This document shows positions 1 through 35,795 of a stretch of 35,795 bases of DNA, piece after piece. The DNA comes from Oscillospiraceae bacterium (GTDB taxonomy: Bacteria; Bacillota; Clostridia; Oscillospirales; Acutalibacteraceae): contig SVOD01000005.1 of the NCBI GenBank assembly GCA_015066575.1, positions 1-35,795 on the forward strand. The letters run 5' to 3'. The position numbers and the translations under genes are program-made. The notes under the pieces were generated by a model. That model was not told the origin of the DNA and did not search any database. It saw only the letters and a list, made by a program, of their open reading frames with translations. Each line of letters starts with the position of its first letter. Positions within the stretch are counted from its first letter, which is position 1.

Positions 1-63
1 TAATCGGGTGCGGGTGTCCCGCCCATTCGCTAATATGCCAATATGCTAACTGCTAATAGGCTT

Positions 64-109
64 CAAATAAGGATTTGCGCGCTCGGAGAGCGCGACAAAT
101 CCTTATTTG
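64..109. repeat. Inverted repeat CAAATAAGGATTTG-CGCGCTC-GGA-GAGCGCG-A-CAAATCCTTATTTG (copy A of an IR family)
   Basis: Direct reading: 14-bp outer arms plus 7-bp inner arms, 3-nt loop, 1-nt bulge; overlaps the stop codon of the cupin ORF. Confidence 0.9.
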
Positions 110-453
110 TAGAGAAGCACCGTTGCGATAACCTCTGTGGTTTCTTCGCTGCGGTTGGCAATTGAGTGCGTTTGCCCGCCAAGGCAAATCGCGCTGTCGC
201 CTTCGTTGAGCGTGACCCACTGACCGTCGTCATAATAGGCGGCGGTACCTTTGGAAATGTAAAAGATTTCTTCTTCATCCACATGAGTGTGTTCACCGAT
301 AGAGCAGCCCGGCTCCAATATTATTTTTGCCAGCAGGCGGCATTTGCCGCCGATTTCTTCTTTTTCGGCGTAGTGAATGATTTTGGCGGTGCCGTCACCG
401 CCCTTCATATGCTCATTGTAAACAATTCTCAAGTCTTCTTTTCTTTTAATCAT
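103..453 (-). CDS. Small cupin-domain protein
   Basis: 116-aa ORF with cupin-like segments GCSIGEHTHVDEEEIFYISKGTAAYYDDG and GDSAICLGGQTHSIANRSEE. Confidence 0.8.
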   Translation of the reverse strand: MIKRKEDLRIVYNEHMKGGDGTAKIIHYAEKEEIGGKCRLLAKIILEPGCSIGEHTHVDEEEIFYISKGTAAYYDDGQWVTLNEGDSAICLGGQTHSIANRSEETTEVIATVLLYK

Positions 454-536
454 GGGAAAACCTCTTTCAATATTATTTTATTACTTTATCATCGTAACAC
501 CTTTGGAAAGCGTTTGCAAGGGGAGAAAAGAGAAAA

Positions 537-559
537 GCAGCCATTTGGCTGCTTTTTTG
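537..559 (-). terminator. Rho-independent terminator downstream of tRNA-Arg
   Basis: Hairpin AGCAGCC-att-GGCTGCT with T-rich tracts on both sides. Confidence 0.65.
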
Positions 560-632
560 GCACCCCCAGTAGGAATCGAACCTACAACTAATCCTTAGGA
601 GGGACTTGTTATATCCATTTAACTATGGGGGC
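558..632 (-). tRNA. tRNA-Arg (anticodon CCU), CCA encoded
   Basis: Reverse complement GCCCCCATAGTTAAATGGATATAACAAGTCCCTCCTAAGGATTAGTTGTAGGTTCGATTCCTACTGGGGGTGCCA folds as a cloverleaf; anticodon loop CTCCTAA; T-loop GGTTCGATTCC. Confidence 0.93.
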
Positions 633-828
633 AAATCAATATTTAAGAAAAGAACTTATCTATCAGATAAACCTTATCAAGGGACTTGTTTAGCCGAGCA
701 ACCGAAGGTTGCGAACGCCAAGGTTCTGAGCCAAAGGCTCAGGTTCTTATATCCATTTAACTATGGGGGCAAATCAATATTTAAGAAAAGAACTTATCTA
801 TCAGACAAACCTTATCAAGGGACTTGTT
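601..828. repeat. 80-bp tandem duplication of the tRNA-Arg 5' half plus its upstream flank (601-680 and 681-818, then a 10-bp partial third copy at 819-828); second copy interrupted by 58 bp
   Basis: Direct alignment: gggacttgtt/atatccatttaactatgggggcaaatcaatatttaagaaaagaacttatctatcaga(t/c)aaaccttatcaa occurs twice, and the length difference is exactly 58 bp. Confidence 0.95.
691..748. mobile_element. 58-bp double-hairpin insertion element, copy 1
   Basis: Empty site present in the adjacent 80-bp copy; hairpins GCAACC-GAA-GGTTGC and CTGAGCC-AAA-GGCTCAG; flanked by TT; second copy at 35079-35136. Confidence 0.75.
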
Positions 829-995
829 CCTAAATATAATTTGCGAAAGTTATTGTAACCCATTCGCGCCCAAAAGTCAACGAAAAAAGGCAGTGAATAA
901 ACATCCCCAAACCTGCCGATACTGCCTGCACAGGGAAAAAGAGGCAACAAAATATAGTAAGGTTCGGTTCCTTTTACCCTAAAGGAGGCTTTGTA

Positions 996-1634
996 ATGAC
1001 ATTGTGTTTACCTTATACGCAGGCGGATGCGCAGCTCTACCGCTGCTTGCTGCACGACTTGAAATTAGAGCATATTCTGGCGCCCGTGGCGGGGAAATAT
1101 ACGCGGCAGGCGGGTAAAACCTTGGCAGAGAATATGCTGTGCGAGGGCTTGCAGGATTTGCTCGGGTCGCTTTATGAGTGCTATTTTTTAGGCGCAGATA
1201 CGGCGGTGGTAGCGCTGCCGTGCGCGCACTGCGAGCGTGCGCGGGTCAAAGAGCTTTTGGAAGACAGTTTGCAACGCAGCGCAGTGCCGATGCGTCTGTT
1301 TGTGCCTGCAGCGAAGGAAAAAGAAAATCGGGAATTCTTTGCTTTTCTGCACCGCGAAAGCCGTGTATCTCTCTTTTTGTTTTTGGAAGCCAAGCGCCAT
1401 TTTTACGAGTGCCGGCAGCTGTTGGAAAGCTTTGGGCGGGCGCGCGAAAAAGCGCTGCTCAAAAAGGAGTACAAGGGCTATATCGACAAGGTTCAGGCAC
1501 AGGTGGATAAAGCGGGCTCACTGCTTGAACTTAAAATCACGCTTGCCGCATTTGAAAAGAAGGCAAATCGGCTGTTTGCCCCTGCCGAAAACGGCGTTAA
1601 AAGCCCGATTCTGCGGCGGAAAGCGACATATTAA
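996..1634 (+). CDS. Conserved-looking hypothetical protein
   Basis: 212-aa ORF after an aaaggagg RBS; no family recognised. Confidence 0.6.
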   Translation: MTLCLPYTQADAQLYRCLLHDLKLEHILAPVAGKYTRQAGKTLAENMLCEGLQDLLGSLYECYFLGADTAVVALPCAHCERARVKELLEDSLQRSAVPMRLFVPAAKEKENREFFAFLHRESRVSLFLFLEAKRHFYECRQLLESFGRAREKALLKKEYKGYIDKVQAQVDKAGSLLELKITLAAFEKKANRLFAPAENGVKSPILRRKATY

Positions 1635-1664
1635 GAAAAATTTTTTCAAAATCAAAAAAAGTGG

Positions 1665-1693
1665 TTGACAAACCGTTATGCTTGATGTATAAT
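1665..1693 (+). promoter_or_regulatory. Consensus sigma-70/SigA promoter for 5S rRNA
   Basis: TTGACA (1665-1670), 17-bp spacer, TATAAT (1688-1693). Confidence 0.85.
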
Positions 1694-1710
1694 ACTCAAG
1701 CATTCAAAAG

Positions 1711-1829
1711 TTGGTGTTGATTGCGGAGAGGGTCCACCCGTTCTCATTCCGAACACGGTAGTTAAGCTCTTTCGCGCCGACAATACTTGGCTGGCGACGG
1801 CCCGGGAAAATAGGTAATGCCAACATCAA
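1711..1829 (+). rRNA. rrf: 5S ribosomal RNA
   Basis: Terminal stem TTGGTGTTG/CAACATCAA; conserved core CCACCCGTTCTCATTCCGAACACGGTAGTTAAGC; ~119 nt. Confidence 0.93.
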
Positions 1830-1853
1830 ATGTATGGGGAGTCATCCAATAGG

Positions 1854-1892
1854 GTGGCTTTTCTTTTTTTCGCAGAAAAAAAGAAAAGCCAC
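1854..1892 (+). terminator. Terminator after 5S rRNA
   Basis: GTGGCTTTTCTTTTTTT-cgcag-AAAAAAAGAAAAGCCAC long inverted repeat. Confidence 0.6.
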
Positions 1893-1918
1893 GCAGAGCA
1901 AAATGGGCTTTGCTCTGC

Positions 1919-2012
1919 AATTCGGAATTCGGAGTGCGGAATTCGGAATTAAAGGTGGCAAGGCACAGCCTTGCAACTGAAAGCAGAACACAGAACACTG
2001 AACCCGCAACCT
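1919..2012. repeat. Period-7 degenerate repeat arrays flanking a GCAAGGC-ACA-GCCTTGC hairpin (composite copy 1)
   Basis: aattcgg/aattcgg/agtgcgg/aattcgg, then GGTG plus hairpin (1958-1974), then agcagaa/cacagaa/cactgaa/cccgcaa. Confidence 0.85.
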
Positions 2013-2072
2013 AGGGTTTGGCACCGCCAAATCCTTAGTTGCAAAAGCGCGCAATCATGTTATAATGAAATC

Positions 2073-3272
2073 ATGAAAACGATATTAGAGATTTACAAAA
2101 TAGGCAGAGGACCTTCGTCCTCCCACACTATCGGACCGGAGCGCGCCGTGCGGTTGTTTTTGCAAAAATACCCGGCGACCGAGTCGGCGATTGTGACGCT
2201 CTATGGCTCTTTGGCGAAAACCGGCAAAGGGCACATGACCGATAAAGTCATTCGCGAAACCTTCGGCGCGGTAGAGTGCGAGGTGGTGTTTGACACCAAA
2301 ACCGTGCTGCCTACCCACCCGAACACGCTGCGCATTGTCGGCTTTTCCGGTGGTAAAGAGTGTGCCCGCGCCGAGGTGCAGAGCATCGGCGGCGGAGACA
2401 TCCTCTTTGACGGGGAACAGACCGCAGACCTGCCCGACATTTATGAGCACAGCACCTTTTCGCAAATCAAAACCGCCTGCACCCTGCAGGAAATCGGGTT
2501 GTGGGAATATATTGTGCAACGCGAAGGCGCCGACCTTGAAGAGGCGTTGGAGCTTGTTTGGGAACAGATGAAGCGCAGTATTGCCGAAGGGCTTGCCAAC
2601 GAGGGCACGATTCCCGGACCGCTGGCGCTGCAGCGCAAAGCGGCGTATTTGCTGCGCCAAAAGAAGGATGACGAGAGCAAAGAAACCCGCGAAAACCGCT
2701 TGGTGTGCGCCTATGCTTTCGCTGTCGCAGAGCAAAACGCCTGCGCGGGCGAAGTGGTGACGGCGCCGACCTGCGGCGCGGCAGGCGTGCTCGCCAGTGT
2801 GCTGTACTATATGCAGCAGCGCAAAAATCTTTCCGACAACGACATTGTTCGCGCACTCGGTGTTGCGGGACTCATCGGGCAAATCATCAAAACCAATGCC
2901 TCCGTCAGCGGGGCGGAGTGCGGCTGCCAGGCGGAAATCGGTTCTGCCTGCTCTATGGCGGCGGCAGCACTCAGTCAGCTGCGCTCGATGGATATTGACC
3001 AAACCGAGTATGCTGCCGAAATTGCGATGGAGCACCACCTGGGACTGACCTGTGACCCGGTCGGCGGGCTGGTGCAAATTCCCTGTATTGAGCGCAACGC
3101 GGTGGCGGCAATGCGCGCCATTAATGCGGTCAAATTAGCCTCCCTTTTACAAGGCACGCGGCGCATCAGCTTCGATGCGGTGGTGGAAACCATGTACCGC
3201 ACCGGAATGGATATGAACGCCCGCTACCGCGAAACCGCGGAGGGCGGTTTGGCAAGCATTAAAGGCTTATAA
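2073..3272 (+). CDS. sdaA: L-serine ammonia-lyase, single-chain (beta+alpha) type
   Basis: MKTILEIYKIGRGPSSSHTIGPERA; SVSGAECGCQAEIGSACSMAAAALSQL; HHLGLTCDPVGGLVQIPCIERNAVAAMRAINA. Confidence 0.92.
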   Translation: MKTILEIYKIGRGPSSSHTIGPERAVRLFLQKYPATESAIVTLYGSLAKTGKGHMTDKVIRETFGAVECEVVFDTKTVLPTHPNTLRIVGFSGGKECARAEVQSIGGGDILFDGEQTADLPDIYEHSTFSQIKTACTLQEIGLWEYIVQREGADLEEALELVWEQMKRSIAEGLANEGTIPGPLALQRKAAYLLRQKKDDESKETRENRLVCAYAFAVAEQNACAGEVVTAPTCGAAGVLASVLYYMQQRKNLSDNDIVRALGVAGLIGQIIKTNASVSGAECGCQAEIGSACSMAAAALSQLRSMDIDQTEYAAEIAMEHHLGLTCDPVGGLVQIPCIERNAVAAMRAINAVKLASLLQGTRRISFDAVVETMYRTGMDMNARYRETAEGGLASIKGL

Positions 3273-3286
3273 AAAATCTTACTCCA

Positions 3287-3313
3287 AAGACCGGGATATT
3301 TCCGGTCTTTTCT
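3287..3313 (+). terminator. Terminator after serine ammonia-lyase
   Basis: AAGACCGG-gatatt-TCCGGTCTT followed by TTCTTTTG. Confidence 0.75.
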
Positions 3314-3412
3314 TTTGTTTAGACCGCGCGCGGGACACCTATAATAAAATAGTGGAAAAATAGCAAAAGATGTGATACAATGTGTGTAATTTATGAAAAG
3401 ACAGGTGACTGT

Positions 3413-4663
3413 ATGAAATTATCCTTGATTATTCCCTGCTATAATGAAGAAGAATGTGTGGAAAAATTCTTCGAAACGGCAAGCAGTGTTTTTGAGGCAC
3501 AATCTTATAAAACGGAATATATCTTTGTCAACGACGGCAGTGAGGATAAAACTTTATCGCTGCTCAAAAAAATTTATGTGGAAAATCCGCGGGTAAATAT
3601 CATTTCTTTCTCGCGCAATTTCGGCAAAGAGGCGGCGATGTATGCCGGGCTCAAAGCGGCAAAGGGCGAATACATCTGCTTTATTGATGCGGATTTGCAG
3701 CAGCGCCCCGAGCTGGTTGCCAAGATGGTGGAGCTGCTGGAAAAGCACCGCGAGTATGACTGTATCGCGGCGTTTGCCAAAGAGCGAAAAGAGGACAGTT
3801 CTTTTGCACGTTTTGCCAAAAAGAAGTTTTACTCACTCATGACATCTGTCAGCGGGATTGAATTTGTGGGCGGCGCCAGCGATTTTCGTTGCTTCAGGCG
3901 CAATGTGGCAGATGCAATTTTGGAACTGTGCGAGTATCACCGCTTTACCAAGGGTTTATTTGCGTGGGTGGGGTTCAACACCCGCTATGTGCCCTATGAA
4001 ATTCAAGAGCGAGGCGGCGGCGACTCCAAATGGTCACTGGGCAAGCTCTTTTCCTACGCGTTTGACGGATTGGTGGCGTTTTCCACAAAACCTCTGCGCT
4101 GGCCGCTGTATTGCGGTGTCGGCTGCCTGGCATTCGGCATTATCTATACACTTTTCTACCTGTTGTTTAATATCATTCGCAGGCAGCAGCTTTCCGAAGC
4201 GGCAGTGCTCATTTCGCTGCTATTTATTTTCTTCGGACTGACCCTGACGGCGCTGGGCATTCTCGGTGAATATATCGGCAAAATTCATATTCAGGTCAAG
4301 AAGCGACCGGTCTATATTACTTCCGAAAGCTATGCGGCAAAAGAGAGAGAAAAATTTGCGCCGGTGCTGCAGGAAGAATTGGAGCGGGAAGCCGCAGAAC
4401 TCAAAAAGCTTAAGATTAAGCGCGCCAAGTTTAAAGAGATGAAGCGCCAGCAAAGAGTCATGGAGCAGCTTGTGGCGCAACAGCAGATAGAACAGGAAGC
4501 TCTCGAAGCCGAGCAGGAAGCCGAAGCGTTCGAAGAAAAGGTACAAGAAGGCAAAAAGCAAGAGAAGAAAAGGAAAGTCAAAGCCAAGAAACAAAAACCC
4601 CGTTCGGAAGAAGCAGAAGATGCTTACACCACCGGTCCGGAATCCGGATTTGAGGATGAATAG
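3413..4663 (+). CDS. GT2 glycosyltransferase (GtrB/DPM1-like) with two C-terminal TM segments and a long charged tail
   Basis: MKLSLIIPCYNEEECVEKFF, IFVNDGSEDKTL, CFIDADLQQRPELV, GGDSKWSLGKLFSYAFDGLVAFSTKPLR; ATG chosen after the AGGTGA RBS. Confidence 0.9.
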   Translation: MKLSLIIPCYNEEECVEKFFETASSVFEAQSYKTEYIFVNDGSEDKTLSLLKKIYVENPRVNIISFSRNFGKEAAMYAGLKAAKGEYICFIDADLQQRPELVAKMVELLEKHREYDCIAAFAKERKEDSSFARFAKKKFYSLMTSVSGIEFVGGASDFRCFRRNVADAILELCEYHRFTKGLFAWVGFNTRYVPYEIQERGGGDSKWSLGKLFSYAFDGLVAFSTKPLRWPLYCGVGCLAFGIIYTLFYLLFNIIRRQQLSEAAVLISLLFIFFGLTLTALGILGEYIGKIHIQVKKRPVYITSESYAAKEREKFAPVLQEELEREAAELKKLKIKRAKFKEMKRQQRVMEQLVAQQQIEQEALEAEQEAEAFEEKVQEGKKQEKKRKVKAKKQKPRSEEAEDAYTTGPESGFEDE

Positions 4664-4669
4664 AAAAAA

Positions 4670-4696
4670 GGGCTCAACCGCGGTTGAGCCCTTTTT
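4670..4696 (+). terminator. Rho-independent terminator
   Basis: GGGCTCAACCGCGGTTGAGCCC followed by TTTTT. Confidence 0.9.
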
Positions 4697-4720
4697 GATG
4701 CGTGATGAATCATGAAGAGC

Positions 4721-4740
4721 GGCAGGACACCCGCACCCGA
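4721..4740 (-). repeat. Dispersed repeat TCGGGTGCGGGTGTCC(T)GCC
   Basis: Reverse complement of ggcaggacacccgcacccga matches the window start (~4-24) and 34938-34950. Confidence 0.75.
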
Positions 4741-4886
4741 AAAAGTTTTTTATTGTTGGTCTTAAGCGCGGATAACCCCTCGGTTCTACAGTGGAATGAA
4801 AACGGCTTCAGTAACAACAAAGCCGGCGAGCAAGTCGCAAGCCGACATTCATTTTATTTTTACTTTGTGCTCATGCCGCACGGGCA

Positions 4887-5104
4887 CTTACTTTCCTAAG
4901 CGACAGTGAAAGTAAGCAAAGGGTCGCTTAGAACCCTTTCGGTTGGGTTCTAAGGACTCCTTGAAACGACCACGGGGTCTTAAATACTGCTTTCGTTGTT
5001 TTTATCTTAGCTTACATCTTTAAGACCCCTTTGGATTCCCCCCTGAACTACAAAGCAACGGCATTTTCAAACGCTATGCTTGTGAAAATGTGACCCGTTG
5101 CTTT
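4887..5104. ncRNA. Highly structured intergenic block (possible ncRNA or non-coding repeat element)
   Basis: Perfect stems: 4887-4895/4908-4916, 4896-4904/4923-4931 (pseudoknotted with the first), 4928-4936/4945-4953, 4974-4984/5019-5029, and 5052-5069/5083-5104 (18 bp with a bulge). Confidence 0.55.
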
Positions 5105-5189
5105 TTCCCCTTGCGGTATATGCAAAACAAGAGAAAAACAGCAACTAAGAGTGGTTGTGCTATTTTATATACAGTAGAATAGGAAAAAT

Positions 5190-5215
5190 AGGCAGCCGCA
5201 CGGGAGCGGCTGCCT
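5190..5215 (-). terminator. Minus-strand terminator (end of ilvE-rubredoxin transcription)
   Basis: AGGCAGCCGC-acggga-GCGGCTGCCT, followed on the minus strand by ATTTTTCC. Confidence 0.65.
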
Positions 5216-5358
5216 GAAAAAGTGAGAAAAATTAAGTTTTCGGTAGCCCCTTTAGGGGCTCAGCTTGTAGGCTGTCCTTATAGGGTCTGTGCAAACCACC
5301 GGGTGACGAGTGGTACTGATTTTAAAAAAGTGAGGGCGATTTAAAATCGCCCCTTGTT
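5216..5358 (+). ncRNA. Candidate small structured RNA ending at a terminator hairpin
   Basis: Successive hairpins AGCCCC-ttta-GGGGCT, CAGC-ttgtag-GCTG, ACCAC-cgggtgacga-GTGGT, then GGGCGATTTaAAATCGCCC + TTGTTTTTT; strand uncertain; no coding potential. Confidence 0.4.
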
Positions 5359-5364
5359 TTTTGC

Positions 5365-5499
5365 TTATTCTTCCGCGGAAAATTCGTCTTTGCCAACGCC
5401 GCAAAGCGGGCAAACAAAATCATCGCCTAAATCTTCCCATTTTGTGCCTTCTGCCGCTTCGTCATAGACATAGCCGCACACACCGCAAACATATTTCAT
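5365..5499 (-). CDS. Rubredoxin
   Basis: [44 protein letters not shown]: two CxxCG motifs. Confidence 0.95.
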
Positions 5500-5519
5500 T
5501 TTTAGTCCTCCGTTTAAAT

Positions 5520-6581
5520 TTAGTTTATTTTGGTAATCCAGCCGAACTTGTCTTCCTTTTTGCCCCACTGGATGCCGGTCAATTCATCATAGAGCCACTG
5601 TGTCAGCTCGCCGATTTTGCCGTCGTTAATGCTGTATTTGACACCGTCATAGGCAATTTCGCCAATCGGGGAAACCACAGCAGCGGTACCGCAGCCCCAC
5701 GCTTCTTCGAGGCTGCCGTCTTTCATCGCGGCAACGAGTTCGTCTACACTCAGTCTTCTCTCTTCTACCGGAATGCCGGCATCTTTAAGAATTTCAATAA
5801 TGCTCTTTCTGGTAATACCGGGCAGAATGGAACCGACCAAGGCGGGCGTGACCACCGTGCCGTTGATTTTAAACATCACATTCATGGCGCCGACTTCTTC
5901 GATGTACTTTCTCTCCACACCGTCAAGCCACAGCACCTGGGAGTAGCCCTGCTGCTCGGCTCTTTCGCCTGCGCGGGTAGAAGCGCCGTAGTTACCGCCG
6001 CACTTGGCTTCGCCTGTGCCGCCGATGACGCAGCGCACATCTTCCTGCTCAATCATAATCTTAACCGGGTTAATGCCTTCGCTGTAGTAGGAAGCCACCG
6101 GAGAAGCGATGATGCAGAAGGTCGCTTCTTTAGAAGCGTGCACGCCGAGCTTCGGGTCAACACCGAACATAAACGGTCTTAAATATAAGCTGGTGCCAAA
6201 GCCGGCGGGAACCCAATCTTTTTCCACTTCCACAAATTTTAAGAGTGCTTCGAGCACGAAGTCTTTATCGAAAAGCGGGAGCGCCATTCTCACTGCCGAG
6301 TTATACATTCTCTGCACATTTTGTTCCGGGCGGAAGAGCTGCACCTGCCCTTCGGCGGTTCTGTAAGCTTTTAAGCCCTCGAAAATTTCGCCGCCGTAGT
6401 GGAGCACCAATGCCGCAGGATGAATGCTGAAGTTTTCAAACGGTACAATGCGGGCATCGTGCCACGCGCCGTCATAATAATCCATTAAAAACATGTGGTC
6501 CGTGAAGACAGACCCGAATGCCACACCGTCAAGATTTCCCAATTTGCCGGGATGTGCGGTTTTTTGAATTTTAATTTCCAT
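5520..6581 (-). CDS. ilvE: Branched-chain-amino-acid aminotransferase
   Basis: [91 protein letters not shown]. Confidence 0.93.
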
Positions 6582-6684
6582 TTAGGAAGCCCCCTTTAAT
6601 AGAGAAAATAATTACAGAAAACATTATAAACCTTGGATTTGTATTTGTAAAGAAGAAGTTTGCGCAGCACGCTGCGCAAACTAT

Positions 6685-8343
6685 TTAATATATTTCTCCG
6701 CTCCACACATTAAATTTCATGCGGTTGTCTTCACCGCTTTCCGTGTAGTCAATGGTCAGCACACCATCGGTTTCTTCTATCGTGTTGATGTGTATATCCT
6801 CTTGCGCTAAAATACTTTGGAAAGTTGCCAGCTGCTCGCTGTCATATTCCGCCACATTGTCACTCATAAAGAGTACATCGCCGAAGAGTTTGATAAACTT
6901 GGAAAGCATTTGCTGCTGCTGCGGTGTAAAATCGATATTGGTGTGGCGCAGCAAAAAGACATCGGGGTCACACAGGAATCCTCTGCCGCACAGTCCCCTT
7001 CTGTAAACCGCATTAAAAATGGCATTGGGCGTGGAGCAATCCTCTCGGTGCATGTGCCTGCGCGTGAAGTTATGCGGCCAACCCAGGCACATATCGGCAC
7101 CCACGCGCATATAATCGACCTTGCCGAAGCAGGGCATTTGCTGAGCACCGCAGGCAATCATCTTTTTATCGCCCACACATTCGCGCAGCAGGTCGATACT
7201 GTCAAAGGCGATTTCGCCGCGGGTTTTGCCGTGCATGGGCACTACCGCTGCCGCATAGAGAAAGTCAAGCTTAACCAAATCAAAGCCCCACTCGTTGAGA
7301 ACCGTATCAAACACCTGTTTGATATAGGCTCTGGCGCCTTCGTTGTAGATGTCGAGTGCGTAAAATCCCATCCAATTATGGCCGACCATAATCGGTTTGC
7401 CGTTTTTGCCCTTGACCAGCCAATCCGGGTGCTCTTTGGCAAGGCGCGAGGTCCTTTGCGCGCCGAAGGGAGCCAGCCATAAGCCTGCCTGCAAGCCTTT
7501 GTCGTGAATGGCGTCTGCAATCGGCTTTAAGCCGTGCGGAAATTTCTTTTCATCGATGGAAAACCAATCGCCCACAGCAGTTTGAAAGCCATCGTCAATC
7601 TGGAAGGTGTTGACATAGTCGTGGTAGTTTTCAAGCGCACACAACGCGTTCAAGTCGCGCAGAATAATATCTTCGCTGATGTCGGCGTAGTAGTTGTACC
7701 AAGAGGTGTAGCCCTTGACCTTTTCGCCCTTTGGTGTCGGCGGGGTAACGCCCAGCGCCGCAAAGTAGCTGTCGAACACCTCATCATAAGAGCCTCTTTT
7801 AAAGAACAGGTTAAGAAGTTCGTATTTTTTATCAATCACAATGCCTTCGAGCTCTTTGGAGAAGCGCAGCTCGTTTTTGTTCATATCGGCAGTGATGATG
7901 GTATAGCCCGTACGGTCGTTGAGCGAACCCATAAAGTAAAAGTCGCTCGCGCCACGCACATAGGCAAGCGAATGCGCGTGGAACACGCCCGCCCTTCTTT
8001 CGGATTTTACAAAGCTGTAGTCGCCAATGTATTTCATACCGAAATGCAGCCCGAAGGGGCTTTTGCCGATGGCACCGACACCGGGCATGGTTTCATGTTT
8101 GGAAAATTCCCTGGTATCGGTCCAGGATTGAAACCCGTTTGCCCAAAAGCGGTCGCTGTCCGCAAATTCGTAGCGGCAGCGCAGAAAGAATTCGCGCACG
8201 GTAATCGGCACATCCGGCAACAGGTGGATGACCAGGTTGTTGCCGTTGTTCTCTTCTATTTCAAACTCAAAATCCTCGTTGGAATTGGTGGCGATTTTTT
8301 CTTCATCGCCCACGCAGTAGCGCATAAAAAGATTGAATTTCAT
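6685..8343 (-). CDS. Glycoside hydrolase family 36-type alpha-galactosidase
   Basis: FQIDDGFQTAVGDWFSIDEKKFPHGLKPIADAIHDKGLQAGLWLAPFGAQRTSRLAKEHPDW, WGFDLVKLDFLYAAA; ATG at 8343 after a GGAGG RBS. Confidence 0.82.
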   Translation of the reverse strand: MKFNLFMRYCVGDEEKIATNSNEDFEFEIEENNGNNLVIHLLPDVPITVREFFLRCRYEFADSDRFWANGFQSWTDTREFSKHETMPGVGAIGKSPFGLHFGMKYIGDYSFVKSERRAGVFHAHSLAYVRGASDFYFMGSLNDRTGYTIITADMNKNELRFSKELEGIVIDKKYELLNLFFKRGSYDEVFDSYFAALGVTPPTPKGEKVKGYTSWYNYYADISEDIILRDLNALCALENYHDYVNTFQIDDGFQTAVGDWFSIDEKKFPHGLKPIADAIHDKGLQAGLWLAPFGAQRTSRLAKEHPDWLVKGKNGKPIMVGHNWMGFYALDIYNEGARAYIKQVFDTVLNEWGFDLVKLDFLYAAAVVPMHGKTRGEIAFDSIDLLRECVGDKKMIACGAQQMPCFGKVDYMRVGADMCLGWPHNFTRRHMHREDCSTPNAIFNAVYRRGLCGRGFLCDPDVFLLRHTNIDFTPQQQQMLSKFIKLFGDVLFMSDNVAEYDSEQLATFQSILAQEDIHINTIEETDGVLTIDYTESGEDNRMKFNVWSGEIY

Positions 8344-8560
8344 AAGTGCCTCCAAGGGTGGTGAAAATACAGAGCCTTAATAATTAACTTTGTTTAATAT
8401 TAGCATACCACTATTACTTAGTCAACATAAAAAATGTGAAAAATGCAAGTTTGATTTTTTGCACATTTTCACACCGTTTCATGCGCAAAATGTAGCACTT
8501 TTTACCGAAAAAATGCAAAAAAATCCCACAGGTGCTTTCTGCGGGATTAAAAAACGGAAA

Positions 8561-9046
8561 TCAGTGAAATTCCAATTCGATTTTATCGACCTTGCCGCTG
8601 TAAGGCAGATAGGTAACACCGGCGGAGTCGAGCATACGCTTGGAGGCCTTTGTGCCGTCGCTGTCGGCGTATTTGTCGGAAAGATAAATAATTTTTTTGA
8701 TGCCGCTTTGGATAATCGCCTTGGCGCACTCGTTGCAGGGAAAGAGGGTGACATACGCCGTGCAGCCTTCTAAAGAGCCGGCGCGGTTATTTAAAATGGC
8801 ATTGAGCTCCGCGTGGCAGACATAGGCATATTTGGTGTCGAGCACGCCGCCGTCGCGCGCCCAGGGGTATTCATCGTCATCGCAGCCGGCAGGCATGCCG
8901 TTATAGCCCATGCTCATAATGCGTTTGTCGGCATTCACAATGCAGCAGCCTACCTGTGTGCTGGGGTCTTTGGAGCGCTTGGCGCTCATCAAAGCAATAC
9001 CCATGAAATATTCATCCCACGAGATATAATCGTTTCTTTTTGACAT
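8561..9046 (-). CDS. comEB: dCMP deaminase (ComEB-type)
   Basis: DPSTQVGCCIVNADKRIMSMGYNGMPAGC, CHAELNAILN, TLFPCNECAKAIIQSGI. Confidence 0.9.
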   Translation of the reverse strand: MSKRNDYISWDEYFMGIALMSAKRSKDPSTQVGCCIVNADKRIMSMGYNGMPAGCDDDEYPWARDGGVLDTKYAYVCHAELNAILNNRAGSLEGCTAYVTLFPCNECAKAIIQSGIKKIIYLSDKYADSDGTKASKRMLDSAGVTYLPYSGKVDKIELEFH

Positions 9047-9186
9047 AATTCCTGCTCCTAAAGAACTAATATGGTATAACCTTATTTAAACATATTATGA
9101 ATTATTTTTCAATAGTGTTGTTATTTTCTGCCGCTTATGGTATACTGTCTTAAATATTGCAAAAAAATCTTTAAAGAGGTAATACA

Positions 9187-11958
9187 ATGGCTTTTTTAGA
9201 AAAAATATTCGGTAATTATTCCGAGAAGGAAGTTAAGAGAATTAAACCGATTTCCAATAAAGTAATGGCGCTTGAAGATAAGTATGCGGCGATGACCGAT
9301 ACCGAGCTCAAAGCGCAGACCCCCGCTTTAAAAGAGCGCTTGGCAGCGGGCGAAACGCTTGATGATATTTTGCCGGATGCCTTTGCGGTGTGCCGCGAAG
9401 CAGCATGGCGCGTGCTCGGCATGAAGCACTTTGAAGTGCAGGTCATCGGCGGCATCATTCTGCACCAGGGCAGAATTGCCGAAATGAAAACCGGTGAAGG
9501 TAAAACCCTTGTGGCAACGCTCCCCGCTTACCTCAACGGCTTAACCGGCAGGGGCGTGCATATTGTGACGGTCAACGATTACCTGGCGCGCCGTGACTCC
9601 GAGTGGATGGGTAAGCTCTACACCTGGCTCGGTTTAACGGTCGGCTTGATTATTCACGAAAAGGATGATGCCGAGAGGCGGCAGGCGTATGCGTGCGATA
9701 TTACCTACGGCACCAACAACGAAATGGGCTTTGACTATCTGCGCGACAACATGGTCGTGCACAAAGCCAACAAGGTGCAGCAAAAAGGGCATATTTACGG
9801 CATTGTCGACGAGGTCGACTCCATTTTGATAGACGAGGCAAGAACCCCCCTGATTATTTCGGGCAGGGGTGAGGATTCCAGCTCTCTTTACGAAGATGCC
9901 GACCGCTTTGCGAAGACCTTGCACAAAATCAAGGTCAAGGAAATGGCGGAAAAAGAAGATAACGACGATTTATACGAAGAAGCGGACTACATTGTTGATG
10001 AAAAGGCAAAAACCGCTACCCTTACCCGTCGCGGTGTCGCAAAGGCAGAGGCGCATTTCGGCATTGAAAACCTGATGGATTCCGACAACCTGACATTGGC
10101 GCACCACATTGACCAGGCAATTAAAGCCAACGGCGTGATGACGCGCGATATTGACTACGTGGTCAAGGACGGTGAGGTGCTCATTGTCGATGAATTCACC
10201 GGTCGTATTATGCTCGGCAGGCGCTATAATGAAGGCTTGCACCAGGCGATTGAAGCGAAGGAGGGCGTGGCCATTCGCAATGAGTCCAAAACCCTGGCGA
10301 CCATTACCTTCCAAAACTATTTCCGCCTGTATGAAAAGCTTTCCGGTATGACCGGTACGGCGCTGACAGAGAGCGAAGAATTCCAGGAAATTTACTCTTT
10401 GGACGCGATTGAAACCCCGACCAATAAGCCGGTGATTCGTCAGGACCATCCCGATGTGATTTACAGAACCGAACAGGCGAAGTTTAACGCGGTGGTCGAG
10501 CAGATTAAAGCCTGCCACGAAAAGGGACAACCGGTATTGGTGGGTACCATCAGCATCGAAAAGAGCGAACTCATATCCAAATACCTCAAAAAGGCAAAAA
10601 TTAAGCACGAAGTGCTCAACGCAAAGCAGCACGAGAGAGAAGCCGCAATTGTCGCGCAGGCAGGTAAATACGGTGCGGTCACCATCGCCACCAACATGGC
10701 GGGTCGCGGTACCGACATCATGCTGGGCGGTAACGCCGAATTCCTCGCTAAGAGCCAAATGACAAAAGAGGGCTTTGAGCCGGAAATGATTGCGGATGCG
10801 TTTTCTTACTTTGAAACCGACGATGAAGAAATCATCGCCGCCAGAAACCGTGCCAGAGAGCTTGAGGACAGCTATAAAGCAGAGATTAAAGAAGAAGCCG
10901 ACCGGGTGCGTGAGGCGGGCGGTTTATATATCCTCGGCACGGAGCGCCACGAGTCCAGGCGTATTGACAACCAGCTCAGAGGTCGTTCCGGCAGACAGGG
11001 CGACCCCGGTGAAAGCCGCTTCTTCCTTTCGCTGGAAGACGATTTGCTGCGTTTATTCGGCGGGCAGCGTATCGATAATATTATGGGTATGCTCAATGTC
11101 GAAGACGATATGCCCATCGAAAACAAAATGCTTTCCAAAACCATCGAAAACGCTCAACTCAAGGTCGAGGGCAGAAACTTCGCCATTCGTAAACAGGTCT
11201 TGCAGTATGACGATGTGATGAATAAGCAAAGAGAGATTATTTACGAGCAGCGTGACCAGGTGCTGGATGATAAGGATTTGAAAGACTCCATTATGGCGAT
11301 GCTCGATGAAAACATTGCCGAAACCGTCAAACTTTTCTGCAATGAATCCACGCCGGTCGAAGACTGGAATTTGCAGGGGCTCAAAGAAAAATATATCGGC
11401 TGGCTCACAAAGGACGAGGACTTTAAATATACTGATAGTGAAAAGAATTCCGTTAAGACGGAAGACATTATCGAAATGCTCACCGAAAGAGGGCATGAGC
11501 TCTATGAGCGCCGCGAGCAGGAATTCGGCAGTGAAACGATGCGCGAATTGGAGCGCGTAGTGCTGCTGCGTTGTGTCGATACGCACTGGATGGACCATAT
11601 CGATGCGATGGAAGAACTCAAGCGCGGCATCGGTTTGCGCGCAATGGCGCAGAGAGACCCGGTGGTGGAATTCCGCCTTGAAGGCTTTGATATGTTTGAT
11701 GAAATGACCGCGGCAATTCGCGAAGATACAGTCAAAATGATGCTTACGCTGCGTGTACACAAGGAAGCACCGGTGCAAAGAAAGCAGGTGGCAAAGCCCA
11801 CGACAGCGAGCAGCGGCGGGACAGACGGCAGCGAAAAAGCCAAACCGGTTAAAAAGAGCAAAAAGGTAGGACCCAATGACCCTTGCCCCTGCGGCAGCGG
11901 CAAAAAATACAAAAAATGCTGCATGCAAAAAGACAAAATGGCAAGTTTAAATCAGTAA
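9187..11958 (+). CDS. secA: Preprotein translocase subunit SecA
   Basis: [19 protein letters not shown], Walker B region [37 protein letters not shown]-terminal zinc motif [17 protein letters not shown]. Confidence 0.98.
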
Positions 11959-12012
11959 ATAATGTATTTCTATGAATAAAGATGTATGGTTTTAACCACT
12001 TTGTCGACACTC

Positions 12013-12044
12013 TGAGGAAGGCTTTCGTCATACGAAGCCTTCCG
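12013..12044 (+). terminator. Terminator-like hairpin after secA
   Basis: AGGAAGGCTTTCGT-cata-CGAAGCCTTCC. Confidence 0.55.
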
Positions 12045-12050
12045 GTTATT

Positions 12051-12124
12051 TGTTACAAAATATTACAGTTTGTGTAAAAAGTTTGATTATTTGTTAAAAT
12101 AGATTATAATATTATTTTGTAACA
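12051..12124. promoter_or_regulatory. 12-bp inverted repeat bracketing the putative murA promoter
   Basis: TGTTACAAAATA (12051-12062) and TATTTTGTAACA (12113-12124), with TATAAT at 12105-12110 between them. Confidence 0.5.
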
Positions 12125-12190
12125 GCATTGTATGATTGCGCTGTTTTTGGCGAATCATAGTAACAGATATTTGTTTGAGGAGATTGCTCG

Positions 12191-13483
12191 GTGGATAAAT
12201 TAGTCATTCATGGCGGCAATAAATTATACGGCAGTGTCACAATCGGCGGCGCAAAAAACGCTGTTGTGGCGCTATTGCCTGCTACTCTGCTTGCAAGAGA
12301 TGTAGTGGTGCTTGAAAATGTTCCCGCTATTCGTGATGTGCGCATTATGCTCGGTATTATGGGGCAGCTTGGCGCACAAATCAAAATGCTTGATAAAACA
12401 ACTTACCAAATAGATACCAGACACATTGAGTACCAGGTTGTGCCCAACGATGTGGCGAAGAGACTGCGTGCTTCCTACTACCTGATCGGTGCCATGCTCG
12501 GCACCTTCGGCAAGGCGGAAGTGTCGTTGCCCGGCGGCTGCGATTTCGGCGTCCGACCGATTAATCTGCATTTAAAGGGCTTTAAGAGCCTGGGCGCGGA
12601 TGTCGATGTGGCAAACGGTATGGTCAACGCGACTACCGAAGGCGGTTTGACCGGTTCATCTATTTATATGGATGAAGTCAGTGTGGGCGCAACGATTAAT
12701 GTGATGCTTGCCGCCGTCAAGGCGCACGGCTTAACCATTATCGAAAACGCGGCGAGGGAGCCGCACATCGTTGACCTTGCCAACTTCTTAAACCGCATGG
12801 GTGCCAATGTGCGTGGCGCCGGCACGGATGTGATTAAAATTAAGGGCGTGGAAGAGCTTCACGGCTGTCAATACTCTGTCATTCCCGACCAAATTGAGGC
12901 GGGTACCTATATGGCTGCCGTGGCGGCAGCGGGCGGCGATGTGACAATTAAAAATGTCACACCGAAGCACTTGGAAAGTATTATTGCCAAGCTTGCCGAG
13001 TGCGGCGTTGATATTGAAGAGGGCGATGATGAAGTGCGCGTCAGGCGCTTCGGTGAGCTCAACCACTGCAATGTGAAGACCATGCCGCACCCCGGTTTCC
13101 CGACCGATATGCAACCGCAGATTGTGGCGCTGTTGTCGCTGGCAAGCGGCACGAGCATTGTTAATGAAAGCGTGTGGGAAAGCCGCTTCCGCTATGTTAA
13201 TCAGTTGACAAAGTTAGGTGCAAAAATCAATGTGGAAGGCTCGAAAATGGCAGTCATTCAAGGCGTGGAAAAACTCCGTGGCGCCTGTGTGAATGCTACC
13301 GATTTGCGCGCGGGTGCTGCGATGATTATCGCGGGGCTTGCCGCCGAGGGCGAAACCGAGATTGAAGACATTTACCACATTGAGCGCGGCTACGAAGATG
13401 TGGTTGAAAAATTCCGCGCCATCGGTGCCGATATGCAAAAGCGCTATTATCCCGATGAAGATGATTTGGAATTACACGCTTAA
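12191..13483 (+). CDS. murA: UDP-N-acetylglucosamine 1-carboxyvinyltransferase
   Basis: GTG start; KLVIHGGNKLYGSVTIGGAKNAVVALLPATLLA; LPGGCDFGVRPINLHLKGFKSLGA; TDMQPQIVALLSLASGTSIVNESVWESRF. Confidence 0.96.
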   Translation: MDKLVIHGGNKLYGSVTIGGAKNAVVALLPATLLARDVVVLENVPAIRDVRIMLGIMGQLGAQIKMLDKTTYQIDTRHIEYQVVPNDVAKRLRASYYLIGAMLGTFGKAEVSLPGGCDFGVRPINLHLKGFKSLGADVDVANGMVNATTEGGLTGSSIYMDEVSVGATINVMLAAVKAHGLTIIENAAREPHIVDLANFLNRMGANVRGAGTDVIKIKGVEELHGCQYSVIPDQIEAGTYMAAVAAAGGDVTIKNVTPKHLESIIAKLAECGVDIEEGDDEVRVRRFGELNHCNVKTMPHPGFPTDMQPQIVALLSLASGTSIVNESVWESRFRYVNQLTKLGAKINVEGSKMAVIQGVEKLRGACVNATDLRAGAAMIIAGLAAEGETEIEDIYHIERGYEDVVEKFRAIGADMQKRYYPDEDDLELHA

Positions 13484-13652
13484 AGGTATATAAAAAAGAA
13501 TGAGCAAGGGCGAAAAATCCCCTGCTCTTTTTACTGCCAAAACATATTGACAGATACTGATTTAACAGTCGGTATATAGCGAAAAATAAAGAAAAAATGC
13601 AAATTTTGATACGAAATATATATTGATAATCATCAATATATTGTGAGGGCTT

Positions 13653-14441
13653 ATGGCACAGTTTTTATCGCTGTTTTCCGGTTCTTCCGGCAACAGCACC
13701 TATGTCGGTAACGGCAAGAGAGGCATCCTGATTGATGCGGGCAGAACCGCCAAACAAATCGCACAGGCGCTTGAGGGCAGGGAGATTGACCCTGCCGGTA
13801 TCGGCGCACTGCTGATTACCCACGAGCATGTTGACCATGCCGCCGGGGTGCGGGTTTTTGCCTCCAAATACAATGTGCCCGTCTATGCCACGGCGGGAAC
13901 TATCAAGGGTATGCGCAAAAAAGGCTTTATCGATGAAAAAACACCGGTCAAGGAGATGCCGGCGGAGCTTTACATAGAGGATATGTGCATCAGGGCATTT
14001 CCGACCTCTCATGACACACTTGAGCCTTGCGGCTTTCGCGTTTTAACCGCGGATGAGCGCAGCTTTTGCATTTGCACCGATACGGGCATATTGACCGAAG
14101 AGAGCAAAGCAGCTATGCAGGGTGCAGACTTGGTGGTGCTCGAAAGTAACCACGAACTGAATATGCTCTTAAACGGCCCTTACCCGTACCCGCTGAAAAT
14201 GCGCGTTTCCGGTGCCAAAGGGCACTTGAGCAACGATGATTGTGCCCGCCAGGCGGTCAAACTTATCGAAAGCGGCACGGCACACCTGTTTTTGGGGCAC
14301 ATCAGCCGCGAAAACAATACCCCCGATATTGCCTTTGCCGCGACGCAGTCGGCATTGCAGATAGCCGGTATGAAAGAGGAATTTGACTATACACTGGCAG
14401 TTTTGCCGCCGGAGAACACCAAAAAGGCGGTGATTTTTTAG
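13653..14441 (+). CDS. walJ: MBL-fold metallo-hydrolase, YycJ/WalJ family
   Basis: FLSLFSGSSGNSTYVGNGKRGILIDAGRTAKQI; LLITHEHVDHAAGVRVFASKY; LESNHELNMLLNGPYPYPLKMRVSGAKGHLSNDDCA. Confidence 0.9.
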   Translation: MAQFLSLFSGSSGNSTYVGNGKRGILIDAGRTAKQIAQALEGREIDPAGIGALLITHEHVDHAAGVRVFASKYNVPVYATAGTIKGMRKKGFIDEKTPVKEMPAELYIEDMCIRAFPTSHDTLEPCGFRVLTADERSFCICTDTGILTEESKAAMQGADLVVLESNHELNMLLNGPYPYPLKMRVSGAKGHLSNDDCARQAVKLIESGTAHLFLGHISRENNTPDIAFAATQSALQIAGMKEEFDYTLAVLPPENTKKAVIF

Positions 14442-14923
14442 TGCAGCGCGTTAAAATTATTTGTGTGGGCAAACTCAAAGAGCGCTATTGGAGCGCCGCT
14501 GTTGAGGAGTACCTCAAGCGCTTGAACGCCTTTTGCAAGGCGGAAATCAAGGAGATAGCGGAGGTGCGGTTGCCCGACAACCCTTCCCCGGCGCAAATAG
14601 AAGAAGGCTTGCAAAAAGAAGGGCAAAAAATCCTTGCTGAAATTCCGGCAGGCGCTTACACCTACTGCCTGCAGGTTGAGGGAAAGCAGTGCAGCAGCGA
14701 GGCGCTTGCCCGGCAAATAGCAGAGCTCGCCGTGGCAGGTAAAAGCACGGTGGTATTTATCATCGGCTCCTCTTTCGGTTTAGCTCGCAGTGTCAAACAG
14801 CGTGGCGACTGCGCGCTCTCGTTTTCCAAAATGACATTTCCGCACCAGCTGGCGCGGGTGATGCTTTTAGAGCAAATTTACCGCGCGTTTAGCATAGAAG
14901 CCGGCACAAAATATCACAAATAA
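14441..14923 (+). CDS. rlmH: 23S rRNA (pseudouridine-1915-N3) methyltransferase
   Basis: MQRVKIICVGKLKERYW; VVFIIGSSFGLARSVKQRGDCALSFSKMTFPHQLARVMLLEQIYRAFSIEAGTKYHK. Confidence 0.96.
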   Translation: MQRVKIICVGKLKERYWSAAVEEYLKRLNAFCKAEIKEIAEVRLPDNPSPAQIEEGLQKEGQKILAEIPAGAYTYCLQVEGKQCSSEALARQIAELAVAGKSTVVFIIGSSFGLARSVKQRGDCALSFSKMTFPHQLARVMLLEQIYRAFSIEAGTKYHK

Positions 14924-14959
14924 GGTTTGTCGAGCGAACAGCTCGACAAACCTTATTTG
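14917..14959. repeat. Inverted repeat CAAATAAGGTTTGTCGAGC-gaaca-GCTCGACAAACCTTATTTG (copy B)
   Basis: Perfect 19-bp arms; contains the rlmH TAA stop. Confidence 0.93.
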
Positions 14960-14960
14960 T

Positions 14961-15037
14961 CAGTTTTCAGTTTTCAGGGTTCAGTTTTCAGTTTCACCCA
15001 CCGCGTGCTATGCACGCACCGCCCTTGATAGGGCGGT
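14961..15037. repeat. Period-7 array (cagtttt)n + GCGTGC-TAT-GCACGC + ACCGCCC-ttgata-GGGCGGT hairpins
   Basis: Direct reading of cagtttt/cagtttt/cagggtt/cagtttt/cagtttc and the following stems. Confidence 0.85.
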
Positions 15038-15047
15038 TTCAAAAAAA

Positions 15048-15097
15048 GCAAGGCGTAGCCTTGCCACCACTAATTCCGCATTCCGCATTCCGCATTC
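15048..15097 (-). repeat. Composite: (GAATGCG)3 GAATTA + GTGGTG + GCAAGGC-TAC-GCCTTGC hairpin
   Basis: Reverse complement shows period-7 repeats adjacent to a 7-bp stem with a 3-nt loop. Confidence 0.88.
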
Positions 15098-15144
15098 AAA
15101 TAAGGATTTGGGAGCCCGCAAGGGGCTCCGCAAATCCTTATTTG
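15097..15144. repeat. Inverted repeat CAAATAAGGATTTG-GGAGCCC-gcaag-GGGCTCC-G-CAAATCCTTATTTG (copy C)
   Basis: Direct reading. Confidence 0.92.
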
Positions 15145-15310
15145 TCGAGTTGCCCAAATAAAGAAATAAAACTTTGTTCAAAAAACAAGTTTTATTTCTT
15201 TTTTTAATATATTATAATAAAATTGAGATAGTCTACTATACTTTATTTACCTGAAAACAACCTTTTTGAATAGAGAGCCCGCAGTCGGCGGGTCAGACCC
15301 GGAGGCACCT

Positions 15311-18300
15311 ATGAAAAAGACATTATCCTTATTATTATGTATCGCGTTGCTGTTGAGCATCGTGCCGTTTGGCGCGGTGCAGAGTGCGGCGGCAAACGGG
15401 CGCATTTACCCGGACCAGGAAGTGAGCATTTACTGCCGCTCGGCAGGCAACTGGGATGTGCGCACGTTTATTCCGGAGGAAGACGGTATTTATATTTTCT
15501 CCTCATCCGGTTCGTTAGACACCCTGGGCTATGTTGCCCTCAATGAAGGCGAAGCGCAAAATAAAGATATTAAAGCCGATGGCGGTCAGGGTGACAACTT
15601 TGCCGTGACCTATGAGATGACGGCGGGGACCACCTACTACCTCGGCTCTACCACTTTAACGGGCAAAGGCACCTATACCGTCAAAATCACGAAATTTGAG
15701 GTGGATGACGGCACCATTCACCCCATCACCTTGTCGCAATCGACCGCGGTTACCACCAATAAATCAAAAAACATTAAATTTTTCTCCATTACCCCTGCCA
15801 CTTCGGGTAAGTATATTTATCTTTCCTCGGGCAATTATGACTCGCAGGGCTATGTGTTTGATGAATTTTGGCGGCAGATTGCCTATTCGGATGTCGGCGG
15901 CGCAGCGCAGAATTTCCAAATCACCTTGGATTTGCAGGCGGGAAAAACCTATTATGTCGGCTACGCGGTCACCTCGCTGACCAACGCCACCTTTAATGTT
16001 TTGCTCTATATGAGCTGCTATATTCAAACCATATCGCTGGTGCATGGTCCGGAGAAAAACACTTATATTAAAGATATTGATGCCACACATGTTTCGGGAA
16101 CTACTTACCATGTGGATTTGAATTTGGCAGGCTTTGAATTTAAAGTTAATTACTCCAACGGCACGAGCGAAAACAGAAAGTATACCTATGGCATTCGCGG
16201 GTTGGACTGCGATCCTTCGCGCGACTTGTGGGAAGGCGAAAACGATGTGCGCTTCAGTTACATGGGAAACTATGCTTCGTTTAAAATCAATATCATGGAC
16301 AGCCCGGTTGACAGCTTGACAATGATTCAGCCGCCGGACAAAACCGTTTATTATGATGAAGATATAGAAGAAGCGCTGGATGAAACGAAAATTTTCAACA
16401 TTTCCATTTATGGAATGATTTTGCGCGCGCACTATAAAAACGGCACGACCGAAGACTTTGCGATAGAGTCACTCTACGGGCAGGAGATTGACTATTTCTT
16501 CTTCGACCACATGAGACCGGCATCGCAAATGCACTTGGGCGACAACAGTTTTACCGTTTCTTACTACGGCGCGCCCATGACCTTTACGGTCAAGTATTCT
16601 CTCAACTCCGACAACTGGCAGTATGAAGTCAACGGCGGTGAAGTCACCTTAACCAAATATATCGGTACCGACACGCAAGCTCTCATCCCCGAGGAATTAG
16701 GCGGTTACCCCGTGACCAAAATCGGTGATGAGTGCTTTAAGGATAACACCACGCTCAAGAGCGTGAAGATGACGGAGAACATTACGACAATCGACGAAAA
16801 CGCCTTCTTCGGCTGTACGGCACTTAAGGAATTGACACTGCCGGCATCCCTGACAAGCATTGGCAAGCAGGCGTGCTATGGTTTGAGAAACCTCGAAAAA
16901 CTGACTTGGAATGCGCCGAACCTGAGCATCCTCAAAGCCAACAACACCTTTGCCTATATGGGAGCGGATACGCAGAACGGCACGACAGTGGAATTCGGCT
17001 TCACCTGTCAGGCGATTCCGCAGGACTGCTTCTATAATTCGAGCAACACCTACGCGCCGCGCGTTTACAAGATTATTGTCGGCGAAAATGTTGCGACCAT
17101 CGGCAATAATGCCTTCCGCGAAATTGACAGCCTGCGCCTGGTGGAGTGGAATGCCATGCAAATCACCAACAGCATCGGCACAGCCAACAACATTTGGCTC
17201 AACAACGCGGGGCAAGGGCCCGGCACCTTTGAAGTGCATGTGGGCGAATATGTGCAGTCGCTGCCCAATAACCTCTTCTATGCGGCAACGGCGGGGCGCA
17301 GCCCGCGCATCACCAAAATGACTGTCGAGAGCAACAGCACGACCATCGGCGCCAACACCTTCCGCGCAAACAGCGATGTGCCGCTGACTTTCTACTGCCG
17401 CTACAATGAGGACAGCACCGCCAACTGTGTTTACAACTACTGTGTGAGCAATCAGTTAGACTATGTGCTGCTTGATGCGCCGGTAGACCACATCTACCTG
17501 CGCTCTCAACTGCAAAAAGATGAGTATATTATCGGCGAGGATTTGGACTTGACCGGTTTAAGTGTCTATGCGGTGTATGAAGATTTGACCGAGCAGGATG
17601 TTACCGCGAAAGTCGAGGTTAACGGCTACGATAAAACGCAAATCGGGCTCCAACAACTGACTATTTCCTACACCTTTATTGACAAGACGGTGACAGTGCT
17701 TTATGAAGTGCTTGTCACGGAAGAGCCGCTGGTGCTCGACTATGTGGAAATCACTTCCCCTGCGGAGCAGACCGAGTATTATGCCGGCGATGTCTTTAAT
17801 GACAGCGGCTTGGAGCTGACAGCGGTCTTTACCGACGGCACCCGCCAAAACGTTACCGACTTTATGATTATTTCCGGTTACGATATCAACACGCCCGGGG
17901 TGCAGACGGTTTCGGTTTCTTATACCTATGAAGGTGTTACCCGCAGCGCAACATATGATATTTTGGTTAAAGCCCTTGTGCTTACCAACCTCATTTTGCA
18001 CACCGCGCCCGGCAAAACCGACTATGTGGTCGGGGAGGAATTGAATGTGGACGGCTTAAAGGTTATCGCTGTCTACAACTCCGGCGGCCGCTTGGATGTG
18101 ACCGGCTTCTGTGATTTTTCCGGCTACGATTTAAGCAGCAAAGGCGCGCAAACCGTAACCGTTTCCTATACCGAAAACGCCGTCACCAAAACCTGCTCCT
18201 ACGGCATTACCGTGCACAATCTTTTAGACCATATCACCATAGAAACACTGCCGACCGATTTGGAATTTACCGTCGGTTCCGGCTTTACCGCCAGAGGCAT

Positions 18301-21300
18301 TGTGGTCAAAGCCACTTTCGAAAACGGCGTGCGCGATGTCAGCGATGAAGTGACTTTCTCCGGCTACGATATGGATACCGTGGGCGAGCAGACCGTGACC
18401 GTGAGCTATACGGATGGCGAGAGCACCAAAACCGCCACATACAATATCCGCGTCAATGACAAAGCGCTGCTGCGCCTGCAGTTGACCTCTGCGCCGACCG
18501 CGAAGCAGTATAAAGATGAGGCGCTGGATACCACCGGCTTAAACATCAGCGCGATTTATAATGATGGCAGCCGCGAAAATGTTGCAAGCAAGTGCTTCTT
18601 CTCCGGCTACAATATGGCGCAGACAGGTGCCCAAACCGTGACAGCGGCATACACCTTCGGCGGCAAAACGCTAATGGTAAACTTCGGTATTACCGTGTTG
18701 GAGCGCACTGCCACCGGCATAGAGATAACGTCACCGGCGAGTAAAACAAGCTACCTGGTCGGCGAAGCGCTCGATACAAGCGGTATTGCCGTTACCTTGC
18801 GCTTTGGTGATGAGAGCACCAAGCCGGTACCGACAGCGGATTTGACCTTCTCCGGCTACAACAAAATGCAGGCGGGCGCGCAGACCGTCACGGTCGGCTA
18901 TACTTATAAAGGCAGCAACTTTACGGCGACATATACCGTAACGACTACTAATTATGAAGTTTCCCTTGCGGTGACGGCACCGACCAAAACCGCGTATTAC
19001 TACGGCGATACATTAGAAACCGCCGGGATGAGCGTCACCGCCACGATGGCGGACGGCAGCACCCGCGCGCTCACCTCCGGTTACAACCTTTCGGGCTATG
19101 ATGCACACACGCTCGGCACACAAACCGTGAGTGTGGCATACCCCTGCGCGGTGACCGGCGCGGTATTGCGCGACAGCTTTGCGGTGACGGTCGCCAATTT
19201 CGAAAGCGCCATCGAGGTGGAGGCACCGACCAAGACCGATTATTTCTATGGCGACGCACTGGATGTAAGCGGCATGGCAGCCATTTTGACCATGGCGGAC
19301 GGTTCCCGCCGCCAGGCGGAGCCCGGCGCCCTGCAGGTGAGCGGCTACAATGCGCAGGTGCTCGGCGAGCAGACCGTCACGGTCAGCTACACCGGCGCGA
19401 AAGGCAATGTGCTTTCCGACACCTTCCGGGTGACGGTCGCAAACTTTGAAACAGCTTTAGATGTAACCGCGCCGACGAAGACAACCTATTACTACGGCGA
19501 AGCGCTGAGCCTTGCGGGCTTGAGCGCCAAAGCCGTGATGGCAGATGGGAGCGAACGCGCCCTGACACCGGAAGAATACACCCTTTCCGCTTTTGATAAC
19601 ACCCGCGTGGGCAGTCAGCAAATCACTTTGAGCACTGTCAGCGCGAAAGGAGAGCCCCTCAGCGGCAGCTTTACGGTGAATGTTGTCAACTATGAAACGA
19701 CACTAACAGTGACCGCTCCGACCAAGACCAACTATTTCTATGGCGAGGCACTCAACACCGCCGGTATGAGCGGAACCGTCCGCTGGGCAGACGGCAGCGA
19801 AACGGTTTTGTTGCTCGAGCAGTTGCGCATTAGCGGCTACAATCCGCAGGTGCTTGGCGAGCAGAGTGTCACGGTCAGTTACACCACTGTTAAGGGCGGC
19901 ACCCTGCAAGCGACCTTTACCGTGAGCGTACAAAACTTTGAAACGGCGTTGCACATTTCCCCGCCGCAAAAGAGAGATTATTACTACGGCGAGGAGTTGG
20001 AACTTGCCGGCTTGAGCGGTGTGCTGACAATGGCGGATGGCAGTGAACAGAGCGCAGCGCCTGCCGATTTGCAAGTCGGCAGCTTTGACCCGCTGACAAC
20101 GGGTGTGCAGACCGTTACGGTTTCGTATGTGACAGCGAAGGGCGAAGTGCTCAGCGACAGTTTTACCGTTTTGGTCGTTAACTACGCAACCGCCCTGGCG
20201 GTCAGTGCGCCGACCAAGACCACTTACGAATACGGTGAGCCCTTAGATACCGCCGGTATGACCGCGGCGCTCACTTGGGCAAACGGCAGCAGTACACAGG
20301 TTGCTCCCGCGGCGCTGACGGTTACCGGCTACTCCGCCACACAGGTGGGGCAGCAGAGTATCAGCGTGAGCTACACCAATGTCAAGGGCGAAGTGCTCAG
20401 CGACAGCTTTAGTGTAACGGTGACCAACTACGAAACCGGCATTAGCGTTACCCCGCCGGCGCGCACCGAATACTACTTGGGCGAAGAGCTTAATACCGCC
20501 GGCATGGTGGTCAAAGCCACGATGGCGGACGGCGCGCAAAAAACTCTATCCGAAGATGAAATCACCCTGACGGGTTATGATAAGGACACCCTCGGTGAAC
20601 AGAGCGTGACAGTCAGCTACACCTCCTCGAAAGGCACTGTGTTTACGGATAGCTTTACGGTCACTGTCAGCAATTTTGCGACAGGGTTGAATGTCATCCC
20701 GCCCACCAAAGTGGTGTATTTCTACGGCGAGAGCCTGAATACCTCCGGCATTAGCGCTACATTGACCTCGGCAGCCGGCGAAAGCACGCCGATTGACCCC
20801 TCGAAACTGCGCTACAGCGGCTACAATTCCCGCAAGCTCGGCGAGCAAACCATCACCGTTTCCTACACTTCCGAGACCGGTGAAGTGCTCAAAGATACCT
20901 TTAAAGTCATTGTCAATAACTATGAAAAATCCATTACCGTCACCCCGCCGACCAAGACCGACTATTACTACGGCGAGAGCCTGGATACTGCCGGTTTGGG
21001 CGCAACGGCGCTTATGGCGGATAACACGACAATGGAACTCAATCCCGATTCCTTGATTGTGTTCGGCTACTCTTCCACAAAGCTCGGCAGCCAAAATGTG
21101 AGCGTGATGTATAAGAGCGCGAAAAACACCACCTTAAGCGGCAGCTTCACGGTGAGGGTGAGCAACTACGAAAGTGCTTTATCGATTGTCACCGCGCCCG
21201 ACAAGACCGATTACTACTACGGCGAGGATTTGGATGTGACCGGTTTGAGCGCCAACCTTATTATGGCAAACGGCGCCACCGAGGCCGCCGCAAGCAGCGC

Positions 21301-21865
21301 GCTGAGCATTGCGGCATTTAACCCGCAGCGCCTGGGCAGGCAGACCGTAACCGTCAACTACACCAATGTCAAGGGCGAGGTACTCAGCGATACCTTTACC
21401 GTGATGGTCAATAACTTCCCAACGGTGTTAACGCTTTCCGGCGACTACCCGACCGAGTTTACGCAGGGCGACAGTTTTGACAGTACCGGCTTAAAAGCGC
21501 TCGCGCAGTATGCCGACGGCAGCCGCCACGATGTGAGCGCGGCAGTCACCTTCTCGGGCTACGATATGGAGAGTATCGGCACGCAGACCGTCACCGTCAC
21601 TTACAGTGAGGGTGAAAAACAGGTCAGCGCAAGCTATGAAATCACTGTTAAGAAATATGAGAGCGAAAAACAGCGCGCCGATGTCAATGAGGACGGCTAC
21701 ATCGACTTTTCTGATGTTTCCATTGTTATTGCAAGCGCGAACTACGGTTTTAACACAGCACAGGCGGCAAATGGGCGCGCCGATGCCGACCGCAACGGTG
21801 TGATCAATGTTAATGATGTGAACCTGCTGCTTAAAGCGGAAAATTACGGACAAATAGTCGGCTGA
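15311..21865 (+). CDS. Giant secreted protein: BspA-type LRR segment, ~17 Ig-like repeats, C-terminal type I dockerin-like domain
   Basis: Signal peptide MKKTLSLLLCIALLLSIVPFGAVQSAAA; LRR_5-like LKSVKMTENITTIDENAFFGCTALKELTLPASLTSIGKQAC; repeats YYYGE.L.TAGM...ADGS...SGY....LG.QTVTVSYT; DVNEDGYIDFSDVSIVIASANYG...ADADRNGVINVNDVNLLLKAENYG. Confidence 0.92.
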   Translation: MKKTLSLLLCIALLLSIVPFGAVQSAAANGRIYPDQEVSIYCRSAGNWDVRTFIPEEDGIYIFSSSGSLDTLGYVALNEGEAQNKDIKADGGQGDNFAVTYEMTAGTTYYLGSTTLTGKGTYTVKITKFEVDDGTIHPITLSQSTAVTTNKSKNIKFFSITPATSGKYIYLSSGNYDSQGYVFDEFWRQIAYSDVGGAAQNFQITLDLQAGKTYYVGYAVTSLTNATFNVLLYMSCYIQTISLVHGPEKNTYIKDIDATHVSGTTYHVDLNLAGFEFKVNYSNGTSENRKYTYGIRGLDCDPSRDLWEGENDVRFSYMGNYASFKINIMDSPVDSLTMIQPPDKTVYYDEDIEEALDETKIFNISIYGMILRAHYKNGTTEDFAIESLYGQEIDYFFFDHMRPASQMHLGDNSFTVSYYGAPMTFTVKYSLNSDNWQYEVNGGEVTLTKYIGTDTQALIPEELGGYPVTKIGDECFKDNTTLKSVKMTENITTIDENAFFGCTALKELTLPASLTSIGKQACYGLRNLEKLTWNAPNLSILKANNTFAYMGADTQNGTTVEFGFTCQAIPQDCFYNSSNTYAPRVYKIIVGENVATIGNNAFREIDSLRLVEWNAMQITNSIGTANNIWLNNAGQGPGTFEVHVGEYVQSLPNNLFYAATAGRSPRITKMTVESNSTTIGANTFRANSDVPLTFYCRYNEDSTANCVYNYCVSNQLDYVLLDAPVDHIYLRSQLQKDEYIIGEDLDLTGLSVYAVYEDLTEQDVTAKVEVNGYDKTQIGLQQLTISYTFIDKTVTVLYEVLVTEEPLVLDYVEITSPAEQTEYYAGDVFNDSGLELTAVFTDGTRQNVTDFMIISGYDINTPGVQTVSVSYTYEGVTRSATYDILVKALVLTNLILHTAPGKTDYVVGEELNVDGLKVIAVYNSGGRLDVTGFCDFSGYDLSSKGAQTVTVSYTENAVTKTCSYGITVHNLLDHITIETLPTDLEFTVGSGFTARGIVVKATFENGVRDVSDEVTFSGYDMDTVGEQTVTVSYTDGESTKTATYNIRVNDKALLRLQLTSAPTAKQYKDEALDTTGLNISAIYNDGSRENVASKCFFSGYNMAQTGAQTVTAAYTFGGKTLMVNFGITVLERTATGIEITSPASKTSYLVGEALDTSGIAVTLRFGDESTKPVPTADLTFSGYNKMQAGAQTVTVGYTYKGSNFTATYTVTTTNYEVSLAVTAPTKTAYYYGDTLETAGMSVTATMADGSTRALTSGYNLSGYDAHTLGTQTVSVAYPCAVTGAVLRDSFAVTVANFESAIEVEAPTKTDYFYGDALDVSGMAAILTMADGSRRQAEPGALQVSGYNAQVLGEQTVTVSYTGAKGNVLSDTFRVTVANFETALDVTAPTKTTYYYGEALSLAGLSAKAVMADGSERALTPEEYTLSAFDNTRVGSQQITLSTVSAKGEPLSGSFTVNVVNYETTLTVTAPTKTNYFYGEALNTAGMSGTVRWADGSETVLLLEQLRISGYNPQVLGEQSVTVSYTTVKGGTLQATFTVSVQNFETALHISPPQKRDYYYGEELELAGLSGVLTMADGSEQSAAPADLQVGSFDPLTTGVQTVTVSYVTAKGEVLSDSFTVLVVNYATALAVSAPTKTTYEYGEPLDTAGMTAALTWANGSSTQVAPAALTVTGYSATQVGQQSISVSYTNVKGEVLSDSFSVTVTNYETGISVTPPARTEYYLGEELNTAGMVVKATMADGAQKTLSEDEITLTGYDKDTLGEQSVTVSYTSSKGTVFTDSFTVTVSNFATGLNVIPPTKVVYFYGESLNTSGISATLTSAAGESTPIDPSKLRYSGYNSRKLGEQTITVSYTSETGEVLKDTFKVIVNNYEKSITVTPPTKTDYYYGESLDTAGLGATALMADNTTMELNPDSLIVFGYSSTKLGSQNVSVMYKSAKNTTLSGSFTVRVSNYESALSIVTAPDKTDYYYGEDLDVTGLSANLIMANGATEAAASSALSIAAFNPQRLGRQTVTVNYTNVKGEVLSDTFTVMVNNFPTVLTLSGDYPTEFTQGDSFDSTGLKALAQYADGSRHDVSAAVTFSGYDMESIGTQTVTVTYSEGEKQVSASYEITVKKYESEKQRADVNEDGYIDFSDVSIVIASANYGFNTAQAANGRADADRNGVINVNDVNLLLKAENYGQIVG

Positions 21866-21888
21866 CAGCCGACAGGCAACAAGCAAAA

Positions 21889-21919
21889 AACGGGACTGTC
21901 ATCAGCAGACAGTCCCGTT
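21889..21919. terminator. Bidirectional terminator between convergent genes
   Basis: AACGGGACTGTC-atcagca-GACAGTCCCGTT flanked by A-rich and T-rich tracts. Confidence 0.75.
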
Positions 21920-21924
21920 AATAT

Positions 21925-22389
21925 TTATATAATGATTCCGATTTTGACCAAGCCTTTTAAAAACTGCTCGCGGATGCGAAAGCCCAGCGAGTGGGCGCCG
22001 TCGGGCGCCGGCAGGGGGATATAATTGACCCCGGCTTTTTCCATAATATAAGTGCTACGCCAGATGTGAAAGGCGCTGGTCACATAAATCACCTTGGCAT
22101 CCGCGCCGACCAATTCCTTGGTGTAGCGAAAGTTCTGCAAGGTGGTTTTGGCTTTTTCCTCGAGGAGAATGCGCTCTTCTGCAATGCCCAGCTCCAGCAG
22201 GGCGTTTTTCATAATCCGCGCTTCGGAAAGCTTTTGGTGTTTGCCTTTTATGCCGCCCGAGCAGACCGCCTTCATGTCGGGGTGCTCGTTTAAGTATTCC
22301 GCGGCGGTTTTAATGCGCTCGTAAAGCAGTTCGCTCGGCTTATCGCCCTCGAGCGGGCCGCCCAGGATTAACAGGTAATCTGCTTGCAT
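21925..22389 (-). CDS. DUF218 (YdcF/SanA-like) protein
   Basis: MQADYLLILGGPLEGDKPSELLYERIKTAAEYLNEHPDMKAVCSGGIKGKHQKLSEARIMKNALLELGI; ATG after GAGG. Confidence 0.85.
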   Translation of the reverse strand: MQADYLLILGGPLEGDKPSELLYERIKTAAEYLNEHPDMKAVCSGGIKGKHQKLSEARIMKNALLELGIAEERILLEEKAKTTLQNFRYTKELVGADAKVIYVTSAFHIWRSTYIMEKAGVNYIPLPAPDGAHSLGFRIREQFLKGLVKIGIII

Positions 22390-22475
22390 GCCGTAACCTC
22401 TTTTCGCAAAGTGATGGTTTTTATTTATTATAGTAAACATTTTGCATTTTTGCAACTTTCGGCTATAATGAGAGT

Positions 22476-23531
22476 ATGAATATTTATGAAACCAATGTGT
22501 GGGACAAATTAAAAACCGCTTCCAAACCGATTGTGCTCTATGGCATGGGCAACGGCGCCGATAAGATTTTGGATATTTTTGCCCAAAAGGGTATCGCCTG
22601 CGCCGGTGTGTTTGCCAGCGATGATTTTGTGCGCGGGCAGTCGTTTCGCGGCATGCCGGTGCGCAGGTACAGCGAAATGCGGGCGCTGTATGAGGATTTT
22701 ATCATCGTTGTCGCTTTTGCGACAAGTCGGCCGGAAGTTCTCGCGCGCATTTTTGAACTGGCACAGGTACACACCGTGCTCGCGCCCGATGTGCCGGTGG
22801 CGGGCATCACGCGCTTTAGCCGAGAGTTTTACGAACTGCACTGCGAAAAATTTGAGCAGGTATATAACCTGCTTATCGATGCGCCGTCAAAAGCCTGCTA
22901 TGAGCGCATCATCAATTTTAAAATCGGCGGCGATATTCACCTGCTAAAGCCTTTTTTTGAAAAAGAAAAAGTGTACCGTGACCTTCTGCACCTGCAGGGT
23001 GAGCGCATTGTCGATTTGGGCGCATATGACGGCGACACCGTGCGTGAATTTATGGCGGCAGACGAGCAGTATCAAAGCATTATTGCCCTGGAGCCCGACA
23101 CCAAAAATTATAAAAAATTAGCGCGCAACTGTAAAGGCTTGCGCGATGTGGAGACCTTCCATCTCGGCGCGTGGGATAAAGAGGCAACTGCCCGCTTCGG
23201 TGCCGAAGCGAGCCGCAATTCCGCCGTGGGGGTTAAGGGAGAGGAAGTTCGCCTCACAAGTGTGGATGCACTCGTGACAGAGCCGATTACTCTCCTTAAA
23301 ATGGATATTGAAGGCAGTGAGGCGAAGGCAATTGCCGGCGCAAAGCAAACCTTACAAGCCTATTTGCCCAAACTCTACATCTGCGCTTACCACCGCAGTG
23401 AAGATTTGTTTGCCTTGCCGCTGCAAATTCACGAGATATGCCCCGCCTACCGTTTCTTTTTTTGCCACCACCCGTATATTCCGGCGTGGGAGAGCAATTT
23501 TTACGGTGTAGCCTCATCGCAAGCCACTTAA
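22476..23531 (+). CDS. FkbM-family methyltransferase with N-terminal extension
   Basis: RIVDLGAYDGDTVREFM, IIALEPDTKNYKKLARNC, TLLKMDIEGSEAKAIAGAKQTL. Confidence 0.88.
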   Translation: MNIYETNVWDKLKTASKPIVLYGMGNGADKILDIFAQKGIACAGVFASDDFVRGQSFRGMPVRRYSEMRALYEDFIIVVAFATSRPEVLARIFELAQVHTVLAPDVPVAGITRFSREFYELHCEKFEQVYNLLIDAPSKACYERIINFKIGGDIHLLKPFFEKEKVYRDLLHLQGERIVDLGAYDGDTVREFMAADEQYQSIIALEPDTKNYKKLARNCKGLRDVETFHLGAWDKEATARFGAEASRNSAVGVKGEEVRLTSVDALVTEPITLLKMDIEGSEAKAIAGAKQTLQAYLPKLYICAYHRSEDLFALPLQIHEICPAYRFFFCHHPYIPAWESNFYGVASSQAT

Positions 23532-23642
23532 ATAAATTAATTAGATATTATTGCAATAAAAGAAAAAATGATATAAAATTATTTTGATAAAAGTTTTATG
23601 AAAAAGCCATTTATGCTGTCGGTTACGGCGCAGGAGGTATGT

Positions 23643-26600
23643 ATGCATCGATTTCAAAAACCTTTGAGTATTCTTTTAGCGGTTATTATCGCACTGGGTG
23701 CGTTTACCGCTATTCCTTTTTCCGCTGCGGCAGCGACTGCCGTCAGTTATATTGAGCGCGCGTGGAATCCGGAGGCGCAAACGGAGCAGGAACGCATTCT
23801 TGATACCGAAAAAACCTGTACCGATTATACGGATTGGAGCGATGTGACAGGCACATCGCTTGCGCCGGGCTGGTATGTGGTTTCAAAAAATTGCACGGTC
23901 GGCTCTCGTATGATAGTGGCGAGCGGTGAGGTACACCTGATTTTGTGCGATGGTGTGACGATGAACTTGCAAAAAGGTATTAACATCAAAGCCGACGGTA
24001 GTTTATATATTTACGGGCAGGCAAACGATACCGGCAAAATATATGCCAACATTCATTTTTCCGATGGCACCTATGACCATGAGTGCGCGCTCATTGGCGG
24101 TGTGAAAGGGGAAGATTGCGGTAATATCACGATTTACGGCGGCACCATTGATTTGACTTATTTAAGCGGTACCGGTGCATGTATCGGCGGTGCCGAAGGA
24201 AGAGGCGGCGGTATGACGCGCATTTACGGCGGTCATGTGACTTGCCAGCAACAAGCCGGCTCGGGTGCGGCAATCGGCGGCGGTTATCATGGACCTGCAA
24301 GCCGCTTTGAGCTGGAAGCCATCCAAATATACGGCGGCGACATTGATGCCAAAAGTTGGGGCGGCGCGAGCATCGGTAGCGGGATAGAAGGTAACAGCGG
24401 CAAGGACGGTATTGGTATTTACGGCGGCACGATTAAGGCACAGTGCAGCACCGGTGCCGGTATCGGCGGCGGTGAAAGAGGCAAAAACGGACCGATACAT
24501 ATTTATGGTGGCGATATTAATACAGTCGCGTATGCAGAAGGCTATACCGGTGCCGGTATTGGCAGCGGTTTGGAACAAAACCAGGGTGGAACGATTGATA
24601 TTTCCGGTGGCGTTGTAGTGGCAACTTCTCGCAACGGTGCCGGTATCGGCGCCGGCAAGGAAGCCAGTGCCTCGCAAATCAATATTTCCGGCGGTACGAT
24701 TGTTGCCTCGTCCACCGAAGGCGGCGCCGGCATTGGCGGCGGCGCGGATGGCGGCAACGGTGGCACCATTCACATTGAAAATGCTAATGTATTCGCCTGT
24801 TCCTCTAATTATAACAGCATGGCGGATGCCACAGATGATATTTTAAAATGTTTAAACAAAACGAATCCGAATCCCTCTGACCATGGGGAATCGGTTGTCG
24901 GTGTGTTTTTGGGGCTTTTAGCTTTGATTGTGGATGGCTTTGGCGCTGACCAATCCGGTTGCGGCATCGGCGGCGGTTCGTGCGGCGGCAGTGTTTCTTC
25001 CATTACCATTCAAAACAGTAATGTGACAGCCAAATCCGGCAATTATTCGGCTGCCATCGGCAGCGGCGAAGAGGGCGATATCGATACCATTACCATTGAA
25101 AACAGCACGGTAACGGCGGAAAGCGGTGATTACGGTGCCGCTATCGGTACCGGCGATGAAGCCGATAACAAGGTTACCATTGATATTAAAAATTCTACGA
25201 TTGACGCTGCCTCCGGTGATGATGCAGCAGCCATCGGCACCGGCAATGAGGTCGACAGCGCACCGGACATCACGATTACCGATTCCAAAGTCACGGCAAA
25301 CGGCGGCGAATATGCTGCCTCCATCGGTGGCGGCGATGATGTGAGCGGCGGCAATATCACGATTGACCACTCCACAGTGATTGCCGATAGAGCACTTTAC
25401 TATTACCTTGAAGAACCGCACGATGAAATGAGCATTCGCGAACACAGAAATTGTGACGGCGCGGGTATCGGCGGCGGTGAGGACGGTCACGGCGGCACGA
25501 TAGTCATTCAAAACAACTCGAATGTAACGGTACACGGCGGCCCCTATGCGGCAGGCATCGGCGGTGGCGATAACGGTGACGGCGGCGATATCACCATTAG
25601 AGAGTCCACCGTAAAAGCCTACGGCGGTACGGACGCTGCCGGTATCGGCGGCGGTGAAGGCGGTGACGGCGGCAATATCACCATTATCAATTCCGATATA
25701 TATGCCGAGGGTAAGAGTTACGGTGCCGGCATCGGCAACGGCGAGGATGGTGACAAAACCGATATTAAAATCCGCGGTTCAAACAACAAGGTAGAGGCGA
25801 TTGCCGGCAGTGACGGTAAGGCGGTAGCAATCGGTCAAGGCGGCAATGGTATATTTTATCCTTACAGTATAACAAGGTCGTTCGACCCAACCCTGCTTTG
25901 TGATGCCGGCTCCGATAAAAGCCATACTGCGCGCTATCACGGCGATGACCGCTACACTGCGGCAAAGGTTGCAAAATATATGTACCTTTTCCCCTGTGAG
26001 CATAATAATCGCAAGTGGGTGTATGATAGCGACACTTTACATGTACCGCAGTGTACCGAATGTGAATTGCGCATTTACTCCGGTGCCGGTTATCATGATT
26101 GGGATGAAAATAATATTTGCACCGTTTGCGGGTGTTCTGCTGTGATGCGTGAAATCACCTTTGTTGAGCAGGATGCAAACGGAAATCAGGTTACTTTTAA
26201 ACAATCCGGTCCCGTGAGCGGTACTATCAAAGCGCCTGTAAGTACCCACGCGCCGGAGGGGATGGAATTTGTTTGTTGGAGTGAGAGCGGCGCCTACTAT
26301 GCCGGTGCCGGTGAAGACATTGGCGTGTCTAATCGCGAAAGAACCTTCGAAGCCGTTTATCTTCCTGTGACGCAGGCAACTTATATTGACCGTGACGGCG
26401 CAGAGAAAACGGTCACTGCGCGCCGCTTAACGCATACAAATTTGGAACTGACAGCCGGTCGGTATGTGGTGGAGAGCAATATTCAATCGCGCAATGCAAT
26501 GACCATTTCCGGCGATGTGGAACTCATTCTTGCGGATGGTGCTACTTTCTCTTTCTACCAAGGGTTTGATTATTATGATTTGGATCACATTGATTGCCTG

Positions 26601-29564
26601 ATAACCGCACAGAATACATCGTCCACATTAAGTGTTTACGGGCAAAAACAGCAAACAGGTACTTTACTTCTCGGCAAGCGCCACACGGTTTTAACGGACT
26701 TTGCGCAATACGGCGGTGTGGTTGACAGTGAAACGGGCTTTTTTGAATCCACTAAAAATTGCGTGATAAGCGGCGGTACCTTTAAAGCGGCTGTTTTGGT
26801 TTGTGACAGAGCCGCTATCCTCGGCGGCAATGCGACTATCGGCAATATGCCGCTCAACAAAAGTTTGCAACTCGCCTGGCAGCAAAAGAGTGACCGCATT
26901 CACTTTGATTCTTTAGAGAGCGAAAACACGAGCGTGGTTGCAAATCAGGCATTTTGCGATGAAAACGGCAATGTATATAAAGGCACCTTGAGCGCCGAGC
27001 AGGTCAGCGCGCTTCAGGGCAAAACGCTTATGCCGTATGTGGAGCATAATTATGCGGAGCCGGAGTGGGTTTGGTCGGATGAATACACCAATGCCGAGGC
27101 GGTATTTCGTTGCAAAGACTGCGAAGAAGAGCAAACCATCAGCGCAAAGGTAACATGGGAAGATGAAGGCAATAGCAGAACCGCTCATGCGGTATGCACA
27201 TTTAACGGTGATACTTACACCGACACACGCACCGTTAACATCATGTGGAATATCACCGTGGCTCAAACTGAACACGGCACAATCAGCGCCGATAAAGCGC
27301 ACGCAAAAGCAGGCGAACCGGTTTGCATTACCGCCACACCCGATGAAGGCTATGTGCTTGATGCCCTGGAGGTGAGCGATAGCGAAGGCGGTCACATTGA
27401 GGTTGAAAACAATAAATTTAAAATGCCGGAAAGCGATGTGAGCATCACGGCAAGCTTTAAGATAACCACGCATACGGTGCGCTGGGTTGCCGGCGCGCAA
27501 ACCCTCGAAACGGATGAAAATGTGCCTTACGGCACAACACCGGAATATAACGGCGCAACCCCTGCCTCGTATTTTGACGGCGAAGCCGAATATGTGTTTG
27601 CAGGCTGGTCCCCTGCCGTTGCACCTGTTACGGAGGATGCCGTTTATACCGCAACGTATGCCGCGAGCGGAAAAACCCGCGTACCCTACATCAATGAAAA
27701 CGGCACGCAAAGCATCGCAACGGCAGCAATACTTACCGGCAGCGAAACCGTGCTCGAAAGCGGCTGGTATGTGGCGCGTTCGGAAATCAACTATCAAGAC
27801 AAACTGAAGATTTCCGAGGGGGTTAAACTGATTCTTGCCGATGGTGCGCATTTGCGTGTGCATCACTTCGACTATGCCGATGCCAACAAACTTTGCACTC
27901 TGCGCGTATTTGCGCAATGCGGAAAAACCGGCAGCATGCAAATCCAACACAACAGCAGTTTGACGGGGATTGATATTTACGGTGGCAATGTTAACCTGCC
28001 GTTTATGCTTACAATGAGCGCAGGCTTTTATGCGGGCAATATAGAAATCGGAAATCTGTTTGTGCCGCAAGATGCCGGGAGCATTACACTCGGTTGTGCA
28101 AATGATGATGACCGCATTAAAATCGGCACCTTGAATAACGGTACCGTAGCGGTGGTGCAGGGGCAAACCCTGTATGACGGCAAGGCGCTTTACAGCGGCA
28201 GCCTCTCAAGTGCGCAAGTGAGCGCTCTCGACGGCAAGACACTGCGCAAAGCCCCTCGCTATACCGTGCGCTGGATGATAGGCGATACGCTTGCCGAAAC
28301 GGATGAAAATGTGCTTGTCACTTCCACCCCTTCTTTTGACAGCACCCTGCCTGCCACATACATTGAAGGGCAAACGCACTATTGCTTTAGCGGCTGGAGT
28401 GATGGCGAAAAGGTCTATGCACCCGATGCCTTACCCGCGGTAAGCGCGGATGTTACCTACACGGCGGTTTATACGCAAGGTGAGCATGACTACGGCGAAC
28501 CGGTTTGGAATTGGGCTGCCGATTGCAGCAGCGCCACTGCCGTGTTTACCTGTTCGCTTTGTCAGCGGTGCGAAGCAGTCGATGCCGTTGTCACACCGTT
28601 GGCGGACGGCAAAACCTATCGGGCAACGGCAATCTTTAACGGCGAAGAATACAGCAACACGAAAGAGATGGCTACCGTGCATCGCAACGGCGCGTCCCTC
28701 ACGCTTAATGACGGTGTAAGTCTCAATGTTTACCTCGATGCGGACTCTTACGGTTTGGAGGCAGGCAAAGCCGTCGTGAAGCTGACTTACAACCACAATG
28801 CGGATATCGGAAAAGAGAAGAATATCACGACGGATATCATCGCGCTTGGCGAAGCCGCCAAGTACATGAAAAGCGGTGATACCTACAGCGGCACCTACAA
28901 GTTTTCTTTCAGAATGGCACCGGCACAGTTTGCCGATGACATTACAATTGCGCTGTATGCGAGCGCCGAAGTGGCAGAGCCGGTCTTTACCGCGACCACC
29001 AATGTGAAGGCGAAGTGTGAGCAGGTGAAGACCCTTGCCGAGAAGAATGGCGCTTACGCTTCTCTCGCTGCTCTTTGCGCCGCGCTGGAAGATTACTGTA
29101 TCGCTTCTCAGGTCTACTTTGCTTATGATGCTCCGCAAGCACCGGCATACAATAACCTCGCTGTGACCACCATGGCGGCAGATGATATGGAAGTGCCGGA
29201 AACAAGCTTGGGCATTCCCGCAACCGGTTTCTCCTTTACGGTGGTTTCCGCTTTGGAAGTCAATATTTTCTATAGCGGCACCCTCAAGGTGCCGGGCGTG
29301 TCGATTGCTTCTGCCAAGGGCAGTGACAGCGTGCGTGCCGAAGTGACCGAGAAGGGTAACAGGAACTGTATCAATATCAAGGGTATTGCTTCCGGCAATA
29401 TGGATAACCTTGTGACAGTTAACACCACGGCAGGCGATGTTACGTTGGCGGCAACCAATATTGCAAAAGCCATCGCTGCAAGCACAAATAACACGGATTA
29501 TGCGAACCTTGCAAGAGCGCTGTATCTTTACAGTGTGCAGGCAAGCCGCTACTTTGGCTGTTAA
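23643..29564 (+). CDS. Giant secreted repeat protein, predicted right-handed beta-helix/AIGGG-repeat surface protein with bacterial-repeat (Flg_new-like) domains
   Basis: Signal peptide MHRFQKPLSILLAVIIALGAFTAIPFSAAAA after AGGAGG; many ITIENSTVTAESGDYGAAIGTGDE-type repeats; ITVAQTEHGTISADKAHAKAGEPVCITATPDEGYVLDALEV. Confidence 0.85.
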   Translation: MHRFQKPLSILLAVIIALGAFTAIPFSAAAATAVSYIERAWNPEAQTEQERILDTEKTCTDYTDWSDVTGTSLAPGWYVVSKNCTVGSRMIVASGEVHLILCDGVTMNLQKGINIKADGSLYIYGQANDTGKIYANIHFSDGTYDHECALIGGVKGEDCGNITIYGGTIDLTYLSGTGACIGGAEGRGGGMTRIYGGHVTCQQQAGSGAAIGGGYHGPASRFELEAIQIYGGDIDAKSWGGASIGSGIEGNSGKDGIGIYGGTIKAQCSTGAGIGGGERGKNGPIHIYGGDINTVAYAEGYTGAGIGSGLEQNQGGTIDISGGVVVATSRNGAGIGAGKEASASQINISGGTIVASSTEGGAGIGGGADGGNGGTIHIENANVFACSSNYNSMADATDDILKCLNKTNPNPSDHGESVVGVFLGLLALIVDGFGADQSGCGIGGGSCGGSVSSITIQNSNVTAKSGNYSAAIGSGEEGDIDTITIENSTVTAESGDYGAAIGTGDEADNKVTIDIKNSTIDAASGDDAAAIGTGNEVDSAPDITITDSKVTANGGEYAASIGGGDDVSGGNITIDHSTVIADRALYYYLEEPHDEMSIREHRNCDGAGIGGGEDGHGGTIVIQNNSNVTVHGGPYAAGIGGGDNGDGGDITIRESTVKAYGGTDAAGIGGGEGGDGGNITIINSDIYAEGKSYGAGIGNGEDGDKTDIKIRGSNNKVEAIAGSDGKAVAIGQGGNGIFYPYSITRSFDPTLLCDAGSDKSHTARYHGDDRYTAAKVAKYMYLFPCEHNNRKWVYDSDTLHVPQCTECELRIYSGAGYHDWDENNICTVCGCSAVMREITFVEQDANGNQVTFKQSGPVSGTIKAPVSTHAPEGMEFVCWSESGAYYAGAGEDIGVSNRERTFEAVYLPVTQATYIDRDGAEKTVTARRLTHTNLELTAGRYVVESNIQSRNAMTISGDVELILADGATFSFYQGFDYYDLDHIDCLITAQNTSSTLSVYGQKQQTGTLLLGKRHTVLTDFAQYGGVVDSETGFFESTKNCVISGGTFKAAVLVCDRAAILGGNATIGNMPLNKSLQLAWQQKSDRIHFDSLESENTSVVANQAFCDENGNVYKGTLSAEQVSALQGKTLMPYVEHNYAEPEWVWSDEYTNAEAVFRCKDCEEEQTISAKVTWEDEGNSRTAHAVCTFNGDTYTDTRTVNIMWNITVAQTEHGTISADKAHAKAGEPVCITATPDEGYVLDALEVSDSEGGHIEVENNKFKMPESDVSITASFKITTHTVRWVAGAQTLETDENVPYGTTPEYNGATPASYFDGEAEYVFAGWSPAVAPVTEDAVYTATYAASGKTRVPYINENGTQSIATAAILTGSETVLESGWYVARSEINYQDKLKISEGVKLILADGAHLRVHHFDYADANKLCTLRVFAQCGKTGSMQIQHNSSLTGIDIYGGNVNLPFMLTMSAGFYAGNIEIGNLFVPQDAGSITLGCANDDDRIKIGTLNNGTVAVVQGQTLYDGKALYSGSLSSAQVSALDGKTLRKAPRYTVRWMIGDTLAETDENVLVTSTPSFDSTLPATYIEGQTHYCFSGWSDGEKVYAPDALPAVSADVTYTAVYTQGEHDYGEPVWNWAADCSSATAVFTCSLCQRCEAVDAVVTPLADGKTYRATAIFNGEEYSNTKEMATVHRNGASLTLNDGVSLNVYLDADSYGLEAGKAVVKLTYNHNADIGKEKNITTDIIALGEAAKYMKSGDTYSGTYKFSFRMAPAQFADDITIALYASAEVAEPVFTATTNVKAKCEQVKTLAEKNGAYASLAALCAALEDYCIASQVYFAYDAPQAPAYNNLAVTTMAADDMEVPETSLGIPATGFSFTVVSALEVNIFYSGTLKVPGVSIASAKGSDSVRAEVTEKGNRNCINIKGIASGNMDNLVTVNTTAGDVTLAATNIAKAIAASTNNTDYANLARALYLYSVQASRYFGC

Positions 29565-29630
29565 ACAGAAACAAGAACTGCCCCGCGCGGGGAACACATT
29601 TTTCAGGGAAAAAGACGATAGAGGGAGAAG

Positions 29631-29705
29631 GAAGGCACTGCCCGCTTTGGTACCGAAGTGAGTCGCAATTCCGCAGCGGGAGGTAAGGGCACGGTGAAGT
29701 CCGCG
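29631..29705 (+). pseudogene. Remnant of an FkbM-type methyltransferase coding segment
   Basis: EGTARFGTEVSRNSAAGGKG here vs EATARFGAEASRNSAVGVKG in the intact gene (23181-23240); nucleotide similarity visible; no surrounding intact ORF. Confidence 0.65.
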
Positions 29706-29864
29706 GATGAAGCCATTTGCGTGGTGTGCATGTGGTGTTTTAGTTACACAAAAGTCGAGGTCGGGATATTTATACACGAATATAATGGGGCAGAAAATGC
29801 TGAAATCGAAATATAAACCGAGATTTCTTTTAAATATTGCTCTTAAAGGTTGGAAAGTAAAAAA

Positions 29865-31364
29865 GTGGATAGAATTGTTGATGCAACAAAATATGTTGTT
29901 TTAGATGTTGAAACTAATGGTTTATCATCCCTAAAGGATGATTTATTATCTATTACTTTTTTTAAGCCAGATGATAGCAAAATCTATAATCGTTTTTTGC
30001 CCTTGGAATTTGATTCGTTAGTATGGACTACTCGTTATAACGGAATAACCAAAAAGGATTTAGATAATAAAGAACCTTTAACACAAGATGAGTTTGATGA
30101 ATTAATACGAGATTTTGAGTTGGAAAAAAGGATTATCTTAACATATGGTTCTCTGGATGAAAAATTTATAAGAAATTATTTAAAGAGAAAAAGAATAGAG
30201 GGATTTGAAAAACTTTCTTTTTACAATTTTAAGCATGATATAATATCAAGTGGTTTTTCAGGAGGAATTGTCACAAAGGATAATTTGTGCAAGATGTTTG
30301 AAATTGGTAATGTACAAGAGGTTCATAGCGGGTTAAATGACTGTTTATTGGAATGGCAATTATTTGAAGCCATTTATGGCAAAAAGTTGATTGTTTTTGG
30401 AGATAGAGTATATGAATTTAGCGAAGATTATATTATTCCTGCAAAATATCTGCATACTTATCCTAATATTAGATACTGCGTTAATGATTTGCCTAAAATT
30501 AAATATAAAAACTTCATTGTAAAAAAGTTTGAAATAATAATTGAAGAAAAAAACGCTAACTATTGTGGCATAAGTGCTGACCAGCTCGAAAGTCTGATAG
30601 AACAAGAAATATCCCAAGAAGACCGATCTTTTGAGTACACTAAGTGTTTAAAAGAAAACAATCGCAGAATTAGCTTTATTGGCATATTACCTCATAATAT
30701 GTATTACGGAGCAGATAATACAGATGATTATGATAATAGCGACTTTCAAACAAGTTTTAACGACTTAACAACCGAAAAGAAAAATGAGATTATCAATAAT
30801 AAATCAATAATAGAAAATCAAGATTATTCTTATCTTGAGACACAAAACATTTCAAAGGAAAAGATTAAATCTAAGATATCGCCTGTAACTCAGTTCATAA
30901 AACAAGAAATATTTAATAATAATGATGTCATTTCTGGGGAAACTGTTTTTAATAAAGAGGGCAATGTTGTGGCAGTGTGTAATTTGTCTTCGGATAACGC
31001 AGTATTGTTTTTTAAGACTGATTTTAAAGATGTCAATTATGATAAATATCCTCTATATTATCAGTCTATGGGAAGGGATATTTTTTTACTTTCAATATCA
31101 AAAGAGAACAACAATGGCATAATTGAATTCGTGTTTTATAAAGTAACGGAAGCTCAACTCAAAGATGCAGCAAGTGATTTGGCAGAGAGAAAGCATAATT
31201 TTGAAAAATCTTTAAATAACAAAAACATTAGTGTTATAGATTATATTAATTGTCAACAACCAATAACTCTGCTGTGCAAAAAATGTGGCAATACTTGGAC
31301 AGCGTCCTATAGCACTATAAAAAAGAATAGTAGTTGTAGATTTTGTGATGCAAAAAAAGTATGA
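29865..31364 (+). CDS. DEDDh (DnaQ-like) exonuclease-domain protein with C-terminal Cys4 zinc ribbon
   Basis: VVLDVETNGLSS (DxE), TYGSLDEKFIRNYL (D), VQEVHSGLNDCLLEWQLF (HxxxxD), C-terminal CKKCGNTW...CRFC; GTG start 29865 preferred (TTG 29850 possible); visibly A+T-rich. Confidence 0.75.
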   Translation: MDRIVDATKYVVLDVETNGLSSLKDDLLSITFFKPDDSKIYNRFLPLEFDSLVWTTRYNGITKKDLDNKEPLTQDEFDELIRDFELEKRIILTYGSLDEKFIRNYLKRKRIEGFEKLSFYNFKHDIISSGFSGGIVTKDNLCKMFEIGNVQEVHSGLNDCLLEWQLFEAIYGKKLIVFGDRVYEFSEDYIIPAKYLHTYPNIRYCVNDLPKIKYKNFIVKKFEIIIEEKNANYCGISADQLESLIEQEISQEDRSFEYTKCLKENNRRISFIGILPHNMYYGADNTDDYDNSDFQTSFNDLTTEKKNEIINNKSIIENQDYSYLETQNISKEKIKSKISPVTQFIKQEIFNNNDVISGETVFNKEGNVVAVCNLSSDNAVLFFKTDFKDVNYDKYPLYYQSMGRDIFLLSISKENNNGIIEFVFYKVTEAQLKDAASDLAERKHNFEKSLNNKNISVIDYINCQQPITLLCKKCGNTWTASYSTIKKNSSCRFCDAKKV

Positions 31365-31428
31365 AGCAAGAAAGAGAACAACGCATGAGTTATTACCTTG
31401 ATCACATGCAATGAATGAAGGTTTACAA

Positions 31429-31481
31429 GAAAGGGGACGGTTCTATTTCTCGCAAAGCAAGAAGCAGAACCGTCCCCTTTC
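31429..31481. repeat. Perfect 16-bp inverted repeat GAAAGGGGACGGTTCT...AGAACCGTCCCCTTTC (REP-like or terminator)
   Basis: Direct reading. Confidence 0.85.
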
Positions 31482-31505
31482 ACCTCGGCGTTGTCACACC
31501 GTAAA

Positions 31506-31559
31506 AATGCGGAATGCGGAGTGCGGAATTCAGAATTAAATGTGGCGCGCACAGCGCGC
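31506..31559 (+). repeat. Composite: period-7 array (aatgcgg/aatgcgg/agtgcgg/aattcag/aattaaa) + TGTG + GCGCGC-ACA-GCGCGC hairpin
   Basis: Direct reading. Confidence 0.87.
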
Positions 31560-31664
31560 TTTCTTTTTTTATTCCCGATTTTTCGATAGTTGTCGCAAAG
31601 GCTTTTCTGTTGCATAAATTTGCGCTACAATGATATAATAGAGCCAAAACGAAAGGGTAAAAAA

Positions 31665-32381
31665 ATGAAAATTTGTATTTGTGAAGATATTGCCGCGCAA
31701 GCGCAGCAGCTGCGCGCGCTCATAGATGAGTACTTTGCCGCAAAGGCTTGCGACGTGCAGGTGAGTGCGTTTGAGAGCGCGGAAGCGCTGCTTGCCGGCG
31801 ATGCTGCAAAAGAGAATGCTATTTTCTTTGTGGATATAGAGCTCGGTGCGCTCAGCGGGTTGGAGCTTATCCGCGCCATTAGAGAGCAAAACCGGGCGGC
31901 GCTGTTTATTGTTGTCACCGCCTACCACCGCTATTTAGATGATGCGATGGATTTAAAAGCTTTGCGTTACCTGGACAAGCCGGTAGAAAAAGAGCGCCTG
32001 TTTTCGGCGCTCGACAAGGCGCTGCAAGAGTTTGGGCAAGGCACAGTAGAAATCAAAGGCAAAAACAACAGAACCTATCGCATCAAAAAGGCGGACATCA
32101 TCTACGTCGAGTCAAAATTCAAAAAAACCTTTGTGTGCACGGTCGATAACACCATCGAAACCAATCTGCCGCTCAAAGAGATTAAAGAAATGCTTGCTTC
32201 GCCGGACTTTATTGTGCCCCACGCTTCTTTTGTGCTCAACAAAAACTATATTGTGCGCTTTGAGCGCACGGCTATTGCAGTGCGTGAAAACATGAAAACC
32301 GTTTCTATTCCCGTCTCGCCAAAAAGGCAGGCGGAAGTCAGAAAGCAGGTATTGTTTGAAGCGCGCGGCGGGGATTGTTAG
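31665..32381 (+). CDS. LytTR-family response regulator (AgrA/VirR-like)
   Basis: Receiver FFVDIELGALSGLELIRAIRE, ALRYLDKPV; LytTR domain IIYVESKFKKTFVCTVDNTIETNLPLKEIKEML...FVLNKNYIVRFER. Confidence 0.92.
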   Translation: MKICICEDIAAQAQQLRALIDEYFAAKACDVQVSAFESAEALLAGDAAKENAIFFVDIELGALSGLELIRAIREQNRAALFIVVTAYHRYLDDAMDLKALRYLDKPVEKERLFSALDKALQEFGQGTVEIKGKNNRTYRIKKADIIYVESKFKKTFVCTVDNTIETNLPLKEIKEMLASPDFIVPHASFVLNKNYIVRFERTAIAVRENMKTVSIPVSPKRQAEVRKQVLFEARGGDC

Positions 32382-32390
32382 GAGGTAAAA

Positions 32391-33692
32391 ATGGGAACTA
32401 CTATTATTAATATCGTACTTTACCTGTTGCAAGCGCTCTTTTTCTATTACTACTGCAACAGCATTTTTAACAGCAAATATAAGAAGAGCACGCGGCTTTT
32501 ATGGATTTTGTTAGGGTTTACGGTTCTGTTTTTCGTATTCCTTTTGGGTAAGATATATATCAACGCACCGGTCATTGTGTTGACAATTTTCTTAATTGTG
32601 TATTTTGTGTATGGGCAAAGTGTGTTGAGCGCTCTCTTTCAAGGGGTGTTATATCTTGCCTTATTAGCGGGAACCGAGTATATATCTATACCGCTTGTTA
32701 ACATTCTTTATAAATTGTATGACACGGATTTTCACGATGATTTTCACGGCTACCTGTTTGTGGTGTTAATCAGCAAGACCCTTCAATTTGTTTGTATGAT
32801 GCTCTTAATCTGGATTTTTAATCGCAATAAGAGCAACTCCGTCAGCAAAAAAGGCATGATTTTAACCTTAACGGTTCCCCTTTCCAACATTGCGATATTA
32901 ACAATGGTCGAGTATATTTCCCGCAAGACGCAATATAATCGGGAAATGAACATTGTTTGGGGCATTATCGCGGGGCTTTTGCTGTTACTGACATTTCTTC
33001 TGCTGTATAATCGCAGCTATCTGGTGCGGCAGGCGGATAAAATCAGTGAACTGACCCTCGAAAAACAAAAGCGGGAGTTAGATGAGCAGTATTTTTCCAT
33101 CATCGAAAAGAAAAATGACGATATGCAAATATTGGCGCATGATTTTAAAAACCATTTAGCCACCATCCGCAATATGGACTCTTTGGAAGAAGCGGATGAC
33201 TATATTGATAAAATATACCCGGCGATTGAAAAATTCAACACCATTGGTGTAAGTAAAAATAAAACCTTGGATTTGATTTTGAGTAAGTATGTTTCTTTGT
33301 GTGAAATCAAAAATGTTGAGTTTTCCTTTGATGTCAAAACCGCCAATCTTCACCAACTCGACAGTGTGGATTTGACCGCACTGCTCAATAACCTGTTAGA
33401 CAACGCGGTGGAAGCCGCCGCACAGAGCGCGGAAAAAAAGATTACTTTGGTGCTCAAGCAGCAAAGTGACTATATGGATGCGCTTTTGCTGCACAACAGC
33501 TGCGACAGCGCGCCGCAGGAAAATGCCGGCAACTTAATCTCCCGCAAAGCCGACAAAGAAGCCCACGGCTTCGGCACCAAAAGCATTCGCAAAATCGCCG
33601 AAAAATACGGCGGCATTTACGATTGGCAATATGATGAAAAGGCACACCTTTTCACCACATCGATTTTGTTTGCAAGAGAGCAAAAGCGGTGA
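32391..33692 (+). CDS. GHKL-type sensor histidine kinase (AgrC-like)
   Basis: Multiple N-terminal TM segments; ILAHDFKNHLATIRNM H-box; LTALLNNLLDNAVEAA N-box; AHGFGTKSIRKIAEKYGGIYDWQYDE G-box. Confidence 0.92.
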   Translation: MGTTIINIVLYLLQALFFYYYCNSIFNSKYKKSTRLLWILLGFTVLFFVFLLGKIYINAPVIVLTIFLIVYFVYGQSVLSALFQGVLYLALLAGTEYISIPLVNILYKLYDTDFHDDFHGYLFVVLISKTLQFVCMMLLIWIFNRNKSNSVSKKGMILTLTVPLSNIAILTMVEYISRKTQYNREMNIVWGIIAGLLLLLTFLLLYNRSYLVRQADKISELTLEKQKRELDEQYFSIIEKKNDDMQILAHDFKNHLATIRNMDSLEEADDYIDKIYPAIEKFNTIGVSKNKTLDLILSKYVSLCEIKNVEFSFDVKTANLHQLDSVDLTALLNNLLDNAVEAAAQSAEKKITLVLKQQSDYMDALLLHNSCDSAPQENAGNLISRKADKEAHGFGTKSIRKIAEKYGGIYDWQYDEKAHLFTTSILFAREQKR

Positions 33693-33718
33693 TGTTTCGG
33701 TCACAATGAATAAAAACC

Positions 33719-33755
33719 ACCTTCAGCCGAACAGGCACGAAGGTGGTTTTTTATC
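33719..33755 (+). terminator. Terminator after the histidine kinase
   Basis: AACCACCTTC-agccgaacaggcac-GAAGGTGGTT followed by TTTT. Confidence 0.85.
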
Positions 33756-33784
33756 TAATCAAGTGCGAATGTGTCGCCCTTCAC

Positions 33785-33889
33785 ATTTGCAAAGCAAATA
33801 TATCACTCCCGCAGGGAATATCACATTTTGCTTAGCAAAAGATATCACTCGTGCTTTGCACGAATATTACTGCAATGGTCTGTGACCAT
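33785..33889. repeat. Array of triloop hairpins separated by ATATCAC/ATATTAC spacers
   Basis: ATTTGC-AAA-GCAAAT | ATATCAC | TCCC-GCA-GGGA | ATATCAC | ATTTTGC-TTA-GCAAAA(G) | ATATCAC | TCGTGC-TTT-GCACGA | ATATTAC | tgca | ATGGTC-TGT-GACCAT. Confidence 0.92.
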
Positions 33890-33891
33890 GT

Positions 33892-33934
33892 AAAAAGGGA
33901 CGCTTCTTGTTTACACATAGAAACGTCCCTTTTT
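33892..33934. terminator. Inverted repeat/terminator AAAAAGGGACG...CGTCCCTTTTT
   Basis: Direct reading; T-tract on both strands. Confidence 0.75.
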
Positions 33935-33969
33935 TATGTCTTATTTGAGGTTATCTGTCCGCAACCATA

Positions 33970-34749
33970 TCAGTTTTTTACAGATTCCCGCATAACGGCA
34001 AACACCTCTCTTGTGTAATACACGGGCACCAAATACCCGGGCGTATCGGCATTGAGTGCGGCAGCCGTTAAACCGTTGCGCGCGCAAATCATGGCGGCGC
34101 GTTTTTGATGGAAATCACTCGTCGCCACGGCGACTTGTTCCGAAAGCGCGTTGGCTCGAATGATTTTTAGCGAATTTCCGATGTTTTCATCGGTGTTTGT
34201 GGAGGTCTCCTCCAAATAAAGGCGCTCGGGGGCAATTCCCTTTTGCGTGAGAATGTCATAGATACACCGCGCCTCGGAAATATCCTCATCCGCGCCCTGA
34301 CCGCCGCTGCAAATTGCCACAGCCTCGGGGTGGTCTGCAAGGTAGTTATAAGCGGCATCAATGCGCCTGCCGAGCATCAGGCTCGGGGTGCTGCCGCGCA
34401 CCTGGCAACCGAGAATGATAACCGTCGTCTGCTCTTTTGCCACATTCTTCTGTGCCTTGACAATCACGCCGAGAGTGCCGGCAAACGCGGCGCCTGCCGC
34501 AAGCACCAACGCCAGACACAGGCTCAGAATGACCTTGCCGATTTTTAACTGCCACAGTGCCCCGATTCCCTTGAGAATAAAGGGCAGGAACAGCCCGGCG
34601 GCAATCAGCGCAATGCCTCCTGCCAAGCCCAAAACAGTCGCAAAGTTGATGATGTGCCGCGGCACCTGCAGCCGAAATAAATATAACACCAGCACACCGG
34701 CGCCGATGAGTAAAACGGATATTACGATTTTCATCATTTTTCTCGCCAT
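33970..34749 (-). CDS. Membrane-anchored DUF218 (YdcF/SanA-like) protein
   Basis: N-terminal TM helices, TVIILGCQVRGSTPSLMLGRRIDAAYNYLADHPEAVAICSGGQGADEDISEARCIYDIL. Confidence 0.88.
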   Translation of the reverse strand: MARKMMKIVISVLLIGAGVLVLYLFRLQVPRHIINFATVLGLAGGIALIAAGLFLPFILKGIGALWQLKIGKVILSLCLALVLAAGAAFAGTLGVIVKAQKNVAKEQTTVIILGCQVRGSTPSLMLGRRIDAAYNYLADHPEAVAICSGGQGADEDISEARCIYDILTQKGIAPERLYLEETSTNTDENIGNSLKIIRANALSEQVAVATSDFHQKRAAMICARNGLTAAALNADTPGYLVPVYYTREVFAVMRESVKN

Positions 34750-34830
34750 AATGTTTTCTCCCTTTCGATGAATGTAACCATTCTCTCAAACAGGAGTGAA
34801 TTGGAAATAAAGATTGTTTAAACAGTTTGT

Positions 34831-34875
34831 AAATAAGGATTTGTCGCGCTCTCAGAGCGCGCAAATCCTTGTTTG
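34831..34875. repeat. Inverted repeat AAATAAGGATTTG-T-CGCGCTC-TCA-GAGCGCG-CAAATCCTTGTTTG (copy D)
   Basis: Direct reading; nearly identical to copy A with a different loop. Confidence 0.9.
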
Positions 34876-34880
34876 TGCAG

Positions 34881-34931
34881 TCAGCGGTCAGCGGTCAGCA
34901 GTTAGCGAATGGTGGCGTTGCTATGCAACGC
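34881..34931 (+). repeat. Composite: period-7 array (tcagcgg/tcagcgg/tcagcag/ttagcga) + GGTG + GCGTTGC-TAT-GCAACGC hairpin
   Basis: Direct reading. Confidence 0.87.
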
Positions 34932-34950
34932 ATTTAAATCGGGTGCGGGT

Positions 34951-35010
34951 GACTCCCTGCAGTGCAGGGAGATGTCACAAAGTGACAGAGGGTACGGGCT
35001 CCCGTCAGGA
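34951..35010. mobile_element. 60-bp hairpin-rich insertion in dispersed repeat TCGGGTGCGGGTG^TCCCGCC
   Basis: Uninterrupted versions at the window start and (minus strand) 4721-4740; hairpins CTCCCTGC-AGT-GCAGGGAG and TGTCAC-AAA-GTGACA. Confidence 0.65.
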
Positions 35011-35027
35011 GTCCCGCCCTCGGCTGG

Positions 35028-35061
35028 CTGCCGACTGCCGGCTGCCGACTGCTGAGCGACA
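35028..35061. repeat. Period-7 array gccgact/gccggct/gccgact/gctgagc
   Basis: Direct reading. Confidence 0.75.
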
Positions 35062-35078
35062 GCCCGACAAATCCTTTA

Positions 35079-35136
35079 GCCGAGCAATCGAAGATTGCGA
35101 ACGCCAAGGTTCTGAGCCTGCGGCTCAGGTTCTTAT
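35079..35136. mobile_element. 58-bp double-hairpin insertion element, copy 2
   Basis: Same length and boundaries as 691-748; hairpins GCAATC-GAA-GATTGC and CTGAGCC-TGC-GGCTCAG; interrupts caaatcctt^atttgtcg of the IR family. Confidence 0.75.
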
Positions 35137-35795
35137 TTGTCGTTAACCTGCGCGGTCAGCGAGCACTCAAACGCGTGGCTTAAATACCTTTTCATTTCCA
35201 CGCGGCGCTCGCCCTTGGGGAAGCGGTAGGTTTTTTCAAAAAAATCGCGCGCGGTTTCGCTTTCGTAAAAGGCGAGCGCGATGGCGGCGCTCCCTGCCGA
35301 AAAAGCGGTGCTACACGCACCTTTTTGGGTAAAATGCGGGCTGATGCTGTCACCTTGCAGCACCAAAAGCGCGGTGCTTTTGCAGGGGGATACCGCGGCA
35401 CAGCTGCACAGTAATTCTTCTGCGCTTTCCGCCTGTTCCGGGGTAGCGATATAGTAGGCGCAGCCGCCAAACACAATTTGCGGCAGAGCGCCGGTGTAAT
35501 CGCTCTGCGCTTTAGCGGCAAGTGAAAGGCGCACAAGCGAATTTTGCGCCTCTAAAGTGGCGCTCATCGGCGAAGCGATGCCGCTTACGGAGATTTGAAA
35601 ACTACCGCTCCCCTCACTTTTTTTGCCGAGATATTTGCCGAAACACAGCGCGCAGTCCGCACTGAAGAAGTCCCCGGTGCATTCACAGCGGGGAATGGCT
35701 ATTTCGGTGCTGCGCACAAAGCCTGCCTGCACGCTCATCGGCGCACCTTTAATGATTTCGGCACTGCTTTTTTCGATATTGTCGGTGCCGACACC
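35133..35795 (-). CDS. Hypothetical protein, 5' end beyond the window; weak resemblance to a diaminopimelate-epimerase-like fold
   Basis: Open reading continues to the window edge (GVGTDNIEKSSAEIIKGAPMSVQAG...); CALCFGKYLG and ACSTAFSAGSAAIALAF loosely resemble DapF Cys motifs; guess only. Confidence 0.4.
   Translation of the reverse strand, partial: GVGTDNIEKSSAEIIKGAPMSVQAGFVRSTEIAIPRCECTGDFFSADCALCFGKYLGKKSEGSGSFQISVSGIASPMSATLEAQNSLVRLSLAAKAQSDYTGALPQIVFGGCAYYIATPEQAESAEELLCSCAAVSPCKSTALLVLQGDSISPHFTQKGACSTAFSAGSAAIALAFYESETARDFFEKTYRFPKGERRVEMKRYLSHAFECSLTAQVNDK

Follow-up and report, generated by a model that had tools for sequence, protein, structure and literature searches.

Modular fold-back repeat units run between functional edges in the intergenic spacers of an Oscillospiraceae genus

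Introduction

Several inverted repeats in one contig of a draft Oscillospiraceae genome coincide with the ends of neighboring genes and provide their stop codons. This raises the question of whether such repeats seek out gene 3' ends, serve as 3'-end processing signals, or meet stop codons as one outcome of a more general mode of placement. The contig (SVOD01000005.1 of GCA_015066575.1; C40) was analyzed over its whole length of 35,795 nucleotides, referred to here as the window, and is one of the 181 contigs of a 2.2 Mb draft genome (G000).

Intergenic arrays of heptanucleotide repeats are known from cyanobacteria as STRRs. Among small dispersed repeats, BOX, REP/BIME, ERIC, YPAL, Correia, and RUP elements have their size, fold-back form, and intergenic location in common with the units described below (PMC3049150, PMC3733652, PMC2229807, PMC10969869). 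BOX elements are composed of boxA, boxB, and boxC, with target duplications and conserved module sequences (PMC3049150), and some of the ERIC/RU-1, YPAL/RU-2, Correia/NEMIS, and RUP repeats carry stop codons in several frames (PMC2229807). In Beggiatoaceae, 13 sets of the heptamer TAACTGA overlap the upstream stop codon, which was explained as tolerated insertion at gene ends (PMC4679880).

Methods

Relatives of the host were gathered through SecA from Ruminococcaceae/Oscillospiraceae and other Clostridia, many of them being rumen and gut MAGs. The genome comparison set comprised seven members of the host genus (G000 to G006), a group of Clostridia from gut and rumen, and 53 other genomes of the family and order. 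The draft MAG assemblies are broken at the unit repeats. Contigs starting or ending within approximately 100 bases of a unit tip were common in G000 (e.g., C8, C13, C25, C40, and C63), so the unit repeats limit short-read assembly in this genus.

Placement was assessed in approximately 0.73 Mb of the host genome, about a third of it and 83% coding, in which genes were called with a simple purpose-written gene caller. Tips were counted only if their outer flanks were unique, with repeats filtered through 12-base words, and 135 tips were kept after five spurious in-gene matches were dropped. The distance d to the adjoining gene's end was counted starting at the C of CAAATAAGG.

Results

The hairpins reported from the sequence-only reading were found at 64-109, 14917-14959, 15097-15144, and 34830-34875, together with a degenerate copy at approximately 35068-35145. 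Their arm matched the window nine times compared to 0.9 expected matches, a number reached in 0 of 100 shuffles, and CAAATAAGGNTTTG occurred 183 times across the host genome while its reversed control was absent. The reading had treated these hairpins as separate copies of an element; they proved instead to be the ends of composite units. The hairpins at 14917-14959 and 15097-15144 are the two ends of a single complete unit of 228 bp (unit 2, 14917-15144), in which the left tip is followed by a TCAGTTT array (14960-14994) and GC hairpins, and an ATTCCGC array (15073-15097) leads into the right tip. Likewise, the hairpin at 34830-34875 and the supposed half copy are the two ends of unit 3 (34830-35145), with a GTCAGCG array at 34880-34907, a CTGCCGA array at 35028-35052, and a degenerate right end from approximately 35068 to 35145. 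The hairpin at 64-109 is the far end of unit 1 (1-109), which is cut by the contig end and retains a body (CGGGTGCGGGTGTCCCGCCC), a TTAGC-type array, and this right tip.

Two further loci held unit material. Unit 4 (1893-2041) is degenerate and lies directly after a terminator-like hairpin downstream of the 5S rRNA gene. Its left hairpin (1893-1918) lacks CAAATAAGG and is followed by an AATTCGG array (1919-1950) and a right tip hairpin (2007-2041), after which comes a promoter-like region. Partial material at 31506-31575 consists of an AATGCGG array, then a GC hairpin and a T-run, with no tip of the type termed TIR1 (CAAATAAGGATTTG). Other inverted repeats lie in intergenic DNA at 31429-31481 (beginning GAAAGGGGACGGTTCT) and 33892-33934 (beginning AAAAAGGGACGCTTCT) and possibly represent separate repeat families. 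It was also noted that the gene directly downstream of unit 2 (15311-21865) encodes a surface protein of 2184 residues with 17 Ig-like (Big_3) domains, leucine-rich repeats, and a C-terminal dockerin domain.

The three stop codons attributed to the repeats were all confirmed. The cupin gene (103-453, minus strand) ends in TAC AAA TAA, its stop being the complement of 103-105 and supplied by the unit 1 tip; rlmH (14441-14923, plus strand) ends in CAC AAA TAA, with the stop at 14921-14923 within the left tip of unit 2; and the minus-strand gene at 35133-35738 ends in GAC AAA TAA, with the complement of 35133-35135 coming from the right tip of unit 3. RlmH is not truncated, in agreement with the sequence-only reading, and an ortholog (L091) likewise ends in YHK, there with CAC AAG TAA.

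The composite anatomy was seen in approximately 38 units within the 0.73 Mb sample. Each unit, mostly 190-360 bp long, consists of a hairpin, a period-7 tandem array, GC hairpins (often GGGCGGGACACCCGCACCCGAT), an inverse array, and a second hairpin. The tip hairpins are laid out as ACAAATAAGGATTTG, a core, and CAAATCCTTATTTG. The tips CAAATAAGG...CCTTATTTG form terminal inverted repeats of the MITE type, and the units are short with no gene inside. Heptamers in the arrays include AGTGTTC, TTAGCGG, GGAATGC, GGAGTGT, AGTGAAT, TCAGTTT, CAGTCGG, and others, and the second array is the reverse complement in kind of the first. Period-7 arrays occurred at 281 per Mb, whereas arrays with periods of 6 and 8 reached 1.4 and 18 per Mb, respectively; those of period 7 were approximately 200 times denser between genes than within genes. 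They are thus intergenic period-7 tandem repeats of the STRR/LSSR type, represented in the window by TCAGTTT, ATTCCGC, GTCAGCG, and CTGCCGA. The organization of end hairpins around variable arrays and body is also modular in the manner of BOX elements, a resemblance in kind only.

The claim that pairing rather than sequence is conserved in the hairpins held for the inner stem, with 6-8 perfectly paired inner positions in 67 of 105 hairpins across several different core types. For the outer arms, strong covariation was not borne out: 21 positions were changed in both arms and still paired, compared to 75 that were changed in one arm or unpaired. Because the cores fall into a limited set of recurring types, the paired change of the inner stem is real but cassette-like. 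Instead of RNA selection, such recurring paired cores may reflect fold-back copying or the copying of one unit onto another.

We then compared the end types across genomes. TIR1 was matched 179, 59, 95, and 140 times in G000, G002, G004, and G006, respectively, not at all in G001, G003, and G005, and only 0-2 times in each of the 53 genomes outside the genus. A second tip, TIR2 (AAATTCTAATTTAG), was found 121 times in G001 and 30 times in G005, with at most one match in any TIR1 genome. Both tips share the form xAAAT-N4-ATTTx' (CAAAT-AAGG-ATTTG in TIR1 and TAAAT-TCTA-ATTTA in TIR2), and a unit body motif was present in all seven genus members (38, 24, 10, 2, 28, 10, and 34 matches in G000 to G006) and absent from 53 of 53 other genomes of the family and order. 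The shared form and the body motif point to one family with exchangeable ends. G005, which carries TIR2, is 82-84% identical to the TIR1 species compared to 76% to G001 over approximately 460-590 residues of short C-terminal segments, so the end type may not follow the species tree. A decayed TIR1-like hairpin (beginning GACAAATAGGAATTTGTCGAGG) was observed at one gene end (L250) of G001, a genome without intact TIR1 copies.

Within the 0.73 Mb sample, 0 of the 135 tips lay inside coding sequence. For the 67 tips that face a gene 3' end, d was exactly 7 in 29, where the TAA of C-AAA-TAA is the stop codon, and in 12 others the stop abuts or overlaps the tip. At these 67 tips neither of the other two frames is used by a gene reading into the unit, and the interval from 6 to 16 nt past a stop is free of 3'-facing tips. 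When tips within 60 nt of a gene 3' end were considered, 41 of 57 (72%) were at the stop, compared to 16% under a null in which any viable spacer position is equally likely (p ~1e-20, to be read as an order of magnitude only since the scoring zone of -5 to 7 was picked after the distribution was seen). The stop excess might in part reflect tight native spacing, which lies outside this null model. The association with stop codons therefore survived the genome-wide test that the sequence-only reading had put forward as its refutation. Its statement that tips supply the stop without truncating the protein extends to the 29 of 67 tips. It also covers rlmH and the gene at 35133, two cases kept out of that count by the degeneracy of their arms.

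Other gene-flanking signals were met in a similar manner. Nineteen 3'-facing tips lie 17-103 nt past the stop, and 15 of them follow a terminator compared to 0.3 expected from shuffles; in 11 of the 19 the terminator T-run ends within 6 nt of the tip. Gene 5' ends were faced by 71-73 tips and 3' ends by 64-67. Sixteen of the 5'-facing tips immediately precede the Shine-Dalgarno site, at 10-20 nt ahead of the start codon, while none was found 21-39 nt ahead of it. Among 41 tips at 36-200 nt from the start, a promoter-like site follows in 28 compared to 7.6 in shuffles, and the -35 hexamer has a median distance of 9 nt from the 5'-facing tip compared to 34 nt in shuffles. Units thus span the spacers from one functional edge to the next. 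Tips face the two kinds of gene ends in near-equal numbers, so the 3' end is not what is targeted, and since -35 boxes and Shine-Dalgarno sites are abutted in the same exact way, the fit to stops is one case of a general edge-to-edge fit. The proposal of a site-selective mobile element accordingly stands for a dispersed, mobile-looking family but not for selective targeting of gene 3' ends, and the same two observations leave a dedicated stop and 3'-processing module unsupported.

Orthologs of tip-stopped genes were found in five genus members, and in those without a unit the C-terminus of the protein is displaced by no more than a few residues. One locus (L068) reads ..QNSCF* without the unit and ..QNSCF-DK* with it, a second (L054) reads LFEI* or LFRI* without and LFHI-DK* with it, and the native end at a third (L061) is VK*. 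At another (L049), the G003 orthologs overlap (ATGA), compared to G000, in which a 243 bp unit lies between the genes. The same gene end held a TIR end in 11 of 17 cases in G006, 6 of 14 in G004, 0 of 11 in G003, and 5 of 9 in G001. The baseline for G001, taken from contigs that had been selected for TIR2, was 14 of 214 long ORFs. TIR2 tips of G001 also meet stops, with the TAA formed five times at the first bases of TAAATTC.

At two loci (L033 and L062), the species agree closely in where the left and right boundaries lie, and the contents are unrelated cassettes. Compared to G005, 47 nt are replaced by 291 at L055, and compared to G006, 35 nt are replaced by 234 at L061. Some of the apparently empty spacers (L055 in G005 and L033 in G006) look like unit remnants, so the order of native spacer followed by cassette is tentative. 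At the end of the L044 gene in G006 (L224), GACAAATAAGAATTTTTCGAAAAAA is followed by a terminator and looks like a tip left after unit loss.

Discussion

The units probably constitute a genus-specific, non-autonomous, modular fold-back repeat that behaves as an exchangeable cassette occupying intergenic spacers. The best reading is that of a modular family akin to MITE, BIME, and BOX elements, in which whole spacers are replaced edge to edge and stop supply follows as a consequence. The supply of stop codons is real and frequent, and is best explained as one outcome of edge-to-edge placement. A unit would reach from the final functional base of one neighbor to the first of the next, with the native spacer replaced; that exact signals are kept on both sides while the native spacer is missing favors cassette replacement followed by purifying selection. 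For a tip joined at the stop or inside the final codon, a short, harmless ending would result only in the C-AAA-TAA (or TAA-ATTC) frame, and selection would keep that frame because the others would add a long tail. The cost of a junction at the last codon in the C-AAA-TAA frame would be one to three altered residues. Cassettes and tips may be exchanged by copying between units, through template switching or gene conversion, or by a putative trans-acting transposase. Since neither a transposase nor a recent insertion distinguishing very close strains came to light, the case for mobility and replacement is inferred from comparisons of species at approximately 73-88% protein identity.

We considered whether a classical MITE family, mobilized in trans by a DDE transposase and inserted nearly at random, could leave the same pattern once purifying selection had acted, the fit to stops being survivorship. 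Terminal inverted repeats, no coding capacity, high copy number, intergenic placement, and a genus-limited expansion are all consistent with this, and TIR2 begins with TA like many MITEs. However, there was no target-site duplication at 34 complete units, where direct repeats at the tips occurred as often as expected from shuffling for each length between 2 and 9, and no autonomous long copy or gene was found between facing tips in the 0.73 Mb. Random survivorship also predicts 16% of tips at the stop together with residual spacers, whereas 72% and almost no residual spacer were observed. We therefore regard this explanation as rather unlikely.

The reading given earlier, in which a mobile element or integration system actively recognizes stop codons or gene 3' ends, is considerably less plausible again. 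The 29 of 67 tips that provide the stop and the 12 that abut or overlap it would be expected of such a system, as would gene ends occupied in several species by different cassettes with slightly shifted junctions, and native ends sometimes already resemble AAATAA (rlmH, L061, and L032). However, 5' ends are faced equally often, -35 boxes and Shine-Dalgarno sites are abutted as tightly, and the empty stop contexts (TTT TAA, ATT TGA, ATT TAG, and GCT TGA) have only being stops in common.

The transcribed unit would place a strong hairpin right after the stop which, by analogy with REP, could stabilize the upstream message or slow termination. A functional RNA kept by the host for 3'-end stabilization, attenuation, or ribosome stalling is nevertheless the least probable explanation, since the very stable fold (unit 2, -107.4 kcal/mol, z -12.7), the 41 hairpins directly at a stop, and the architecture retained while sequence is exchanged are set against half of the tips lying upstream of promoters or Shine-Dalgarno sites (those before promoters being outside the mRNA of the downstream gene), orthologs that do without units in G003 (0 of 11) and mostly in G005, and copy numbers that vary strongly between sister species. 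Tip hairpins were also rejected as intrinsic terminators, as most lack a U-tract of their own; the terminator scan returned a single T-rich tail, which arises from the rlmH flank and follows a tip hairpin on the minus strand, and canonical terminators lie in some unit bodies or outside the tips. At the Rfam 15 gathering threshold, covariance models matched no unit of the window, which yielded only a 5S rRNA and a tRNA.

Returning to the exchangeable cassettes, these look like an unusual variant of the known small bacterial intergenic repeats. Like the units, BOX elements of Streptococcus pneumoniae are intergenic repeats of Firmicutes with a modular build and a comparable size; constant ends enclose a variable middle, long RNA stem-loops are predicted, and there are about 100 copies (PMC3049150). 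In contrast to BOX, the units have no detected duplications, separate hairpins at both ends, an inverse heptamer middle, and ends that differ between sister species. Paired inverted palindromes joined by linkers, high copy number, and a frequent location directly after genes are shared with REP/BIME (PMC3733652). In contrast, unit tips abut promoters and Shine-Dalgarno sites as well, and the GTAG or CGTC tetranucleotide tag was absent from the palindrome foot (consensus tip TCGACAAATAAGG, from base counts outside the 135 tips). A RAYT or IS200 transposase was rejected as the mover, Y1 transposases (PF01797) being matched 2, 4, 3, 1, 3, 0, and 1 times in G000 to G006, unrelated to TIR1 or TIR2 copy number. 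ERIC/RU-1, YPAL/RU-2, Correia/NEMIS, and RUP are similarly non-autonomous, intergenic fold-back repeats with terminal inverted repeats (PMC2229807), but have TA or variable target duplications and one constant sequence, whereas the units have no duplication and are mosaic. The Beggiatoaceae TAACTGA sets (PMC4679880) are also intergenic period-7 arrays, though bare direct repeats of one heptamer; compared to heptamer arrays elsewhere, the units carry many different heptamers in inverse pairs inside a hairpin-capped unit. In the part of the literature covered, no account was found of inverse heptamer cassettes that are capped by hairpins, differ in their ends between species, and fit edge to edge between signals, and nothing relevant was found on such units in ruminococci.

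A stronger statement is possible, though we hold it only tentatively: that fold-back cassettes replace whole spacers genus-wide up to the last functional base, change their ends by species, and have a stop built into both tip types, through a copying mechanism not yet described. Such a system would represent a distinct mode of non-coding DNA turnover. If the cassette reading is right, much intergenic DNA of these bacteria would consist of exchangeable units with edges that locate stops, terminators, ribosome-binding sites, and -35 boxes to nearly the exact base, so that the units would be natural markers of regulatory boundaries in uncultured genomes. They would also offer a test case for the spread of small repeats without target duplications. 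The last residues of many proteins (..DK, ..K) would come from a repeat, and the repeats would switch ends between sister species while the sites are kept.

Pairs of inverse heptamer arrays of unrelated sequence were additionally observed in other genera of the order, at L123 (5605-5881), L137 (29-154), and L150 (3552-3740), which suggests that the unit architecture is wider than this genus.

Follow-up and report, generated by a model that had tools for sequence, protein, structure and literature searches.

Very short structured insertion elements in one clostridial order, possibly mobilised in trans by an HUH-like single-strand enzyme

A 58-nt sequence present twice in a 35,795-nt stretch of DNA from an Oscillospiraceae bacterium (the whole stretch is referred to here as the window) belongs to a structured family that is very probably mobile. 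The family is a discrete element spread through a large set of gut Clostridia, most of them uncultured. Its members are read here as very short non-autonomous insertion elements of one clostridial order that depend for movement on an HUH-like, single-strand enzyme acting in trans, a reading with about an even chance of being correct; that the mobiliser is of HUH type is, taken by itself, an evenly balanced proposition. An earlier sequence-only reading of the window had described a discrete structured element with compensatory stem changes, inserted more than once and too small to hold an enzyme gene, and this description held. Related genomes, where it had suggested a search, yielded many further copies together with occupied and empty sites, and flanks are not conserved around all copies.

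Both copies in the window (Table 1) are far above chance, with 0 matches in dinucleotide shuffles. Copy 1 is laid out as TAGCCGA, hairpin 1 (GCAACC GAA GGTTGC), GAACGCCAAGGTT, hairpin 2 (CTGAGCC AAA GGCTCAG) and GTTCTT. In copy 2, hairpin 1 is GCAATC GAA GATTGC and the loop of hairpin 2 is TGC, so that the paired C:G to T:A change in the first stem and the AAA/TGC difference in the second loop are as originally described. Copy 1 had been placed exactly. The unit beside it, previously called an exact empty site, is an empty site and a near-exact one, with one T/C mismatch in 80 when 601-680 is compared with 681-690 joined to 749-818. Copy 2 is a real 58-bp insert, lying 2 nt below the 35079-35136 first assigned to it; it interrupts CAAATCCTT^ATTTG, and the same sequence is uninterrupted at 96-109 and 15131-15144, in agreement with the claim that it splits a sequence intact elsewhere in its repeat family. 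This palindromic MITE-like repeat (64-108, 15097-15144 and 34831-34875 in the window) is the main target of the 58-mer and is very abundant, with about 140 GACAAATCCTTATTTGTC ends in the genome of the window, many of them paired divergently at a spacing of about 20-230 bp. Window copy 2 and copies at five other loci (L241, L245, L261, L277 and L323) abut gene ends, where a TAA stop codon is provided or re-established by the ATAA of target plus element end.

Table 1. Copies of the 58-nt element and their occupied and empty sites in the window
Feature	Position	Strand	Remarks
Element copy 1, 58 nt	691..748	+	Covariance-model match 89 bits, E 1e-22
Element copy 2, 58 nt	35077..35134	+	Covariance-model match 89 bits
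Intact tRNA-Arg(CCT)	558..632	-	Empty site TTGTT^ATATCC within 5' half
First 80-bp unit of tandem duplication (tRNA 5' half and upstream region)	601..680		Empty site
Second duplication unit, split by copy 1	681..828		681-690 and 749-818, then third partial unit GGGACTTGTT
Palindromic MITE-like repeat end, split by copy 2	35064..35141		CCCGACAAATCCTT^ATTTGTC
Intact (empty) MITE-like repeat end	96..109	+	CAAATCCTTATTTG
Intact (empty) MITE-like repeat end	15131..15144	+	CAAATCCTTATTTG

The genome of the window (G000), a MAG of 2.2 Mb in 181 contigs with 83% completeness, holds 9 close copies and 16 covariance-model matches. Across seven genomes of the genus, 141 matches to the covariance model were obtained at E<=0.1, 46 of them in a single genome (G001). 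A broader model was applied to 397 genomes of the order and detected the element in 20, distributed over six families (f1, f3, f11, f17, f21 and f26), plus a weak match in f9; the named relatives are Clostridia MAGs from the ruminant gut. No true copy was present in the viral contigs, phages and plasmids searched: 25 viral pattern matches were chance occurrences within coding sequence, the plasmid matches (E=0.4) were likewise chance, and phages gave nothing. A search with Rfam models returned no match over the element, which apparently has no description in Rfam or in the open-access papers searched.

Within the genus, the element consists of TAGCCGA, hairpin 1, CGAACGCCAAGGTT, hairpin 2 and GGTTCTT. 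Outside the genus, CAAGGTT, hairpin 2 and GGTTCTT come after a left part that reads TTACGAGC-nnn-GCGAGTAA or TTGC-nnn-GCAA. Element lengths range from about 44 to 105 nt, head-to-tail arrays are frequent, and a long hairpin 2 with a AAATCTTTGATTT tip recurs between families. The genus alone contains at least 37 hairpin-1 and at least 49 hairpin-2 sequences, GCGAAGC being the commonest hairpin 1 of this set. Covariation was measured on an alignment not fitted to structure; standard pairs occupied 91% of pair cells, double changes occurred at 9 pairs, and the covariation score was 0.214 compared with 0.03-0.06 when partners were slid (0 of 500 shuffles). Both hairpins covary strongly, and selection on the hairpins of one strand is shown statistically. 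An AAGG/TCTT pairing can lengthen hairpin 2 at its foot; it is nearly invariant and is compensated once as AACG/TGTT (L143, L181). This right-side AAGG/TCTT may be a guide-like pairing, and no left guide was seen.

The identity of the selected strand was approached through 78 distinct hairpins whose loops are three or four nucleotides long. GNA accounts for 20 of 58 triloops and its complement TNC for 1 of 58 (p=2e-5), and GNNA for 9 of 20 tetraloops against none for TNNC, p-values that are optimistic because the hairpins share ancestry. On G-C pairs, loops of the GNA and GNNA types confer extraordinary stability on DNA mini-hairpins, of which d(GCGAAGC) is the type case (PMC4686876). No preference for either strand would be expected of a double-stranded cruciform, so selection likely acts on a single folded DNA strand, the top one. 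Stems of an RNA would be expected to show enrichment of G.T pairs; G.T is not significantly commoner than A.C in the stems of the element (9 versus 6 of 517). The loop type and the lack of G.T enrichment favour single-stranded DNA over RNA, without amounting to proof.

Insertion is clean, with the right end fixed at GGTTCTT^A and T^A(T) as target. At 73-75 distinct sites, T precedes the element (-1) in 68 of 73, and the element is followed by A at +1 in 60 of 75 and by T at +2 in 59 of 75; these are the only conserved positions, and no fixed tetra- or pentanucleotide was detected. The right junction is constant; the left one shifts by 1-2 nt from one site class to another (T^TAGCC, G^TTAGCC and C^ATTAGCC). 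Terminal inverted repeats are absent. The flanking TT had been offered as a possible 2-bp target duplication, which is excluded, as only one left T is constant across 58-73 distinct sites; either no target duplication or at most a 1-nt T may fit all occupied/empty pairs. These pairs comprise tRNA-Arg(CCT) in the window, in L374 (a whole-tRNA tandem copy) and in L375, tRNA-Gln(CTG) in L068, copies of the MITE-like repeat, and an orthologous intergenic site that is occupied in G004 (L302) and empty in G006 (L267), with 93% identity over 269 bp. In a replication-strand test, orientation showed no bias relative to GC skew (48 of 88, p=0.46). Insertion next to hairpins was considered as a target rule and discarded, 14% of sites being so placed versus 2-22% of shifted control positions, without enrichment.

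Copies of two tRNA genes, like the MITE-like repeat, are recurrent targets entered at fixed nucleotides. Those of tRNA-Arg(CCT) are broken at the same nucleotide in three families (f1, f3 and f26), often with an intact tRNA-Arg(CCT) alongside, and those of tRNA-Gln(CTG) are interrupted at GAATCCTT^ATACC in two genera (g1 and g22). Many interrupted copies are halves breaking near the anticodon loop, which may be likened to attachment-site remnants, and spare tRNA copies would tolerate insertion. The recurrence may reflect either site preference or old inheritance. One orthologous tRNA-Arg locus is common to G000, G002 and G004, and G006 has neither this tRNA nor the element at the locus orthologous to the window. 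When window positions 541-960 are set against L353 (G006:C10), the tRNA-Arg(CCT) of G006 is seen to be of another type; here one tRNA-Arg(CCT) gene stands in the place of another, unrelated one.

The search for a mobilising enzyme covered several kinds of gene. None of the Y1/RAYT genes examined adjoins a copy or carries the ends of the element, a PF01797 (Y1) search of five carriers that are 95-99% complete (G178, G599, G009, G206 and G021) gave no match, and a search for an autonomous parent, one combining these ends with a Y1 gene, found none. Mobilisation by a trans-acting factor recognising single-stranded DNA or hairpins, as proposed from the letters alone, fits the strand-specific, DNA-stable loops; the accompanying suggestion of a cognate IS200/IS605 or RAYT TnpA found no support in these searches, nor do the target and orientation statistics agree with that family. 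The case for IS200/IS605 membership is weak because no Y1 gene examined has these ends and there is no PF01797 match in the five carriers, no fixed tetranucleotide and no orientation bias. Apart from the orthologous tRNA-Arg locus that G000, G002 and G004 have in common, the only conserved gene neighbours of copies are unrelated household genes, and no recombinase gene common to the neighbourhoods was found. A form of about 180 bp at tRNA-Arg in L032 and L137, which has an SD-ATG and looked as though internal deletion related it to the short form, was rejected as autonomous parent; its core is a separate repeat of 117 bp that lies within hairpin 1. The 117-bp repeat (GGGGACCCCGAAAAGTATT...TTTGGACGAGCGA) has an SD-ATG start and almost no ORF, also stands alone, and is located at L032 4109-4241, L137, L149, L150 and L151 (G000:C101, C58). 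RAYT-like Y1 genes at five loci (L037, L042, L044, L045 and L047) have hairpins on their flanks in which the GGGGACGGTTCT loop is constant and the stem changes from element to element, and a solo copy of this hairpin repeat lies in the window at 31429-31481. At L340 and L345, divergent Y1-like genes encode proteins containing VGAIHESP, which matches a GGGGCGATTCACGAATCGCCC repeat beside the L345 gene; the transposase gene has apparently received the repeat as an in-frame insertion.

In the preferred reading, an enzyme supplied in trans would recognise both hairpins of the folded top DNA strand and would cut 3' of hairpin 2 at GGTTCTT^, with AAGG...TCTT^ as a guide/cleavage-like pair. The element or its circle would then be attached at a new single-stranded site, on the 3' side of a T, much as HUH "peel-and-paste" transposases do, though under a looser target rule. 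This cut-and-join scheme is based on HUH transposase logic (PMC5934647; PMC8266576). Points against it are that no enzyme was found, that there is no fixed 4-5 nt target, no left guide and no GC-skew bias, and that the left junction varies by 1-2 nt. A bolder proposition is tentative and somewhat doubtful: order-wide micro-elements of minimally about 44 nt, with only two DNA-stable one-strand hairpins, an enzyme that is neither Y1 TnpA nor RAYT and a preference for tRNA-Arg(CCT) and tRNA-Gln(CTG), would represent a new single-strand transposition/recombination system. Insertion and stacking of the elements by a site-specific recombinase that forms circles, resembling those of integrons or the tyrosine recombinases and with tRNA genes as its primary sites, is unlikely. 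The head-to-tail arrays and the recurrent fixed positions in tRNA copies would suit such an enzyme, and integron attC sites likewise use one folded strand, but the consensus has no attC-like GTTRRRY core, many unrelated sites have only T^A(T) in common, and the neighbourhoods of copies share no recombinase gene.

Spread through RNA, in which the transcribed element folds and is copied into DNA at T^A in SINE-like fashion with a fixed 3' end and a variable 5' junction, is improbable. Structure confined to one strand, a constant right and slightly variable left junction and some GNRA loops are what it would predict; however, DNA-type GNA triloops dominate over GNRA, G.T is not enriched over A.C, orientation is random relative to the coding strand (44 of 88), and there is neither a tail nor an Rfam match. 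Passive spread is likewise an improbable account of the family as a whole, with hitchhiking in other mobile repeats and segmental duplication, arrays by slippage, and structure as a by-product of template switching. Many sites do lie within other repeats, so some copies have hitchhiked there, the G001 copies have common flanks, and the foreign 117-bp repeat nests in hairpin 1. Nucleotide-exact occupied/empty pairs nevertheless occur in unrelated contexts, diverged elements use the same target base, and template switching does not predict a one-strand loop bias. An IS630/Tc1-type MITE with TA target duplication is extremely improbable and is already contradicted. The window copies and the CCTT^ATTTG sites can be parsed as TA-element-TA, but in head-to-tail arrays (L032, L091, L128, L386 and L391) GGTTCTT is joined directly to the next left end (GGTTCTT^TAGCC), which speaks against a TA-duplicating MITE; right flanks without A, left ends of the form GTTAGCC/CATTAGCC and the missing terminal inverted repeats are further departures.

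Among known systems, the 58-mer family is closest in kind to REPs and PATEs, yet it fails defining features of both. REP/BIME sequences with RAYT (TnpA-REP) are short intergenic hairpin repeats with strand-specific folding and a loose dinucleotide-type cleavage preference that are thought to be moved in trans (PMC3733652; PMC8266576). The 58-mer family shares the intergenic hairpin form, the strand-specific fold and the loose preference, whereas it has two hairpins in 44-105 nt (20-40 bp for REP), clean insertion pairs and gapless arrays, and no GTAG or CGTC tag in its consensus; no RAYT gene examined is flanked by the 58-mer, the RAYT genes of the genus carrying a different hairpin repeat. 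PATEs and other IS200-IS605 derivatives carry a subterminal hairpin at either end and guide-like pairing by the right one, and they lack terminal inverted repeats and target duplication (PMC5934647; PMC7290912). The 58-mer likewise has subterminal hairpins on one strand, one close to each end, with a possibly guide-like pairing next to the right one, and shows neither terminal inverted repeats nor target duplication, but it is far smaller than the 271-nt PATE (PMC7290912). It also differs in that no parent IS with its ends was found and in lacking a fixed tetra- or pentanucleotide target and a replication-strand (lagging-strand template) bias. In integron attC sites and cassette arrays, what counts is one folded strand, the structure persists through changes in the stems, and arrays run head to tail; the 58-mer shares these traits, but its consensus has no RYYYAAC/GTTRRRY core boxes by inspection, there is no integrase, and copies are dispersed at many unrelated sites. 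The palindromic elements of Rickettsia and Wolbachia are also small dispersed palindromic inserts that are not known to have a mobilising enzyme. The 58-mer resembles them in this, and differs in sequence and architecture, in having ends, target and strand defined to the nucleotide, and in a family that spans an order.

The spread of orphan palindromic bacterial repeats is a long-standing question, for which the 58-mer family offers nucleotide-exact ends, matched occupied and empty sites, arrays with element-to-element junctions, and natural stem swaps that separate structure from sequence. Its strand-specific loop signature points to folded single-stranded DNA, and carriers without a Y1 match narrow the enzyme search. 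At less than 60 nt, it would rank among the smallest trans-mobilised elements known.

Other repeats were observed in the window and at related loci. Short-hairpin arrays with changing stems and constant linkers (ATGATGT/AACATCATT, TCGATAT and GATGAAAT) are found in L045 after the RAYT gene, in L240 near 957-1092, in L302 and in L316; the pattern of varying stem and constant linker is common to them and the 58-mer. Two very large ORFs occupy 15266-21865 and 23598-29564 of the window, one with 246-bp (82-aa) repeats and the other with glycine-rich repeats. Minisatellite repeats of the GCGGAATTC type (AATTCCGCATTCCGCATT) occur in both orientations at 1919-1959, 15072-15096 and 31506-31546.
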